Below, piece by piece: positions 1 through 64,000 of a stretch of 64,000 nucleotides of DNA. The stretch's first letter is position 1; every line of letters begins with the position of its first letter. This stretch comes from Sediminicoccus rosea (GTDB taxonomy: Bacteria; Pseudomonadota; Alphaproteobacteria; Acetobacterales; Acetobacteraceae): assembly GCF_033547095.1 (NCBI RefSeq), contig NZ_CP137852.1, positions 4,427,001 to 4,491,000 on the forward strand. The letters are read 5' to 3'. The notes beneath the pieces are model-generated. The model did not search any database. It saw only the letters and a program-made list of their open reading frames with translations, and was not told where the DNA came from. A program made the translations under genes and the position numbers.

Positions 1-33
1 ATCGGCATGGGCGCCGGCGCCTTCGCCGCATGA
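1..33 (+). CDS. 3' end of upstream gene, probably HPr kinase (partial)
   Basis: An open frame enters from the left edge and reads IGMGAGAFAA before TGA at 31-33. Its stop overlaps the rapZ start (ATGA), so the two are translationally coupled. Ten residues are too few to identify a family. In alphaproteobacteria the gene before rapZ-ptsM-ptsH is normally hprK (HPr kinase/phosphorylase), and the HPr downstream keeps the serine this kinase would modify. The hprK assignment is therefore inference from context only. Confidence 0.4.
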   Translation: MGMGAGAFAA

Positions 34-971
34 AGGACGAGACCCGCCCCTTCGTGCTCGTCACCGGCCTTTCCGGCGCGGGCAAGGCCTCCATCCTGCG
101 CGTGCTGGAGGATCTGGGCTTCGAGACGGTGGACAACCCGCCGCTCGCCATCCTCGACGCGCTGGTGCAAGAGGGCAGCGGCCCGATCGCCGCTGGCATC
201 GACACGCGCACCCGCGGCTTCGATCCGGCCAAGGCGCTGGCCGCCATCGCGCGCCTGCGCCAGCGCCCCGACATCGCCGCGACCCTGGTTTATGCGACCG
301 CCGAGGAGGAGGTGCTGCTGCGCCGCTACACGGAGACGCGGCGCCGCCACCCGCTCGCCCCCGGCGGCCCGCTCGGCAGCCGCGTGCAGGACGGCATCGC
401 GCGTGAGGCCGCATTGCTCGCCCCCCTGCGCGAGGCGGCGGACCTCATCCTCGACACCTCCACCCTGCCCCTGCCCGAGCTGCGCCGCCTGATCGAGGCG
501 CGCTTCAAGCCCGAAGGCGCGCCGGGGCTGAACATCAACCTCAAATCCTTCGGCTTCCCCAAGGGCCTCCCGCGCGAGGCGGACCTCGTCTTCGACATGC
601 GCTTCCTGGCGAATCCGCATTACGACGCGCTGCTGCGGCCGATGACGGGGCGCGATGCCGCGGTCGCAGAATATGTGGCGGCCGATCCGGATTTCCCGGC
701 CTTCTGGACGCGCCTGGTCGGCTTCATCGAGCCGCTGCTGCCGCGTTACGTGTCCGAGGGCAAGAAATACCTCACCATCGCCATCGGCTGCACCGGCGGG
801 CGCCATCGTTCCGTCTTCGTGGTCGAAAAACTGGCAGCCCATCTCCGGCAGCAGGGCTGGCGTGTGGATGTCGCGCATCGGGAACTGGGTCAGCTGCCCG
901 ATATGGTGTTATCAACCCCTGCTTCCCCCCCATCGCCCCCCATGCCCCTCACCGTGAATACCGAAACATGA
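30..971 (+). CDS. rapZ: RNase adapter / nucleotide-binding protein RapZ
   Basis: 313 aa, close to the usual 280-310. In enterobacteria RapZ binds the small RNA GlmZ and RNase E; in alphaproteobacteria the role is less clear, but the gene is tied to the PTS phosphorelay. The N-terminal P-loop reads GLSGAGKAS (residues 13-21), followed by the LEDLGFETVDNPP segment typical of the family and an IDTRTRGF Walker-B-like stretch. The C-terminal domain carries the diagnostic IAIGCTGGRHRSVFV block. The Walker A residue after Lys is Ala rather than Ser/Thr. The start overlaps the preceding stop and the end overlaps ptsM (ATGA), so this is one operon. The family call is secure; the local function is not. 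Confidence 0.95.
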   Translation: MKDETRPFVLVTGLSGAGKASILRVLEDLGFETVDNPPLAILDALVQEGSGPIAAGIDTRTRGFDPAKALAAIARLRQRPDIAATLVYATAEEEVLLRRYTETRRRHPLAPGGPLGSRVQDGIAREAALLAPLREAADLILDTSTLPLPELRRLIEARFKPEGAPGLNINLKSFGFPKGLPREADLVFDMRFLANPHYDALLRPMTGRDAAVAEYVAADPDFPAFWTRLVGFIEPLLPRYVSEGKKYLTIAIGCTGGRHRSVFVVEKLAAHLRQQGWRVDVAHRELGQLPDMVLSTPASPPSPPMPLTVNTET

Positions 972-1414
972 TTGGTCTTGTGCTCGTCACCCATGGGCGG
1001 CTCGCGCTCGAATTGCGCCACGCCATGGAGCATGTGGTGGGCCCCCAGCCGGCGGTCGCCACCGTCTGCATCGGTCCCGAGGACGACATGGAGGGGCGGC
1101 GCGCCGATATCCGCGCCCGGATCGCCGATGTGGACCAGGGGGATGGCGTGATCGTCCTGACCGACATCGCGGGCGGCACGCCCTCCAACCTCGCCTTCTC
1201 GCTGGCCGATCACAAGACGATCGAGGTGATCGCGGGCGTGAACCTGCCGCTGCTGGTCAAGCTCGCGAAGATCCGCGGCAGCGAACCGCTGGCCGAAGCG
1301 GTGGACCATGCCGCCAAGGCGGGCCGAAAATACATCACCGCCGCGAGTGACCTCGCAAACGGCCAGGCCACGCCCCAAATGGCGGGCAAGAACGGGAATG
1401 GAAGCGCCCAATGA
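968..1414 (+). CDS. ptsM: PTS EIIA component, mannose-family (PtsM/ManX-like)
   Basis: 148 aa, a free-standing EIIA of the mannose/sorbose family. His9 in LVLVTHG is the expected phosphorylation site, and the IVLTDIAGGTPSNLAF segment is the family signature. No EIIB or EIIC sugar-transport gene lies nearby, so the protein probably acts as a terminal phosphoryl acceptor with a regulatory role, as known for alphaproteobacterial PTS-Ntr-like systems, rather than in sugar uptake. It overlaps rapZ and ptsH by 4 bases on either side. Confidence 0.92.
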   Translation: MIGLVLVTHGRLALELRHAMEHVVGPQPAVATVCIGPEDDMEGRRADIRARIADVDQGDGVIVLTDIAGGTPSNLAFSLADHKTIEVIAGVNLPLLVKLAKIRGSEPLAEAVDHAAKAGRKYITAASDLANGQATPQMAGKNGNGSAQ

Positions 1415-1791
1415 ACGAGTGGCCCACGGAAGAGGGCGGCACGCCGCACCTGGCCTCCGCCGCCGAGAGCCCGGCGCCGCCGCTGGATTGCGGCTGCCCA
1501 GGGGGTGAATCCGGTGGCGGCATGGTGCTGAAGCGCACCATCAAGATCATCAACAGCCGCGGCCTGCACGCGCGCGCCGCTGCCAAGCTCGTGGCCGTGG
1601 CCGAGCGCTATTCCGCCTGCCTGAACGTGACGCGGTCCGGCCAGACCGTGCCCGCCTGCTCCATCATGGGGCTGATGATGCTGGGCGCCGGCCAAGGCAG
1701 CGAGGTGACGCTCGAGGCCGAGGGCTGGGATGCGCGCGAGGCGCTGGACGCGGTGGCCGGGCTGATCGAAGCCGGCTTCCATGAAGACTGA
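1411..1791 (+). CDS. ptsH: Phosphocarrier protein HPr with N-terminal extension
   Basis: The HPr domain starts around residue 38 (MVLKRTIKI). It holds the phosphorylatable histidine in NSRGLHARAAAK (His53 here, His16 counted from Met38) and the HPr-kinase serine in ACSIMG (Ser84 here, 47 from Met38). Typical HPr is about 85-90 aa; this frame gives 126. The 37-residue extension is Gly/Pro/acidic with a Cys-Gly-Cys. The 1411 ATG overlaps the ptsM stop (ATGA), which favours the long form; the ATG at 1522 would give a standard HPr. It relays phosphate from enzyme I to the EIIA. The end overlaps ptsI by 11 bases. Confidence 0.92.
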   Translation: MNEWPTEEGGTPHLASAAESPAPPLDCGCPGGESGGGMVLKRTIKIINSRGLHARAAAKLVAVAERYSACLNVTRSGQTVPACSIMGLMMLGAGQGSEVTLEAEGWDAREALDAVAGLIEAGFHED

Positions 1792-3637
1792 GGCGGGCAA
1801 GAGCGAAGCGGAGCCCCGGCCGGAGCCGAAGCCGGAGGCCAAGCCCGCGCGCCGCGGCGCGAAGCCGGCCGAGCAACGCCTCTCGGGCATTCCCGTCTCG
1901 CCCGGCATCGTCATCGGCACCATCTACGACACCACCGAGGCCCCGGCCGAAGCACCGCGCCGCGAGATCACCGCCGATGCGGTGGAACTGGAGCGCACCA
2001 AGCTCCAGGACGCGGCCGCCCTCTCGCGGAAGCAGGTCTCCAAGCTCAAGACGCGCCTCACCGTCCTGCCCGAAGAAGCACAGGAGGAGCTCGAGCCGCT
2101 GCTCGACGCCTATATCCTCATGCTCGGCAATTCGCGGCTGCTGCGCGGCGCGCGCAAGCGGATCGGCGAGGAGCTGCTCTCCGCCGAGACCGCCGTGCAG
2201 GACGAGGCCGAGGCCATCGCCCAGGCGATCCTGGCGGCCAAGGGCGACGACAAGGCCGGGCTGAACCGCCGCGCGGGCGAGGTGCGCGAGATCGCCCGTC
2301 GCCTGACGCGCAACCTGACCGCCACGCCCTTCCGCAGCCTCAAGGGCGTGCCGGCGGGCGCGATCGTCGTCGCCGACGAACTCACGCCCGCCGATGCCGC
2401 GCTGCTGGAACCCGGCAAGATCGCCGCGGTCGCGACCGAGGAGGGCGGCGCGGATGGCCACACCGCCATCATGCTGCGGGCGCTCGGCATCCCCGCCGTG
2501 CTGGGCTGCCATGGGCTGACCGCAGCCGCCCGCCGCGGTGACATGGCGATGCTGGATGGCGGCGCGGGCATCGTCGCCCTGCATCCTGACGCCGCGACGC
2601 TCACTCGCGCCAAGGCCGGCCTCGCCGCCCAGGCGAAGGAGCGCGCGCGCCTCGGCAAGCTCAAGACCCTGCCGGCCGAGACGCTGGACGGCCAGGCGGT
2701 GGAGCTCCAGGCGAATCTGGAAATCCCGGCCGAATTGCCGCTGATCGCGGAGGCCGGCGCGCAGGGCATCGGCCTGCTGCGCACCGAGTTCCTCTTCATG
2801 AACCGCGAGGACCTGCCGGACGAGGACGCGCAGGTGGAGGCCTATCGCGGCATCCTCGAAGCCATGGGCCAGGACCCCGTGACCATCCGCGTGCTCGACT
2901 GGGGCGGCGAGAAGGACATGGAGGCCCTGGCCGAGGGCGTGCCGGTGCCGACCGGCCCCAACCCCGCGCTCGGCCTGCGCGGCCTGCGACTGCTGCTCAA
3001 GCGCCCCGCGCTGCTGGAGGAGCAGTTCGCCGCCATTCTGCGCGTCGCGCATCTGGGCCAAGTGCGCATCCTGCTGCCCATGGTGACGGTGCCCTCCGAG
3101 GTCGCGCAGGCGCGCGAGATCTATGAGCGCGTGGCCCGCCGCCTGCGCCGCCGCGGCGAGTCCCTGCCCGAGAAGCTGCCGCCGCTGGGCGCGATGATCG
3201 AGACGCCAGGCGCGGCACTCGCCGCCGACGCCATCGCGCTGGAGGCGGATTTCTTCGCCATCGGCACCAATGACCTGACCATGTACACGCTCGCCGTGGA
3301 CCGCGCCGAGATCGACGTGGCGCATCTGTATGACCCACTGCACCCCGCCGTGCTGCGCCTCATGCAGTTCGCGACCGAAGCGGCGCTGCGCCTGCGCATG
3401 CCGGTCAGCGTCTGTGGCGAGATGGCCGGCAATCCGAAGCTGGTGCCGCTGCTGCTCGGCCTCGGCCTGCGCAGCCTGTCCATGAATGCGAGTTCGATCC
3501 CGCGCGTGAAGCAGGCGGTCCGCAGCCTCGACATCGACGATTGCGCCCGCTTCGCCCGCCGCGTGATGGAGCAGAGCGACCCGAAGCGCATCGCTGAACT
3601 GGTCGAGGAATTCGCGGCGCGGACGAACGAGAAATAA
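1781..3637 (+). CDS. ptsI: Phosphoenolpyruvate-protein phosphotransferase (enzyme I)
   Basis: 618 aa; accepts phosphate from PEP and passes it to HPr. The N-terminal 35-40 residues are Pro/Lys/Glu-rich and unstructured-looking. The swivelling domain carries the active His227 in EGGADGHTAIM. The PEP-binding barrel shows LLRTEFLFM, AIGTNDLTMYTLAVDR and the catalytic Cys in VSVCGEMAGNP. No GAF domain precedes it, unlike classical PtsP of the nitrogen PTS, so it is an EI of the ordinary architecture serving a regulatory relay. It is last in the rapZ-ptsM-ptsH-ptsI operon and converges on the next gene with a 12-base gap. Confidence 0.95.
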   Translation: MKTEAGKSEAEPRPEPKPEAKPARRGAKPAEQRLSGIPVSPGIVIGTIYDTTEAPAEAPRREITADAVELERTKLQDAAALSRKQVSKLKTRLTVLPEEAQEELEPLLDAYILMLGNSRLLRGARKRIGEELLSAETAVQDEAEAIAQAILAAKGDDKAGLNRRAGEVREIARRLTRNLTATPFRSLKGVPAGAIVVADELTPADAALLEPGKIAAVATEEGGADGHTAIMLRALGIPAVLGCHGLTAAARRGDMAMLDGGAGIVALHPDAATLTRAKAGLAAQAKERARLGKLKTLPAETLDGQAVELQANLEIPAELPLIAEAGAQGIGLLRTEFLFMNREDLPDEDAQVEAYRGILEAMGQDPVTIRVLDWGGEKDMEALAEGVPVPTGPNPALGLRGLRLLLKRPALLEEQFAAILRVAHLGQVRILLPMVTVPSEVAQAREIYERVARRLRRRGESLPEKLPPLGAMIETPGAALAADAIALEADFFAIGTNDLTMYTLAVDRAEIDVAHLYDPLHPAVLRLMQFATEAALRLRMPVSVCGEMAGNPKLVPLLLGLGLRSLSMNASSIPRVKQAVRSLDIDDCARFARRVMEQSDPKRIAELVEEFAARTNEK

Positions 3638-3649
3638 CGGCGCGGCGCG

Positions 3650-4405
3650 CTAAACCAGCCCGCCATTGACGTGCCAGACCTGCCCGGTGACGTAGCCGGC
3701 TTCGGCCGAGGCCAGGAAATTCACCGCCGCCGCCACGTCATCCGGCGTGCCGAGGCGTCCCAGCGGCACGCTGCGCTTCACCATCTCCCATTGCGCCGGC
3801 GAATAGGCGGCATGGGCGCCTGGGTCCTTCTGGGTGAAGCCCGGCGCCACGGCGTTCACGGTCACGCCGCGCGGCGCGTATTCGATGGCGAGGCCGCGCG
3901 CCAAGGCCTCCACCGCCGCCTTGGCGGCCGAAGTGGCGGGAAACACCGTCACGTCGTTGCGGAATGTGTGCGCCACGAAGGAGGAGATGGCGATCAATCG
4001 CGGATCGCGCCCCTCGCTCAGCACCGGCAGTGCCGCGCGCGCCAGGCGGATGAAGGCCCAGAGCACCGTGTCCAGCGTGCGGGCCACCTGCGCGTCATCG
4101 GTCTGCAGCAGCGGCGTCTTGTCGGCGAAGCCCGCATTGGCGACGACGACATCGAGCCCACCGAAGGCCTCCTGCGCGGCCGCGACCAGTGCCGCAGGTG
4201 TTGCCGCATCGGCGATGTCGCCCAGCACGACATGGGCCTGACCACCCTTGGCGCGCACCGCCTCGGCCGTGCGCTCCGCGCCCTCAGCGTTCTTGCGCGT
4301 GTGCACCAGGATGGCGGTGCCCGCCCCCGCCATGCGGCGGCAGCAGGCGGCGCCGATGCCGGTCGCGGCGCCGGTCACCAGGATGATGCGGTCGGGTCGT
4401 GCCAT
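3650..4405 (-). CDS. SDR-family oxidoreductase lacking the catalytic Tyr
   Basis: 251 aa short-chain dehydrogenase/reductase fold: VTGAATGIGAA (nucleotide binding), VANAGFAD (NAG motif), IAISSF (catalytic Ser region) and a C-terminal PDDVAAAVNFLAS...YVTGQVWHVNGG of the FabG type. The usual YxxxK reads TSAAK in VFPATSAAKAAVEAL, so the catalytic tyrosine position is Thr, or Phe-Pro if aligned differently. The start has a strong AAGGAG site and lies 16 bases after the aldehyde dehydrogenase stop, so it is probably the last gene of the carotenoid operon. The substrate is unknown; it may act on a carotenoid alcohol/aldehyde or be a non-catalytic binding protein. Confidence 0.85.
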   Translation of the reverse strand: MARPDRIILVTGAATGIGAACCRRMAGAGTAILVHTRKNAEGAERTAEAVRAKGGQAHVVLGDIADAATPAALVAAAQEAFGGLDVVVANAGFADKTPLLQTDDAQVARTLDTVLWAFIRLARAALPVLSEGRDPRLIAISSFVAHTFRNDVTVFPATSAAKAAVEALARGLAIEYAPRGVTVNAVAPGFTQKDPGAHAAYSPAQWEMVKRSVPLGRLGTPDDVAAAVNFLASAEAGYVTGQVWHVNGGLV

Positions 4406-4421
4406 CGCGTTGCGCTCCTTG

Positions 4422-5750
4422 CTACCGGATACCGACCAATTGGCGGATCAGCCTGCGGGCGAAGCCAGATTGCGGCCGGTCGAAGAGCCGCGCCAGGGAC
4501 CAGCGCCCATTCCGCATGCGCGCGCGCGGGTTGCTGAACTCGCGGAACCCCGCCTCCCCATTGCGCCGCCCGAAGCCGGAGGCGCCGACGCCGCCGAAGC
4601 CCAGGCCCGGCAGCGCCGCGTATTCCACCGCGCGCCCGGTCACCAGCGCGCCGGATTTGGTCTGCGCCGCCACCTGCGCTTCCTCGGCCGCATCCGCGCC
4701 GAAGAGGTAGATCGCCAGCGGATGCGGCCGCGCACGCACCCAATCCAGCGCCAGCTGCAGCGTGGCGCATTCCTCCATGGCGAGGATGGGTCCGAAGATC
4801 TCTTCCTCCGCCAGGCGCCCGGTCGCGAGGGCGAGCCCCACCGAATGCGGCCCAGGTGCCATCCACGCGATGGTGGCGCCCTCGCTGATCGCATCCAGCC
4901 GCGCCTGCTGGCGCGCGTTGATCACCGCGGTGCCGGTCTCGCTCACGCCGCTCTCGCGCGCGGCGCGGGCGAAATCGGCGGCGCTGTGGCCGATGAGCAG
5001 GACGGTGTCGGGGGCGATGCAGGTCTGTCCCGCATTCACCGCCTTGGCCACCAGGATGTCGCGCGCGGCGCGCTTGAGGTCGGCGCCGGGCAGCACCAGC
5101 GCGGGGCATTTCCCACCCAGCTCCAGCGTCAGCGGCGTGAGGTTCGGCGCGGCGGCGGCCATCACCTTGCGGCCGATCTCGGTGCCGCCGGTGAAGACCA
5201 GGTGGTCCCAGGGCTGGCGCGCGAAATCCTGCGCCACATCGGGCCCGCCCTGCACGACCAGCGCGATGCGCGGCCCCCAGGCCTCGGCCAGGATGGTCTC
5301 GATCAGCGCCGCCACGCGTGGCGCCGCTTCCGAAGGCTTGATGACCACGCGGTTCCCGGCGGCGATGGCGTCGAGCGCGGGCATGAGCGCCAGCTGCACG
5401 GGATAGTTCCAGGGCGCCATGATGCCGATGACGCCCTTGGGGACATGCTCCACCCAGGCGCGGGCGGGGAAGAAGGGAAAGGGCACGGCCGCGCGCCGGG
5501 GCCGCGCCCAGCCGCGCAGCTTGCGGCGCGAATAGGCGCAGGCATCGGCGATGAGCAGCACATCGGCCAGCAGCGTGTCCTCCGCGCACCGCGCGCCGTA
5601 ATCCGCGGCGGCGGCCTCGGCGATGGCGGCCGCGTGCTTCAGCACCACGCGGCGCAGATCGGCCAGCAATTCGCGCCGGCGCGCGACATCGGGCACGCCC
5701 TCCTCCGCCTCCACGGCGCGCAGCGCGGCAAGGGCTTCGGCGGGGCTCAT
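4422..5750 (-). CDS. Aldehyde dehydrogenase of the carotenoid cluster
   Basis: 442 aa NAD(P)-dependent aldehyde dehydrogenase. Visible landmarks are MAPWNYPVQL (cofactor loop), VIKPSEAAP, FTGGTEIGRKV, the Glu in LTLELGGKCP, the nucleophilic Cys in NAGQTCIAPD, and EEIFGPILA. The shorter C-terminus with FGRRNGEAGFREFSNPR resembles coniferyl-aldehyde/fatty-aldehyde type enzymes. C30 carotenoid pathways (for example diaponeurosporenal dehydrogenase) use an ALDH of this kind to make a terminal carboxylate. The ATG at 5750 overlaps the hpnE stop (ATGA), supporting this start and co-expression. The substrate as diapocarotenal is inference from context. Confidence 0.88.
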   Translation of the reverse strand: MSPAEALAALRAVEAEEGVPDVARRRELLADLRRVVLKHAAAIAEAAAADYGARCAEDTLLADVLLIADACAYSRRKLRGWARPRRAAVPFPFFPARAWVEHVPKGVIGIMAPWNYPVQLALMPALDAIAAGNRVVIKPSEAAPRVAALIETILAEAWGPRIALVVQGGPDVAQDFARQPWDHLVFTGGTEIGRKVMAAAAPNLTPLTLELGGKCPALVLPGADLKRAARDILVAKAVNAGQTCIAPDTVLLIGHSAADFARAARESGVSETGTAVINARQQARLDAISEGATIAWMAPGPHSVGLALATGRLAEEEIFGPILAMEECATLQLALDWVRARPHPLAIYLFGADAAEEAQVAAQTKSGALVTGRAVEYAALPGLGFGGVGASGFGRRNGEAGFREFSNPRARMRNGRWSLARLFDRPQSGFARRLIRQLVGIR

Positions 5751-6961
5751 CGCAGGATCTCCCGTGCGGCGGCCTGGCCGGAGCAGATGGCGGCTTCGAT
5801 GGTCGCGGGCAGGTCGGGCCAGGTCCAATCGCCGGCGAGCGCAAGATTGGCGAGCGGCCGGCGCGGCGGTGCGGGAATCGGCCCGGGGCGCTGGCGCGGC
5901 GTGGCGCGGCGCTCCTTGATGACGCGGCAGGGCGGCGGAGCGAGCGGCCAGTCGCCCGGCAGATGGAAGGCGCGCACGGCGGCCAGGATCTCGGCCCAGG
6001 CGCGCGGCGCCAGCTCCTCCACATCCTGCTCGGCCTCGGCATCGCCCGCGCTGACGGTGACGGCGACGCCCTCGGGCCGCACCAGCACCCATTGGCAGAG
6101 CGCGCCCAGCAGTCCGAGGAAGCGCACCTCGCCGCCCGGCTGGAAGGCGAAATGCAGGTTCACGATGGGCGCAAAGGCATCGGGCGCAGGCAGGCCCGGC
6201 AGCATGCGCGTGGCCTCCCAGGGCGGCAGGGCGAGCACGACACGATCCGCGGCACCCAGCATCACATCCTGGTCCTGGAAGGTCAGGCTGGTGGCACGCC
6301 CCTCCCTCACCTGGATGGCGCGCAGCCGGCTGCCGGGGCTGTATTCCGCGCCGGCCGTGGCGAGCACCGCGAGTGCGGGTTCCACCAGATCCGGCCCCAG
6401 GCCGCGGCTCGCCACGAAGAGGCGCGCGGCACCCGGCGCGCCGAGCTTCCGCAGCACCTGCCCCAGGCGGCGCGTCGAGGCCTCGGCGGAGGGCGTGTTC
6501 AGCGCCGCGATCACGAGCGGATCCACGAAGCCGCGCAGGAAGGCGGGGTGCGCCGCCATGGCCTCGGCGATGGTGCGGTCCTTGAAGGGCAGCGCCATGG
6601 CCATCATCGCCAGGACGCCGCCCCAGGAGACGCCCGCCGGCCGCCGCGCCCCGTTCCACCAGCCGGCGGGCGAGAGGGCGACAAGGCGCGAGGAGCCATC
6701 GGCGCAGTCATGGACAGGCAGGCCACCCGGCTCGGGTTGCACCCAATATTGCCGCGCGCCAATGGCATCGAGGAAGCCGAGCGCCGCCGTGTTGCAGCCG
6801 ATCAGCGCATGGGTGCCGTTGTCGGTGCCGTCCGGCAGCGCGCGCGCGCGGCCACCCGCGCCCGGCGTCGCCTCGTGCAGCGTGACGGCCTGGCCCTGGG
6901 TGGCGAGCGCATGGGCGGCGGCGAGGCCGGCCATGCCGGCGCCGATCACATGGATGGTCAT
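5747..6961 (-). CDS. hpnE: Hydroxysqualene dehydroxylase HpnE
   Basis: 404 aa FAD-dependent amine-oxidase-fold protein. The N-terminal dinucleotide motif is HVIGAGMAGLAAAHALA, followed by a GAGGRARAL segment, and the C-terminus has the FAD-closing block LALAGDWTWPDLPATIEAAICSGQAAA. HpnE reduces hydroxysqualene to squalene as the third step after HpnC and HpnD. The start was placed at 6961 because this ATG overlaps the HpnC-HpnD fusion stop (ATGA) and the FAD motif begins immediately. The downstream ATGA with the ALDH indicates one operon. The hpnC-hpnD-hpnE order is the known bacterial squalene route. Confidence 0.92.
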   Translation of the reverse strand: MTIHVIGAGMAGLAAAHALATQGQAVTLHEATPGAGGRARALPDGTDNGTHALIGCNTAALGFLDAIGARQYWVQPEPGGLPVHDCADGSSRLVALSPAGWWNGARRPAGVSWGGVLAMMAMALPFKDRTIAEAMAAHPAFLRGFVDPLVIAALNTPSAEASTRRLGQVLRKLGAPGAARLFVASRGLGPDLVEPALAVLATAGAEYSPGSRLRAIQVREGRATSLTFQDQDVMLGAADRVVLALPPWEATRMLPGLPAPDAFAPIVNLHFAFQPGGEVRFLGLLGALCQWVLVRPEGVAVTVSAGDAEAEQDVEELAPRAWAEILAAVRAFHLPGDWPLAPPPCRVIKERRATPRQRPGPIPAPPRRPLANLALAGDWTWPDLPATIEAAICSGQAAAREILR

Positions 6962-8583
6962 CGGCCGGTCACCGCGAAGACCGCCATGCGGAACTTCTCG
7001 GCGCGAGTCATCCGCGCGCGCGGCCGCTCGCCCGACCAGCCGCGCCGCAGCATGTGGTCGAGGATGCGGCGATAGCCCCACATCATCACGCGCGCCGGGC
7101 GCAGCGCCTCGATGTCGTAGCGCGGCAATTCGGCCTCGGCGCGGAAGAAGCCGGCGACGGCGCGGCCGGCCAGTTCCTTGCAGATGCCCGCGAAGGCCGG
7201 GTGCGTCACGATGGAACGCGCCGGGCCATCCGGGATGCCGGCCTTCTCCAGCACGGAGAGCGGGATGTAGACGCGGTCCCGCGCTGCGTCCTCATCCACG
7301 TCGCGCAGGATGTTCGTCAGCTGGAAGGTGTGGCCCAGCGCCAGCCCCCAGGCCTCGGCCCTCGGCTCGCCGAAGATGCGGACCGACATGGCGCCCACGC
7401 TGCCGGCGACGCGGCGGCAATAGAGATCGAGCGCCGCCTCGTCGGGCAGGCGCAGATGGTCGGCCGCGTCGGTCTCCATGCCGGCCACCATCGCCTCGCA
7501 TTCGGCGAGCGGGATCTCGAAGGCCTCGCGCGCCAACAGCAATTCGCGCGAGAGGGCGCAATCCGGCACAGTCAGCTTGGCGCGCCAGGCATCGAGCAGG
7601 CGGCGCTTCTCGCCTTCCGGCATGGCGCCATCGGCGATGTCGTCCACCACGCGGCAGAAGCCATAGACGGCCCAGAGCGCGCGGCGGCGCTCGCCCTTCA
7701 GCGTCGCCATGCCGCGCGCGAAGGAAGAGCCGGCACGGCTGACGCGATCGGCGACCAGCACCGGATCATGCGGGCCGAGCAGCGGGGCCGCCACCAGCTC
7801 CCGCGCGAAATCGAGCTTGCCGAGGGCGACACGCCCCAGCACCGGATCGGCCGCGCGCAGCTTCCCGAGCAGACGGCGGGCCAGGCCAATGGTCATGGCC
7901 GACTGGATGGCGAGCCGCCGCGCGGTGCAGAGGCGCGGCAGGGCGCTTGCGCGGTCCAGCAGATCCTCCACGCGGTCCAGCGCGGCATCCAGGATTTCGC
8001 GGCGCTTCGGATTGGCCGGCTCGAAGAAGGCCGCTTCGCCGCCGGCCAGCGCCAGCCAGGATTGCGGCAGATAGACGCGGTCCAGCTTCTCGCGATCCGG
8101 CACCAGGTCCTGCAGGTGGTTCAGGATCTGCAGGGCGGTGCAGAGCCCGTCCGCGGCCTGCTTGGCGGCATCGGCCGTGGTGCCATGCAGGCGCAGCAGC
8201 ATGCGGCCCACCGGGTCCGCGCTGCGGCGGCAGTAATCCTCGAGGTCGGGCCATTCGGCATAGCGCGCCTGCTCGGAATCCTGCCGGAAGGCGGAGAGCA
8301 TGAGCCGCGCTTCCTCGACGCCGACGCCCTCGGCCTGCATCCGGGCGCCCTCGGCGATCGGGGTCGCCGGATCGTCCAGCGAGGCCTCCATCGCATCGAG
8401 CCGGGCGAGCTTCTCGGCGGGGCTGAGGCTCTCGCTGTCGGCGATGTCATCCGCCATGCGGACGAAGCGGTAGAAGGCCATGACCTTCGCCCGCACCGGC
8501 TTCGCCAGGATCAGCGAGGCGGTGGGGAAGTTCTCCGTGTCATGGGTGCGGTTGGGCGCACCGGGCGCGGTGACATCATTCAT
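6958..8583 (-). CDS. Fused squalene synthase HpnC-HpnD (presqualene/hydroxysqualene synthase)
   Basis: 541 aa containing two complete trans-isoprenyl diphosphate synthase domains in one frame. Domain 1 (about 1-265, HpnC-like) has DTENFPTASLILAK, the first Asp-rich motif DDIAD at 45-49 and the second in NHLQDLVPDREKLDRVYLP. Domain 2 (about 268-541, HpnD-like) starts at SRAGSSFARGM, with DDIAD at 314-318 and LTNILRDVDEDAARDRVYIP. Known reactions: HpnD condenses two farnesyl diphosphates to presqualene diphosphate and HpnC converts that to hydroxysqualene. These are normally separate genes of about 280-290 aa. No stop or frame change is seen between the halves. It is first of the hpnCD-hpnE-aldH-SDR unit. 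Its start has an AAAGG site. Confidence 0.93.
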   Translation of the reverse strand: MNDVTAPGAPNRTHDTENFPTASLILAKPVRAKVMAFYRFVRMADDIADSESLSPAEKLARLDAMEASLDDPATPIAEGARMQAEGVGVEEARLMLSAFRQDSEQARYAEWPDLEDYCRRSADPVGRMLLRLHGTTADAAKQAADGLCTALQILNHLQDLVPDREKLDRVYLPQSWLALAGGEAAFFEPANPKRREILDAALDRVEDLLDRASALPRLCTARRLAIQSAMTIGLARRLLGKLRAADPVLGRVALGKLDFARELVAAPLLGPHDPVLVADRVSRAGSSFARGMATLKGERRRALWAVYGFCRVVDDIADGAMPEGEKRRLLDAWRAKLTVPDCALSRELLLAREAFEIPLAECEAMVAGMETDAADHLRLPDEAALDLYCRRVAGSVGAMSVRIFGEPRAEAWGLALGHTFQLTNILRDVDEDAARDRVYIPLSVLEKAGIPDGPARSIVTHPAFAGICKELAGRAVAGFFRAEAELPRYDIEALRPARVMMWGYRRILDHMLRRGWSGERPRARMTRAEKFRMAVFAVTGR

Positions 8584-8720
8584 GCTGCCTTTGTGGCTTG
8601 TGTCGCGCGCGCTTTCCAGCCCATGCCGGACGATTGGCGCCGCCGATCCGCGCGAGAGGCACCATCCGCTTGCCGCGCGGCCCGCCCCCCGGCCAGGTTG
8701 CGCGCAGCACGGAGGCCCCC

Positions 8721-9128
8721 ATGAGACCCCTGATCCTGACCGCCCTCGCCAGCACGATGACCCTGCCCGCCACCGCCCAAGGCTTCTTCACCTGGCCCTC
8801 CACCCGCGTCACCGTCACGCAGCAATCGGGGAATGCCTGCCAGCCCTCCATCCTGTCGGTCTCGGGCACACCGGGCGGGCGATACCTCCAGATCCTGGTC
8901 AACGCACCGGTGGATGGCAGTTTCACCGCCACGCTGGAGGTCAACTGGCGCCATGGCAACGAGGTGCTGCGCTATCGTGGCGGCCAGAACCTGCCGCGCG
9001 GCACTGGCAGCATCAGCGTCTCCGGCCCCGCGCTGCCGGCCAATCTCGCGGACGGCACGATTGAGCTGTCGGTGGTCTATTGCGCCGTCTATCCGCGCAC
9101 CGCGCCGCCACCGGGCGCGATCATGTAG
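8721..9128 (+). CDS. Small secreted protein of unknown function
   Basis: 135 aa. The ATG at 8721 has a GGAGG site 6 bases upstream and begins a clear signal peptide (MRPLILTALASTMTLPATA, cleavage probably after ATAQ). The mature part is about 113 residues, beta-rich in appearance, with one Cys early (SGNACQP) and one late (VVYCAVY) that could form a disulfide, and ends PRTAPPPGAIM. I do not recognise a family. It lies on the opposite strand between the two halves of the carotenoid cluster, divergent from hpnCD and converging on the glycosyltransferase with only 3 bases between stops. A periplasmic or extracellular location is inferred. Confidence 0.75.
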   Translation: MRPLILTALASTMTLPATAQGFFTWPSTRVTVTQQSGNACQPSILSVSGTPGGRYLQILVNAPVDGSFTATLEVNWRHGNEVLRYRGGQNLPRGTGSISVSGPALPANLADGTIELSVVYCAVYPRTAPPPGAIM

Positions 9129-9131
9129 CCC

Positions 9132-10232
9132 TCAGCCCTCGGCCTTGGCCGCCGCATAGGCCCGGCCCTTCCAGCCCGCCTTCAACCCGAGGGCCGAGCG
9201 CACCAGCGCCGTCCATTGGATGGCCAGCGCCACCAGCACCGTCAGCGGGTGCAGCGGCACCGTCCACCAGGGCTCGCCCGTGCGCCAGGTGACGGCGGCG
9301 CGCAGCGCGAACATCAGGCAGATGGTCAGTACGGCCTCTATGTCTGGAAGCAGCGCCCAGGGCCAAAGATGGGCGCCGGCCAGCAGCACGGTCCAGATCG
9401 GCAGGCCGACGGGCGTCGCCATGCCTTCCCGCGCATTCTTGATGAAGCCGCCCCAGGCATGGCTGAAATTGTCATACATCCGGCAGGTGGCGAGCGGCGT
9501 GCCATCCACGATTTCCGTGTCATGCCCGTTCTCGCGAAAGCGGCGTGCGAGCGCGATGCCGTCATGAAGCACGCCCTTGATGGCCGCATGGCCGCCGATG
9601 GCCTCATAGGCCCGCCGCTCGACCAGGATGAGCTGGCCGCAGGCGGCCGCGAGGCTCGCCTTGCGCTGCACCGCCCGGCCGCCGAAGGGCAGGTAGCAGA
9701 TCAGCAGGAAGTTGATGAAGGGCACGGTCAGCCCCTCACCGATGCTGCGGATGATCTGGCGCGGCACGCCGCTGACCATGGCGATCTTGTGCGTGGCGCT
9801 ATGCGCGGCCATCGCGGCCGCGGCGTGCGGCGCGAGGCGCACATCGGCATCGATGAACAGCAGGTGAGTGCCCGTCGCGGCCTCGGCCAGGCGGGCGCAG
9901 GCATGGACCTTGCCGGTCCAGCCCGGCGGCAGGCTCGGCGCCTGGACGAGCCGCACCCGCGCGTCGCGGGCGGCATAGGATTGCACGATCGCGGCCGTCG
10001 AATCCGTGCTGCCGTCATCCATCACCACCACTTCGACCTCGCAGCCGGTGGAGGCGAGCGCGGCATCGAGGCAGGCCGCGATGTTGCCCGCCTCGTTGCG
10101 GGCCGGGATCAGGATGGAGACGCGCGTGCCGGCCGGCGGCGTGCTGCGCAGCCGCGGCATGCGGCGGAGATTGATGATTCCGAAGATGATGGGCAGCAGT
10201 GCGAGTGCCAGGGCGATATGGGCGAATTCCAT
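9132..10232 (-). CDS. Family 2 glycosyltransferase of the carotenoid cluster (CrtQ-like)
   Basis: 366 aa membrane-bound GT-A glycosyltransferase. An N-terminal hydrophobic helix (MEFAHIALALALLPIIFG) is followed by VSILIPARNEAGNIAACLDA, the nucleotide-binding VVMDDGSTDST, the metal-binding DAD in LFIDADVRL, and a late Gln/Arg-rich acceptor region; two or three C-terminal hydrophobic segments follow. The start at 10232 lies one base after the acyltransferase stop. In C30 carotenoid clusters a GT2 and an acyltransferase together attach an acylated sugar to the carboxylated carotenoid. That role is inferred from the neighbours. Confidence 0.87.
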   Translation of the reverse strand: MEFAHIALALALLPIIFGIINLRRMPRLRSTPPAGTRVSILIPARNEAGNIAACLDAALASTGCEVEVVVMDDGSTDSTAAIVQSYAARDARVRLVQAPSLPPGWTGKVHACARLAEAATGTHLLFIDADVRLAPHAAAAMAAHSATHKIAMVSGVPRQIIRSIGEGLTVPFINFLLICYLPFGGRAVQRKASLAAACGQLILVERRAYEAIGGHAAIKGVLHDGIALARRFRENGHDTEIVDGTPLATCRMYDNFSHAWGGFIKNAREGMATPVGLPIWTVLLAGAHLWPWALLPDIEAVLTICLMFALRAAVTWRTGEPWWTVPLHPLTVLVALAIQWTALVRSALGLKAGWKGRAYAAAKAEG

Positions 10233-10233
10233 C

Positions 10234-11064
10234 CTAGCCTCGCTTCTCCCCTTGCCGCGCCCCAGGCTGGGTCCGTGTGTCATGGCGCGGGTCATGCGCC
10301 TCTCCGCGCATGACAGCCCTGATATATTGCCAGGCGCCGTAAATTCCACCCATGCCGGCACGTCCGTCCAGCACAATGCGGAACCGTTCCGCATCCCGGC
10401 TGATCGCATCCTGGGCCAGGCGGTCCATCGTTTCGGTCATGGCGGCGCGGATCGTCTCGGTCCGCGTGTCACGATCCTCGGCCAGCAGGGCACGGGCATC
10501 GAGCGGCGTGCCGAAGGCGAGCAGTGCCTCGCCGCGCTTTTCCGTCCAGTGGACGTATTCGAGGGCAAGCGGCACCAGCACCGCATCGGGCGCGATCTCG
10601 GGCAGGCGTGTGACGCCGGGGGCGAGCGGCACCGGCCGCTCCCGCGCATCGGCGAAGCGGCCGGGCGCGTTCATCCAGAGCATGTGGCGCGGATCCTCCA
10701 GCGCCTGCTTCGCCGTCTGCAGGAAGCGCACCGCGCCCCGCGCCGAATTCTGCTCGACGCCGAAGACGCCGAGCCGCTTCATGAAGGGGTATTTCTCCAG
10801 CGCCGCCGCATCCATCGGCGTGAAGCCGGGCCGCTCCAGGAAGAAGCGGCGCATGAGCAGCATGAACATCACGCCGTCCCACCAGCCCGGGTGGTTGGCG
10901 AGGATGATGGCCGGCCGCCCCTCGGGCAGCTGCGGCTCCCCCCAATGGGCGACGCGCAGCGCCGAGAAATGGCCGGCGAAGGTGCGGCTGAAGGCGATGT
11001 TGAAGAACGCCATCATCCGCTCAGAACGGAGCTGGACCGGCGAAGGCGGCGCCTCCGTCGCCAT
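10234..11064 (-). CDS. PlsC-type acyltransferase of the carotenoid cluster (CrtO-like)
   Basis: 276 aa. The acyltransferase signature H-x4-D is seen in ILANHPGWWDG at about residues 55-65, with a degenerate second block (FMKRLGVFGVEQNSARGA) and a third around MNAPGRFADARERP in place of the common EGTRS. No strong transmembrane segment is visible. It lies between the desaturases and the glycosyltransferase with gaps of 5 bases and 1 base. Such enzymes in C30 pathways esterify the carotenoid glycoside with a fatty acid. The assignment to carotenoid tailoring rather than phospholipid synthesis rests on the operon. Confidence 0.85.
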   Translation of the reverse strand: MATEAPPSPVQLRSERMMAFFNIAFSRTFAGHFSALRVAHWGEPQLPEGRPAIILANHPGWWDGVMFMLLMRRFFLERPGFTPMDAAALEKYPFMKRLGVFGVEQNSARGAVRFLQTAKQALEDPRHMLWMNAPGRFADARERPVPLAPGVTRLPEIAPDAVLVPLALEYVHWTEKRGEALLAFGTPLDARALLAEDRDTRTETIRAAMTETMDRLAQDAISRDAERFRIVLDGRAGMGGIYGAWQYIRAVMRGEAHDPRHDTRTQPGARQGEKRG

Positions 11065-11069
11065 GATGC

Positions 11070-12656
11070 TCAGGCGCCGATGAGTTCGGACTCGCGCCGG
11101 CCGGCCAGTTCCGCCTCCGGGCTCATGCCGCGGCCGCCCAGATCCTGGTCGAGGCTGTCGGCCGCGATCCAGCCGGACATCATCACCATCGGCATGCCGG
11201 GGCCCGGATGCGCCGCGCCGCCGGCAAGGTAGAGTCCCTTCACCTGGCGCGAGCGGTTGCCCGGCTTGAAGGCGCCGAGGAAGGAGCCGTGCGAGGCGAG
11301 GCCATAGATGGCGCCATCCAGCACGCGGTAGCGGTTGTGGATGTCCACCGGCGTCAGGCGCTGCTCGACCACGATGTTCTCCTCGATATCGTCGAGGCCT
11401 GCCGTGCGCTTCAGCTTGTCCAGGATCTTCTGGCGATAGCCGGGGAAGATCTCGTTCCAGTCGTGATGCGGGCGCAGATGCGGCGTGTGGACGAGGGCGT
11501 AGAGCGCCTCGCCGCCCGGGGGCGCGCTGGTCGGGTCGGTCTCGGCCGTCGCCGCCAGATAGACGGTGGGGTCCGGCGCGGGCTCGCCCTTCTTGTAGAT
11601 CGCGTCGAACTCTTCCTCCGCATCGCGGGAGAAGACGAAGCAGTGATGCGCGAGGTGCGGGTAGCGCTTCTTCAGGCCCATGTAGAGCACGACGCCGCTG
11701 CAGGCCGGCTCGAAGCCCTTCTTCGCGTAGGTGTCGCCCGCCGTGCCGCCGACCAGCTCCTTGTAGGTGCGGATCGCGTCCATGTTGGAGATCACGGCAT
11801 CGCAGGCGATGCGCTCGCCGCTCGCGAGCTTCACGGCGACGACCTTGCCGTTCTCGATGTCGAAGCCCGTCACGTCGCTGCTGGGGCGCAGGTCGGCGCC
11901 GAGTTCGCCGGCCAGCTTCGCCAGCCCCTCGGCCACGGCGCGGGTGCCGCCCACCGGATACCAGACGCCCTCGCTCGCCTGCATATCGCCGATGGAGGCG
12001 AGCACGGCCGGCGCCAGATAGGGGTTGGAGCCGACGTACTGGCAGTAGTGGTCCAGCATCTGCGCCAGGCGCTCATCCGGGACATTCCCCCGGATCACCT
12101 TGGCGACCGTCTGGCCCATGCGCAGGCTCAGCACATCCTTCAGCGTGTTCGGGTTGAGGTTGGCGCGCATGTTCAGCGTGTCGCCGATGCCCTCGACCGA
12201 CTTCCAGAAGAAGAACTTCTCGGAGACGCCGTGCAGGTGCTTGGCCAGCCGCTGGAACTTGCGGTAGCCGTCGCCCAGGCCCTTGCCCGGCGCGAAATCC
12301 TCCATGGCCTTCGCCATGACGTCCACATCGGCCATCAGGTCGATGCGGCTGCCATCCTCGAAGAAGCAGCGCCACTGCGGGTCGAGGCGGATCAGCGGCA
12401 ACTCCTTCGCCTGATCGCGCCCCGCCTCGGCATAGATGCGGCGCAGCACACGCGGCACGGTGAGGATGGTGGGGCCCATGTCGAAACGGAACTTGCCGCT
12501 GCCATCCGGCGCATCCAGGAAGAGCTGCGCGGCCTTGCCGCCGAGCCAGGGGTTCTTGTCCAGCAGCGTGACCTTGTGGCCGCGCGCGGCCGCGGTGCAG
12601 GCGGCGGCAAGGCCGCCGAGGCCGGCGCCGACAACGACAACATGGGACATGTTCAA
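11070..12656 (-). CDS. CrtI/CrtN-family carotenoid desaturase or oxidase
   Basis: 528 aa FAD enzyme with VVVVGAGLGGLAAACTAAARGH at the N-terminus, FDMGPTILTVPRVL, a YPVGGTRAVAEGLAKLA block (the family's pattern V-G-G-x3-[AV]) and the C-terminal AGGAAHPGPGMPMVMMSG-WIAADSL motif. It overlaps the other desaturase by ATGA. C30 clusters usually carry two such paralogs, one introducing double bones into diapophytoene or squalene (CrtN) and one oxidising the terminal methyl (CrtP/CrtNb). Which role this copy has cannot be read from sequence alone. The next enzyme, an aldehyde dehydrogenase, fits with one copy producing an aldehyde. Confidence 0.9.
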   Translation of the reverse strand: MNMSHVVVVGAGLGGLAAACTAAARGHKVTLLDKNPWLGGKAAQLFLDAPDGSGKFRFDMGPTILTVPRVLRRIYAEAGRDQAKELPLIRLDPQWRCFFEDGSRIDLMADVDVMAKAMEDFAPGKGLGDGYRKFQRLAKHLHGVSEKFFFWKSVEGIGDTLNMRANLNPNTLKDVLSLRMGQTVAKVIRGNVPDERLAQMLDHYCQYVGSNPYLAPAVLASIGDMQASEGVWYPVGGTRAVAEGLAKLAGELGADLRPSSDVTGFDIENGKVVAVKLASGERIACDAVISNMDAIRTYKELVGGTAGDTYAKKGFEPACSGVVLYMGLKKRYPHLAHHCFVFSRDAEEEFDAIYKKGEPAPDPTVYLAATAETDPTSAPPGGEALYALVHTPHLRPHHDWNEIFPGYRQKILDKLKRTAGLDDIEENIVVEQRLTPVDIHNRYRVLDGAIYGLASHGSFLGAFKPGNRSRQVKGLYLAGGAAHPGPGMPMVMMSGWIAADSLDQDLGGRGMSPEAELAGRRESELIGA

Positions 12657-14212
12657 GCCTCCGTGGCGGGCGCGAGGGCGGGCTCCGCCGTCAGCGCCAA
12701 GTCTTGCTGGATGAGGCGCGAGGTGATGCGCGCCCCCTCGTAGATCACCGGCAGGCCGGAGCCCGGATGCGTGCCGCCGCCCACCAGGTAGAAGCCCTGC
12801 GTGTCGTTGAAGCGGTTGCGTGGCCGGAAGCTCAGCATCTGCATCAGGTCATGGCTGAGGTTGAAGGTGGCGCCGAAGCCCACCGAGAACTCATCCTGCC
12901 AATCCTGCGGTGAGACCATCCGCTCGTAGCGGATGCGGGATTCGATATCGTGCAGCCCCAGCACCTTCAGGCGCTGGATCGCGATGTCGCGGTAGCGCGG
13001 GCCCTCCACGCTCCAATCCGCGCCATGGCGCAGGTTGGGCACGGGCACCAGCATGTAGAGCGCGGCATGGCCGGGGGGGGCGAGGCTCGGATCCGTCACG
13101 CAGGGGTTCTGGATGTAGAGGCTCGGCACGTCTGGCAGTTCGCCGCTTTCGATCTGCTTGATGTTGCGCTGGTATTCCTCGGCCAGCAGCACGTTGTGGT
13201 GCGAGAGCTCCGGATAGGTGCCCTCGATGCCGAGGTAGAGCATGAAGGTCGAGCAGGAGTAGCGCGACTTCTCGATCTTCTGGTCGGACCAGGCCTTGCG
13301 GATGGAATTGGGCACGAGCTTCGGCACGGCGTGCGCGAAGTCGCCGTTGAGCACGACGGCATCGGCCGAGATGTGCTGCCCGCCGACCTCGACGCCGACG
13401 GCGCGGCGCCCGGCGAAGGTCACCTTCTCCACCGGCGTGTCCAGGCGGATCTCGACGCCGAGCCGCTCGGCCACGCGGGCCATGGCGTCGCTCACCGCGC
13501 CGCAGCCACCCACCGGGTGGTACACGCCGTATTCGTATTCCAGGAAGCTCAGGATCGTGAACAGCGAGGGGCACTTGAAGGGCGACATGCCCAGGTATTT
13601 CGTCTGGAAGCTGAAGGCGAGCCGTGTGCGCGGATCCTTGAAGTAGCGCTTCAGGTCCTGGTCCACCTGCCGGTGCGGACGCAGCTGCGGCAGGCTCTTC
13701 AGGATGTCGGCACCGACCATGTCGGTCGTGTTCAGGAAGGGCCGCTCCAGGAAGGGGCGGAAGACCGCGAGCTTCTCGCGGTTGTCGGTCATGAAGCGGC
13801 GGATGCCCGCCACATCGCCCGGCGCGAAGCTGCCGATGTTGCGCTCCATCTGCGCGAGGTCGCCCGTCGCGTCGATGGTGATGTTGGGCTGCCCCTCGAA
13901 GATCAGGCGGTATTGCGGGTCGAGGCGGATCAGCTCCACCTCGTCCTGCAGCTTGGCGCCGCAGGCCGCGAAGATCTCCTCCAGGATGCGCGGATAGAGG
14001 AAGAAGGTCGGCCCCAGGTCGAACTTGTAGCCCTCGGGCGAGGTCAGCGTGCGGGTGCGCCCCCCCACCACCCCGTCCTTCTCGAACAAGGTCACCCGTG
14101 CGCCGGAGGCCGCCAGCTGCATCGCGGCGGCGAGCCCTCCGGGCCCCGCCCCGATGACGGCAACATGAGGGCGCGAGCGGCGGACCGAAGGGGAGGAGAG
14201 AGGTGCGTTCAT
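12653..14212 (-). CDS. crtN: Diapophytoene/squalene desaturase-type CrtN
   Basis: 519 aa CrtI-family FAD desaturase: VAVIGAGPGGLAAAMQLAASGARVTLFEKD, KFDLGPTFFLYPRILEEIF, VYHPVGGCGAVSDAMARVAERLG and the C-terminal GGGTHPGSGLPVIYEGARI. It is the first gene of the desaturase-desaturase-acyltransferase-glycosyltransferase unit. No phytoene synthase (crtB) is present in the window, whereas a squalene route is, so a C30 substrate is likely. The ATG at 14212 has only a weak CAGG upstream and a TATACA 7 bases before it. No alternative in-frame start precedes the FAD motif. The symbol is tentative; crtI-like is the safe family name. Confidence 0.9.
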   Translation of the reverse strand: MNAPLSSPSVRRSRPHVAVIGAGPGGLAAAMQLAASGARVTLFEKDGVVGGRTRTLTSPEGYKFDLGPTFFLYPRILEEIFAACGAKLQDEVELIRLDPQYRLIFEGQPNITIDATGDLAQMERNIGSFAPGDVAGIRRFMTDNREKLAVFRPFLERPFLNTTDMVGADILKSLPQLRPHRQVDQDLKRYFKDPRTRLAFSFQTKYLGMSPFKCPSLFTILSFLEYEYGVYHPVGGCGAVSDAMARVAERLGVEIRLDTPVEKVTFAGRRAVGVEVGGQHISADAVVLNGDFAHAVPKLVPNSIRKAWSDQKIEKSRYSCSTFMLYLGIEGTYPELSHHNVLLAEEYQRNIKQIESGELPDVPSLYIQNPCVTDPSLAPPGHAALYMLVPVPNLRHGADWSVEGPRYRDIAIQRLKVLGLHDIESRIRYERMVSPQDWQDEFSVGFGATFNLSHDLMQMLSFRPRNRFNDTQGFYLVGGGTHPGSGLPVIYEGARITSRLIQQDLALTAEPALAPATEA

Positions 14213-14363
14213 GCCTGATGTATATCTCGTGACCCGGACAAGATGCTGCGTTGCGTCATTCGCGCAAGTCCCCGTCCCTTGGAAGGTCGGGCGCTTGCCG
14301 CCCGATTGTGGCGATTTGGCGACATGCCCCTTCCCTCAAGGCACGCGGCGCAACCCGCCGGCC

Positions 14364-15952
<1,589 letters not shown>

Positions 15953-15956
<4 letters not shown>

Positions 15957-17080
15957 GCGGGGATCACCTCGTCGCCGGCCGCCCAGGCGGGCAGGCTCGC
16001 GGCAGTTTCGGGCTGGGCGATGGCGCGGGCCAGGCGCTCGCCCAGCACCGCGCCGAACTTGAATCCATGGCCGGAGAAGCCGGACATCACCCAGGCGCGC
16101 GGGCCGAGCGGCTCGATGACGAAGCGCTCATCCGGCTCCACATCGTAGAAGCAGGTGGCCGAGCCGAGGCGAGTGAACCCCTCAATGCCCGGAATGCGCT
16201 TGCGGGCCAGCGCCAGGATGCGCTCCACCTCGCGGGGGTCCGGTGTGCGGTCGTCATCCGGGTGGCCCTCACGGGAGAAGCTGTGGTCCCCGATCTTGAT
16301 CGGCGTGCCGGCGACCGGCGGCACCAGGTAGAACCCGCCCTCGGCCGCGAGGTCGAGCAGCATGGGCGCGGCCTTCCAGGCGGCGGACGGCGCCTCCAGC
16401 CGCACCACCACCTGGCGCGAGGGCGTGACCCGCCGGCCGATCTCCGGCAGCAGGCGCGGGATCCAGGGACCGGCCGCCACCACCAGCACATCGGCGCCGC
16501 GCGTGCCGCCGCCCTCCAGCGTGACGCTCGCACGCTCGGGATGGATGGCGGTGGCGCGCGCCACCTCGATCACGCCCCCCTGCGCCACCAGGTGACGTGC
16601 GAGTGCGGCCACGATCCGCTCGGCCAGCAGCACGCCGCCGGCGGGGCAGAAGAAGGCATCGCGAATTCCAGCGCCCGAGAGATAGGGGAAGCGCGCCTCG
16701 ATCTCGGCACCCGTCAGGTCCTCATGGGCGCGGCCATCGGCCAGCAGGGCTGCCCTGGTCTCGCGCACCCAGGCGCCCGCGGTGTCGTCCAGTGCCAGCA
16801 CGCCGGTGGGCACGTGCAGCACTCCCTCCGCCTGGGGGCCCAGATCGGCCCAGAGGCGATCCCAGGCGGCGTAGGCGTCATCCACCATCCGCATGTAGCC
16901 GCGCTGCGCGCCATAGGCGTGGCGGATCAGCCGGTGATGATCCACCGAGGAGGCGGCGGGATTGGGCGGCCGCACCTGGTCCAGCAGCCGCACCGCGAAG
17001 CCCTGGCGCAACAAGGCCCAGGCGGTGCAGAGACCCATGATGCCAGCGCCGAGGATCAGGGCTTGGGGGCGTTTCTCCAT
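15953..17080 (-). CDS. Sarcosine oxidase-like FAD oxidoreductase (DAO family)
   Basis: 375 aa monomeric sarcosine/N-methyl amino acid oxidase type. The N-terminal FAD motif is LILGAGIMGLCTAWALLRQG; the Cys that carries covalent FAD in this family appears in SATCFYDVEPDERFVI, and FSGHGFKFGAVLGE near the C-terminus is the active-site signature. It probably oxidises a secondary amine with oxygen, giving an aldehyde or formaldehyde and hydrogen peroxide. It precedes the long acyl-CoA dehydrogenase with an ATGA overlap and is divergent from the peptide-type ABC receptor (102 bases apart), suggesting uptake plus oxidation of a related nitrogen compound. The substrate is not determinable. Confidence 0.87.
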
Positions 17081-17182
17081 GCCCCCATCCTGCCCGTTTC
17101 ACCCCGGGGCGGGAAGCGGTTGCGGAGGCCCCCGCCGCGTGCAAGCCTCCGTCCCTCGGAATAGCCGCCGCAGGAGCTTCGC

Positions 17183-18802
17183 ATGCATCGTCGTGACCTT
17201 CTGGCGGCGGGCGCCGCCCTCGCCGCCGCCCCCGCCGCCGCACAGGCCCAAGCCCCAGCCCAAGGCCAGGCATCGACCACGCTGCGCGTCGGCATGACGG
17301 TGGCCGACATCCCCTTCACCACGGGCCAGCCGAGCCAGGGCGCCGAGGGCAACCGCTTCCTCGGCCACACCCTCTATGATCCGCTGATCGCCTGGGACCT
17401 CTCCCGCGCCGACCGCGCCGCCGTGCTCCGCCCGGCGCTGGCCGAATCCTGGAGCGTGGACGCCGAGAACAAGAAGCTCTGGGTCTTCCGCCTGCGCTCC
17501 GGCGTGCGCTTCCATGACGGCTCGCCCTTCACCGCCGAGGCGGTGGCCTGGAACCTCGCCAAGCTGCTGGACCGCGACGCGCCGCAATTCGACCGCGCCC
17601 AGGCGGCGCAGGGCAGCCTCTACACCGGCAACATCGAGCGCTGGCGTGTGCGCGACCCGATGACCATCGAGATCGAGACGAAGGTGGTGGACGCCGTCTT
17701 CCCCTATCTCATGGTGAACGTCTTCTACTCCTCGCCCGCGCGGTGGGAGGAGGTGGGCCGCAACTGGGACCGCTTCGCGCAGCGCCCCTCCGGCACCGGC
17801 CCCTACATCGCCGACCGCTTCGTCCCGCGCGAGCGGCTGGAGGCGCTGCGCAACAGCCAGTACTGGGACCGCGCGCGCATCCCGCAGCATGACCGCCTGG
17901 CGCTGATCCCGATGCCCGATGCGCTGACGCGCGTCTCCGCCCTGCTCTCCAACCAGGTGGACTTCATCGAGGCGCCGCCGCCCGACGCGGTGCCGCGCAT
18001 CCGCGCCGCCGGGCACCAGGTGGTGACCAACGCCTATCCGCATATCTGGTGCCACCAGCTCTCCTTCGTCGAGGGCTCGCCCTTCCGCGACCTGCGGGTG
18101 CGGCAAGCGGCCAACCTCGCCATTGATCGCGCGGGCCTGGTGCAGATGCTGGGCGGCCTGGCGCTGCCGGCCAAGGGCATGATCACCGAGGGGCATCCCT
18201 GGTTCGGCGCGCCCAGCTTCCAGATCGGCTACGACCCTGACCGCGCCCGGCGGCTGCTGGCCGAAGCGGGCTTCTCGCGCGCCAACCCGGTGCGCACGCG
18301 GTTCATCGTGGCGCCCACCGGCTCGGGCCAGATGCAGCCCATGCCGATGAACGAGGCGATCCAGCAGAATTTCCGCGATGTCGGCATCGAGCTGGAATTC
18401 GAGGTGATGGACTGGGAGGCGCTGCGCGGCCGCCGGCGCCTGGGCGCCGAGGCGCCGGAGAATCGCGGCCTGCACGCCAACAACAATTCCTGGGCCTTCT
18501 GGGACCCCGATATCGGCCTGCTCGGTCCCTCCTATGGCGCGGGGCGTGTCCGCGGCGGCTTCAACTGGGGCAACTACCAGGACCCGGTGGCCGATGCCCT
18601 GGTGGTGGAGGCGCGCAACACCTTCGAGATCGAGGCGCAGAACCGCGTCCTCGCCCGGCTGCACAGCCGCCTGGTGGACCAGGCGATGTGGATCTGGGTG
18701 GTGCATGACACCAACCCGCGCGGCCTCTCACGCCGCGTGCGGAACTTCACGCAGGCACAGAGCTGGATGCAGGATCTGACGCCGATCCGCATGCAGGGCT
18801 GA
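17183..18802 (+). CDS. Extracellular solute-binding protein family 5 (peptide/nickel ABC type)
   Basis: 539 aa periplasmic receptor. The leader MHRRDLLAAGAALAAAPAAAQA has a twin-Arg pattern and a cleavable hydrophobic core, so export is likely through Tat. The body shows the SBP_bac_5 pattern: LRPALAESWSVDAENKKLWVFRLRSGVRFHDGSPFTAE, and SGTGPYIADRFVP. No ABC permease or ATPase follows on this strand, so it is an orphan receptor in the window. An AGGAG site lies just before the ATG. The last 56 bases overlap the convergent monooxygenase gene. Confidence 0.9.
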   Translation: MHRRDLLAAGAALAAAPAAAQAQAPAQGQASTTLRVGMTVADIPFTTGQPSQGAEGNRFLGHTLYDPLIAWDLSRADRAAVLRPALAESWSVDAENKKLWVFRLRSGVRFHDGSPFTAEAVAWNLAKLLDRDAPQFDRAQAAQGSLYTGNIERWRVRDPMTIEIETKVVDAVFPYLMVNVFYSSPARWEEVGRNWDRFAQRPSGTGPYIADRFVPRERLEALRNSQYWDRARIPQHDRLALIPMPDALTRVSALLSNQVDFIEAPPPDAVPRIRAAGHQVVTNAYPHIWCHQLSFVEGSPFRDLRVRQAANLAIDRAGLVQMLGGLALPAKGMITEGHPWFGAPSFQIGYDPDRARRLLAEAGFSRANPVRTRFIVAPTGSGQMQPMPMNEAIQQNFRDVGIELEFEVMDWEALRGRRRLGAEAPENRGLHANNNSWAFWDPDIGLLGPSYGAGRVRGGFNWGNYQDPVADALVVEARNTFEIEAQNRVLARLHSRLVDQAMWIWVVHDTNPRGLSRRVRNFTQAQSWMQDLTPIRMQG

Positions 18803-20384
18803 AGTCCAGCTCGGCATAGCCGCCCGCCGCGATCTCGTCGCAGCGGGCGCGATAGCCCGGCGCGCTGCCGCTGTAGCGCGCGACGGTGCGCACCTGCCGC
18901 CCCTCGACATTCTTGTTCACGCCGGTGAACCAGGAATCCACGTCGTTGGAGAGCAGGCCGATGGAGCACTCCATCACATGCGCCATCCAGGCCTCCACCG
19001 CCTCGGGCCGCGCCTCGGCGAGCGTGAGGTGGTGCGCCTGCATGTGGGCCAGCAGCGCCGTCACCCATTCCACATTGTATTCGATGCTGCGCGGGATGTT
19101 GCCGAGCGCGGTGTGCGGCCCGAGCAGCATGAACATGTTGGGGAAGCCATGCGCCAGCATGCCGACCAGCGTGCGCGCGCCGGATGCCCAGGCCTGCTTC
19201 AGCGAGGCCCCGTCCCGCCCGCGGATGTCGATGCGGTCGAAGGCGCCGGTGAGGCCGTCGAAGCCCGTGGCATAGATGATGATGTCGAATTCGAAGTCGC
19301 GCTCGGTGGTGGAGAGGCCGGTCGGCGTGATGCGCGTGATGGGTGTGGCCTTGCTGTCCACCAGCTCGACATTGGGCTGGTTGTAGACTTCGTAGTAGCG
19401 CGTCTCCATCGGCACGCGGCGGGTGCCGAAGCCGTGATTCTTCGGGATCAGCATCTCTGCCACCTTCGGGTCCTTCACCCGCTCGCGGATCTTGCGGGCA
19501 ATGAAGGCCGAAAGCTCGGCATTGGCGGCGGGGTCGGTGTAGCTGTCCCGGAAATTGCCCACCCAGATGCCGAAGCCAGGCGAGGCGTAGAGCTTCTCCC
19601 AGAAGGCCTCGCGCTCCGCCGGCGTGACCTCGAAGGTGCCACGCGGGTCGGCGGTGTGCAGGAAGCAGGCATAGGTCTCGGCGCAGCGGGCGAACATCTC
19701 GGGATAGCCCTGCTTGATCGCGGCCTGCTGCTCCGGCGTGATCTGGCTGTTGTGCAACGGCGTGCACCAGTTGGGCGTGCGCTGGAACACCGTGAGGTGC
19801 CCCACCGTCTTCGCCACCTCCTGGATGGTCTGCACGCCGGTGGCGCCGGTGCCGATGACGGCCACGCGCTTGCCGGCGAAATCAATCCCCTCCTTCGGCC
19901 AGCGGGCCGTGTGGAAGGACGGGCCGCGAAAACTCTCGATGCCCTCGATGCGCGGGAGCGTATGCGCCGAGAGCGGGCCGATCGCGGTGATCAGGAAGCG
20001 CGCCTCATGCGCGCTGCCATCGGCCAGCGTCACGTGCCAGCCCTCGCCGGTGAAATGCGCGGACTTCACCTCCGCGTTGAACTGGATGTCGCGGTGCAGC
20101 TCGTATTTCTCGGCGACGCGGTTGAGGTAGCGCAGCGTCTCGGGCTGTGGCGCGAAATGCTCGGACCAGCTCCATTCCTGGAGCAATTCCGGATCGAAGG
20201 AGAAGCCGTAGGAGTAGCTCTCGGAATCGAAGCGCGCGCCGGGATAGCGGTTCCAGTACCAGGTGCCGCCCACGCCGGTGCCGGCCTCGAAGACGCGCAC
20301 CTTCATGCCCAGTTCGCGCAGGCGGATGAGCTGGAACATGCCGGACATGCCGGCACCGATGATGATGGCGTCGAACCGGGCCAT
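18747..20384 (-). CDS. Flavin-containing Baeyer-Villiger type monooxygenase
   Basis: 545 aa. FAD site IIIGAGMSGMFQLIRLRELG, the second nucleotide site VAVIGTGATGVQTIQEVA, and between them the type I BVMO fingerprint FxGxxxHTxxWP as FRGPSFHTARWP. It would use NADPH and O2 to insert oxygen next to a ketone carbon. A GTG at 20387 is equally possible; the ATG at 20384 shares one base with the preceding GMC stop (TGATG). The C-terminal 18 residues are encoded opposite the 3' end of the convergent receptor gene. It pairs with a GMC alcohol oxidoreductase, so an alcohol to ketone to ester sequence is plausible. Confidence 0.92.
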   Translation of the reverse strand: MARFDAIIIGAGMSGMFQLIRLRELGMKVRVFEAGTGVGGTWYWNRYPGARFDSESYSYGFSFDPELLQEWSWSEHFAPQPETLRYLNRVAEKYELHRDIQFNAEVKSAHFTGEGWHVTLADGSAHEARFLITAIGPLSAHTLPRIEGIESFRGPSFHTARWPKEGIDFAGKRVAVIGTGATGVQTIQEVAKTVGHLTVFQRTPNWCTPLHNSQITPEQQAAIKQGYPEMFARCAETYACFLHTADPRGTFEVTPAEREAFWEKLYASPGFGIWVGNFRDSYTDPAANAELSAFIARKIRERVKDPKVAEMLIPKNHGFGTRRVPMETRYYEVYNQPNVELVDSKATPITRITPTGLSTTERDFEFDIIIYATGFDGLTGAFDRIDIRGRDGASLKQAWASGARTLVGMLAHGFPNMFMLLGPHTALGNIPRSIEYNVEWVTALLAHMQAHHLTLAEARPEAVEAWMAHVMECSIGLLSNDVDSWFTGVNKNVEGRQVRTVARYSGSAPGYRARCDEIAAGGYAELDFSPACGSASDPASSSVPA

Positions 20385-21979
20385 CACGCGGCGCGCTTGA
20401 TGAAGTCGGCGCAGCGCTCGCCGATCATGATGCAGCCGGCATTGGTATTGCCGCTCACCACCGTCGGCATGATGCTCGCATCCGCCACGCGCAGCCCGCC
20501 CACGCCGTTCACCCGCAGCTCCGTATCCACCACGGCGCCCGCATCCTCGCCCATGCGGCAGGTGCTGGTGGGGTGGTAGATGGTGCCGCTGTTGCGGCGG
20601 ACGAATTCCAGCAGCGCAGCCTCATCGCGCGCCGCATTGGGCGGCGGCGCATAGGGCTCCGCGATGAAGCGGCCGAGCGCCTTGGTCTCCGCCAGGCGAT
20701 GCGCGAGCTTCACGCCCTCCACCATGCATTGCTTATCCGTCTCGCTGGTCAGGTAGCGCGCATGGATATGCGGCTTGGCCATCGGGTCCGGGCTCGCCAG
20801 ACGGATCTCGCCGCGGCTTTCCGGGCGAAGCTGGCACACGCTGATGGTGAAGCCAGGGAATTTGTGCAGCCCCTCCTTCACGCTGTCGGCACTCCAGGGA
20901 ATGAAGTGGAACTGCACATCGGGCGTGGCGCTCTGCGGCAGCACGCGCGCGAAGAGGCCTGAGGTGCCGGCGGCGAAGCTCAGGGGCCCGCCCCGCGTCA
21001 GCGCGAATTCGATGCCCATCTTCGCCATGCCGAGCCAGGAATTCACCCGCTCGTTGATCGTGACGTTCTGATTCGCGCGATACATCAGCCGCGCCTGCAG
21101 GTGATCCTGCAGGTTCTGGCCGACCTGCGGGATGTCCCGCTGCACCGCGATGCCCATCTCCGCCAGGTGCTGCGCCGGGCCCAGGCCCGAGAGCATCATC
21201 ACCTGGGGCGAGTTGATGGCGCCAGCACTCAGCACCACCTCGCGCGTCACCTTGATCGTGCGTTCCTCGTTGCCCACCCGATAGACCACCCCGGTAACGC
21301 GCCCGCCCTCGATGACGAGGCGCTGCACCTGGGCGTCGGTGATCAGGCGCAGATTGGGCCGCTTGAGGTTGGGCTTGAGATAGGCGGTGGCGGCCGAGCA
21401 GCGGAAACCGTTGCGCACCGTCACCTGGTACCAGCCCGCACCTTCCTGGTCGGCGCCGTTGAAGTCGTCATTGCGGGGGAAGCCCAGCTCCAGCGCCGCA
21501 TCGATGAAGGCCTGGGGCAGGACGCCCTTGTCGCGCAGGTCACTGGTGGTGAGGGGGCCATCGGCGCCGTGGAATTCATTGCCGCCGCGCTCCTGGTTCT
21601 GCGAGCGCTTGAAATAGGGCAGGCAATCCTCGTAGGCCCAGCCGGTGCAGCCGAGCTGCCGCCAATGGTCGTAATCCGCCGCCTGGCCGCGAATGTAGAT
21701 GAGCCCGTTGATCGCGGAGGAACCGCCCAGCACCCGGCCGCGCGGCCAGGGGACGGAGCGGCCATGCAGTTCGGCCTCGGCCTCCGTCTGGTAGTTCCAG
21801 CTGATGGTCGGGTGGTACATGGTCTTGGCGTAGCCGATGGGCACATGCAGCCAGGGATTGGTGTCCTTGGAACCGGCCTCCAGCACCGTCACCCGAATCC
21901 GCGGGTCCTCGCTGAGCCGCCCGGCCAGGGCGCTGCCGGCCGAACCGCTGCCCACCACCACCACATCCGTCTCATCCAT
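20384..21979 (-). CDS. GMC-family FAD oxidoreductase (choline dehydrogenase-like)
   Basis: 531 aa glucose-methanol-choline oxidoreductase. N-terminal VVVVGSGSAGSALAGRLSEDP, the signature PRGRVLGGSSAINGLIYIRG, second signature GAINSPQVMMLSGLGP, and the catalytic pair in YHPTSTCRMG (His) and VVSGNTNAG (Asn) near the C-terminus. It oxidises a primary or secondary alcohol; the exact substrate is not visible. First gene of a two-gene unit with the Baeyer-Villiger monooxygenase and divergent from an FAD-linked oxidase, 107 bases away. Confidence 0.93.
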   Translation of the reverse strand: MDETDVVVVGSGSAGSALAGRLSEDPRIRVTVLEAGSKDTNPWLHVPIGYAKTMYHPTISWNYQTEAEAELHGRSVPWPRGRVLGGSSAINGLIYIRGQAADYDHWRQLGCTGWAYEDCLPYFKRSQNQERGGNEFHGADGPLTTSDLRDKGVLPQAFIDAALELGFPRNDDFNGADQEGAGWYQVTVRNGFRCSAATAYLKPNLKRPNLRLITDAQVQRLVIEGGRVTGVVYRVGNEERTIKVTREVVLSAGAINSPQVMMLSGLGPAQHLAEMGIAVQRDIPQVGQNLQDHLQARLMYRANQNVTINERVNSWLGMAKMGIEFALTRGGPLSFAAGTSGLFARVLPQSATPDVQFHFIPWSADSVKEGLHKFPGFTISVCQLRPESRGEIRLASPDPMAKPHIHARYLTSETDKQCMVEGVKLAHRLAETKALGRFIAEPYAPPPNAARDEAALLEFVRRNSGTIYHPTSTCRMGEDAGAVVDTELRVNGVGGLRVADASIMPTVVSGNTNAGCIMIGERCADFIKRAA

Positions 21980-22051
21980 GCGCCGATCCTCCCCGGTTGC
22001 CTCGGATGGTCCATGCGCCTTGCGCCCGGGTCAACTGCCAGCCGCGGGTGC

Positions 22052-22080
22052 TTGACGCGCAGGGCCTGCGGGTCTGCCAT
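22052..22080 (+). promoter_or_regulatory. Possible sigma-70 promoter of the FAD-linked oxidase
   Basis: TTGACG at 22052-22057 is followed by a 17-base spacer and TGCCAT at 22075-22080. The -35 match is good and the -10 match is weak. If real, transcription would start about at the ATG (22087), i.e. a leaderless or nearly leaderless mRNA, which agrees with the absence of a ribosome site before that ATG. Confidence 0.3.
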
Positions 22081-22086
22081 GGCGGC

Positions 22087-23499
22087 ATGTCCCCACTCGA
22101 CGCCCTGACCGAAAGCCTCGGCCCCGCCGCCTGCCTGCGCAGCGAGCCCGACATCGCCCCCTATGCCGTGGATTGGCGCGGCGTGTATCACGGCCAGCCC
22201 GTGGCGGTGCTGCGGCCGGCCGATACCGCGCAGGTCAGCACCGCGCTCAGGCGCTGTGCCGAACTCGGCCTCGCGGTCGTGCCCGCCGGGGGCCGGACCT
22301 CGCTGGCCGGCGCCGCGGTGCCCATGGCGCAGGGCCCGGCCAGTGTGGTGCTGAGCCTGGAGCGCATGAATCGACTGCGCGAGGTGGACCCGCTGGACAA
22401 TTCCATCACCGCCGAGGCCGGCTGCACCATCGAGGCGGTGCAGAACGCCGCGACCGAGGCCGGGCGGTTCTTCCCGCTGCATTTCGGCGCGCAGGGCTCG
22501 GCCATGGTGGGCGGCGCGCTCTCCACCAATGCGGGCGGCATCCGCACCCTGCGCTACGGCAATGCGCGTGATCTCGTGCTGGGGCTCGAGGTGGTGCTGC
22601 CCGATGGCCGCGTCCTGGATGATCTGCGCCGCGTGCGGAAGGACAATTCCGGCTATGCGCTGCGCCACCTCTTCATCGGCGCCGAAGGCACGCTGGGCGT
22701 CATCACCGCCGCCTCGCTCAAGCTGTTTCCCCAGCTGGCCCGGCGCGAGACGGCGATGGTCGCCGTCCGCTCGCCCGCCGAGGCGCTGCGACTCCTGGCG
22801 CGCTGCCAGGAAAGCGGCGCGGAGCTCGTCGCCTTCGAGCTGATCCGCAAGATCTGCATCGACATCACGCTGAAGCACGGCACCAACATCCGCCAGCCGA
22901 TGGAGCTCTCCACCGACTGGTACTGCCTCATCGAGGCGGCCAGCACCCATGCCGCCATCCCGGTGCGCGAGGCGCTGGAATCCGCGCTCATGGCCGGCAT
23001 CGAGGCCGGCGAGGCGGAGGATGTGGTGATCTGCGAAAGCGAGGCGCAGCGCCAGAACCTCTGGAACATCCGCGAAACCTTCCCGACCTGCTCGCGCATG
23101 GAAGGGCCGGGGCTCTCCACCGACACCTCCGTCCCCGTCTCGCGCATCCCAGACTTCCTGGAGCGCGCCCAGGCGCTGATCGCCGGCAATTGGCCCGAGG
23201 GGCGGATGATCGCGCTCGGTCACATGGGCGATGGCAACATCCACCTCTCGCTTCAGGCGCCTGCCGGCATGGGCCACGCCGAATGGCAGGCGCGCGCGCC
23301 GGAATTCGAAGGGTTGATCGGTGAGATCGCGGTGGAGCTGGGCGGCAGCTTCTCGGCCGAGCATGGCATCGGCCAGTCCAAGCGTGCCGCGATGGCCAAG
23401 CTGAAATCGCCCGTGGCGCTCGACCTGATGCGCGCCATCAAGGCGACGCTCGACCCCGATGGCCGGATGAATCCGGGCAAGGTGCTGCCGCCCGCTTGA
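22087..23499 (+). CDS. FAD-linked oxidase (GlcD / D-2-hydroxyacid dehydrogenase type)
   Basis: 470 aa. The PCMH-type FAD-binding domain shows VVPAGGRTSLAGAAVP, QGSAMVGGALSTNAGGIRTLRYGNARDLVLG and FIGAEGTLGVITAASLKLFPQ. The C-terminal cap domain has MIALGHMGDGNIHLS and GGSFSAEHGIGQSKRA with the metal-binding His residues, and ends with the usual LDPDGRMNPGKVLP. Substrates in this group are D-lactate, glycolate or D-2-hydroxyglutarate. The start at 22087 was chosen because the frame upstream shows no conserved residues. A clear paralog lies at 44680-46122. It converges on the tRNA-flanked receptor gene. Confidence 0.9.
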   Translation: MSPLDALTESLGPAACLRSEPDIAPYAVDWRGVYHGQPVAVLRPADTAQVSTALRRCAELGLAVVPAGGRTSLAGAAVPMAQGPASVVLSLERMNRLREVDPLDNSITAEAGCTIEAVQNAATEAGRFFPLHFGAQGSAMVGGALSTNAGGIRTLRYGNARDLVLGLEVVLPDGRVLDDLRRVRKDNSGYALRHLFIGAEGTLGVITAASLKLFPQLARRETAMVAVRSPAEALRLLARCQESGAELVAFELIRKICIDITLKHGTNIRQPMELSTDWYCLIEAASTHAAIPVREALESALMAGIEAGEAEDVVICESEAQRQNLWNIRETFPTCSRMEGPGLSTDTSVPVSRIPDFLERAQALIAGNWPEGRMIALGHMGDGNIHLSLQAPAGMGHAEWQARAPEFEGLIGEIAVELGGSFSAEHGIGQSKRAAMAKLKSPVALDLMRAIKATLDPDGRMNPGKVLPPA

Positions 23500-23533
23500 A
23501 GCGCTGGCCGCCCACGCCTAAACACCGGCGTGA

Positions 23534-23608
<75 letters not shown>

Positions 23609-23616
23609 GTTCCGTC

Positions 23617-24600
23617 CTACTCGATGCGGATATTCGCGCGCCGGACGATCTCCGCATGGCGTGCGATCTCGCTCGCCAGGAAACGCTCCGCATCGGCGGG
23701 CGTGCCCCCGGCCGCGCCGTCCTCCAGCTCCAGCCCCAGTTGCGCCAGCGTCTCGCGCCCTGGCCCGGCCAGCGCCTCGTTCGCGGCGGCGTTCAGCGCC
23801 TCGATGATGCGCGGCGGCGTGCCCTTCGGGGCCAGCAGCATGAACCAGGTGCCCATCACCACGCCGGGCATGCCCTGCTCCGCCGCCGTGGGCACCTCGG
23901 GCATCACGCGGGCGCGGCGCTCGGCCAGCACGGCCAGCGCGCGGATCTGTCCGCCGCGGAGCAGCGGCACCGTGCCCGGCGCGCCAAGAAACATGGAATC
24001 GAGCCGGCCCGCGATCAGGTCCGTCGTTGCCGCGGCGGGCGAGCTGTAGGGGATGTGGTTCAGCTCGATTCCCGCCGCCTCGGACAGCAGGGCGCCGGCG
24101 AGGTGCATGGAACTTCCGCTGCCGGTCGAGCCATAGGCGAGCGAGCCCGGCCGTGCCTTCGCCCGCGCCACGAAATCGGCGAGGTTCTGCATGGGCGAGC
24201 CCTGGCCCACCACCAGGACATTGGGCACGCCGCCCATGCGGACGATCGCGTCGAAATTCCGCTGCGTCTGGAAGGGCAGGTCGCGATACAGGGCCAGGTT
24301 GGTGGCCAACGGCCCGGCAAAGGCGAAGAGCAGCGTGTGGCCGTCCGGTGCGGCGCGCGCCGCCGCCGTCATGCCCACATTGCCCGCCGCCCCCGGCCGG
24401 TTCTCCACCACGAAGCCCTGGCCGAAGCGCGCCGCATAGGCCTGGGCCAGCAGCCGCGCGATGGGGTCGCTGCTGCCGCCGCCAGCGGCGGGCACGATGA
24501 TCCGCACCGGGCGCTGCGGCCATTCCTCCTGCGCCGAGACCGGCGGCGCCAGCACAGGTGTGGCGAGGGCCGACAGGGCCAGGATGCTGCGTCGTTTCAT
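23617..24600 (-). CDS. Bug/TctC-family tricarboxylate-type solute receptor
   Basis: 327 aa exported receptor of the tripartite tricarboxylate transporter family. The leader MKRRSILALSALATPVLA ends at about VSAQEEW, and the family opening WPQRPVRIIVPAAGGGSSD follows, then a VVENRPGAAGNVG block and YGSTGSGSSMHLAG. These proteins bind carboxylates with two main-chain loops. No TctA or TctB membrane gene is nearby. It is the last gene of the minus-strand operon that includes the CitE-like lyase (1 base between genes), so it probably imports that pathway's substrate. Confidence 0.92.
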   Translation of the reverse strand: MKRRSILALSALATPVLAPPVSAQEEWPQRPVRIIVPAAGGGSSDPIARLLAQAYAARFGQGFVVENRPGAAGNVGMTAAARAAPDGHTLLFAFAGPLATNLALYRDLPFQTQRNFDAIVRMGGVPNVLVVGQGSPMQNLADFVARAKARPGSLAYGSTGSGSSMHLAGALLSEAAGIELNHIPYSSPAAATTDLIAGRLDSMFLGAPGTVPLLRGGQIRALAVLAERRARVMPEVPTAAEQGMPGVVMGTWFMLLAPKGTPPRIIEALNAAANEALAGPGRETLAQLGLELEDGAAGGTPADAERFLASEIARHAEIVRRANIRIE

Positions 24601-24601
24601 C

Positions 24602-25456
24602 TCATGCGCCTCCTTGCGCCAGCAGCCGCTCCGCGAGGCGCAGATGCGGCCGGTCGAGCATCTTCCCATCCATGCGCGTGGCCCCTGCCCCGCCATCGGC
24701 AAAGGCGGCGACGACGCGCCGAGCCCAGTCGAGTTCCTCGGGCGCCGGCGTGAAAGCGGCGTTGGTGGCGGCGACATGGCTCGGGTGGATGATCATCTTG
24801 CCCGCGAAGCCATCCCGGCGCGCGGCCCGCGCATCCATGGCGAGGCCGTCGAGGTCGTTGATGTCCACATGCACCGTGTCGATCGCCGGCACGCCCGCCG
24901 CCGCCGCACCCGCGAGGCACATCTCCCGCGCCAGCCGATACACGCCGAGCCAGGCGCCCTCGGCCCGATTGGCGAGGCCGCCGATATCGGCGGAGAGGTC
25001 CTCCGCGCCCCAGGTAAGTGCGGCCAGCCGCGGCCCGGCCGCGGCATAGCTGCCCAGGCCGAAGAGCGACGCCGCCGTCTCGGTCGCGATGGCGAGGATG
25101 CGCGTGGAGCCGGGCTCCAGCCCCTGCGCCGCCTCGAAGGCGTCGAGCCAATGGCCGAGCTGGCGCACCTGGCCGGCTTCGGCGCATTTCGGCAGCACGA
25201 TGCCATCCGGCCGCGCTGGCATCACGGCGGCGAGGTCGCCCAGCGTCAGCCCGGTGTCGAGCGCATTCACCCGCACCCAGCGCTGCTGCCGGGCGCGCGG
25301 TGCTTCCAGCATGTTACGCGTGGTGCCGCGCGCAGCGGGCTTGTTCGCCGGCAGCACGCTGTCCTCCAGGTCGAGGATCAGCGCATCCGCCTCCCCTTTC
25401 GCCGCGCGCGCGAATTTCCGCTCGCTGTCGCCGGGGACGAAGAGCCAGCTGCGCAT
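24602..25456 (-). CDS. HpcH/HpaI-CitE-type acyl-CoA lyase
   Basis: 284 aa. MRSWLFVPGDSERKFARAAKGEADALILDLEDSV is the classical CitE/malyl-CoA lyase start, with the metal/acid residues in ILDLEDSV. RILAIATETAASLFGL carries the metal-binding Glu, and WGAEDLSADIGG and GKMIIHPSHV follow. Family members cleave malyl-, beta-methylmalyl- or citramalyl-CoA to a keto acid or glyoxylate plus acyl-CoA. The start shares one base with the MaoC stop (TGATG). Next to a MaoC hydratase and an acyl-CoA transferase the likely substrates are citramalyl-CoA or beta-methylmalyl-CoA (inference). Confidence 0.9.
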   Translation of the reverse strand: MRSWLFVPGDSERKFARAAKGEADALILDLEDSVLPANKPAARGTTRNMLEAPRARQQRWVRVNALDTGLTLGDLAAVMPARPDGIVLPKCAEAGQVRQLGHWLDAFEAAQGLEPGSTRILAIATETAASLFGLGSYAAAGPRLAALTWGAEDLSADIGGLANRAEGAWLGVYRLAREMCLAGAAAAGVPAIDTVHVDINDLDGLAMDARAARRDGFAGKMIIHPSHVAATNAAFTPAPEELDWARRVVAAFADGGAGATRMDGKMLDRPHLRLAERLLAQGGA

Positions 25457-25926
25457 CAGGCTGTCTTCCCTTGGGCGACCGGCCGCTTGCGCATGAAGGC
25501 CATGCGCCGGCAGGTGGCGACGATCTCGCCGCGCTGGTTCAGGCATTCATGCTCGAACTCGACGAGGCCCGCGTCGCTGCGCGAGCGGCTTTCGCGCTTG
25601 GCCACGACGCGCGTGCGCGAGCGCAGCGTGTCGCCATGGAAGACGGGCTTCGGGAAACGCACCTCCGTCATGCCGAGATTGCCGATGGTGGTGCCGAGCG
25701 TCGTGTCGCTCACCGACATGCCGATCATGATGCCGAGCGTCATCAGGCTGTTGAACAGCGGCTGGCCCCATTCGGTGGATTCCGCGAAGTGGCGGTCGAT
25801 GTGCAGCGGCTGCGGGTTCAGCGTCATCAGGCTGAAGGTGATGTTGTCGGCCTCGGTCACGGTGCGCGAGAGCGCGTGCTCGAAGACCTGGCCTTCGGTG
25901 AATTCCTCATAATGCAGGCCGGGCAT
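25456..25926 (-). CDS. MaoC-family (R)-enoyl-CoA hydratase-like protein
   Basis: 156 aa, a single hot-dog domain. The catalytic Asp/His region is visible as ITFSLMTLNPQPLHIDRHFA, followed by FNSLMTLGIMIGMSV and a FPKPVFHGDTLR strand typical of MaoC dehydratases acting on mesaconyl-CoA-like substrates. It would hydrate an unsaturated acyl-CoA that the adjacent CitE-type lyase then splits. Ten bases downstream of the IclR gene and overlapping the lyase. The family is clear; the substrate is inferred. Confidence 0.9.
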   Translation of the reverse strand: MPGLHYEEFTEGQVFEHALSRTVTEADNITFSLMTLNPQPLHIDRHFAESTEWGQPLFNSLMTLGIMIGMSVSDTTLGTTIGNLGMTEVRFPKPVFHGDTLRSRTRVVAKRESRSRSDAGLVEFEHECLNQRGEIVATCRRMAFMRKRPVAQGKTA

Positions 25927-25936
25927 GGATGCTCCT

Positions 25937-26734
25937 TCAATTGGGACGATGGCCGAGACGGCGGGAAATCTGCCCGGCCGCCTCGCAGACGCGGCGAGAG
26001 AGCAGCGGGATGCGTGGCTCGACGCGCGCGATGGGGCCGGCCAGCATCAGGGCGGCCACCACCTCGCCCCGCGCGCCGAAGACCGGGGCGGCGATGCCGG
26101 CCACCCCTTCGGTCGTTTCCCCCAGCGTCACGGCGAAGCCCTGCGCGCGCGTCTCGGCGACGATCCGGCGCAGCGCGCGGCGGTCGGTCACGCTGGTCGG
26201 GCTATAGGCGGGGAGGCGCGCGCCGCGCAGGAATTCGGCCGGCCAGGGCGGCGGCAGGAAGGCCAGCATCACGCGGCCCGAGGCGGTGCAATGGATCGGC
26301 CGCGCATCGCCCACCGTGGCGGCGAAGCGGAGCGCGGTGCGGCTCTCCACCTTGTCGGCATAGACCATGGCGCGGCGGTCGGGGGCCAGGACGGCCAGCA
26401 TGGCCGTCTCGCCCATCTGCTCGGCGAGGCGCTCCAGCACGGGGCGCGCGGTGCTGACGAGTTCCCCATCGCCGGCCGCCGCCAGGATCGCGCGGGCGAG
26501 GCCGACCGCCTCGGGCCCCAGCCGCCAGCGCGCCTCCTGCTGCACGGCATAGCCCTCGGCGGCGAGACCGCGCAGCAGGCCCAGCAGGCTCGTCTTCGGC
26601 GCATCCAGCGCACCGGCCAGTGCCGCGAGCGTCAGACCCTCGGGCGCGCTGGCCAGCCGCCCCATCAGCTCCAGCACACGGGCGACGGAGCGCGGGCCAC
26701 CGCGCTGTTCCCCAGGGGCGAAGCCGCCATCCAC
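25937..26734 (-). CDS. IclR-family transcriptional regulator
   Basis: 265 aa. The winged helix-turn-helix is near residues 16-70 (SVARVLELMGRLASAPEGLTLAALAGALDAPKTSLLGLLRGL), followed by the IclR effector domain with LERLAEQMGETAMLAV, HCTASGRVMLAFLP, and GVAGIAAPVFGARGEVVAAL. The start is a GTG at 26734 that shares its first base with the preceding receptor stop (TAGTG). Lying inside the operon it probably regulates, it is the obvious candidate to bind the GTTCG-N6-CGAAC palindrome in the divergent promoter region at 27732-27747. Confidence 0.9.
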   Translation of the reverse strand: MDGGFAPGEQRGGPRSVARVLELMGRLASAPEGLTLAALAGALDAPKTSLLGLLRGLAAEGYAVQQEARWRLGPEAVGLARAILAAAGDGELVSTARPVLERLAEQMGETAMLAVLAPDRRAMVYADKVESRTALRFAATVGDARPIHCTASGRVMLAFLPPPWPAEFLRGARLPAYSPTSVTDRRALRRIVAETRAQGFAVTLGETTEGVAGIAAPVFGARGEVVAALMLAGPIARVEPRIPLLSRRVCEAAGQISRRLGHRPN

Positions 26735-27705
26735 TATTGCGGCTCGACGCCGGCGATGCGCACCAGCTCGCCCCAGCTGGCGAGCTGGCTGCGGATGTAT
26801 TGGCCGAACTGCTCCGGCGTCTGGGTGAAGGGCAGGAAGCCCAGCTGGCGCAGGCGGCCGACCACCGCCTCGTCGCGCAGGGCGCCGTTCAGCGCCTCGT
26901 TCCAGCGCCGCACGATGGGCTCCGGCGTGCCGGCGGGGGCGGAGAGGCCAAACCAGACATTGATGTCGTAGCCCGGCACCACGCGCGCCACCGGCGGGAC
27001 CTCGGGCGCCAGCGGCGTGGGCTGCCCGGCCGACTGCGCGATGCCGCGCACGCGCCCGCCCTGCGCCTGGGCAAGGCCGTTGGCGAAATCGGTGAAGGTG
27101 CAGTCGATGCGCCCGGCGGCCACATCGGTCAGCGCCTCGGCCCCGCCGCGATAGGGCACGGCATTGAGGCGCACGCCGGCACGGCGCGCCATCACCTCCG
27201 TCATGATCAGCGCGCTGGCATTGCCATGGCTGAAGGTCATCTCGCCCGGACGCGCGCGGGCGCGGTCGAGGAATTGCGCGAGGTTCGTATCCGGGCTGGA
27301 GGCCGGAACGACCAGCAGGTAGGGCGCCTCGGCAATGGCGCCGATATGCGTGAAGTCCCGAACCGGATCGAAGGGCAGGCGGCGGATGATGTGCGGATTC
27401 ACCGAGGCCGCGCTGGTGCTGATGATCAGCACCGTATTGCCGTCGGGCGCGGCCTGCTGCACCGCGATGGTGCCGACCGTTCCGTTGCCGCCCGCGCGGT
27501 TGTCCACCACCACCGGCTGCCCGAGGCGCTGGCCGATCGGCTCGACCAGCAGGCGCGCCAGCACATCGGTCAGGCTGCCCGCCGGGAAGGCGACGACGAG
27601 GCGCAAGGGCCGGTCGGGCCAGGATTGCGCCAGCGCGGGGGCTGCGAGCGGGAGAGCCGGCGCGGCCAGCAGGACGCGGCGCCGAAGCGGCGTGCGAAGC
27701 ACCAT
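26734..27705 (-). CDS. Bug/TctC-family solute receptor
   Basis: 323 aa exported receptor. Leader MVLRTPLRRRVLLAAPALPLAAPALA with an Arg cluster, then SWPDRPLRLVVAFPAGSLTD, VVVDNRAGGNGTVGT and AAPDGNTVLIISTSAA, all in the family's usual order, ending VRIAGVEPQ. It is the first gene of the minus-strand operon and is read directly from the divergent control region. It is one of four such receptors in the window. No membrane partners are encoded here, so it must work with a TctAB pair elsewhere or act as a sensor protein. Confidence 0.92.
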   Translation of the reverse strand: MVLRTPLRRRVLLAAPALPLAAPALAQSWPDRPLRLVVAFPAGSLTDVLARLLVEPIGQRLGQPVVVDNRAGGNGTVGTIAVQQAAPDGNTVLIISTSAASVNPHIIRRLPFDPVRDFTHIGAIAEAPYLLVVPASSPDTNLAQFLDRARARPGEMTFSHGNASALIMTEVMARRAGVRLNAVPYRGGAEALTDVAAGRIDCTFTDFANGLAQAQGGRVRGIAQSAGQPTPLAPEVPPVARVVPGYDINVWFGLSAPAGTPEPIVRRWNEALNGALRDEAVVGRLRQLGFLPFTQTPEQFGQYIRSQLASWGELVRIAGVEPQ

Positions 27706-27731
27706 GTTTCCTCCGGCGCCTGTGATCAGGC

Positions 27732-27768
27732 GTTCGTTTATGCGAACAGCCTATGATTTTGCGAACAG
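27732..27768. promoter_or_regulatory. Candidate IclR operator in the divergent promoter region
   Basis: A perfect inverted repeat GTTCG-TTTATG-CGAAC occupies 27732-27747. A 9-base direct repeat TGCGAACAG occurs at 27741-27749 and again at 27760-27768, 19 bases apart (about two helical turns). The site lies between the divergent receptor (start 27705) and the acyl-CoA dehydrogenase (start 27839). IclR-family dimers commonly bind TTCG-type palindromes, and an IclR gene is in the leftward operon. The assignment is inference from arrangement. Confidence 0.55.
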
Positions 27769-27838
27769 AGCCGTCAAGCACCGCGTTGACGCACCGGCCT
27801 CGTCGCCGCATGCTCCCGCCCATTGGGAAGGAAACACC

Positions 27839-29005
27839 ATGGACTTCACCCTCTCGGCCGAGCAGGTCGCGATCCGCGAGCAGATCAGCCGCATCTGTGC
27901 CGATTTCCCCGATGAGTACTGGCTGGCGAAGGATCGCGAGGGCGTCTTCCCGCATGATTTCCACGCCGCCATGGCCAAGGGCGGCTGGCTCGGCATCGCC
28001 ATGCCCACGGAATATGGCGGCGGCGGCCTGGGCATCTTCGAGGCAGCGCTGATGATGGAGGCCATCGCGGCCTCGGGCGCGTGCATGTCCGGCGCCTCGG
28101 CACTGCACATGAACATCTTCGGGCTCAATCCCGTCGTCATCTTCGGCGACGAGGCGCAGAAGCAGCGCTTCCTGCCACCGCTCATCGCAGGCCAGGACAA
28201 GCCCTGCTTCGCGGTGACCGAGCCCGATGTCGGCCTCAACACCACGCAGCTGAAGACGCGTGCCGAGCGCCACAATGACCGCTATGTGGTGCACGGGCAG
28301 AAGATGTGGATCTCCACCGCGCAGGTGGCGAACAAGATGCTGCTGCTGGCCCGTACCACGCCGCTCGACCAGGTGCGCCGCAAGACCGATGGCCTTACGC
28401 TGTTCTACACCGAGATCGACCGCAGCAAGGTGGAGATCCGCCTCATCGAGAAGATGGGCCGCCACGCGGTGGATTCGAACATGGTCTTCTTCGACGGCTT
28501 CGAGATCCCGATGGAGGACCGCATCGGCGAGGAAGGCCGGGGCTTCCAGGCCATCCTGCACGGCATGAATCCCGAGCGCATCCTGATCGCGGCCGAGGCG
28601 GTGGGCATCGGCCGCGCGGCGCTGCGCAAGGCTTCGAACTACGCGAAGGAGCGCCGCGTCTTCGGTCGCCCCATCGGCCAGAACCAGGCGATCCAGCACC
28701 CGCTGGCGCGCAACTGGGCCGAGCTGGAAGCCGCCGAACTGATGGTCTGGAAGGCCGCCAGCCTTTACGATTCCGGCCAGGAATGCGGCGCCGAGAGCAA
28801 TGCTGCCAAATACCTCGCCGCCGAAGCCGGCTTCCGCGCCTGCGAGACGGCGGTGATGACCCATGGCGGCATGGGCTACGCGCAGGAGTATCACGTCGAG
28901 CGCTACCTGCGCGAAAGCCTGATCCCGCGCATCGCGCCCGTTTCGCGCGAGCTGATCCTGTCCCACATCGCCGAGCGCGTGCTCGGCCAGCCAAAGTCCT
29001 ATTAG
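27839..29005 (+). CDS. Acyl-CoA dehydrogenase
   Basis: 388 aa, standard length. FAVTEPDVGLNTTQLKTRA and GQKMWISTAQ are the flavin/substrate loop, and THGGMGYAQEYHVERYLRES the C-terminal signature. The usual catalytic Glu of the YEGT motif is absent: the equivalent reads RIAPVSREL. A Glu is present in MNPERILIAAEAVG, the position used as base by isovaleryl-CoA and long-chain dehydrogenases. The ATG at 27839 follows a GGGAAGGAAAC site. It is first of the rightward operon with two CoA-transferases and divergent from the IclR/MaoC/CitE operon. A branched or dicarboxylic acyl-CoA substrate is likely. Confidence 0.92.
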   Translation: MDFTLSAEQVAIREQISRICADFPDEYWLAKDREGVFPHDFHAAMAKGGWLGIAMPTEYGGGGLGIFEAALMMEAIAASGACMSGASALHMNIFGLNPVVIFGDEAQKQRFLPPLIAGQDKPCFAVTEPDVGLNTTQLKTRAERHNDRYVVHGQKMWISTAQVANKMLLLARTTPLDQVRRKTDGLTLFYTEIDRSKVEIRLIEKMGRHAVDSNMVFFDGFEIPMEDRIGEEGRGFQAILHGMNPERILIAAEAVGIGRAALRKASNYAKERRVFGRPIGQNQAIQHPLARNWAELEAAELMVWKAASLYDSGQECGAESNAAKYLAAEAGFRACETAVMTHGGMGYAQEYHVERYLRESLIPRIAPVSRELILSHIAERVLGQPKSY

Positions 29006-29017
29006 GGCGGGATCCGG

Positions 29018-30259
29018 TTGAGCCTCGACCTCGCACGATGCATCCGCCCCGGGGACCACATCCTCTGGGGCCAGGTGACGGGCGAGCCACCGAGCCTCGT
29101 GGAGGCGCTGGTGGAGCAGCGCGCGGCCCTCGGCGGGGTTTCGGTCTTCCTCGGCACTGGCCTCGCGCGCGTGCTGCGGCCCACGCATGCCGATCACATC
29201 GCGATGCGCGGCCTGGGCGGCCTCGGCACCTTCCGCGCCCTGGCGAGTGCGGGCGTGCTGGAGGTGCTGCCCGTCCATGGCGGGCAGGTGCACCGGATGA
29301 TCGTGGCGGGGCAGATCCGCTGCGATGTCGCGCTGCTGCTGCTGCCGCCGGCCGATGACGCGGGCACGCACAGCCTGGGCGCCTGCGTGGACTACATGGA
29401 TGCGGCGGTCGCGCGCGCCCGAACCGTGATCGCCGAGGTCAGCCCGCAGGTGCCCGACACGGGCGGCCATGCCCGCATCCCCGCCGCGCGGCTCGACGCG
29501 GTGCTGCACAGCACGCGCGCGCCCCACCTCCTGCCGCGCGCCGAGCCCAATGCGACCGAGCGCGCCATCGGCGCGCATATCGCCGCCCTGATCCCCGATG
29601 GCGCCACGATCCAGACCGGCCTGGGCGCCCTGCCCGAGGCGGTGCTGGCCGCGCTGGCCGGCCATCGCGACCTCGGCCTGCATTCGGGCATCCTGGGCGA
29701 TGGCGCGATGGCGCTGATGCGTGCAGGCACGCTCACCAATGCGCGCAAGCCGCTCGCCCCCGGCGTTTCCGTCACCACCACGCTGGTCGGCAGCGCGGAA
29801 CTGCACCGCTTCGCGCATCGCAATCCGGCAGTGGCGCTCAAGCCCTCCAGCCACACCCACAACGAGGTGGTGCTGGCGCAGCTTCCGCGGCTCTTTGCCA
29901 TCAATGCGGCGGCGGAAGTGGATCTCACCGGCCAGGTGAATGCCGAGCGGATCGGAGCGAATGTCATCGGCGGCGTCGGCGGTCAGGCGGATTTCGCCCG
30001 CGCCGCGGCACGCTCGGCCGGCGGCGCCTCGATCATCGCCCTGCCGGCGACGGCGTCCGACGGCGCAAGCCGCATCGTGGCGCGCCTCTCCGGCCCCGTG
30101 ACCACGCCGCGCTCGGATGTGGATTTCGTCGTTACAGAGCATGGCGTGGCCGATCTGCGCGGCGCCAGCGAGCACGAGCGCGCGCGCCGCATCATCGCCA
30201 TCGCGGCGCCGGCCGCGCGCGAGAGCCTGGAACGTGCCCTGAAGGAGAATCCCCCATGA
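29018..30259 (+). CDS. Acetyl-CoA hydrolase/transferase-family CoA-transferase
   Basis: 413 aa, starting with TTG. Typical class I type (4-hydroxybutyrate/itaconate CoA-transferase-like): IQTGLGALPEAVLAAL, LGLHSGILGDGAMALM, the catalytic Glu in FAINAAAEVDLTGQVNAE and the oxyanion loop IGGVGGQADFARAA, then SDVDFVVTEHGVADLRG. It would move CoA from acetyl- or succinyl-CoA to a carboxylic acid, the activation step for the pathway. No in-frame ATG lies before conserved sequence, so TTG is kept. It starts 12 bases after the dehydrogenase and overlaps the next CoA-transferase (ATGA). Confidence 0.9.
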   Translation: MSLDLARCIRPGDHILWGQVTGEPPSLVEALVEQRAALGGVSVFLGTGLARVLRPTHADHIAMRGLGGLGTFRALASAGVLEVLPVHGGQVHRMIVAGQIRCDVALLLLPPADDAGTHSLGACVDYMDAAVARARTVIAEVSPQVPDTGGHARIPAARLDAVLHSTRAPHLLPRAEPNATERAIGAHIAALIPDGATIQTGLGALPEAVLAALAGHRDLGLHSGILGDGAMALMRAGTLTNARKPLAPGVSVTTTLVGSAELHRFAHRNPAVALKPSSHTHNEVVLAQLPRLFAINAAAEVDLTGQVNAERIGANVIGGVGGQADFARAAARSAGGASIIALPATASDGASRIVARLSGPVTTPRSDVDFVVTEHGVADLRGASEHERARRIIAIAAPAARESLERALKENPP

Positions 30260-31470
30260 GCGAACAACCCGGCCGCGGCTTCGGTGCGCTCGCCGGCCTG
30301 AAAGTCCTGGACCTGACGGCGGTGCTGATGGGCCCCTTCTGCACGCAGATCCTGGCCGATCACGGCGCCGAGGTGATCAAGGTGGAAGGCCCCGAGGGCG
30401 ACACGACGCGCGAGGTGCCGGTCATGCGCGCTCCGCGCGAAGGCGCGATGTTCCTCAACCTCAACCGCGGCAAGCGCGGCCTCGCCCTGGACCTGAAGAA
30501 ACCCGCCGCCCGTGCCGCGCTGCTGCGCCTTGTCGCGGATGCGGATGTCTTCGTGCACTCGATGCGCGCGGATGCCATCGCGCGGCTCGGCCTTGGCTAT
30601 GAGGCGGTGCGCGCCGCCAATCCGCGCATCGTCTATGCCAATGTCTATGGCTTCTCGCGCCGCGGGCCCTATGCACCGAACGCGGCCTATGACGACATCA
30701 TCCAGGCGATCAGCGGCATGGCCGGCATCCAGGCGCGCATGCAGGGCGCGCCCAGCTATTCCGGCACGCTGGTGGCGGACAAGGTCTCCGGCCTCACCGT
30801 CCTCTACGCGATCCTGATGGCGCTGCTGCACCGCGCACGCACCGGCGAGGGGCAGGAGATCGAGGTCGCCATGTTCGAGACCATGGCCAATTTCGTGCTG
30901 ACCGATCACATCAACGGCGCGCTGTTCGACCCGCCGATGGGCCCGCCGGTCTATCCCCGCGCCGCCTCGCCCGAGCGGCGGCCCTATCGCACGCAGGATG
31001 GCTGGATCGCGGCGCTGGTCTACACCGACAAGCAGTGGCGCGCCTTCTTCGACCTGATCGGACATCCTGACTGGTCGAAGGATGCGCGCTTCGCCACGTT
31101 CAACAGCCGCTCGCAGAACATCGACGAATGCTACGGCCATGTGGCGGAGACGCTGGCCACGCGGACCACCGCCGAATGGCTGGAAGGCTTCGAGCGCGCC
31201 GGCATCCCGGCCGCCCCCGTGAACAGCACCGAGGATGTGCTGCAGGACCCGCACCTCGCCGCCACCGGCTTCTTCCTGGAGCAGGAGACGCGACACGGCC
31301 GCATGCGCTTCCCTGGCATGCCCGCCTGGTTCTCGGCCACGCCCGGCCGTGTGGACGGGCCCGCCCCGGCGCATGGCGAGCATGGCCGCGCCGTGCTGGA
31401 GGAGGCGGGCTTCACGCCGGAGGAGATCGCGGCGCTGGTGGCGGAGGGCGGTCTGATCCTGCCCGAATGA
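30256..31470 (+). CDS. CaiB/BaiF (class III) CoA-transferase
   Basis: 404 aa family III CoA-transferase: LKVLDLTAVLMGPFCTQILADHGAEVIKVE, LNRGKRGLALDLK, the catalytic Asp in NAAYDDIIQAISGMAG and TGEGQEIEVAMFETM. It transfers CoA between carboxylates through a mixed anhydride on Asp. Two CoA-transferases of unrelated folds in one operon suggest either two activation steps (acid and its product) or different donors. It ends 26 bases before the inverted repeat that precedes the next operon. Confidence 0.92.
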   Translation: MSEQPGRGFGALAGLKVLDLTAVLMGPFCTQILADHGAEVIKVEGPEGDTTREVPVMRAPREGAMFLNLNRGKRGLALDLKKPAARAALLRLVADADVFVHSMRADAIARLGLGYEAVRAANPRIVYANVYGFSRRGPYAPNAAYDDIIQAISGMAGIQARMQGAPSYSGTLVADKVSGLTVLYAILMALLHRARTGEGQEIEVAMFETMANFVLTDHINGALFDPPMGPPVYPRAASPERRPYRTQDGWIAALVYTDKQWRAFFDLIGHPDWSKDARFATFNSRSQNIDECYGHVAETLATRTTAEWLEGFERAGIPAAPVNSTEDVLQDPHLAATGFFLEQETRHGRMRFPGMPAWFSATPGRVDGPAPAHGEHGRAVLEEAGFTPEEIAALVAEGGLILPE

Positions 31471-31495
31471 CCGCTTGACTTGTCCGGTCCTTTCT

Positions 31496-31522
31496 TCCCA
31501 GGATTGACTAACAATCCTGGGA
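31496..31522. promoter_or_regulatory. 11-bp perfect inverted repeat at the GntR gene 5' end (probable operator)
   Basis: TCCCAGGATTG at 31496-31506, a 5-base spacer ACTAA, and the exact reverse complement CAATCCTGGGA at 31512-31522. FCD-class GntR regulators bind palindromes of the ATTG-N-CAAT type, and the repeat sits on the 5' end of such a regulator, so autoregulation is likely. A TTGACT at 31475 and another at 31504 within the repeat could be -35 boxes. No T-run follows, so it is not a standard terminator. Confidence 0.65.
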
Positions 31523-31531
31523 TCCGCCGAA

Positions 31532-32221
31532 ATTCCCGCCGCCAAGCCCCTTGCCCGCCCGGAGACCCTCTCCCACCGCCTGGCCGATTGGCTGCGGGAG
31601 GAGATCCTGGAGGGGCGCCTCGCGCCAGGCGCGCGGCTGATCGAGGCGGAGCTTGTCCTGCGCTCGGGCACCAGCCGCGTCACGCTGCGCGAGGCCCTGC
31701 GCATCCTGGCGCAGGAGGGCCTGCTCGACCTCTCGCCCCATCGCGGCGCCTCGGTGCGGCTGCTGTCGGACCAGGAACTGCGCGAGCTCTTCGGCGTACG
31801 CGCAGCGATCGAGGCCTTTGCCGCCGGCGCCGCCGCGCGCCGCCGTGACCCCGCCGTGATGGAGCGGCTGCAAGGCCTCGCCGGCCGCATGCGCGGCGCC
31901 GTCACCCAGCGCGACATGGCCGGCTATGGGCGCCTCGCCGCCGAATTCCACGAGGCGCTGGTGGACGCCGGCGACAACGCCATCCTGGCCGGCATGTACG
32001 CGCAGATTCGCGCGCGCCTGCGCCGCTACCAGGCCGCGATGAGCCGCGTGCCGGAACTGCCGCAGACCTCCATCGCCGAGCATGACGCGATCCTGGCCGC
32101 CATCGCGAAGGGCGACGCAGCGGCCGCCATGGCGCTGACCAACGCGCATCTGGACAGCCTGGTGGGGCAATTCGCCGCCCCGCCCAAGACCAAAGACGAT
32201 CAGGGAAGGAACACCAAATGA
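31532..32221 (+). CDS. GntR/FCD-family transcriptional regulator without canonical start codon
   Basis: The frame is open from 31508 and encodes a full-length FadR-type regulator: winged helix LSHRLADWLREEILEGRL, GTSRVTLREALRILAQEGLL, then the ligand domain LRELFGVRAAIEAFAAGAAARR, YGRLAAEFHEALVDAG and IAEHDAILAAIAKGDAAAA with the FCD histidines. There is no ATG, GTG or TTG in frame before the DNA-binding domain; the first is GTG at 31754, which would remove the whole helix-turn-helix. ATT at 31532, or ATC 31514/CTG 31517, are the only candidate starts; 31532 is arbitrary. A TTG at 31504 is in another frame. The end overlaps the VOC gene (ATGA). Confidence 0.75.
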   Translation: MPAAKPLARPETLSHRLADWLREEILEGRLAPGARLIEAELVLRSGTSRVTLREALRILAQEGLLDLSPHRGASVRLLSDQELRELFGVRAAIEAFAAGAAARRRDPAVMERLQGLAGRMRGAVTQRDMAGYGRLAAEFHEALVDAGDNAILAGMYAQIRARLRRYQAAMSRVPELPQTSIAEHDAILAAIAKGDAAAAMALTNAHLDSLVGQFAAPPKTKDDQGRNTK

Positions 32222-33126
32222 CAGGCTTCGGCCTCGCCTATGTCGCGCTCGCCACGAAGGATGTCGCCGCCGCGTCCCGCGTCCTGGGCGAGCTTCTGGA
32301 ACTGCCGCGCCAGGACCTGCGCTTTGCCGGCAGCACGGCCCCCTGCTTTGCCATCGGCGAGACGGCGCTCGCCCTCTTCACGCCGGATGATCCCTTCCTC
32401 GGCGCGGGCGCGCAGCCCGGCGTGCATCATGTGGCCTTCGCGGCCGAGGACCCGGCGCGGGCCGGCGCGGCGCTGTCCCAGTCGGGCTTCGCCACCAGCA
32501 CGGCCCCGGGCGGCGCCATGGCGCTGGACCCGGCACAGACCTCGGGCGTGCGCGTGCGGCTCTCGCCCGCGCTCCGCATGGGGATCGGTCGTTCGGGCTG
32601 GGTGGACCGGATTGACCACATCGGCATCGCCAGCGCCGACAACCAGGCCGCCATCGCGACCTTCTGCCAACGCCTGGGCTGCCCGCTGGAAAGCCAGCAG
32701 ACCGACATGGAGGTGCAGATCGCCGTCGAGAGCTTCACCTCCGACCGCTACGGCGTGGTCTATCACACGCGCCCGCCCGTGCCGGTGGGCGGCCTGCGCG
32801 TCGCCTTCATCACCACCGGCGATTGCGAGCTGGAGTTCCTGCAGAACTTCGACCCCGCGCAGTCGGGCCAGGTCGCGCATGGCACATCCGGCAACACGCG
32901 GCAGGACCAGGGCGCCATCGCGCGTTTCGTGGCAAGCCGCGGCGCCGGCCTGCATCACATCGCCTTAAAGTCGCGCGACATTGATCGCACGCTCGCGCAT
33001 CTGCATGCCGCGGGCCTGCCGATGATCGACCTCAAGGGCCGCCCCGGCTCGCGCCGCGCGAAGATCGGCTTCTGCCACCCGCAAGCCATGGGCGGGGTGC
33101 TGATCCATGTCGTCGAGCGCGACTGA
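32218..33126 (+). CDS. Two-domain VOC protein, methylmalonyl-CoA epimerase-like C-terminus
   Basis: 302 aa. Residues 5-120 form one VOC (glyoxalase fold) unit beginning LAYVALATKDVAAASRVL. Residues about 133-300 resemble methylmalonyl-CoA epimerase: IDHIGIASADNQAAI, CELEFLQ, GAGLHHIALKSRDIDRTLAHL and AKIGFCHPQAMGGVLIHVV. The metal-binding His residues of IDHIGIA and GLHHIAL are kept, but the last ligand, normally Glu in GVLxEL, is His here. An isomerase or epimerase on an acyl-CoA is plausible given the enoyl-CoA hydratase next door. The start overlaps the GntR gene and the end overlaps the hydratase by 20 bases. Confidence 0.85.
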   Translation: MTGFGLAYVALATKDVAAASRVLGELLELPRQDLRFAGSTAPCFAIGETALALFTPDDPFLGAGAQPGVHHVAFAAEDPARAGAALSQSGFATSTAPGGAMALDPAQTSGVRVRLSPALRMGIGRSGWVDRIDHIGIASADNQAAIATFCQRLGCPLESQQTDMEVQIAVESFTSDRYGVVYHTRPPVPVGGLRVAFITTGDCELEFLQNFDPAQSGQVAHGTSGNTRQDQGAIARFVASRGAGLHHIALKSRDIDRTLAHLHAAGLPMIDLKGRPGSRRAKIGFCHPQAMGGVLIHVVERD

Positions 33127-33892
33127 CCCCGGCTTGCGGGAGGAGCGCGCGGGCCGCGCGCTGCTGCTGACGCTCGACCGCCCCGCCGCCGGCAATGCGC
33201 TGGACGAGGCGACGATCCTGGCCTTGCGCGCGCGGCTCGACCACGCGGCGCGGGACGAGACGCTGAACTGCGTCATCCTTTGCGGCACCGGCCGCTTCTT
33301 CTGTGCGGGGGGAGACCTCAAGGCCTATCGCGCGCTGGAGAACGCGGCCGCGCTGGAGCGCGTCTTCGGCGCCGCACGGGCGCTGCTGGACGCGATCGAG
33401 GCGCACCCGCTGCCGGTCATCGCCGCCATTGATGGTTATGCGCTGGGCGGGGGGGCGGAGTTGGCGCTCGCCTGTGACCTGCGCGTGGCAGGGGCGGGAG
33501 CGGTGCTGGGCTTTCCGCAGCTGCGCCTTGGCATCATTCCCGGCTGGGACGGCACGGAACGCCTCGCGGCCCGGGTCGGCCGCGGCACCGCCATGCGCCT
33601 GCTGCTGACGGGCGAGCGCCTCACCGCCGAGGCCGCGCAGGCCATGGGCCTGGTCGAGCTGGTGGCCGAGAATGCACGCGAGGCCGCGCTCCGCCTCGCC
33701 GCCGATCTCGAAGCGGCGGCACCCCTCGCCATCCGCGGCGCGAAACAGGCGCTCTCCACGCTTGAACTGCCGCGCGCCGAGGCCCGCAATCTGGCGGCCG
33801 GCGTCTTCGCGCGCCTATGGTTCACCGAAGATCACCGCGAGGCCGAACGCGCCTTCGCCGAAAAACGGGAGGCCGTGTTCCATGGCCGATGA
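33107..33892 (+). CDS. Enoyl-CoA hydratase/isomerase (crotonase family)
   Basis: 261 aa. The oxyanion-hole region FFCAGGDLKAYRAL and the signature IAAIDGYALGGGAELALACDLRVAG with the first catalytic Glu are present. At the second catalytic site the crotonase Glu is replaced: FPQLRLGIIPGWDGTERL has Gln where crotonase has Glu, and Asp in place of Gly in the PGxGGT loop. A simple hydratase mechanism is therefore doubtful; isomerase, lyase or thioesterase activity is possible. Overlaps the VOC gene by 20 bases and the GST gene by 11. Confidence 0.88.
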   Translation: MSSSATDPGLREERAGRALLLTLDRPAAGNALDEATILALRARLDHAARDETLNCVILCGTGRFFCAGGDLKAYRALENAAALERVFGAARALLDAIEAHPLPVIAAIDGYALGGGAELALACDLRVAGAGAVLGFPQLRLGIIPGWDGTERLAARVGRGTAMRLLLTGERLTAEAAQAMGLVELVAENAREAALRLAADLEAAAPLAIRGAKQALSTLELPRAEARNLAAGVFARLWFTEDHREAERAFAEKREAVFHGR

Positions 33893-34520
33893 CAAGCTCC
33901 GCATCCTCGGGCGGCCCAATTCCTTCAACGTGCGCAAGCTGCTCTGGCTCTGCGACGAGATCGCCCTGCCCTATGTCCGGGAGGATTGGGGCCGCGGCTA
34001 TACGCCGACCAGCACGCCGGAATTCCTGCGCCTGAACCCGGTCGCGCAGATCCCAGTGGTGCTGGATGGCGACCTCGTGCTGCGCGAGTCCAACGCCATC
34101 ATGCGCTATCTCTGCCTCAAGCATGGCGCGGAGTGGATCTATCCTGCCGCGCCGGAGCGGCGCGTGCGCGTCGAGCAATGGCTGGACTGGGTCGCCTATG
34201 ACCTGACGCATGCCATGCGCGGCGCCTTCCTGGGCGGGCAGTTGCAGGAGGCGCCCTGGAACAATGCCTGGTTCGTCGAGCAGGGGCGGCAGGACTTCAC
34301 CCATGCCATGGCGCTGCTCGATCGCGAGCTGGCCGCTGGACAGCCCTACCTCTGCGGCGAGGGCTTCACGCTGGCCGACATCCCGATGGGCCTCGTCGTC
34401 AACCGCTGGTTCGCGGTGAAGGGCTTCGACAAGCCCGCCTATCCCGCCGTCAGCGCCTATTTCGAACGCCTGTCGCAACGCCCCGCCTATCTGCGCCACG
34501 GCCGCAACGGACTGCCTTGA
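33882..34520 (+). CDS. Glutathione S-transferase family protein
   Basis: 212 aa. N-terminal thioredoxin fold: LRILGRPNSFNVRKLLWLCDEI with a Ser at the usual catalytic location, NPVAQIPVVLDGDLVLRESNAIMRYL with the glutathione gamma-Glu binding residues, and the C-terminal helical domain with LDRELAAGQPYLCGEGFTLADIPMG. The ATG at 33882 lies inside the end of the hydratase gene. Presence in a catabolic acyl-CoA operon hints at ring-opening, isomerase or dehalogenation chemistry; the activity is not known. Confidence 0.9.
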   Translation: MADDKLRILGRPNSFNVRKLLWLCDEIALPYVREDWGRGYTPTSTPEFLRLNPVAQIPVVLDGDLVLRESNAIMRYLCLKHGAEWIYPAAPERRVRVEQWLDWVAYDLTHAMRGAFLGGQLQEAPWNNAWFVEQGRQDFTHAMALLDRELAAGQPYLCGEGFTLADIPMGLVVNRWFAVKGFDKPAYPAVSAYFERLSQRPAYLRHGRNGLP

Positions 34521-34558
34521 CCACCACAACGACAACAAGAACTGGGAGGACACCAAAG

Positions 34559-35533
34559 ATGAGACGGACAATCCTGAAAGGGCTTGCAACGCTCGCTACG
34601 CTCGGCTCACTGGCGGCGCCCGCCCTCGCGCAGGCGCCCTTCCCCGAACGCCCGATCCGGCTGATCATCCCCTATGCGCCCGGCGGCGGCACCGATGCCA
34701 CGATGCGCGTCCTGACCGGCCCGATGGGCGAGATCCTGGGCCAGCCCTTCGTGATCGAGAACCGCACGGCCGGTGCGGGCACCATCGGCGCCGCCATGGT
34801 CGCGCAGGCCAGGCCCGATGGCTACACGCTGCTGGCCGACCCCTCGGCGCATGCGCTGAACCACATGCTGATCCGCAACCTGCCCTTCAACTACGAGCGC
34901 GACTTCGCGCCCATCGCACGCATGTCGGTCATGCCGCTCATCATGATCGTGCCGGCAAATGAGCGCGCGGCGGACCTCGCCACCTACATCGCGCGCCTGC
35001 GCGAGCAGGGCGGCCGCGTCTCCTGGGCGAGTGCCGGCATCGGCACGGCCTCGCATCTCTCAGGCTTCCTCTTCGTGCAGCGCGCGGGGATCGAATCCAC
35101 ACATGTGCCCTATCGCGGCGGCAGCCAGGGCGCGCAGGCGGTGCTGGCGGGCGACACGATGTTCAACTTCGCCACCGCGCCCTCAGCCGTGGGGCTGGTG
35201 CAAGGGCGGCAATTGCGGGCGCTCGCCGTCTCCTCCGCCACGCGCATGTCGGTCCTGCCCGATGTGCCGACCGTGGCCGAGGCCGCCTTGCCCGGCTTCG
35301 AACTGGTGGAATGGATCGGCCTCTGGGCGCCCACGGGCACGCCGCCCGCCATCCTCGATCGCATCCAGGATGCGGCCCAGCGCACGCTCGCCATGCCCGA
35401 CATCCGCGCGCGCCTCGCCACGCTGGGCATGGAGGCCGCCTTCCAGCCGCGACCGGAATTCACCCGCTTCCTGACGGAGCAGCGCGCCCTGCTCACGCGC
35501 ATCGCGACCGATGCCGGGCTGCGCCCCGAATGA
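34559..35533 (+). CDS. Bug/TctC-family solute receptor
   Basis: 324 aa. The ATG at 34559 follows GGGAGGA and opens a signal peptide (MRRTILKGLATLATLGSLAAPALA). The mature part begins PFPERPIRLIIPYAPGGGTDATMR, followed by VIENRTAGAGTIGAAMVAQARPDGYTLL and a VPYRGGSQGAQAVLAGDTMFNF block. It is probably the uptake receptor for the substrate of the GntR-headed operon. The stop overlaps the next gene (ATGA). Confidence 0.92.
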   Translation: MRRTILKGLATLATLGSLAAPALAQAPFPERPIRLIIPYAPGGGTDATMRVLTGPMGEILGQPFVIENRTAGAGTIGAAMVAQARPDGYTLLADPSAHALNHMLIRNLPFNYERDFAPIARMSVMPLIMIVPANERAADLATYIARLREQGGRVSWASAGIGTASHLSGFLFVQRAGIESTHVPYRGGSQGAQAVLAGDTMFNFATAPSAVGLVQGRQLRALAVSSATRMSVLPDVPTVAEAALPGFELVEWIGLWAPTGTPPAILDRIQDAAQRTLAMPDIRARLATLGMEAAFQPRPEFTRFLTEQRALLTRIATDAGLRPE

Positions 35534-36675
35534 GCGGCGCCCTGGACGGACTGCTGGTGCTGGACCTGACGACCTTTCTGTCAGGCCCCTATTGCACGAT
35601 GATGCTGGGCGATCTCGGCGCCGAGGTCATCAAGGTGGAACGGCCCGAGGGCGACGAGGCGCGGCGCATGCCGCCCTTCGTCGACGGCCGCAGCCAGCCC
35701 TTTGCGCTGTGGAACCGCAACAAGCGCAGCATCGCGCTTGACCTGAAGGCGCCGCCCGATGCGGCGCTGCTGTGGCAGTTGGTGAAGCGCGCCGATGTGC
35801 TGGTGGAGAATTTCCGCCCCGGCGCGCTGGCCCGCGCCGGCTTTGGTTGGGAGGCGCTGCACGCGGCCAATCCGCGCCTCGTCGTCGCCTCCATCTCCGG
35901 CTTCGGCCAGACCGGGCCCTGGGCGCAGCATGGGGGCTTCGACATGATGGCGCAGGGCATGTCGGGCCTCATGGCCGGCAATGGCCCGCCCGATGGCGAG
36001 CCCTATCGCCTGCCCGTGGCCATCACCGACCTCACGGCGGGCATGTTCACCACCAGCGCGATCCTCGCCGCCCTCATGGCGCGGCACCGCACCGGCATGG
36101 GCCAGCACATTGACCAGTCGCTCTTCGAGGCTGGCCTCGCGCTCGGCGTCTATGAGGCGGCTCATGTCTTCAGCCAGGGCACGCGGCCCGAGCGCATGGG
36201 GCAGTTGCATCGCGGCAACTCGCCCTATCGCGTCTTCCAGACGCGGGATGGCTGGATCACGATCGGCGCCAACAAGGACGCCTTCTGGCGCAGCCTCTGC
36301 GACATACTGAACCTGCCGGAATTGCCGGCCGATCCGCGCTTCGCCACCAATGCCGACCGCGTGCGGAACAATGACGCGCTGGTGCCGCTGCTGCAGGCCG
36401 CCTTCCTGACGCGGGAGAGTGCCCATTGGCTCGCGGCGCTGGGCGGCGCCGGCATCCCGGCCGAGCCGGTGTTGGCCTATGACGAGGCGCTGGCCCACCC
36501 GCAGGCGGTGGCACGCGGCGTCAGCGCCGAGATCGCGGACCCGGCGCGCGGCGCGATCCGCACGCTCTCCTCGCCGCTGAAGCTCAAGGGCACGCCGGCT
36601 ACGCTGCGCGTCCGCGCGCCCGACCTCGACGAGCACGGCGCGGAGATCCGCGCCTGGCTCGCCGAGGGCGGTTGA
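35530..36675 (+). CDS. CaiB/BaiF (class III) CoA-transferase
   Basis: 381 aa. LLVLDLTTFLSGPYCTMMLGDLGAEVIKVERPEGD, RNKRSIALDLKAPPD, NFRPGALARAGFGWEAL, the catalytic Asp in QHGGFDMMAQGMSGLMA, and TGMGQHIDQSLFEAG. Start chosen at the ATGA overlap with the receptor. It is the second class III CoA-transferase in the window and the likely activating enzyme of this operon. Converges with the MBL hydrolase, 7 bases between stops. Confidence 0.92.
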   Translation: MSGALDGLLVLDLTTFLSGPYCTMMLGDLGAEVIKVERPEGDEARRMPPFVDGRSQPFALWNRNKRSIALDLKAPPDAALLWQLVKRADVLVENFRPGALARAGFGWEALHAANPRLVVASISGFGQTGPWAQHGGFDMMAQGMSGLMAGNGPPDGEPYRLPVAITDLTAGMFTTSAILAALMARHRTGMGQHIDQSLFEAGLALGVYEAAHVFSQGTRPERMGQLHRGNSPYRVFQTRDGWITIGANKDAFWRSLCDILNLPELPADPRFATNADRVRNNDALVPLLQAAFLTRESAHWLAALGGAGIPAEPVLAYDEALAHPQAVARGVSAEIADPARGAIRTLSSPLKLKGTPATLRVRAPDLDEHGAEIRAWLAEGG

Positions 36676-36682
36676 AGCGGCG

Positions 36683-37561
36683 CTACCGCGCGAAGACCCA
36701 ATCATAGGCGCCGCCGGCCCGCTTCAGGCGGCCCGCGGTCGGCGTCGGGAAATGGATCGGCAGCAGCAGCGTGTCGGTCTCGGCCACCTCCTCGAAGACG
36801 CGCTTGCGGCTCTCGGCCGCCGCATGCGGGTCCCAGCAGAAGATGGTGGACATGGTCGGGTCGAAGCATTGCAGCTGGTGGTGCATCATGTCGCCCGCGA
36901 TGATCGCGGTCTGCCCCTTGCTGCTGATCTTCACGCAGACATGGCCGGGCGAATGGCCGGGCGTGAGGATGAGCGAGATGCAGTCATCCAGCGTGAAGCT
37001 CTCATCCACCAGCAGCGCCTGGCCGGCCTTGGCGATGGGCTCGCAATTCATCCGCCACACGCCGCCCGCGCCGCCGGCGCGCTCCTTGCCCTCGCGCTCC
37101 AGCGCCTCCCACGCGGCGTATTCGCCCTTGTGGAAGATGTACTTCGCATTCGGGAAGGTCGGGACCCATTCGCCGTTGACGAGCTTCGTGTTCCAGCCGC
37201 TGTGGTCGATGTGCAGGTGGGTGCAGAAGACGTAGTCGATGTCCGCCGGTGTCAGCCCCTCGGCGGTCAGCGCATCCATCCAGGGCTGCTTCGGGAAGTC
37301 CATGGGCGCAGGGTAGCCCTTGTCCTCCCCGGTGCAGGTATCCACCAGGATGACGTGCTGGGCCGTGCGCACCACGAAGGTCTGGTAGGTGATGACCATC
37401 TTGCCCGAGGCGCGGTCGAACACCTCCGGCGCCAGCCGCGCGACATCGGCGGCCTTGGCGGCGCTGTCGTAGTTGAGGAAGAAATCCTCCGGCCGCCGCC
37501 ACGGACCGTCGCGCTCGATGAGGCTGGTGATGGCGACGTCGCCGATCTGCAGGCGCTTCAT
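36683..37561 (-). CDS. MBL-fold metallo-hydrolase
   Basis: 292 aa metallo-beta-lactamase fold. HxHxDH is present as FCTHLHIDHSGWN, the other zinc ligands as TPGHSPGHVCV, AGDMMHHQ and LPIHFPTP. The layout and length resemble N-acyl homoserine lactonase/methyl parathion hydrolase-type enzymes, but no signal peptide is seen. It stands alone between a CoA-transferase and rsmA. The substrate is unknown; a lactone or ester is likely. Confidence 0.88.
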   Translation of the reverse strand: MKRLQIGDVAITSLIERDGPWRRPEDFFLNYDSAAKAADVARLAPEVFDRASGKMVITYQTFVVRTAQHVILVDTCTGEDKGYPAPMDFPKQPWMDALTAEGLTPADIDYVFCTHLHIDHSGWNTKLVNGEWVPTFPNAKYIFHKGEYAAWEALEREGKERAGGAGGVWRMNCEPIAKAGQALLVDESFTLDDCISLILTPGHSPGHVCVKISSKGQTAIIAGDMMHHQLQCFDPTMSTIFCWDPHAAAESRKRVFEEVAETDTLLLPIHFPTPTAGRLKRAGGAYDWVFAR

Positions 37562-37626
37562 GTGTGATGCTCCATCTCTTGGACGCGCGCATCCTGAATC
37601 GGATCGCGGCCGCGCGCCAGGGCGGG

Positions 37627-38475
37627 TCAGGCGCCGCCGCGGGCCAGCACGGCGCGGGCCAGCGCGTCAAAGGCGCTGACCGGCAATTCCTCGGCCCGGC
37701 GCTCGCCCGCGATGCCGCATTGCTCCAGCAGCGCCTCCGCGCCGCCCAGCGATTTCAACGAGCCGCGCAGCATCTTGCGGCGCTGCCCGAAGGCGGCCGC
37801 GGTCACCCGCTCCATCGCGCGGAACAGCTCGGGCGGCGGCTGCTCGGCATGCGGGGTAATCACCACCACGGCGGAATGCACCCGCGGCGGGGGGCGGAAG
37901 GCGCCGGGCGGCAGCCGCAGCCCCACCATGCAATCCGCCACCCACTGCGCCAGCACGGCGAGGCGGCCGTAATGCTCGGTCTGCGGCGCGGCGGTGATGC
38001 GGAAGGCGACCTCTTCCTGGAACATCAGCGTCAGCCGCTCCCAGGACGCGGCCTCGCGCAGCCAGCCGATGAGCAGCGGCGTGCCGACATTGTAGGGCAG
38101 GTTCGCCACCACCTGGCGGGGCGCGGGCAGCTGCGCCACGCCATCGAACTTCATCGCATCCTGGCGCAACACGGTCAGGCGCCCGGGATGCGCCGCCACA
38201 ACCTCGGCCAGCGCCGCGATGGCGCGCTCATCCAGCTCGACGGCGGTGAGATGCGCGAGCGGCTTGCCCAGAAGCGCGCGGGTCAGCCCGCCCGGGCCCG
38301 GCCCCACCTCCAGCACATGCCGCCCCGTGAGGTCGCCGGGCAGCAGCGCGATGCGGGCGCAGAGCGTCTCGTCCAGCAGGAAATGCTGGCCCAGCGCCTT
38401 GCGGGCATCCAGGCCATACTTGCCGACGACGCCGGCGAGGGGCGTCAGCCCAAGCTCTTGTTTTGACTCAGACAC
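37627..38475 (-). CDS. rsmA: 16S rRNA (adenine1518-N6/adenine1519-N6)-dimethyltransferase
   Basis: 282 aa. KALGQHFLLDETLCARI, the SAM motif HVLEVGPGPGGLTRALL, the target-base motif NLPYNVGTPLLIGWL, and the C-terminal SLKSLGG...LLEQCGIAGERRAEELPVSAF. KsgA/RsmA dimethylates two adenines in helix 45 of 16S rRNA late in 30S assembly. The ATG lies 8 bases inside the surA 3' end, so it is coupled to surA. The pdxA gene often found between surA and rsmA is absent. Confidence 0.97.
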   Translation of the reverse strand: MSESKQELGLTPLAGVVGKYGLDARKALGQHFLLDETLCARIALLPGDLTGRHVLEVGPGPGGLTRALLGKPLAHLTAVELDERAIAALAEVVAAHPGRLTVLRQDAMKFDGVAQLPAPRQVVANLPYNVGTPLLIGWLREAASWERLTLMFQEEVAFRITAAPQTEHYGRLAVLAQWVADCMVGLRLPPGAFRPPPRVHSAVVVITPHAEQPPPELFRAMERVTAAAFGQRRKMLRGSLKSLGGAEALLEQCGIAGERRAEELPVSAFDALARAVLARGGA

Positions 38476-39847
38476 GCATCTCGATCACGGCACGGCGGCG
38501 CAGGTCGCGCTGCAGCTGGCGCGAGAGCAGCTCCACGCGGTCGCGCAGGATCTGCTGGCGCGCGGCGTCCGGCGTGAACTCGTTCATGTTCCGCTGCTCG
38601 CGCGAGCAGACCATCAGCAGCAGCACGCCATCGGGCGCGATCACCGGCTGGCTCGGCCGGCCGATCGCCAGGCTCGCCAGCATGCTGCGCAGCGCGGGCG
38701 GATTCAGGCCCTCCAGGCGGATCGGGCCCGGATCGGTCGGCCGGTCGCTCGTGCGCGGCAGCGCGTCCACCTGTTCGCAGCCACGCAGCGTCTGGGAGAG
38801 GCGCTGGGCGCGCTCCACCACGGCGCGCTGCTGCTCCGTCGGCGCCTGTGGGTCCAGCGGGCGGTCGAAGGGGGTGAAGAGCTGGCGGATGGTCAGCATG
38901 GTCGAGAGCTGCGCCGCCGTCCCGCCCTCGCGCCGGGCGCGCAGCGAGACGATCTGGAAGCCGCCGGCCACGCGGATCGGGTTGCTGACCGCGCCGGGCG
39001 GCATGCGGGTCACGATGCTGGCAACCTCGGGGTCGAGCTGGTTGACGCCGACCCAGCCGACATCGCCGCCGCCCAGCGCCGTCTGCGCCTGGCTGAACTG
39101 CGACGCCACGACCGGGAAGGGCGAGCCGCGGCGGATCTGGCCAATCACCTCATCGGCGAAGCGGCGCACCTCGCCCTCATTCGCGGGGTCATCCACCGGC
39201 AGGTAGATCTCGCTGACGAGGTATTCGGCCTGGGCCTCCTGCGCACGGCGGCTGGCGATGGCATCAGCCACCTCCTGCTCGCTGATCTCCGCCAGCGGGC
39301 CCAGGGCCTGGCGCAGCAGGCGGCCCCAGCCGATCTGCGCGCGGATCTGGTCGAACAGCACGCGCGGCTGGATGCCCGCATTGCGAAGCTGGTTGCGCAT
39401 GGCGCCGGGCGGCAGATTGTTGCGGCGCTCGATATCCGCGATGGCCTCGGCGATGTCCGCGTCGGAGACGCCGATGCGGCGGCGCTGGATCTCCTGGATG
39501 CGCAGCCGCTCATCCACGGCGAGGCGCAGCACCTGCGGCTGCAGCCGGCCCAGGATCTCGGGCGCGACGCCCATGCCGACATTGAGCGCGAAGAGGCGGG
39601 AGCGGGAGGTGACCTCGGCCTGGGTGATCGGGTCCCCGTTCACGACGGCCAGGATGCGGTTGCCGGTCTGCGGGGCGGGCGCCTCGGGCGCGCCGGCCGG
39701 TCGCGGCTGGGCGAAAGCCATGGGCGCCACGGCGACGGCGAGGAAGAGCGCCATCCCGAACGGGAGCAACCCCTGGGGGACCAACCCCTGGGGGAGCAGG
39801 CCCGACGGGAGCAACCTGGAGGCGATTCGGGAACGGGTGCGGGTCAT
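38468..39847 (-). CDS. surA: Periplasmic chaperone / peptidyl-prolyl isomerase SurA
   Basis: 459 aa exported chaperone for outer-membrane proteins. After an unusual leader (residues 1-47, with four LLPxG-type repeats before the hydrophobic core MALFLAVAVAPMAFA), the SurA_N helical domain starts at NRILAVVNGDPITQAEV. One parvulin domain is clear (EYLVSEIYLPVDDP to GGFQIVSLRAR, with GGGDVGWVG); a second domain is degenerate. It lies directly after lptD, whose product is a classical SurA client. A later in-frame ATG (the Met of MALFLAV) could give a conventional short signal peptide. Confidence 0.93.
   Translation of the reverse strand: MTRTRSRIASRLLPSGLLPQGLVPQGLLPFGMALFLAVAVAPMAFAQPRPAGAPEAPAPQTGNRILAVVNGDPITQAEVTSRSRLFALNVGMGVAPEILGRLQPQVLRLAVDERLRIQEIQRRRIGVSDADIAEAIADIERRNNLPPGAMRNQLRNAGIQPRVLFDQIRAQIGWGRLLRQALGPLAEISEQEVADAIASRRAQEAQAEYLVSEIYLPVDDPANEGEVRRFADEVIGQIRRGSPFPVVASQFSQAQTALGGGDVGWVGVNQLDPEVASIVTRMPPGAVSNPIRVAGGFQIVSLRARREGGTAAQLSTMLTIRQLFTPFDRPLDPQAPTEQQRAVVERAQRLSQTLRGCEQVDALPRTSDRPTDPGPIRLEGLNPPALRSMLASLAIGRPSQPVIAPDGVLLLMVCSREQRNMNEFTPDAARQQILRDRVELLSRQLQRDLRRRAVIEMRV
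39756..39815 (-). repeat. 15-bp x 4 tandem repeat inside the surA leader
   Basis: Four 15-base units (39756-39770, 39771-39785, 39786-39800, 39801-39815) differ at a few positions and encode, in transcription order, LLPSG, LLPQG, LVPQG and LLPFG. Because the unit is a multiple of three, copy-number change would lengthen or shorten the signal-peptide N-region without a frameshift. Confidence 0.85.
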
Positions 39848-39892
39848 GATCCCCTGTCTTAAAGCAGAACCGCCCCGGCCGGAAACCGGGCC

Positions 39893-42397
39893 TCAAATGG
39901 CCCGGAAGAAGTAGTCGCCCACGGTCTTGAAGCCGAGCCGGACCAGGAAGACGGTGTTGCCCATGAAGGGCTCGCCCGTCGTCGAGTTGCGGGCATAGCG
40001 GCGGAGGAAGCGGCCCTCGATGATGAAGCACTCGTCCTCGTAGCCGAAATTGGCGATGACCATCGCCGGCGTGTCGGCCACCACGTCGTAGCGGAGCGAG
40101 CCGGCGGCCCGCCAGACGCCGCCCGCCGCCGTCCGGTACTGCACCGAGGCGCCGACCAGCACCTCGTTGCGGCCGGTGCTGCTGGTGAATTGCGGCAGGC
40201 GGTTGTTGAAAAGGTAGCCGCCGTTGAGCGAGAGGTTGCTCAGAGCCCCCACGCGCCCAAGGTTGAAATTCGCCACCGCGTCGGTCGCGCGGTGCTGGAA
40301 GCTCTCGCTGTCGAAGCGGTTGCGGGCGATCAGGTCCACCCAGGAGACCGGCGTCCAGGTGGAGCGCGTCACCCAGTCGGAGGCGCGGTCGTTCAGGCCG
40401 GTGTTGAGCGGGAAGGTGGTGGATTGCGTGGTGCGGAAGGAGCGGCCGACCACGGCCTCCACGCGGCCGCCATTCACGAAGTCCCAGCTGCCGCGCAGCG
40501 CCAGGTCGGCGCGCGTGGTGCCCTCCATGCGGTCCCGGCCGGTGTAGCGGCTGAGCTGGAAGAGGTTCGCCTCGGTGAACTCGAAATCCAGCGCATCCTC
40601 GTTCGGGAAGCGCAGCTGCCGGCCGAGATGCGGGCCGGTGACGAGCTGCACCCGCGGCTCAATCATCTGCGTGCCCCATTCCCCGGCGGAGCGGATGAAG
40701 GGCATGCGCCAATCGGCCGCGATGCGGATATTGCCGTTGGCATGGATGCCATTGGCCTCGGGCAGCGGGTTGAAGCCATTGTTCTGCTGGTTGCCGGCAT
40801 AGTAGCCGGTGCCGTCGAACTGGCTGCGGAAGGTGATGATGTCGCCGAAGGCGCCCTGCACCGGCCGCTCCCAGCTGACGCGGCTGGCGAGGCGCTGGCT
40901 GAAGGTGCCGGTCGGGCGCGTCAGGCCGAGGACGCCCACATCGGACGTGATGTAGCCGCCCAGGAACTGCTTGCGGGGGGCATGCTCGTAGATGCCGTTC
41001 GGGCCGACGAAGGGGATGGTCGAAAGATCATCGGCCGTGTTGAGGCCCTGGTAGTAGCGCACATCCAGGCGGGCATAAGCCTCGGTGCCCCAGAAGCCCT
41101 CGACGTAGGCGGTGCTGGTGAGGACGCGGCGATACTCGAACTTGTAGGTGCGGAGGTAGCTGTCGCTCGAGGCGTAGTTGCCGTCGAAGCCAATGCGCCA
41201 ATTCTCGTTGATGGCGAACCGCCCGCGCGAGAAAAAATGCCCGTTGATGCCGGGTGAGCCAGTGCCGCCCGCCGCCGCGCGCTCGGCCTGCTCCTGGTTC
41301 ATGTAGCCGATCGAACCCTGCATCTGCAGTTCGCCGTTGTTGAAGCGGCGGCGGTATTCGAGGGCGAGGTTGGGTGGCGCCAGCGTGCCGATGGTGGGCG
41401 TGACCAGCAGGTCCTGCGTCTCGTCGATCGCCCAGAAATACGGCGTCTGGGTGAAGGCACCGAGGAAGCGCGTGTAGCCGTTGGTCGGGAAGAGGAAGCC
41501 CGAGGCGCGCGGCGTCTGCGGATCGGGATGGGAGAGAAAGGGCGTGTAGAAGAGCGGGATGCCGCCGATCTGGACCGTGGCGTCGCGGTAGGAGATGCGC
41601 TGGGATTCACGGTCCTGCGTGGCCGTGCGGGCGCGCATCTGCCACAGCGGCGGGCGCGTCGGGTCGGCCTCGCAGAGGTTGCAGGAGGAATAGACCGGGC
41701 GCGCGATCTCGGTAACGGTGCCGTCCGTCCGGCGCGCGCCATTGCCGGCGAGGCGGGCATTCTGCGCGAGGCGGGCGCGGATCTCGGTCAGCACGCCGTC
41801 GCGGAAGCCGTCACCCAGTTCAGCCTCTTCGGCGTAGAAGACCTGCCCGTCCGCCTCGATGATCTGCACATTGCCCTGCAGCAGGGCGACCCGGGTGTTG
41901 CGGTCATAGGTGAAGCTGTCGGCCCGCAGGAACCGCCCGCCCTGCCAGGCTTCGACGCGGCCGCGTGCCACCACGCGCTCCCTCTCGCGGTCATACTCGA
42001 CCTCCTCGGCGGAGAAGGTGACGGGGCCGTCCGTGCGGTTGTCCACCACCGGCGTCGCCCCGGCTGGGCCGGCGGGCGCGGACGCGGCCGGGCTGGAGAG
42101 CAGACTCGGCAGCGTCTCCCGCGCCATCTGCGAGTCCACGAAGCCCATGGGCGCGAAGGTCTGCGAGGCGGGGTCGAAGGCGGGTGCGATCTGCGCGCTG
42201 GCCGGCAGCAGCAGCTCGACCGGCGCCAGGAGGATGGCGAGGGCCAGGCAGCGCCAGAGGCGCGGGCTCGGGCGCAGGCCGAGGCGGCGCGCCTGGGCGC
42301 GGCGGATCAGGCGCCGGGCGAAGCGCGGCAGGGGCCGTGGCGGCCCCAAGGGGGGAACCACGGGAGGAAGCAGCGGCGTGGGGGGCAAGGCGTTCAC
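39893..42397 (-). CDS. lptD: LPS-assembly outer-membrane protein LptD
   Basis: 834 aa. The N-terminal OstA/jellyroll domain is seen in VTFSAEEVEYDRERERVVARGRVEAW and DSFTYDRNTRVALLQGNVQII; the rest is a long series of amphipathic beta strands ending with an aromatic-rich C-terminus (VGDYFFRAI). Cysteines: a CxxC in YSSCNLCEAD and one late in DECFIIEG, fewer than the four of E. coli LptD. The first about 45 residues are extremely Pro-rich before the hydrophobic signal core (CLALAILLAPVELLLPASA). The start overlaps lptG (ATGA). It inserts LPS in the outer leaflet with LptE. Confidence 0.96.
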   Translation of the reverse strand: MNALPPTPLLPPVVPPLGPPRPLPRFARRLIRRAQARRLGLRPSPRLWRCLALAILLAPVELLLPASAQIAPAFDPASQTFAPMGFVDSQMARETLPSLLSSPAASAPAGPAGATPVVDNRTDGPVTFSAEEVEYDRERERVVARGRVEAWQGGRFLRADSFTYDRNTRVALLQGNVQIIEADGQVFYAEEAELGDGFRDGVLTEIRARLAQNARLAGNGARRTDGTVTEIARPVYSSCNLCEADPTRPPLWQMRARTATQDRESQRISYRDATVQIGGIPLFYTPFLSHPDPQTPRASGFLFPTNGYTRFLGAFTQTPYFWAIDETQDLLVTPTIGTLAPPNLALEYRRRFNNGELQMQGSIGYMNQEQAERAAAGGTGSPGINGHFFSRGRFAINENWRIGFDGNYASSDSYLRTYKFEYRRVLTSTAYVEGFWGTEAYARLDVRYYQGLNTADDLSTIPFVGPNGIYEHAPRKQFLGGYITSDVGVLGLTRPTGTFSQRLASRVSWERPVQGAFGDIITFRSQFDGTGYYAGNQQNNGFNPLPEANGIHANGNIRIAADWRMPFIRSAGEWGTQMIEPRVQLVTGPHLGRQLRFPNEDALDFEFTEANLFQLSRYTGRDRMEGTTRADLALRGSWDFVNGGRVEAVVGRSFRTTQSTTFPLNTGLNDRASDWVTRSTWTPVSWVDLIARNRFDSESFQHRATDAVANFNLGRVGALSNLSLNGGYLFNNRLPQFTSSTGRNEVLVGASVQYRTAAGGVWRAAGSLRYDVVADTPAMVIANFGYEDECFIIEGRFLRRYARNSTTGEPFMGNTVFLVRLGFKTVGDYFFRAI

Positions 42398-43518
42398 CCA
42401 TCCTCCAGATGCAGCAAGAGGGCCAGGGCCAGCAGCAGCCCGGTGGCCGTGGGCGCCCAGGCGGCGAGCCAGACCGGCAGTGTGCCGGATTCCCCGAACT
42501 CGCCGGTGATGCGATCGAGCACGAACAGCCCGAAGCCGGCAGCGACGCCGGCCGCGATGGTCTGCGCCACGCCGCCACGCCGGCTGTTGCGCATGGAGAA
42601 GCCCGCGGCCAGCAGGGCCATGGTGATCGCCAGCACCGGCGTGCTCAGCATGGATTGGAATTGCAGCCGGTGCCGCAAGGCCGAGAAGCCGGCCTGCTCC
42701 AGGATCGCGATGAAATCAGGCAGCGCCCAGAAGGAGAGCGTGTCTGGCGAGGCGAAGCTGTTCTCGATCCGGTCGGGCGTCAGGTCGGTGGGCAGCACGA
42801 AACGGGCCGGCGGGCGCGGCAGGCGGTCACCGCCGAAGATGGTCGCTTCCTCCACCTCCCAGCGGCCAGGGCGCAGCGTGGCGCGCGGCGCCTCGATCCG
42901 CGCCATGGCCGAACCGCCGGCCGAGATGCGCCAGATGGTCACCTCGGTCAGGCTGAAATCGGCGAGCCGGTCGGTGCCGAGCAGCCGGGCCGGCCGGCCG
43001 GAAATGACCGCGACGCCGCCCGGCTCCAGCCCGGAATCGCCCTGCCGCAGCCAGAGACGCCCGCCGGCCAGCGCCGTAACGCCACCCCCCGCGCGCAGAT
43101 AGGAGGCATCAAGCCGCTCCGCCCGCGCCAGCATGGCCGAGGAGATGGGCGAGACGGCCATGATCGCGATCAGGCCGAAGCCGAGCGCGACGGCCAGCGG
43201 CCCGGACAGGAAGCCCCAGGCCGAGATGCCGGCCGCGCGCGCCACGATCAGCTCGGAGGAGCGGGTGAGGCGCCAGAAGGCGAGCAGCCCCCCCAACAGG
43301 ATGGCGAAGGGCATGATCTGCAGGCCGACGAACGGCATCCGCAGCCCGGCGATGGAGGCGACCAGCGCGAAGCCCGCATCGGGGCGTGTCGCGGCGCGGC
43401 GCAGCAGCTCGATGAAGTCAAACATCGAGACGAGCAGCGTCAGCGCCAGCAGCATGCCCGCGGTGGCCGCCAGGAAGCGGCGCGCGACATAGAAGGTGAG
43501 CGTCTTCGCGACGATCAT
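42394..43518 (-). CDS. lptG: LPS export ABC transporter permease LptG
   Basis: 374 aa inner-membrane protein. Three N-terminal membrane helices (TLTFYVARRFLAATAGMLLAL, FVGLQIMPFAILLGGLLAFW, then one after SSELIVARAAGISAWGFL), a large periplasmic jellyroll domain, and three C-terminal helices. The SSELIVARAAGIS segment is the coupling-helix signature of the YjgP/YjgQ family. It works with LptF, LptB and LptC to extract LPS. Overlaps both lptF and lptD by 4 bases. It is called LptG rather than LptF by order and by its shorter N-terminus. Confidence 0.93.
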   Translation of the reverse strand: MIVAKTLTFYVARRFLAATAGMLLALTLLVSMFDFIELLRRAATRPDAGFALVASIAGLRMPFVGLQIMPFAILLGGLLAFWRLTRSSELIVARAAGISAWGFLSGPLAVALGFGLIAIMAVSPISSAMLARAERLDASYLRAGGGVTALAGGRLWLRQGDSGLEPGGVAVISGRPARLLGTDRLADFSLTEVTIWRISAGGSAMARIEAPRATLRPGRWEVEEATIFGGDRLPRPPARFVLPTDLTPDRIENSFASPDTLSFWALPDFIAILEQAGFSALRHRLQFQSMLSTPVLAITMALLAAGFSMRNSRRGGVAQTIAAGVAAGFGLFVLDRITGEFGESGTLPVWLAAWAPTATGLLLALALLLHLEDG

Positions 43519-44645
43519 CGGGCGAAGCCCCGCATCTGGTCCGGCAGGCCGGGCATGCCCGAAATCACCCAGGCGGAGGCGAAGCCGGGCAGCAGGGCGT
43601 GCAGCCAGATCAAGGGGATCAGCGCGCTCTGCCGGGCCGCCAGATTGCCGATGGAGAGGCCGAGCGCCAGCAGCCCCACCATCAGCAGGCTGCCGATGAA
43701 GAGGTTGATGCCGCCGCCGAAGCGCCGGAACTGGCCGGACAGCGCCACGGCGAGCGCCAGCAGCGCGAAGGTGACGGCGGTGAGCGGACCGGTGAGACGC
43801 TGGTGCGCCTCGGCCAGGAAGCGCCGGCGATCGCGCACCGAGACACCTTCCTCCGGATTCAGCAGCTCGCCCATCGTGCGCTCCTGCGCGTTCCGGAAGC
43901 GCTGCCCCTCGCTGCGGTTGGCCCGCGCGAGGTCGAGGCTGTTCTCCTGGAAGGTCAGCACGGTGAGCCGCAGGGTGCTGCTGCCATCCGGCTGCATCAC
44001 GCGCTCCACCTGCTGGCGCTGGCCGTTGAACAGCGTGACGCGCGGCCCCTGCGGGGTGGAGACGATGCGCCCGCTCTCGGCCAGGATGGTGACGGGCGCG
44101 CCGCGCTCCCGCGAGTCATGCACCAGGATGCCGTAGAGCGTGCCGCTCGAATCCCGGTCCCGGGCATAGACCGTCAATTCCTCGCCCACGGAGCTGAACA
44201 CGCCCTCCTGCAACAGCAGGCCCGCCATCTGGTTGCGGATCTCGAACTGCCATTCGCGGAAGGCCTGGTGGGAGGCGGGGGTGAGCCAGAGGTTCAGAAT
44301 GAAGCAGATGCCCATGGCGCCCATCGCCACCAGCAGGGCCGGGCGGGCGAGTTGCCACTGGCTCAGGCCGGCGGCGCGCATCACCACCAGCTCCCGGTCC
44401 GAGGCCAGGCGAACATAGGTGAAGAGGGTGACCACGAAGGTGGTGATGGGCAGGATCACGCCGAAGAAGCTCGGCAGCAGCAGGCCGGTCAGCTCCAGGA
44501 AGACCCAGATGGACAGGCCGCGGTCCAGCACCAGCTCGATGAAGCGCAGCGACTGGGTGAGCCAGACCAGCGCCGCCAGCCCCACCGTCACCGCCAGCAA
44601 CGACAGGGCGAGCTGCCGCATGATGTAGAGGTCAATGCGCTTCAT
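43515..44645 (-). CDS. lptF: LPS export ABC transporter permease LptF
   Basis: 376 aa. Membrane helices at the start (MRQLALSLLAVTVGLAALVWL, LLLPSFFGVILPITTFVVTLFTYVRL), coupling segment SDRELVVMRAAGLSQWQLARP, periplasmic domain with LLQEGVFSSVGEELTVYARDRDSSG, and three C-terminal helices with FGGGINLFIGSLLMVGLLALGL. First gene of the lptF-lptG-lptD-surA-rsmA unit, reading leftward, so LPS transport, OMP chaperoning and rRNA methylation are expressed together. The starting MKRIDLYIMRQL is typical. Confidence 0.94.
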   Translation of the reverse strand: MKRIDLYIMRQLALSLLAVTVGLAALVWLTQSLRFIELVLDRGLSIWVFLELTGLLLPSFFGVILPITTFVVTLFTYVRLASDRELVVMRAAGLSQWQLARPALLVAMGAMGICFILNLWLTPASHQAFREWQFEIRNQMAGLLLQEGVFSSVGEELTVYARDRDSSGTLYGILVHDSRERGAPVTILAESGRIVSTPQGPRVTLFNGQRQQVERVMQPDGSSTLRLTVLTFQENSLDLARANRSEGQRFRNAQERTMGELLNPEEGVSVRDRRRFLAEAHQRLTGPLTAVTFALLALAVALSGQFRRFGGGINLFIGSLLMVGLLALGLSIGNLAARQSALIPLIWLHALLPGFASAWVISGMPGLPDQMRGFAR

Positions 44646-44679
44646 ATGGGCGCGGTCTTACCAGCCCATGGCGGGAAGG

Positions 44680-46122
44680 TCACGCATCGGGAAGCAGCTT
44701 GCCGGGGTTCATGAGGCCGCGCGGGTCCAGCGCCGCCTTGATCCGGCGCATCGCGTCCAATTCGGCGCCACCCCGCCAGGATTCCATCATGTCCGTCTTG
44801 AGGCGGCCGATGCCGTGCTCGGCGCTGAAACTGCCGCCGAGGTCGCGCACCACCTCGTTCACCACATCCATGATGTCATGGCTGCGGGCCAGGAAATCGC
44901 TGGCCGACATGCCCTCGGGCTGGGCCAGGTTCATGTGGATGTTGCCATCGCCCATATGGCCGAAGGGCACGGGGCGGCTGCCGGGGATGAGGGCGCGGCA
45001 AGCGTCGGATGCCCGGCGGATCAGTTCCGGCACGGCCGAGACCGGCACGGAGACATCATTCTTTACACTGGCGCCGGCGCGCTTCTGCGCCTCCGGGTGC
45101 TCCTCGCGCAGGCGCCAGATGGCGGCGCGCTGGGCCTCGGATTCGGCCAGCGCCGCGTCCTCCACCTCGCCGGCCTCCATCGCGGCCTCCAGAACGGTCT
45201 CCATCAGGCCGCGCAGCCCCGCCCCCTCGCGCGAGGCGGAGAGGTCGACGAGGACGTAGTGGTCCGCGCGGGCCGAGAGCGGCAGCGTGGCCCCCTCGAT
45301 GGTGGAGAGCACCATCCCCATGCCGATGCCGGACATGTATTCGAAGGCCCGCACCGCGCCCTCATCGGCCGTGCGGAAGCGGCGGAAAAGGGCCAGGGCC
45401 GCATCCTCCGAGGGCACGGCGCAGAGGGCCGTCGCCGTCTCGCGCGCGGCGGGGAAGAGGCGCAGCACGGCGGCGGTGATGATGCCGAGCGTGCCCTCGG
45501 CGCCGACGAAGAGGTGCCGCAGCGCGTAGCCCGTGTTGTCCTTGCGCAGCCGGCGCAGGCCATGGATCACGCTGCCATCGGGCAGCACGACCTCGAGCCC
45601 CAGCATCAGCTCGCGCGCGTTGCCGTAGCGCACCGTGGTGTTGCCGCCGGCATTGGTAGAGAGCAGCCCGCCGATCATTGCCGTGCCCTCGGCGCCGAGG
45701 CTCAAGGGGAAGAGCACGCCATGTTCCGCCGCCACCTGCTGGGCGCGGGCCAGGACCAGGCCGGCCTCGACCGTCATGGTCATGTCGGCCGTATCCACCT
45801 CGCGCACGCGGTTCATGCGGGCGAGGCTGAGAACCACCTGGCGCGGCCGCGCCTCGGGCGTGGCGCCGCCCACCATGGAGGTGTTGCCGCCCTGCGGGAT
45901 GATGGCGATGCCCTGCTGGGCGCAAAGCTTTACGCAAGCCGCGACCTCCGCCGTGCTGGCCGGGCGCAGCACCGCCATCGCCTCGCCTTGGTAGAGGCCG
46001 CGCCAGTCGCTGAGATGCGGCGCGATGTCGCCCGGCTCCGCCAGCACGCCGGCAGGGCCGAGGATGTCGCGGAAGGCCGTGATCAGGGAGGGGTCGGCGG
46101 CAGGGGGGGCGTGGTCGGGCAT
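44680..46122 (-). CDS. FAD-linked oxidase (D-2-hydroxyacid dehydrogenase type)
   Basis: 480 aa. FAD domain IIPQGGNTSMVGGATPEA, EGTAMIGGLLSTNAGGNTTVRYGNARELMLGLEV, FVGAEGTLGIITAAVLRLFP, and cap-domain PVPFGHMGDGNIHMNLAQ and GGSFSAEHGIGRLKTD, ending LDPRGLMNPGKLLPD. It is a close paralog of the enzyme at 22087-23499, sharing the DWRGxYxG and NTxYxYGNARxLxLG-like segments. Candidate substrates are D-2-hydroxyglutarate, D-lactate or glycolate. Transcribed alone, with 34 bases to lptF. Confidence 0.9.
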   Translation of the reverse strand: MPDHAPPAADPSLITAFRDILGPAGVLAEPGDIAPHLSDWRGLYQGEAMAVLRPASTAEVAACVKLCAQQGIAIIPQGGNTSMVGGATPEARPRQVVLSLARMNRVREVDTADMTMTVEAGLVLARAQQVAAEHGVLFPLSLGAEGTAMIGGLLSTNAGGNTTVRYGNARELMLGLEVVLPDGSVIHGLRRLRKDNTGYALRHLFVGAEGTLGIITAAVLRLFPAARETATALCAVPSEDAALALFRRFRTADEGAVRAFEYMSGIGMGMVLSTIEGATLPLSARADHYVLVDLSASREGAGLRGLMETVLEAAMEAGEVEDAALAESEAQRAAIWRLREEHPEAQKRAGASVKNDVSVPVSAVPELIRRASDACRALIPGSRPVPFGHMGDGNIHMNLAQPEGMSASDFLARSHDIMDVVNEVVRDLGGSFSAEHGIGRLKTDMMESWRGGAELDAMRRIKAALDPRGLMNPGKLLPDA

Positions 46123-46230
46123 GCGGGTTTATAGCGGCGCCGCGGGGCATCTCCAGAGACCCGCGCGGGCCGCCACGCATCTTTTCATGCCCTGGGGCCG
46201 GCCATACCAAAAAAACGACCGAATGTGATT

Positions 46231-46259
46231 TTGCACACGCGACATAGCTGCTATATTCT
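46231..46259 (+). promoter_or_regulatory. Sigma-70-like promoter of the small exported protein
   Basis: TTGCAC at 46231-46236, a 17-base spacer, then TATTCT at 46254-46259 (TATATT at 46252 is an alternative -10). The surrounding 90 bases are unusually AT-rich for this genome, including an A-run at 46208-46215, which fits a real promoter with an UP-like element. The predicted transcript start is about 26 bases before the ATG at 46293. Confidence 0.55.
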
Positions 46260-46292
46260 TTAGCAACGCGTTTCATTTATGGAACTTCTCTC

Positions 46293-46598
46293 ATGGCGCC
46301 CGGAAAATTCCTGTCCAGCCTTCTGGTCATCGTGATCTGCTCGGCCGGCGGTTTCGGGCTGATGCACTGGCTGCAGGGCGCGCCGACGCCGGTCGCGGTC
46401 GCCACCACGACCACCACCACCACGGCCGGCCCCGTCATCAACCGGCTGAGCGGGTGCCAGGGCTTCAACCAATCCATCGATGAAGAGATCGCCCGCCAGA
46501 ACCGGATCGGGCATAGCCACAATTCCGTCCGCCTCGCCGCGCTGAAGCGCGATTGCTCGGGCGAGGACCAGGAGCATTACCGGGTGATGCCGCGCTGA
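46293..46598 (+). CDS. Small membrane-anchored or exported protein, unknown function
   Basis: 101 aa. The N-terminus (FLSSLLVIVICSAGGFGLMHWL) is one hydrophobic segment, either a signal anchor or an uncleaved signal peptide. It is followed by a low-complexity linker with seven consecutive Thr, then a polar domain of about 50 residues containing two Cys (RLSGCQGF and LKRDCSGE) that could pair, and HSHNSVRLAALKRD. I do not recognise a family. A good promoter lies upstream, and the frame has no conflicting gene on the other strand, which supports it being real. Confidence 0.65.
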   Translation: MAPGKFLSSLLVIVICSAGGFGLMHWLQGAPTPVAVATTTTTTTAGPVINRLSGCQGFNQSIDEEIARQNRIGHSHNSVRLAALKRDCSGEDQEHYRVMPR

Positions 46599-46657
46599 AG
46601 GCCGGACCGGACGGCGACGCCCCTCCGCACGCGATCCCCGCCTAAATCTCCACTCTC

Positions 46658-46777
46658 GCGGCTCCGCCGCGCGCATTACTCCCGCGGCTCCGCCGCGCGC
46701 CTTATTCCCGCGGCTCCGCCGCGCGCCTTACTCCCGCGGCTCCGCCGCGCGCCTTACTCCCGCGGCTCCGCCGCGCG
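46658..46777. repeat. 26-bp tandem repeat array, five copies, overlapping the sua5 stop
   Basis: The 16-base core GCGGCTCCGCCGCGCG (one base changed in no copy I can see) recurs at 46658, 46684, 46710, 46736 and 46762, a strict 26-base period; units differ only in the linker (ATTACTCCC, CTTATTCCC, CTTACTCCC). Each unit holds a CGCGGC-TCC-GCCGCG hairpin. Read on the minus strand each unit spells RAAEPRE-stop, exactly the last codons of the adjacent sua5 gene, so the array looks like reiteration of that gene's 3' end. It may also act as a transcription terminator for the two genes converging here. Confidence 0.9.
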
Positions 46778-47707
46778 GGCCAACCGGTCGCGGATGGCCG
46801 GCCCCAGCCCGTCCCCCGGTACAGGCATGGCCGCGATGCCCCTGAGCCCCGGCCGGTCCAGCGCGCGCAGCCCGGCGAAGAGTCGGGCGGCCGCCTCGCG
46901 CAGGTCCCGGCCCGCTGACAACTGGTAGGTCACCGCCGCACCGGGCAAGGGCGGGCCAAAGGCCAGCAGCGCCTCATCCGCCGATACCTCGCGCGCATCG
47001 AGACGCAGCGGCAGCGTGGGCGCGTAGTGGGAGAGCAGCATGCCCGGGCTCCGCAGCGTCGGCTGCGGCCCGGCATGCCGCGGCAGCGGCCGCCCGACCG
47101 GGCCGATCACCGCCTCGATCGCCTCCACCGGCACGCCACCCGGCCGCAGCAGCGCCGCGCCGCCCCCAGCCAGATCCAGCACGGTGGATTCCACGCCCAC
47201 CGCGCATTCGCCCCCCTCCAGCACCGCTGCGATCCGGCCGGACAATTCCTCCATGACATGGGCGGAGGTGGTCGGACTGACGCGCCCCGAGCGATTGGCC
47301 GAGGGCGCGGCGATGGGCGTGGCCGTGGCCCGCAGCAGGGCCAACGCGCCCGCATGCGCCGGCACGCGCACGGCCAGCGTGTCCAGCCCGGCGCCAGCCA
47401 GGAGGTCGATCCGGCAATCGGCCCGGCGCGGCAGCACCAGCGTCAACGGCCCCGGCCAGAAGGCGGCGGCGAGCGCGCGGGCCCGGTCATCGGCCCGCAC
47501 CTCGGCCCAGGCGGCCTCGGCCTCGGCGAAGTGGCAGATCAGCGGGTTGAAATGCGGGCGGCCCTTCGCCTCGAAGATGCCGGCCACCGCCTGGCCGTTC
47601 CGCGCATCCGCGCCGAGGCCATAGACCGTCTCCGTCGCGAAGGCGACGAGCGCGCCCGCGCGCAGCAGCGCCGCCGCATCCAGCGGGTCGTCAAGCAGCG
47701 CGGTCAT
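46754..47707 (-). CDS. L-threonylcarbamoyladenylate synthase (Sua5/YwlC type)
   Basis: 317 aa, two domains. The YrdC-like domain covers about 10-200: GALVAFATETVYGLGADA, IFEAKGRPHFNPLICH, FWPGPLTLVL, APSANRSGRVSPTTSAHV. The C-terminal Sua5 domain follows SPGMLLSHYAPTLPLR. It makes threonylcarbamoyl-AMP for the universal t6A37 tRNA modification. The start overlaps cysQ (ATGA). The last seven residues, RAAEPRE, and the stop are contained in the first unit of the 26-bp repeat. Confidence 0.94.
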   Translation of the reverse strand: MTALLDDPLDAAALLRAGALVAFATETVYGLGADARNGQAVAGIFEAKGRPHFNPLICHFAEAEAAWAEVRADDRARALAAAFWPGPLTLVLPRRADCRIDLLAGAGLDTLAVRVPAHAGALALLRATATPIAAPSANRSGRVSPTTSAHVMEELSGRIAAVLEGGECAVGVESTVLDLAGGGAALLRPGGVPVEAIEAVIGPVGRPLPRHAGPQPTLRSPGMLLSHYAPTLPLRLDAREVSADEALLAFGPPLPGAAVTYQLSAGRDLREAAARLFAGLRALDRPGLRGIAAMPVPGDGLGPAIRDRLARAAEPRE

Positions 47708-48468
47708 GCCGCGCCCCAGGCGACGAAGCCCGGATTACGGAAGCCGGGCTTGCCGTAGCGCAGCGGCTGGCCCGCCGCATCCACCACGCGGCCACCCGCC
47801 GCCTCCAGCACCGCCTGCCCGGCCGCCGTGTCCCATTCCATGATGCCGGAGGCGAGGCGCGGCATCAGATCGGCCCGGCCCTCCGCGATCCAGGCGAATT
47901 TCAGCGCGGAACCCATGCGTGTCGTCTCGCGCACCGGCCAGTCGCGGCAGAAGGCCTCGGTCGCCGCGGCGTCGCGGTGGGAGCGGCTGTCGAGCACGTG
48001 CAGCCCCTCGGCCGGGGGCCGGCGCGCCTGGATCGCACGGCGCGCGCCCGCTTCCTCGGCCCAGGCGCCCTCGCCCACGATGCCGGCGTAAACGCTGCTC
48101 CGCCCCGGCGCGCCCAGCACGCCCAGCACGGGCCGCCCGGCCTCGATCAGCGCGATGCAGGTCACGTATTCGTCGCGTCCGGCGGCGAATTCGCGGGTGC
48201 CGTCCAGCGGGTCCACCAGCCAGAACCGATCGCCCACCTCCGGCACCTCGCCGGCCGCGAAGGCTTCCTCGGCCACCACCGGGATCTCAGGCATGGCGCC
48301 GCGCAGCCCCTCGGTGATGATGCCCTCGGCCAGGCGGTCGGCGGCGGTGACGGGGCTGGCATCGCCCTTGCGCTCGATGGCGAAGCCGGCCCGGCGCACC
48401 GCCTCGATCGCATCGCCCGCCGCGCGCGCGAGGCGCACGGCCAGCTCCAGGAGTTCGGCGTGGGTCAT
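47704..48468 (-). CDS. cysQ: 3'(2'),5'-bisphosphate nucleotidase CysQ
   Basis: 254 aa inositol-monophosphatase fold. SPVTAADRLAEGII, the metal site VVAEEAF with the first Glu, WLVDPLDGTREFAAG (DPLDGT motif) and MEWDTAAGQAVLEAAGGRV at the C-terminus. CysQ hydrolyses PAP (and PAPS) produced by sulfate assimilation. It forms a two-gene operon with sua5 and is divergent from pepA with 87 bases between starts. Confidence 0.93.
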   Translation of the reverse strand: MTHAELLELAVRLARAAGDAIEAVRRAGFAIERKGDASPVTAADRLAEGIITEGLRGAMPEIPVVAEEAFAAGEVPEVGDRFWLVDPLDGTREFAAGRDEYVTCIALIEAGRPVLGVLGAPGRSSVYAGIVGEGAWAEEAGARRAIQARRPPAEGLHVLDSRSHRDAAATEAFCRDWPVRETTRMGSALKFAWIAEGRADLMPRLASGIMEWDTAAGQAVLEAAGGRVVDAAGQPLRYGKPGFRNPGFVAWGAA

Positions 48469-48555
48469 GCGGCTGGTCTATCCACCCGGCCGGGATGACG
48501 CAATGCGAGGCAGCCCCTATCCTATGGGGAACCCTCTGACCGGAACCGATCCCCC

Positions 48556-50016
48556 ATGCTCGACATCGCCTTCGCCAAGCCCGCGCTGCCGAAAGCCGGC
48601 GCGCTCGTCCTGCCCATCGCCGAGGGGGCGGCCCTCAGCGGCCTCGCCGCCACGCTGGATGCGGCGATGGAGGGCGGCCTTGCCCGCGCGCTGGAGGCGG
48701 CGGGCTTCAAGGGCAAGAAGGGCCAGTCCGCCACGCTCTGGGCGCCGCATGGCGGCATCACCAAGCTTGTGGCGCTCGGCCTGGGCGAGAGCCCGGATGC
48801 CGAGAAGCTCGGCGGCAGCCTCGTGCCCCTCGTCTCGGGCGAGGCGGCGGCGATGGTGGCGGCCGATGGCCTCAGCGCCGAGCAGGCGGCGAGCCTCGCC
48901 ATGGGTGCGGCGCTGCGCGCCTATCGCTTCGACCGCTACCGCACGACCGAGAAGGCCGAGGACAAGCCGAAGCTCGCCAAGCTCACCATCGGGACCGGCG
49001 AGGCGGCCGCCGCGAAGACGGCCTTCGCGCCGATGAAGGCCGTGGTGGAGGGCGTCTTCCTCACGCGCGACCTGGTCTCTGAGCCCGGCAACATTCTCCA
49101 CCCCGCGGAATTCGCCGATCGCCTGAAGGGGCTCGAGAAGCTCGGCCTCGGCATCGAAGTGCTGGGCCCGAAGGAGATGAAGAAGCTCGGCTTCGGCGCG
49201 CTGCTGGGCGTGGCCCAGGGCTCCATCAACGAGCCGCGCATGGTGGTGATGAAGTGGAACGGCTCCGGCAAGCGGAAGATGGACAAGCCGCTCTGCTTCA
49301 TCGGCAAGGGCGTCACCTTCGACACGGGCGGTATCTCCATCAAGCCCGCCGGCGGCATGGAGGACATGAAGTGGGACATGGCCGGCGCGGGCACCGTCGC
49401 CGGGCTGATGGCCGCCCTTGCCGGACGGAAGGCGAAGGCGGATGTGATCGGCATCGTCGGCCTCGTCGAGAACATGCCGGGCCACAACGCGCAGCGCCCG
49501 GGTGACGTGGTGACCAGCGCCTCGGGCCAGACCATCGAGGTCATCAACACCGACGCCGAGGGCCGCCTCGTCCTCGCCGACGTGATCCATTACGCGATCC
49601 AGAAGTTCGACCCGGCCTTCATGGTGGACCTCGCCACGCTGACCGGCGCCATCATCGTGGCGCTGGGCCATGAGCATGCGGGCCTGTTCGCGAATGACGA
49701 GGAACTGGCGGCGCGCATCATCGCCGCCGGCAATGCGGTGGGCGAGGCCGCCTGGCGCATGCCGCTGGGCGATGCCTATGACAAGCAGATCAAGTCCGAC
49801 ATCGCCGACATGAAGAATGTGGGCGGCGGCCGCGCCGGCGGCTCGATCACGGCGGCCTGCTTCATCCAGCGCTTCGTGCAGGGCAAGCCCTGGGCGCATC
49901 TCGACATCGCCGGCACGGCCTGGAGCAGCAAGGACAGCCCGACCATCCCGAAGGGCGCCACCGCCTATGGCGTGCGCATGCTCGATCGCCTGGTGGCGGA
50001 GCATTACGAAGGCTGA
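48556..50016 (+). CDS. pepA: Leucyl aminopeptidase (M17)
   Basis: 486 aa, full length for the family. The N-terminal macro-like domain ends around residue 170; the catalytic domain has FIGKGVTFDTGGISIKPAGGMEDMKWDMAGAG (Lys and Asp zinc ligands), NTDAEGRLVLAD (Asp/Glu ligands and catalytic Arg), LATLTGAIIVALGHEHAG and SDIADMKNVGGGRAGGSITAACFI. Cytoplasmic hexameric peptidase removing N-terminal residues. A second M17 gene follows after 3 bases. Confidence 0.96.
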   Translation: MLDIAFAKPALPKAGALVLPIAEGAALSGLAATLDAAMEGGLARALEAAGFKGKKGQSATLWAPHGGITKLVALGLGESPDAEKLGGSLVPLVSGEAAAMVAADGLSAEQAASLAMGAALRAYRFDRYRTTEKAEDKPKLAKLTIGTGEAAAAKTAFAPMKAVVEGVFLTRDLVSEPGNILHPAEFADRLKGLEKLGLGIEVLGPKEMKKLGFGALLGVAQGSINEPRMVVMKWNGSGKRKMDKPLCFIGKGVTFDTGGISIKPAGGMEDMKWDMAGAGTVAGLMAALAGRKAKADVIGIVGLVENMPGHNAQRPGDVVTSASGQTIEVINTDAEGRLVLADVIHYAIQKFDPAFMVDLATLTGAIIVALGHEHAGLFANDEELAARIIAAGNAVGEAAWRMPLGDAYDKQIKSDIADMKNVGGGRAGGSITAACFIQRFVQGKPWAHLDIAGTAWSSKDSPTIPKGATAYGVRMLDRLVAEHYEG

Positions 50017-50019
50017 GCG

Positions 50020-51396
50020 GTGCTGAAGATCCGGCGCGCGCCCTCACGCGGGGCGCTGCGGCTGCGCCCGGTCCCGGAGGGTGATCACCCTTCGGGCTTC
50101 CGCGGCCGGCCGGGCGAGGTTCTGCAGTTCTCTCCCGAGGAACGCTGGGTCGGCGCTGGCAGCGCCTCCTCCCCGCATGAATGGGAACGCGTCGGCGCCG
50201 CCTGCATCGCGGCGGCCGGCGAGACGGCGCGCGTGGCGCTGGATGCGCGGGGACTCTCCGCGCCCTGCGCCGTCTCACTGGCGACGGGCGCCCTGCTGCG
50301 CGCCTGGCGCTTCGACCGACTGAGGGCAGCGAGGCGGCCACGCCGGATCGAGCTGCTGGTGGATGACCCATCGCTCCTGGACGAGCCCTGGGCCCGCGCC
50401 GAGGCGGCGCTGGCCGGTGCGGCCTTCGCGCGCGAACTGGTGGCGGAGCCCGGCAACCACCTGACACCGGGCGCCTTCGCCAAGCGCCTCCGCGCGCTGC
50501 GGAAGGAGGGGCTGGAGGTCGCGGTGCTCGGCCGCAAGGCGCTGCGGCGGCTGGGTGCCGGTGGGCTGCTCGCCGTGGGCCAGGGCAGCGCGCATCCGCC
50601 GCGCATGGTCCTGCTGCGCTGGAAGGGCGGCTTCAAGGCGCCGCCCGTCGCCTTCATCGGCAAGGGCATCTGCTTCGACACGGGCGGCATCTCCATCAAG
50701 GGTGCCGCGGGCATGGAGGCGATGCGCGCCGACATGGCCGGGGCGGCCGCCTGCGCGGGCGCGATGCTGGCCCTCGCCCGCCGCCGCTCCCCCTGCCCCG
50801 CCGTCGCCGTGCTCGCCATCGCGGAGAATGCGACGAGCGGCATGGCCTACCGCCCGGGCGACGTGCTGCAGATGATGAGCGGCCGCACCGTGGAAGTCGT
50901 GGACACGGATGCCGAGGGCCGCCTGGTGCTGGCCGATGCGCTGCACCTTGCCGCGCGCCGCTTCCGCCCGCAGGCGCTGCTCGACCTTGCCACGCTCACC
51001 GGCAGCGTGGTGACGGCGCTGGGCCATCATCGCGCCGGGCTCTTCGGCAATGACGCGGCGCTGGGCGCCGCGGTCACGGCGGCGGGCGAGGTGGTGGGCG
51101 AACGCCTCTGGCCCCTGCCCATCGGCGAGCGCCACCGCGAGGATCTGAAGAGCGACATCGCCGACCTCAAGCAATGCGTGCCGGCCGGGCGCGGGCCGCA
51201 GCCCGATGCCTCGCACGCCGCGGCCTTCCTGCGCGAATTCGTGGGCGCATTGCCGTGGGCGCATCTGGACATCGCGGGCGTCGACCTGGCGGAGACGGCG
51301 GAATGCCTGGCAGCGAAGGGCACGCCCACAGGCTTCGGCGTGCGCCTGCTGGACGCGCTGGTCGAGCGCCACTTCGAGGACCCGCATCGGCTATGA
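50020..51396 (+). CDS. Second M17 leucyl aminopeptidase family protein
   Basis: 458 aa with GTG start at 50020. The catalytic core is complete: FIGKGICFDTGGISIKGAAGMEAMRADMAGAA, DTDAEGRLVLADALHLAARR, LATLTGSVVTALGHHRAG, SDIADLKQCVPAGRGPQPDASHAAAFL. The N-terminal domain is shorter and unlike that of the first peptidase, similar to PepB-type enzymes. It differs from its neighbour in the loop after SDIADLK. Either a duplication that diverged or a distinct subfamily specialising in other N-terminal residues. Confidence 0.93.
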   Translation: MLKIRRAPSRGALRLRPVPEGDHPSGFRGRPGEVLQFSPEERWVGAGSASSPHEWERVGAACIAAAGETARVALDARGLSAPCAVSLATGALLRAWRFDRLRAARRPRRIELLVDDPSLLDEPWARAEAALAGAAFARELVAEPGNHLTPGAFAKRLRALRKEGLEVAVLGRKALRRLGAGGLLAVGQGSAHPPRMVLLRWKGGFKAPPVAFIGKGICFDTGGISIKGAAGMEAMRADMAGAAACAGAMLALARRRSPCPAVAVLAIAENATSGMAYRPGDVLQMMSGRTVEVVDTDAEGRLVLADALHLAARRFRPQALLDLATLTGSVVTALGHHRAGLFGNDAALGAAVTAAGEVVGERLWPLPIGERHREDLKSDIADLKQCVPAGRGPQPDASHAAAFLREFVGALPWAHLDIAGVDLAETAECLAAKGTPTGFGVRLLDALVERHFEDPHRL

Positions 51397-51418
51397 TGCA
51401 CAGCAAGGACAGGAACGG

Positions 51419-52402
51419 ATGATGCAGGCCATCTGGTATGAGGCGACGGGCCCCGCGCGCGCGGTGCTGGTGCATGGCGAGATGCCGCGCCCCGAGCCGG
51501 CGCCGGGCGAGGTGCTGGTGCGCGTCCATGCCTCCGGCGTGAACCCTTCGGATTGCAAGGCGCGCGGCGGCTCTCGCCCCATGTCGGCACCGCGCGTCAT
51601 CCCGCACAGCGACGGCGCGGGCGTGATCGCCGCCGTGGGCGCGGGCGTGGATGCGACCCGTGTGGGTCAGCGCGTCTGGCTCTGGAACGGGCAGTGGAAG
51701 CGGCCCTTCGGCACCGCGGCGGAATACATCGCGCTCCCCGCCGCCCAGGCCGTGCCCCTGCCGGAGAATGTGAGCTTCGCCGAGGGCGCCTGCCTCGGCA
51801 TCCCGGCGCTGACGGCGCTGCGCGCCGTGATGGTGGATGGCGGCGTGATCGGCCAGTCCGTGCTGGTCGCGGGCGGTGCCGGCGCCGTCGGCCATTACGC
51901 GATCCAGTTCGCGAGGCGGCTGGGGGCGAAGCAGGTGATCGCGACCGTGAGCTCCGCCGCCAAGGCCGCGCATGCGATGGCGGCCGGCGCCGATGCCGTG
52001 ATCAACTACCGCGCCGAGGATGTCGCCGCGCGTGTCCAGGAACTGACGGGCGGGCGCGGCGTGGACCGCGTGATCGAGGTGGACCTCGCCGCAAATGCCG
52101 CGCTGCTGCCGCGCATCGTGAAGCAGGACGGCCTCTGCGTGACCTACGGCTCGGGCGCGGCCGAGATCACGCTCGGCTTCTTCCCGATGATCCTCTGCGG
52201 TGCGGCGATCCGTTTCTTCATCGTCTATGAGTTGAGCGCCGAGGCGCGGGCGGAATGCGAGGCGGTGCTGGACAAGCTGCTGCGCGATGGCGGGCTGCAG
52301 CACGCCATCGCCGCGACCATGCCGCTCGCCCAATGCGCCGCCGCACATGACAAGGTGATGGATGGCACGGCGATGGGAAACATCGTGCTCACGGTGCCAT
52401 GA
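51419..52402 (+). CDS. Zinc-free MDR-family quinone oxidoreductase
   Basis: 327 aa. GroES-like N-terminus with VLVRVHASGVNPSDCKARGG, and the nucleotide-binding GGAGAVGHYAIQFARRLGAKQVIAT; no zinc Cys cluster. It resembles NADPH:quinone reductase/zeta-crystallin-type proteins. The ATG at 51419 is followed by another at 51422. It lies 22 bases after the second M17 gene and overlaps holC (ATGA). The substrate is unknown. Confidence 0.9.
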   Translation: MMQAIWYEATGPARAVLVHGEMPRPEPAPGEVLVRVHASGVNPSDCKARGGSRPMSAPRVIPHSDGAGVIAAVGAGVDATRVGQRVWLWNGQWKRPFGTAAEYIALPAAQAVPLPENVSFAEGACLGIPALTALRAVMVDGGVIGQSVLVAGGAGAVGHYAIQFARRLGAKQVIATVSSAAKAAHAMAAGADAVINYRAEDVAARVQELTGGRGVDRVIEVDLAANAALLPRIVKQDGLCVTYGSGAAEITLGFFPMILCGAAIRFFIVYELSAEARAECEAVLDKLLRDGGLQHAIAATMPLAQCAAAHDKVMDGTAMGNIVLTVP

Positions 52403-52839
52403 CCGAGATCGGCTTCTACCACCTCACGCGCAGCACGCTGGAGCAGGCCCTGCCGCGCCTGCTCGGCCGTGTGCTCGCCTTGCAGCAGCGCGCCCTGGTG
52501 CTCTGCGCCAGCGAGGAACGGTTGAAGTCGCTCGACGACGCGCTCTGGACCTGCCCGGAGCCCGACTGGCTGCCGCATGGCACGCGGGACGGCGCGGTGC
52601 AGCCCATCTTCCTGACGCTGGCCGATGCGCCACCGCCCAATGGCGCGCAGCACCTGTTCCTGACCGAAGGCAGCGAGAGCGTGCATCTGCCGCTCTATGC
52701 CCGCGCCTTCGACCTGTTCGACGGCGGAGACGAGAACGCCGTGGCCGCCGCGCGCCGCCGCTGGAGCGCGGCGAAGGCGGCGGGGCACGCGCTCACCTAT
52801 TGGCAGCAGGGCGAGCGCGGCTGGGAGAAGAAGGCGTAG
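52399..52839 (+). CDS. holC: DNA polymerase III subunit chi
   Basis: 146 aa. EIGFYHLTRSTLEQALPRLLGRVLALQQRALVLC and LDDALWTCPEPDWLPHGT are the characteristic chi sequences, ending with YWQQGERGWEKKA. Chi links the clamp loader to SSB. Adjacency to leucyl aminopeptidase genes is the standard bacterial arrangement (pepA-holC). Converges with the next receptor gene, 6 bases between stops. Confidence 0.94.
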   Translation: MTEIGFYHLTRSTLEQALPRLLGRVLALQQRALVLCASEERLKSLDDALWTCPEPDWLPHGTRDGAVQPIFLTLADAPPPNGAQHLFLTEGSESVHLPLYARAFDLFDGGDENAVAAARRRWSAAKAAGHALTYWQQGERGWEKKA

Positions 52840-52845
52840 CCGCCG

Positions 52846-53793
52846 CTACTCCATCACGATTCCGGTCAGCGTCGCCATGTCCTGCCAGCGGCGCACCTCG
52901 GCCTGCTGGAATTCGGCGAAGGCGGCCGGGCCCATGGGCGCCGCGTTCAGCCCGGCCTGCGTCGCGCGCTCGGCCGTCTCGGGCTGGGCCAATGCGGCCA
53001 GGAAGGCCTCGGAGAGGCGCGTGACGCGCGCCGCATCCACTCCGCGCGGCGCGAAGAGGCCGAACCAGGCATCCACCGCCATGAAGGGCACGCCGGCCTC
53101 GGCCGTCGTCGGCAGGTCCGGGAAGCCCGGCACGCGCTGCGTCGCGCCGATGGAGAGCGCGCGCAGCCGCCCCTCGCGCACCAGCGAGACCACGCCGGGC
53201 CAGGTCGAGACATAGAAATCCACGACGCCCGCCACCGTGTCCTGCGTGGCGGGGCCGCCGCCGCGATAGGGCACATGCACCGCATCCATGCCCGAGCGCC
53301 GCACGAAGGTCTCCGCGATCACATGGCTGGCCGAGCCCGCCTGGGATGAGGCGTAGGAGACGCGCCGCCCGCCGCGCCCCATTTCGATCAGCCCGGCCAT
53401 GTTGCGGGCGTGCGAATTGGCCGGCACCACCGTCGCGTGGTGCACGGTGGCGAGCCGCGCCACGGGTGTGAAGCTCTCGATCACATTGTAGGGCAGGTTG
53501 CGCGCCATCCATTGGTTGGAGGCATGCGTCTGGTTGTGGCCGAGGATGATGGTGTTGCCATCCGCCGCGGCGCGCGCCGCCGCCTCGGTGCCGATGATGC
53601 CGCCCGCGCCGCCGCGATTGTCCACGACGATGGCCTGCCCCAGCGCAGCGCCCGCACGCTCGATGAGGATGCGGGCCAGGATGTCGGTGCTGCCACCCGG
53701 CGGGGCGGGGACGATCAGGCGCAAGGGCTGGGTCTGCGCGCGCGCAATGGCGGGGGCAGCCAGGATGCTGGCGATCAGGAGACGGCGGTGCAT
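52846..53793 (-). CDS. Bug/TctC-family solute receptor
   Basis: 315 aa. Signal peptide MHRRLLIASILAAPAIARA, then QTQPLRLIVPAPPGGSTDILARILIERAGAALG, VDNRGGAGGIIGTEAAARAAADGNTIIL and VPYRGGGPATQDTVAGVVDFYVST. Single-gene unit upstream of cysG on the same strand, 44 bases before that gene's stop region; no catabolic partner is adjacent. A GGAGG-containing leader precedes the ATG. Confidence 0.92.
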   Translation of the reverse strand: MHRRLLIASILAAPAIARAQTQPLRLIVPAPPGGSTDILARILIERAGAALGQAIVVDNRGGAGGIIGTEAAARAAADGNTIILGHNQTHASNQWMARNLPYNVIESFTPVARLATVHHATVVPANSHARNMAGLIEMGRGGRRVSYASSQAGSASHVIAETFVRRSGMDAVHVPYRGGGPATQDTVAGVVDFYVSTWPGVVSLVREGRLRALSIGATQRVPGFPDLPTTAEAGVPFMAVDAWFGLFAPRGVDAARVTRLSEAFLAALAQPETAERATQAGLNAAPMGPAAFAEFQQAEVRRWQDMATLTGIVME

Positions 53794-53837
53794 GGTGTTT
53801 CCTCCGGCAAGGAGGGCGTTCTACCGCAAGCCGGCGC

Positions 53838-55163
53838 TCAGGCGAAGGCGGCTTCCGCGCGGGCCGGCAGCGCGCCATGCGCCACCGCCTCGCCCAGCAG
53901 CAGCAGCACCGGGCCATCCCCCGCCCAGCCAGGCGCGCGCGCCACGATCTCGGTCAGCGTGCCGCGCAATTCCCGCTGGCGGGGCGAGCCGCCGCGCTCG
54001 ATCAGCGCGGCGGGCGTGCCAGGGTCGAAGCCCTCGCGCGCCAACCCGTCGCGCAGTTGCGGCAGGGTGGTAAGGCCCATGTAGATGGCGAGCGTCTGCC
54101 CCGGCCGGGCCAGCGCCGCGAAGTCCAGGTCAAGCCGCCCCTCGCGCGTATGGCCGGTGACGAAGGTGAGCATGCGGGCGGCGTCCCGATGCGTGAGCGG
54201 GATGCCGGCCTGGGCGGCGCAACCCAGCGCGGCGGTGACGCCGGGCACCACCTCGAAGGGAATCCCGGCCTCGGCCAGCGCCTGCGCCTCCTCCCCGCCA
54301 CGGCCGAAGATGAAGGGATCGCCGCCCTTGAGGCGCACCACGCGCAGCCCCTCGCGTGCCAGCTCGACGAGGAGCGTGTTGATGCCCTCCTGGGGCACGC
54401 AATGCAGCGCGCGCTTCTTGCCGACGAAGATGCGCCGCGCGTCGCGTCGCGCAAGGTCGAGCACCTCCTCGCTCACCAGCCGGTCATGCACGATCACATC
54501 CGCCTCGCCCAGCGCGCGCAACGCGCGCAGCGTCAGCAGGTCCGCGGCACCCGGCCCGGCGCCGACGAGCTGCACGAAGCCGCGCGGCGCGGCCTCGGCC
54601 TGCTCCAGCAGCCGGGCGAAGGCGGCCTCCGCCTCCGCCTGCCGGCCGCCCAGCGCGAGATCGGCCGGGGTGCCGGTCAGCGCGCGTTCCAGGAAGGCGC
54701 GGCGCGCGGGCAGGCTCGGGATGCGGGCGCGCACGGCCGCCTGGAACGTCGCGCCAAGCGCCGCAACGCGCCCGAGCAGGGGCGGCAGCACCGCCTCGAT
54801 CTTCTGGCGGATCAGCCGCGCCAGAACCGGGGCCGCGCCACCGGTCGAGACGCCGATGGTGATCCCCTCCCGCGTGATGATGGCGGGCGTGATGAAGGAG
54901 CAGAATTCCGGCCGGTCCACGACGTTCACGGGAATCCCGCGCGCGAGGCAGGCGCGGTGCAGCGCAGCGAGATCCTCCTCCGGCGCGCCGGCCGCCACGG
55001 CCAGCGCGCAGCCCTCCAGCAGGGCCGGATCAAAACGCGTGGCCTCGCGCGCTTCCGCACCGGCGGCACGCAGCAGCGCAGCCTTGGCCTCCAGCGCCTC
55101 GCCGGCGCCGAGCAACAGGACGATGCGCCCCTGCAGGTCGAGGAAAGCGGGGAAGTGGCGCAT
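53838..55163 (-). CDS. cysG: Siroheme synthase (bifunctional)
   Basis: 441 aa. The N-terminal CysG(B) part (about 1-195) has IVLLLGAGEALEAKAALLRAAGA and IPVNVVDRPEFCSFITPAIITREGITIGVSTGGAAPVLARLIRQKIE: precorrin-2 dehydrogenase/ferrochelatase. The C-terminal SUMT part (about 200-441) has VQLVGAGPGAADLLTLRALRALGEADVIVHDRLV and VVRLKGGDPFIFGRGGEEAQAL. It makes the siroheme used by the nirA product. The ATG shares one base with the nasA stop. Last gene of the nitrate operon. Confidence 0.96.
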   Translation of the reverse strand: MRHFPAFLDLQGRIVLLLGAGEALEAKAALLRAAGAEAREATRFDPALLEGCALAVAAGAPEEDLAALHRACLARGIPVNVVDRPEFCSFITPAIITREGITIGVSTGGAAPVLARLIRQKIEAVLPPLLGRVAALGATFQAAVRARIPSLPARRAFLERALTGTPADLALGGRQAEAEAAFARLLEQAEAAPRGFVQLVGAGPGAADLLTLRALRALGEADVIVHDRLVSEEVLDLARRDARRIFVGKKRALHCVPQEGINTLLVELAREGLRVVRLKGGDPFIFGRGGEEAQALAEAGIPFEVVPGVTAALGCAAQAGIPLTHRDAARMLTFVTGHTREGRLDLDFAALARPGQTLAIYMGLTTLPQLRDGLAREGFDPGTPAALIERGGSPRQRELRGTLTEIVARAPGWAGDGPVLLLLGEAVAHGALPARAEAAFA

Positions 55164-57706
55164 CAGGCGGGCGCCAACGCCAGCAGGGCCGCGAGCTCCG
55201 GCTTGCAGCTGCCGCAGCCCGTGCCGGCGCAGGTGGCCGCACCGATCGCCGCCACATCGCCCGCACCCGCCTCGATCGCGGCGCGGATGGTGGTCGCACT
55301 CACCCCGTGGCAGGCGCAGAGCGTGGGCGAGGGCGGCGGACCATCGGGCAGCATGCCGGCCAGCAGCGCGTGCCGCGCCGCACTGCCGATCCGCGCCTCG
55401 GCGAAGAGGGAGATCAGCCATTCGCGCGGCGGCAGCACATGGTTGGGGCCGAGGAACAGCACGGCGATGAGATGACCATCGCGCAGCCAGGCGGCGCGAT
55501 GCTCGCCCGTCGCCTCGGCGTGGAGCGCGATGGTGGGCGGCCCCTCGCCCAGCGCCTCGGCCAGCCGCGCGAAGGGGATGGCATCCTGCCCCGCCATCTC
55601 GTGCCGGAATACGCCCTCGGCCGCGGGAGCGAGGGCGCACCAATCGGCAAGCGCTGCGCCGAGCGGCCGGCGGGCCAGCAGCACGCCGTGCCAGGTAGCC
55701 GCGAAGGGCGTGAGCGTGACGGGCGTGTGCTTCAGCTCGGGCTGGCCGCTCACCGGATCGGTCGCGGGGGTGACGGCCGCGTTGATGCGGCCGCACGGCG
55801 AGAGCTGGTCGGTCCAGTGCATGGGCGCGAAGCAGGCGCCGCGCGGCGTCGCCGCATCCAGCGCGAGGCGGAGCACCGCCTCGCCCCACGCGCTCGCCAC
55901 ACGCACGAGGCCGCCTTCGGCGAGGTCCGCGGCATCGGCGGGATTCACGGTCAGCACCGGCTCATGCGCGTGCTGCATCAGGCGCGGCACGCGGCCGGTG
56001 CGCGTCATGGTGTGCCACTGGTCCCGCAGGCGGCCGGTCAGCAGGATCATGCCGCCCTGATGCGCGGGTCGGCGGAAGGGCGTCACCACCAGGCGCTGCA
56101 CCGGCGGCGTGATGCGGCCGCCGCGCGGCCCCTGGCGCGGCACGGGCCATTGCGTCGGCGGCAGGGCGTCATATCCGGCGTCGCTGAGGTCGGCGAGGCC
56201 ACCGAGGTCGAAGACGCGCGGCGCGGGGCGGGCGAGTTCCGTCACCGCCGCATGCTCGCGGAAGATCGCGGCCGCATTGGGCCAGGCGAAATGCGCGCCC
56301 CAGCCGAGGCGCCGGGCGACCTGCGCGATGATCCACCAATCGGCCCGCGCCTCGCCCGGGGCGGGCAGGAAGCCGCGCTGGCGGCTGATCACGCGCTCGC
56401 TATTGGTGACGGTGCCGTCCTTCTCGCCCCAGCCCAGCGCGGGCAGCAGGATCTGCGCGTGCTGCGCGGTGTCGCTGCCCGCATGGCAATCGGAGAGGAT
56501 GAGGGTGGGGATGCGCGCCAGCGCGCGCCGCACCTGGGCGGAGTCCGGCAGGGAGACGGCAGGGTTGGTCGCCATCACCCACATCGCGCCGATGCGCCCC
56601 TCCTCCGCCGCGCGGAATAGGTCCACCGCCTTGAGGCCCGGCTTCAGGGCCAGGTTCGGCGCCTGCCAGAAGTCACGCAGCGCCGCCACCTCCTCCGGCC
56701 TTTCGGCATCGAGATGCCCGGCCAGCATGTTGGCGAGTGCCCCCACTTCGCGCCCGCCCATCGCATTGGGCTGGCCGGTCACGCTGAACGGCCCCATGCC
56801 CGGCCGGCCGATGCGGCCGGTGACGAGGTGGCAGTTGATGATGGCATTGGCCTTGTCGGTGCCGCTGCTCGACTGGTTGGTGCCCTGGCTCCAGAGCGTC
56901 ACCACGCGCTCGGTCGTCGTGAACCAATGGTGGAAGGTGGCGAGCTGCGCGGGGGCGAGGCCGGTCAGCGCGGGCACGTCGAGCACCTGGCCAAGGCCCT
57001 CCGGCAGGGCGAAACCGGCACGGCCGAGATGCGCGAGCAACCCGGCGAAGAGCGCGACATCACTGCCCGGCCGCAGCGCGAGGTGCAGATCCGCCGCCTC
57101 GCAGCTCGCGGTGCGGCGCGGGTCCACGACGACGAGGCGCATCTGCGGGCGGATCGCGCGCGCGGCAAGAATGCGCTGGTGCAGGACGGGATGGCACCAG
57201 GCAAGGTTGCTGCCGACCAGGATGACGAGGTCCGCCTGCTCCAGATCGGCATAGACGCCGGGCACGAGGTCCTCGCCGAAGGCGCGCCTGTGGCCGGCGA
57301 CGGCGCTCGCCATGCAGAGGCGGGAATTGCTGTCGATGTTGCCGGTGCCGAGGAAGCCCTTCGCGAGCTTGTTGGCGGCGTAATAGTCCTCGGTCAGGAG
57401 CTGGCCGGAAACGTAGAGCGCCACGCCCTCCGGCCCGTGCTGCGCGAGGGCGCGGCGGAAGCCCTCGGCCGCGGCATCCAGCGCGGCGTCCCAGCTGGCC
57501 CGCTTGCCGTCCACCATCGGGTGCAGCAGCCGGCCTTCGAGACCGGTGGTCTCGCCCAGCGCGGCACCCTTGCTGCACAGGCGGCCCTGGTTGGCGGGGT
57601 GCGCCGGATCGCCGCGGACACTCCCATCAGCCCCGGCGAGCACGCCGCAGCCGACACCGCAATAGGGGCAGGTGGTGCGCGTGGCGGCGAGGAGGGAGCC
57701 GTCCAT
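55163..57706 (-). CDS. nasA: Assimilatory nitrate reductase, catalytic subunit
   Basis: 847 aa molybdopterin enzyme. N-terminal [4Fe-4S] cysteines in TTCPYCGVGCGVLAG plus GRLCSKG, bis-MGD binding motifs such as GNIDSNSRLCMASAV, WSQGTNQSSSGTDKANAI and HLVTGRIGRPGMGPFSVTGQPNAMGGREVG, ending with a C-terminal BFD-like [2Fe-2S] domain (LCACHGVSATTI and CAGTGCGSCKPEL), as in Klebsiella NasA. The ATG at 57706 shares a base with the previous stop; a TTG at 57709 is the alternative. It reduces nitrate to nitrite in the cytoplasm. Confidence 0.95.
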   Translation of the reverse strand: MDGSLLAATRTTCPYCGVGCGVLAGADGSVRGDPAHPANQGRLCSKGAALGETTGLEGRLLHPMVDGKRASWDAALDAAAEGFRRALAQHGPEGVALYVSGQLLTEDYYAANKLAKGFLGTGNIDSNSRLCMASAVAGHRRAFGEDLVPGVYADLEQADLVILVGSNLAWCHPVLHQRILAARAIRPQMRLVVVDPRRTASCEAADLHLALRPGSDVALFAGLLAHLGRAGFALPEGLGQVLDVPALTGLAPAQLATFHHWFTTTERVVTLWSQGTNQSSSGTDKANAIINCHLVTGRIGRPGMGPFSVTGQPNAMGGREVGALANMLAGHLDAERPEEVAALRDFWQAPNLALKPGLKAVDLFRAAEEGRIGAMWVMATNPAVSLPDSAQVRRALARIPTLILSDCHAGSDTAQHAQILLPALGWGEKDGTVTNSERVISRQRGFLPAPGEARADWWIIAQVARRLGWGAHFAWPNAAAIFREHAAVTELARPAPRVFDLGGLADLSDAGYDALPPTQWPVPRQGPRGGRITPPVQRLVVTPFRRPAHQGGMILLTGRLRDQWHTMTRTGRVPRLMQHAHEPVLTVNPADAADLAEGGLVRVASAWGEAVLRLALDAATPRGACFAPMHWTDQLSPCGRINAAVTPATDPVSGQPELKHTPVTLTPFAATWHGVLLARRPLGAALADWCALAPAAEGVFRHEMAGQDAIPFARLAEALGEGPPTIALHAEATGEHRAAWLRDGHLIAVLFLGPNHVLPPREWLISLFAEARIGSAARHALLAGMLPDGPPPSPTLCACHGVSATTIRAAIEAGAGDVAAIGAATCAGTGCGSCKPELAALLALAPA

Positions 57707-59214
57707 CAATACACGTCCCGCTGGTAACGGCCCTGCCGCGCGAGGGCGACGATCCAGTCGCGCGCCTGGTCGGCGTTCATGCCGCCCTCGCGCATCGCGA
57801 CCTCGCGCAGCGCCGCATCCACATCCTTCGCCATGCGGCTGGCATCGCCGCAGACGTAGAAATGCGCGCCATCCTGCAGCCAGCGCCAGAGGTCGGCGGC
57901 ATCCTCCAGCATGCGGTGCTGCACATAATCCTTCGCCCTCCCGTCACGCGACCAGGCGAGCGAGAGGCGCTGCAACGTGCCGTCCTTGCGCCAGGCCGCG
58001 ATCTCCTCCGCGAAGAGGAAATCCGTCGCCGCATGGCGGTCCCCGAAGAAGAGCCAGGTGCGGCCCTTCAGGCCAAGGGCCGCGCGCTCCTGCAGGAAGG
58101 CGCGGAAGGGGGCGATGCCGGTGCCGGGGCCCACCATTATGACCGGCGTCTCGGCCCGCGCGGGCAGTCGGAAATGGCTGGCCTGCGCATAGACGGGCAC
58201 GGAATCCGCGCGGAAGGCGAGGTGGCAGGAAGCGATGCCGTCGCGCACCCGCCCGCGCCGCGAATCGCGCACCACGCCGACGCAAAGCTCCACGCGCCCT
58301 GGCGTGGCGCGTGGCGAGGAGGCGATGGAATAGAGGCGCGGCTTCAGCGTGGGCAACGAAGCCACGAGATCGCCCAGCGGCGGCCGTGCGGAGGGGAAGG
58401 CCTCCAGCAGGTCCAGCAGGTCGGCATCGGCGGGTTCGGCGCCATCCTCGCCATCGGCCAGGCGACGGAGCGCGGCACCCTCGCGCGGGTCGCGCGCGGC
58501 GCCGGCGAGCAGATCGAGCGTGCGGTCGAGCGGGCGGGCGATGTCGCGCTCGGCGGAGAGCGCCTCGCGCAGGGCCTCGTCCTGCGTGGCGCCGAGACGG
58601 GTGAGGCAGGCCTCGACCAGCGCCGGATCATTGCGGACGACGACGCCAAGCGAGTCGCCGGGCTCATAGGTAACGGAGGTGCCGCCCAGGTCGAGCACGA
58701 TGCGGCGCACATCCTTCCCGCTGGCGGCCCCGGTCAGGCGCTCGGAGGCAAGCAGCCGCGCCACCTCGCCGCGCGGCGCCACAATGGGGGACGCGGCGGC
58801 GGGCGCGACCTCCACATCGGCCATCAGGCGCTTCACCGCATCGCGCGTGACCTTGCCGCCGGGCTGGCAAAGCGCGGTGGAGGTCTCGCGCCCGTCGGCC
58901 AGCGCCTCGGCATAGGTCTGGCAGAGATAGCCGCATTGCCCACAATCGAGCTGCGCCATGGCGGCCATCAGGCGGCGCGGCAGGCTGCGCCCCTCGGCGA
59001 GGGCGAGGCGCTCGTCGAGCTCCAGCGCCGGGTCGTGCCAGGGGAAATCCTCGGCGGGCGGCGGCGGCGCGCTGGACAGGCCCGGCTGTTCGGCGCCGCC
59101 ATAGAGGCCGGCGAGGAAGCCGTTCAGCCAGGCACGCTGCTCGGGCGTGAAGGGGGCGGATTCGGGGATCAGCGGCACCGGGGCCGGGCCGAAATTCTGC
59201 GCGATGGCGTTCAT
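57706..59214 (-). CDS. Fe-S/FAD NADPH-type reductase subunit (CysJ-like) of nitrate/nitrite reduction
   Basis: 502 aa. Residues 22-36 hold FTPEQRAWLNGFLAG; a four-Cys element follows (LDCGQCGYLCQTY then STALCQPGGK), likely an Fe-S site. The rest is a CysJ/P450-reductase type FAD-NADP module: YEPGDSLGVVVRNDP, PRLYSIASSPRATPGRVELCV, MVGPGTGIAPFRAFLQERAA, FFGDRHAATDFLFAEE, FYVCGDASRMAKDVD, with Tyr as the last residue. There is no flavodoxin domain. It probably passes electrons from NADPH to the siroheme reductase and/or NasA. ATGA overlap with nirA, TGATG with nasA. Confidence 0.92.
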   Translation of the reverse strand: MNAIAQNFGPAPVPLIPESAPFTPEQRAWLNGFLAGLYGGAEQPGLSSAPPPPAEDFPWHDPALELDERLALAEGRSLPRRLMAAMAQLDCGQCGYLCQTYAEALADGRETSTALCQPGGKVTRDAVKRLMADVEVAPAAASPIVAPRGEVARLLASERLTGAASGKDVRRIVLDLGGTSVTYEPGDSLGVVVRNDPALVEACLTRLGATQDEALREALSAERDIARPLDRTLDLLAGAARDPREGAALRRLADGEDGAEPADADLLDLLEAFPSARPPLGDLVASLPTLKPRLYSIASSPRATPGRVELCVGVVRDSRRGRVRDGIASCHLAFRADSVPVYAQASHFRLPARAETPVIMVGPGTGIAPFRAFLQERAALGLKGRTWLFFGDRHAATDFLFAEEIAAWRKDGTLQRLSLAWSRDGRAKDYVQHRMLEDAADLWRWLQDGAHFYVCGDASRMAKDVDAALREVAMREGGMNADQARDWIVALARQGRYQRDVY

Positions 59215-60917
59215 GCTTCGAGCATCCCGTTCAACTCGGCATCGGCGTGGCGGGCGCAGAAGTCGCGGAAGCTCTCGCCCGCCTGCCGATCGGCCTGCCA
59301 ATGGCGCAGGATGTTCAGCAGCAGCGGCGCCACCGCCTCGGCCTGCACCTTCGGGCGGATCAGCCGGCCGATCCGCGCCTCCTGCGCCGCGCCACCGCCG
59401 AGATGGATGTCATAGCCAGGCAGCACATCCTCGCCCTGCTCCACCTTGGCGCCGAGCAGGCCGATATCGGCGATGAAATGCTGCGCGCAGGAATGGTGGC
59501 AGCCGGTGAGGTGGATGTTGAGCGGCGCGTCCAGCGTGATCCGCTCCTCCAGGAAGGATGCGATCTCGAGGCCGTTGCGCTTGGTGTCGGCGGCCGCGAA
59601 TTTGCAGCCGGCCGAGCCCGTGCAGGCGACGAGGCCGGCGCGGATGGCATTGGCGTCGGTGGAGAGGCCGAGCGCCGCCAGCGCGGCGAGCGCGCCCGCG
59701 ACATCGGCCACGTTCGGGACCAGCAGGTTCTGCCAGACGGTGAGGCGCAGTTCGCCATTGCCGAAGCGCTCTGCCACGCCCGCCAGGCCGCGCAGTTGAT
59801 CCGCCGAAAGCCGGGCCGCCGGCACCACCACGCCCAGCCAATGCAGGCCCTCCTGCCGCTGCGCGTGAACGCCGACATGCGCGAGGCGATCGGGCGCCGG
59901 CGGGCGCTGCATCGCCGCGATGTCGAAGCGCGGCAGGGGATGGGCCAGCACCGCCTCCACCTCGCCGAGAAACCGCGCATGGCCCCAGGCATCCAGCAGG
60001 TATTTCAGCCTTGCCTTCTTGCGATCCGTGCGGTCGCCATGGGCGATGAAGACGCGCAGGATGGCATCGCAGAGCTTCACCACCTCGCCCGGCAGCACCG
60101 CCACATCGGTGGGCGTGGCCAGGTCCTGATGCCCGGTGATGCCGCCGAGGCCGAGGCGGAAGCGATCTGCGCCACCCACCCGCACCACGCTGAGCGCGAT
60201 GTCGTTCGTCTCCTCCAGCACGGCGATGGAGCCGCCGCCATCCAGGCTGATGTTGAACTTGCGCGGCAGGCCGAAGAGGTCGCGCGTGTTCAGGATGTGG
60301 TGGTGCAGCGCGCGGACGATGGGCCGCGTATCCAGCCATTCGCGCGGATCGAGGCCGACCGTGGGAGAGGCCGTGATGTTGCGGATATTGTCCGCCCCCG
60401 TGCCGCGCGGCAGCAGGCCGATCTCGCCAAGGCGCATCACCACCTCCGGCCCCTTGCCGGCCGGGATCAGGCGGATCTGCAGGTTGGCCCGGGTCGTGAT
60501 GTCGATGAAGCCGCCGCCGCATTGCTCTGCGATGGCGGCCACCTCGCGCGCCTGGTGCGCGGTGAGGATCCCGCCAGGGATGCGCAGGCGGCACATGAAG
60601 GCGTCCTGCGCGGGGCCGACGAAGAACAGGCCGTGGAAGCGGCCGATGAAGTCATCGATGGGTTTCGGGAATTGGCCGGCCTCGGCGCGCGCCGTGATCT
60701 CGCTCCAGCGGTCCAGCGGGTGCCTTTCGCGCTTGGCTTCCTCCTGCGGGACGAGCTTTCCGCCGCGCGCGATGGTCGCATCCTGGGCCGCGCGCAGCGC
60801 ATCGGCGGGCGCGGTGCCGCCGCCCGCCGGCGCCAGCGCGCCGCGCCGCGCCTCCACGCCGGCCATGAAGCCCTTGAGGTAGTTCTGCTGCTCGGGCGAG
60901 AAACCGGGGCCTTCCAT
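59211..60917 (-). CDS. nirA: Siroheme nitrite/sulfite reductase, ferredoxin type (NirA-like)
   Basis: 568 aa. Two NiR/SiR half-domains, and the siroheme-[4Fe-4S] cysteines in LVACTGSAGCKFAA and LTGCHHSCAQHFIADIG near the C-terminus, with the siroheme-binding ITTRANLQIRLI. GGGFIDITTR and the NITASPTVGLDP segment are typical of nitrite reductases. It reduces nitrite to ammonia with six electrons. Residues 6-20 (FSPEQQNYLKGFMAG) match a motif in the flavoprotein next door. ATG at 60917 or GTG at 60920. Nitrate-cluster context favours nitrite over sulfite. Confidence 0.93.
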   Translation of the reverse strand: MEGPGFSPEQQNYLKGFMAGVEARRGALAPAGGGTAPADALRAAQDATIARGGKLVPQEEAKRERHPLDRWSEITARAEAGQFPKPIDDFIGRFHGLFFVGPAQDAFMCRLRIPGGILTAHQAREVAAIAEQCGGGFIDITTRANLQIRLIPAGKGPEVVMRLGEIGLLPRGTGADNIRNITASPTVGLDPREWLDTRPIVRALHHHILNTRDLFGLPRKFNISLDGGGSIAVLEETNDIALSVVRVGGADRFRLGLGGITGHQDLATPTDVAVLPGEVVKLCDAILRVFIAHGDRTDRKKARLKYLLDAWGHARFLGEVEAVLAHPLPRFDIAAMQRPPAPDRLAHVGVHAQRQEGLHWLGVVVPAARLSADQLRGLAGVAERFGNGELRLTVWQNLLVPNVADVAGALAALAALGLSTDANAIRAGLVACTGSAGCKFAAADTKRNGLEIASFLEERITLDAPLNIHLTGCHHSCAQHFIADIGLLGAKVEQGEDVLPGYDIHLGGGAAQEARIGRLIRPKVQAEAVAPLLLNILRHWQADRQAGESFRDFCARHADAELNGMLEA

Positions 60918-62107
60918 CACGCCATCTCCCGCGCGAAGGCCGGGCCGAGCGCGAGGGCCGCGGCATGCCGCCCCACCCTCCGGCCCGAGGCGATGAGGTC
61001 CAGGTAGAAACCGCTATCGGCCACGTCGCCATAGAGCACGGCGCCCACCAGGCGGTCCCCGCGCAGGAAGAGCCGCCGGTAGCGATCCTCCTCCTCGTCG
61101 CGCAGGGTGACGCCCTCCCCTTCGATCTCGCCGGCCGACCAGACGGCGGTGCCGGAAACTTTCAGCGCGACCGATTCCGCGCGGGGCGCATAGCGCACGG
61201 CACCGCCGGTCAGCGTCGCGGCCGCGATCTCCGCCTGTTCCAGCGCGGGTGCCACGAGGCCGATGATGCGGCCCTCCACCTCCGCGCATTCACCGATGGC
61301 GAGGATGTCCGGATCGCTGCTGCGCATCACCGCATCAGCCATGATGCCCCGCCCGATGGCGAGGCCGGCGGCGGCGGCGAGTGTCGTGTCGGGCCGGATG
61401 CCGACCGCCATCACCACGATCTGCGCCGCGATGCGCCGACCATCGGCCAGCAACACGCCCGCCACGCGCCCCTCGCCCTCGATGGCGGCGAGTTGCGCCG
61501 GCATGGCGAAGCGGATGCCGCCACGCCCCAGCCGGCGCGCGAGCAATCCGCCCGCGCCCGCATCCAGCTGCCGCTCCATCGGCCATTCCACCGGATGCAG
61601 CACGGTCACCGTCATGCCGCGCCGGGCCAGGCCCGCGGCCGCTTCCAGCCCGAGCAGCCCGCCACCGACCACGACGGCGGAGCCACCGCCGCGCGCCGCG
61701 CGCAGCATGGCGCGCACATCGTCCAGCGTTCGGTAAGTCAGCACGCCCGGCAGCCCGGCGCCTGGCACGTTCAGGCGGATGGCGCGCGATCCGGTGGCGA
61801 TCACCACCCGGTCATAGGGGATCCGCTCGCCGCGCGCCGTCACCGCCGCCCGCGCCGCACGGTCCAGCGCCGCGATGGGCGTGGCGGGCCGGAAGGCGAC
61901 GCCACGGTCCTGCAAGCCGCGCAGGTCATGCGGGATCAGTTCGGGCAGCGTCTTTTCGCCCGCCAGCAGCGCGGAGAGCGCCACCCGGTCATAGGGCAGT
62001 GCCGCCTCGGCGCCGCAGAGCGTCACGCGCGCACCTCCCTCGGCGGCGCGCAACGCGCAGCGCGTGCCGGCCGGCCCCGCGCCGATGACCAGGACCTGCT
62101 GGCTCAC
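60917..62107 (-). CDS. NirB N-terminal-like FAD/NAD(P) oxidoreductase
   Basis: 396 aa pyridine-nucleotide disulphide oxidoreductase: VLVIGAGPAGTRCALRAAEGG, VIATGSRAIRLNVPGAGLPGVLTYRTLDDVRAML, AVVVGGGLLGLEAAAGLARRGMTVTVLHP and DPDILAIGECAEV. It resembles the N-terminal module of NirB without the siroheme part, or a rubredoxin/ferredoxin reductase. GTG start at 62107 overlapping the nrtD stop (GTGA). Probably an electron donor of the nitrite-reducing complex. Confidence 0.88.
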   Translation of the reverse strand: MSQQVLVIGAGPAGTRCALRAAEGGARVTLCGAEAALPYDRVALSALLAGEKTLPELIPHDLRGLQDRGVAFRPATPIAALDRAARAAVTARGERIPYDRVVIATGSRAIRLNVPGAGLPGVLTYRTLDDVRAMLRAARGGGSAVVVGGGLLGLEAAAGLARRGMTVTVLHPVEWPMERQLDAGAGGLLARRLGRGGIRFAMPAQLAAIEGEGRVAGVLLADGRRIAAQIVVMAVGIRPDTTLAAAAGLAIGRGIMADAVMRSSDPDILAIGECAEVEGRIIGLVAPALEQAEIAAATLTGGAVRYAPRAESVALKVSGTAVWSAGEIEGEGVTLRDEEEDRYRRLFLRGDRLVGAVLYGDVADSGFYLDLIASGRRVGRHAAALALGPAFAREMA

Positions 62108-62895
62108 GCGGCGGCCGGCAGCGCGTGGCGCTCATGCAAGAAGCGCAGCACCGCCTCGCGCGCCGCCAGGAAGCGCGGCTCGGAGGCCAACGCCAGGCGA
62201 TCGCGCGGGCGGGGCAGATCCACCTCAAGCACCTCGCCGATGGTGGCGTTGGGGCCGTTCGTCATCATCACGATTCGGTCGGAGAGCAGCACCGCCTCAT
62301 CCACGTCATGCGTGATCATCATGATGGTGGTGCCGAGCCGCGCATGGATCGCCATCACCTGGTCCTGAAGATGCGCGCGGGTCAGCGCGTCCAGCGCGCC
62401 GAAGGGCTCGTCCAGCAGCAGCACCTTGGGCTTCATGGCCAGCGCGCGGGCGATGCCGACGCGCTGCTTCATGCCGCCCGAGATCTCGGCCGGGCGCTTC
62501 TGAGCGTGCCCCTCCATGCGGACCAGGGCAAGGTTCTCCATGGTCCAGGCATGGCGCTCGGCGCGGGACATATTGCGCCCCACCGTGCGGTCCACCGCGA
62601 GCTTCACGTTCTCATAGACGGTGAGCCAGGGCAGCAGCGAATGATTCTGGAAGACCACGGCACGGTCCGGCCCCGGCTCCGTCACCTCGCTGCCTTCCAG
62701 CAACACGCCGCCGAGCGTGGCGGGAAGCAGGCCCGCCACCACGTTCAGCAGGGTGGACTTGCCGCAGCCGGAATGGCCGATCACGGCGACGTACTGCCCC
62801 TGCTCCACCTTCAGGTCGATGCTGTTCAGCACCAGCGGCGCCGTCGGCCCGAAGCGGACCGAAAGGCGGGAGACTTCGAGAAAGCTGCGGTTCAT
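62104..62895 (-). CDS. nrtD: Nitrate ABC transporter, ATP-binding protein
   Basis: 263 aa. Walker A GHSGCGKSTLLNV, Q-loop FQNHSLLPWLTV, signature EISGGMKQRVGIARAL, Walker B KVLLLDEPFGALD and switch His in MMITHDVDEAVLL. The C-terminal part matches the NrtD/SsuB/TauB group; the neighbours make nitrate the likely substrate. It has no fused substrate-binding domain (so not NrtC). Confidence 0.93.
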   Translation of the reverse strand: MNRSFLEVSRLSVRFGPTAPLVLNSIDLKVEQGQYVAVIGHSGCGKSTLLNVVAGLLPATLGGVLLEGSEVTEPGPDRAVVFQNHSLLPWLTVYENVKLAVDRTVGRNMSRAERHAWTMENLALVRMEGHAQKRPAEISGGMKQRVGIARALAMKPKVLLLDEPFGALDALTRAHLQDQVMAIHARLGTTIMMITHDVDEAVLLSDRIVMMTNGPNATIGEVLEVDLPRPRDRLALASEPRFLAAREAVLRFLHERHALPAAA

Positions 62896-62908
62896 GGCGC
62901 GTGCCCCT

Positions 62909-63799
62909 TCACTGCTCGGTGGTGCCGCGCGTCACCGCGCGACCGGCGAAGGCCATGATCCGGTCCAGCACGAAGCCGACGAGCCCGACATAGATCAGCG
63001 CCACGATGATGTCCGAGAGGTTGGAGCTGTTCCACGCATCCCAGATGAAGAAGCCGATGCCAACGCCGCCGATCAGCATCTCGGCCGCGATGATGGCGAG
63101 CCAGGAGAGGCCGACGCCGATGCGCAGCCCCGTGAAGATGTAGGGCGCCGCCGCCGGCACCACGATGCGCAGGAACCACTCATGCGGGCGCAGGCGGATG
63201 ACGCGCGCGACGTTGCGGTAGTCGGCCGGCACGTTCCGCACGCCGACGGCGGTGTTGATGATGATGGGCCAGACCGCAGTGATGAAGATCACGAAGATCG
63301 CGGAAGGCTGCGCCTCGCGGAAGGCGGCCAGCGAGAGCGGCAGCCAGGCCAGCGGCGGCACGGTGCGCAGCACCTGGAAGATCGGATCCAGGCCGCGCAT
63401 CGCGAGCTTCGAGGAACCGACCAGCATGCCCAGCCCCACGCCCACCACGACGGCCAGCGCGAAGCCCAGCGCCACGCGCTGCAGGCTGGCGGCGAGATGC
63501 AGGCCGAGGCCCTTGTCCAACCCGCCCCGGTCATAGAAGGGGTTGAGGATCAGCTCCTTCGTGTCGCTCCAGACGCGTGAGGGCGGCGGCAAGGTCGCCC
63601 CCGGCCCGGAGCAGAGCCATTCCCAGAGCAGGAAGAGCCCCGCGACGACGAGCAGCGGCGGGATGACCACCGCCAGCGTCTCGTTCACGCGGCGCATGAA
63701 GGCGGAGGCCCAGGCCTTGGATGACCGGGGCGCGGGCGCCGCGGCGGGCGTGGCGAGGGGCGGCGTGGCCGTGACGGCCGGGGGTGTGATCGCGTTCAT
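62909..63799 (-). CDS. nrtB: Nitrate ABC transporter, permease
   Basis: 296 aa with about six membrane segments (LAVVIPPLLVVAGLFLLWEWL, LQRVALGFALAVVVGVGLGMLVG, SAIFVIFITAVWPIIINTAVG and others). The BPD-transporter EAA loop is seen around VRNVPADYRNVARVIRLRPHEWFLRIVVPAAAPYIFTGLRIGVGLSWLAIIAAEML. An Ala/Pro-rich N-terminus precedes the first helix. 13 bases before nrtD, 2 bases after nrtA. Confidence 0.93.
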   Translation of the reverse strand: MNAITPPAVTATPPLATPAAAPAPRSSKAWASAFMRRVNETLAVVIPPLLVVAGLFLLWEWLCSGPGATLPPPSRVWSDTKELILNPFYDRGGLDKGLGLHLAASLQRVALGFALAVVVGVGLGMLVGSSKLAMRGLDPIFQVLRTVPPLAWLPLSLAAFREAQPSAIFVIFITAVWPIIINTAVGVRNVPADYRNVARVIRLRPHEWFLRIVVPAAAPYIFTGLRIGVGLSWLAIIAAEMLIGGVGIGFFIWDAWNSSNLSDIIVALIYVGLVGFVLDRIMAFAGRAVTRGTTEQ

Positions 63800-63801
63800 G
63801 C

Positions 63802-64000
63802 TCAGGCCGCCGAGAGCTTCTTGATGGAGAGCGAGGCGAGATAGGCCGCCGGATTCTCGGGGTCGAAGACCTTGCCGTCGAAGAAGGTCTCGCGCCCGCG
63901 CGAGGTGCCGCTGGGCGTCTCGCCATTCGGCACGCCGGCCCGGGCGGCGGCGGCGCGCCAGATGTCCTCGCGGTTCACCTGTGCCAGCAGCGGCGCCGTC
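63802..64000 (-). CDS. nrtA: Nitrate ABC transporter substrate-binding protein (C-terminal fragment)
   Basis: The last 66 codons of a gene running off the right edge: ...[20 protein letters not shown], then [31 protein letters not shown] and TGA. The DG-KVFDPxNPxxYLxSLxIK ending is typical of NrtA/CmpA-type periplasmic nitrate or bicarbonate binding proteins. The frame lies directly before nrtB, so it is the first gene seen of the operon; promoter and N-terminus lie outside the window. Confidence 0.85.

Follow-up and report, generated by a model that had tools for sequence, protein, structure and literature searches.

What does a gene that joins HpnC and HpnD do inside a carotenoid cluster, and which pathways would draw on the squalene to which it contributes? 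This question arises in Sediminicoccus rosea (Acetobacteraceae), in a 64,000-nucleotide stretch of contig NZ_CP137852.1 (positions 4,427,001 to 4,491,000), hereafter the window. A preliminary description of the window had reported a single 541-codon frame at 6958..8583 encoding the two enzymes as one polypeptide, and had suggested that their shared intermediate, presqualene diphosphate, is channelled between the active sites.

The fused gene is genuine

The frame is present and lies on the minus strand, a point that the preliminary description left unstated, with its ATG at position 8583, its stop at 6958 and 541 codons in between (Table 1). Two SQS_PSY stretches were identified in the protein with Pfam. 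All four reported motifs, one DDIAD and a second Asp-rich motif in each domain, were also found, and both halves carry both motifs in the 30/30 family fusions examined. The entire protein passed the NCBIfam cut-offs for HpnC (311.4 bits, cut-off 250.45) and HpnD (322.9 bits, cut-off 278.6), these scores being sums over both halves. Taken by itself, each half scored below its cut-off (TIGR03464 for the N half, TIGR03465 for the C half) and led its runner-up family, at 99.9 and 93.8 bits respectively, by more than 120 bits. The HpnC domain was likewise under 250.45 bits in all 29 fusion genomes searched with the HpnC profile. The sub-cut-off scores of both halves and of HpnE mark a divergent lineage with a predicted product. 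The assignment of the two halves was borne out by a domain tree of 42 rows, the outgroup being four CrtB-like rows: the N half falls inside the HpnC clade (18 rows, 100/100) and the C half inside the HpnD clade (20 rows, 100/98), each in 100% of 200 bootstrap trees.

Table 1. Genes and domains of the carotenoid cluster in the window (positions are those of the window).
Feature	Position	Strand	Evidence
hpnCD fusion gene, 541 aa	8583..6958	minus	HpnC-like residues 13-266, HpnD-like residues 281-535, junction at about 251-286
HpnC half, residues 1-270	7774..8583	minus	DDIAD 45-49, NHLQDLVPD 155-163; HpnC 226.9 bits
HpnD half, residues 271-541	6961..7773	minus	DDIAD 314-318, NILRDVDED 424-432; HpnD 232.9 bits
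hpnE, hydroxysqualene dehydroxylase-like	5747..6961	minus	TIGR03467, 256.1 bits, under cut-off 283.05
Aldehyde dehydrogenase (aldH-like)	4422..5750	minus	PF00171
Family 2 glycosyltransferase (crtQ-like; also resembles HpnB/CruG)	9132..10232	minus	profile matches
Acyltransferase (crtO-like)	10234..11064	minus	PF01553
des1, CrtI-family carotenoid desaturase/oxidase, crtN/crtP-type	11070..12650	minus	TIGR02734, 386.5 bits (frame 11070-12656)
des2, CrtI-family carotenoid desaturase/oxidase, crtN/crtP-type	12653..14212	minus	TIGR02734, 532.4 bits

Two artefacts were considered. A chance open reading frame in GC-rich DNA is excluded by full-length frames in family genomes and by the codon-position pattern: the third position varies most in the N half, the C half and the junction in 6/6 comparisons with six relatives, the excess in the junction being narrow for one of them. 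A sequencing or assembly error that merged two adjacent genes has practically no probability and is refuted by the relatives. Full-length single frames occur in 64/299 family genomes (63 of the clade type defined below, S. rosea included, and the distinct genome G001); Roseococcus pinisoli and Roseomonas nepalensis are two of the named isolates that have them. The same fusion also groups with those of Microvirga and Inquilinus. The full-length frames of the relatives further rule out the stop or frameshift at the junction by which the preliminary description could have been overturned. The hpnCD frame is thus confirmed as a genuine fused gene.

The gene might nevertheless give two products, the full-length protein and a separate HpnD from an internal start codon. 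A GGGAG precedes a GTG at residue 264 of the S. rosea gene, and GTG codons recur across 27 fusion genes at residues 248 (20 genes), 252 (12), 277 (19) and 281 (17). However, the GTG at 264 is missing in 8/27 fusion genes, and the S. rosea gene has no GTG at 252, 277 or 281 and no ATG from residue 251 to 286. GTG is also presumably just a common valine codon in GC-rich genes. We therefore regard a second product as very improbable.

The preliminary description treated HpnC and HpnD as otherwise separate proteins, which is not always so. Fused hpnCD genes had already been described in 2017 from Acidobacteria, Actinobacteria and Alphaproteobacteria, in an article that names subdivision 2 Acidobacteria, Actinopolyspora, Blastococcus saxobsidens and the alphaproteobacterium Rhodospirillum centenum (PMC5462960). 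The S. rosea gene matches their description: HpnC comes first and HpnD second, in a single gene roughly twice as long as usual. It differs from these fusions, which that article presents in a study of hopanoids, in lying within a carotenoid cluster away from the hopene cyclase; the likeness is one of description. Compared with the separate HpnC, HpnD and HpnE, whose reactions are credited in PMC5462960 to Pan et al. 2015, the S. rosea proteins belong to the same families and carry the same motifs, and the two halves sit inside the HpnC and HpnD clades. In S. rosea, however, a single polypeptide takes the place of two, and either half of it scores under its cut-off when taken alone. The eukaryotic squalene synthase is also a single chain, with one domain and an NADPH reduction. 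HpnCD resembles it in that one polypeptide would take farnesyl diphosphate past presqualene diphosphate, and differs from it in having two domains and a separate HpnE.

A carotenoid cluster surrounds the fused gene

The genes for des1, des2, the acyltransferase and the glycosyltransferase lie upstream of hpnCD on the same strand, and those for HpnE and the aldehyde dehydrogenase lie downstream. The gene set of squalene-route C30 clusters is complete here, with two CrtI-family desaturases, an aldehyde dehydrogenase, a glycosyltransferase and an acyltransferase next to the squalene genes. By its gene content the cluster is typical of squalene-route C30 carotenoids, in agreement with the preliminary description, which had also placed HpnE in this cluster. 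The same gene types, hpnCDE with crtN, crtP, crtQ, crtO and aldH, are described for the squalene-route C30 pathways of Methylobacterium extorquens (PMC10448405) and Azospirillum brasilense (PMC13274349). In both species, hpnCDE and the crt genes occupy different loci, whereas hpnCD and hpnE lie within the crt cluster in S. rosea; M. extorquens also has separate hpnC and hpnD genes (PMC10448405), unlike the fusion. Palleronia sp. LCG004 likewise has hpnC and hpnD among its carotenoid genes, in a cluster listed with crtIP and "hpnCD" (PMC11638410), a label that may denote a fused gene or serve as shorthand for two genes.

We detected des1 in 62/65 genomes with the clade-type fusion (E up to 1e-150) and in 10/80 genomes of the separate type (E up to 1e-100); these 80 were chosen from 206, with ten included on purpose for their close relationship or unusual features, and those ten supplied 4/10 of the des1 matches. 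Among the 62 genomes, des1 is on the contig of the fusion in 57 and elsewhere in three (G005, G059, G262), and contig ends hide its location relative to the fusion in two (G090, G120). The same gene order was found in two Microvirga genomes, in which no hopene cyclase was found.

Squalene genes are split between two loci

Besides the fused gene, we found no HpnC or HpnD in S. rosea. Two further SQS_PSY genes were considered as hidden copies and rejected: one is nearest to a phytoene synthase model (412.7 bits, cut-off 500) and the other matched no NCBIfam model (E up to 1e-10). The gene hpnE of the cluster is the only TIGR03467 match in this genome (E up to 1e-30, 58/96 candidates scored). This pattern extends to relatives. 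The HpnC profile, run on 35 genomes (29 with a fusion and 6 with separate genes), identified one HpnC place in 35/35. Its other matches were HpnD genes, the second half of the fusion, or a set of 14 additional genes scoring 108-149 bits. Among these, the S. rosea gene (the one nearest to the phytoene synthase model) and that of G168 belong to neither the HpnC nor the HpnD clade of the tree, and the remaining 12 were classed as CrtB-like solely from their scores and frame lengths. No stand-alone HpnC was found in 65/65 clade-type genomes, with up to four candidates scored per genome, second matches resolved for 7/65, all candidates scored in 12/65 and the HpnC profile run on 29/65. HpnE was single in 16/16 genomes (E up to 1e-30, 58 candidates scored per genome out of 65-102).

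In S. rosea, the single hopene cyclase lies about 2.6 Mb from hpnCD and adjoins hpnB; the surrounding 20 kb gave no match to hpnC, hpnD or hpnE. Similarly, none of these three genes was found at any of the 20 cyclase loci examined in genomes with a fusion (18 from the family and 2 from outside, 11.7-20 kb each), 19 of which carry hpnB. The fusion itself is near the cyclase in G401, G504, G572 and G001. The surroundings of the cyclase were read in 26/53 cyclase-bearing fusion genomes (G001 not counted), and many genomes are drafts in which absences may be gaps.

Related genomes present other arrangements. Relatives of the separate type, L098-L100, L157-L159 and L161 among them, have the order hpnB-hpnC-hpnD-hpnE-cyclase. 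Conversely, in G102, G159 and G236, hpnC-hpnD-hpnE are in the hopanoid operon and the carotenoid cluster is devoid of hpnCD and hpnE; in G016, hpnE is in the carotenoid cluster and hpnC-hpnD are in the hopanoid operon. Finally, G162, G205 and G202 have hpnB-hpnD-hpnE-cyclase at the hopanoid locus, from which hpnC is gone, and a carotenoid cluster with hpnCD and without hpnE. The carotenoid and hopanoid clusters are therefore complementary in their squalene genes among these relatives. A survey of acidophilic Acetobacteraceae describes squalene genes as unclustered, with one or more typically missing (PMC8776678). We found no account of complementary loss between carotenoid and hopanoid clusters in the open-access literature, subscription papers lying mostly outside this search.

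The simplest reading of these arrangements would be a shared squalene supply, the genes of which are kept about once and may be housed in either cluster. It is fairly likely that the squalene genes form a swappable module that serves both pathways and is split between the two clusters in varying combinations, and that the fused HpnCD replaced the copies of the hopanoid operon stepwise.

Distribution and origin of the fusions

In our even sample of the family, 272/299 genomes gave a match, and at least 66/299 carry a fusion: 65 of the clade type and G001, whose fusion is distinct (44% identity). The clade type comprises 63 full-length genes and two cut by contig ends (identity of at least 59%), and was assigned by tree for about 27/65 and by identity for the remainder. 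A fusion whose halves register separately, like that of Acetobacter sacchari, is overlooked by this count. A scan of named genomes gave 587 loci, and among the 80 best, 18 have both halves in one frame. Besides the two isolates named above, holders of a fusion in a carotenoid cluster include a Rubritepida genome, Pseudoroseomonas coralli M0104 and Roseomonas sp. E05; the last two correspond to G162 and G205, respectively, with which they share identical contigs. Elsewhere in the class, at least 13/381 genomes have both halves in one frame; G440, whose match contains an internal TAA and represents two adjacent genes, was rejected and left out of the counts. The idea that the fusion might be limited to C30-carotenoid clusters did not hold, since hopanoid operons carry it too (G001 L035, G401 L090, Acetobacter sacchari L239).

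In quick trees of each half, 30 family fusions form a single clade (96), which is joined by the Microvirga fusions (98, 99) and then by the Inquilinus-type fusions (98, 98). In a concatenated tree of 46 chosen rows, the fused or separate state needs at least four changes, and a single change sufficed in 0/200 bootstrap trees; f26, f114, f28, f76, L242 and the fusions of Omnitrophota, Tectomicrobia and Cytophagales were left out of these rows as long-branched or partial sequences of unsure placement. A single origin of all fusions is rejected by this tree. The fusions of Acetobacter sacchari, G001 and G401, which are sited in hopanoid operons, fall among separate genes. These four changes and the position of the hopanoid-operon fusions indicate that joining arose several times, without a tie to carotenoids, the trees giving the number of changes and reading fusion and splitting alike. 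In genera g4, g17 and g29, the hpnC and hpnD genes of the hopanoid operon cluster with those of Hyphomicrobiales, so these operons were probably acquired.

Proposed role and the question of channelling

We propose that HpnCD is a two-domain enzyme for the first two steps of the HpnDCE route and that its squalene probably supplies both carotenoids and hopanoids, a reading to which we assign a probability of about 85%. The C half (HpnD) would convert two farnesyl diphosphates into presqualene diphosphate, and the N half (HpnC) would convert this intermediate into hydroxysqualene. HpnE, encoded by the overlapping next gene, would then yield squalene. Part of the squalene would enter C30 carotenoids through the adjacent desaturases, aldehyde dehydrogenase, glycosyltransferase and acyltransferase; another part would reach hopanoids through the distant squalene-hopene cyclase. 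Because the cyclase locus is without hpnC, hpnD and hpnE, hpnCD probably supplies both of them, and the sharing of squalene is suggested by gene content. We detected a hopene cyclase in 47/65 clade-type genomes and did not find one in 18/65, so a dual role is possible only where the cyclase is present. We infer the two activities, the sharing of squalene, and a tether that may be helpful yet would not be obligatory.

The last point bears on the channelling put forward in the preliminary description, in which the tether would hand presqualene diphosphate straight from the active site of HpnD to that of HpnC and leave little of it free. The recurrence of joining and the short gap between the HpnC and HpnD profile matches, only 14 residues, are consistent with it. 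However, separate HpnC and HpnD seem interchangeable with the fusion in close relatives (G102, G159, G236, G016). Moreover, stand-alone HpnD proteins that retain the motifs and exceed the 278.6-bit cut-off are found in G162 (330.9 bits), G205 (329.9) and G202 (315.4), and the sole HpnC found in these three genomes, with all candidates scored, is that of the fusion. The two predicted activities are thus not confined to one protein. Since a stand-alone HpnD coexists with an HpnC confined to the fusion, presqualene diphosphate made elsewhere can presumably reach the HpnC half of the fused protein, provided that this HpnD is functional. The gene content of these genomes argues against obligate channelling and would be compatible with a benefit of proximity; their stand-alone HpnD could also be spare. 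Overall, we consider direct transfer unlikely.

Alternatively, the fusion may serve only co-expression, equal dosage and co-inheritance with the carotenoid cluster and bring no kinetic advantage, a possibility to which we give even odds. The compact arrangement of the genes fits co-expression: the ATG of hpnE and the stop of hpnCD share 4 nt (ATGA), and aldH and hpnE also overlap by 4 nt. The presence of one HpnC and one HpnE in each genome checked, whatever their location, is in line with this alternative as well. Repeated joining hints at some advantage of the tether, although gene adjacency alone makes fusion likely.

Implications

The fusion of HpnC and HpnD is per se of a known kind. What this group adds is a hopanoid locus without squalene genes that seemingly relies on a fused enzyme of the pigment cluster, the shared supply proposed above. 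As a consequence, genome surveys confined to the surroundings of the hopene cyclase would score the squalene pathway of such genomes as incomplete. Finally, the genomes that possess both a fused HpnCD and a spare HpnD would offer a natural test of the movement of presqualene diphosphate between proteins.

Fusion genomes and hopanoid genes

In genome G440, which carries two adjacent genes and was not counted as a fusion, hpnC and hpnD lie in the same frame and are parted by a single TAA alone. This arrangement likely shows how HpnCD fusions start.

No hopene cyclase was found in 18 of the 65 family genomes carrying a full-length or contig-cut fusion at 59% identity or more (genera g102, g95, g29, g6 and g87, and single genomes of g72 and g17). 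This differs from PMC8776678, according to which proteins for hopanoid synthesis are encoded in every Acetobacteraceae strain. The Roseococcus pinisoli genome (G680) possesses two hopene cyclase genes. In trees, the hopanoid-operon hpnC and hpnD of some Roseomonas-type genomes (loci L151, L152, L153 and L156-L161) clustered with Hyphomicrobiales, which suggests that the operon of these genomes was transferred.

Family models and automatic naming

The 176-aa frame beside hpnCD matched none of the Pfam and NCBIfam models at E up to 0.001, and the additional SQS_PSY gene of the window's genome gave no NCBIfam hit at E up to 1e-10.

Coordinates of the features discussed
Feature	Position	Strand	Remark
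176-aa frame	window 8598-9128	+	crtQ/hpnCD interval; signal-peptide-like stretch, by eye
HpnE	window 5747-6961	-	
Additional SQS_PSY-family gene	C1:3199771-3200454 (contig of the window's genome)		
hpnC and hpnD, G440	L091 5772-7553		

The window's HpnE and each fusion half scored alone missed the NCBIfam cut-offs, and automatic naming may therefore overlook the HpnCD and HpnE of this lineage.
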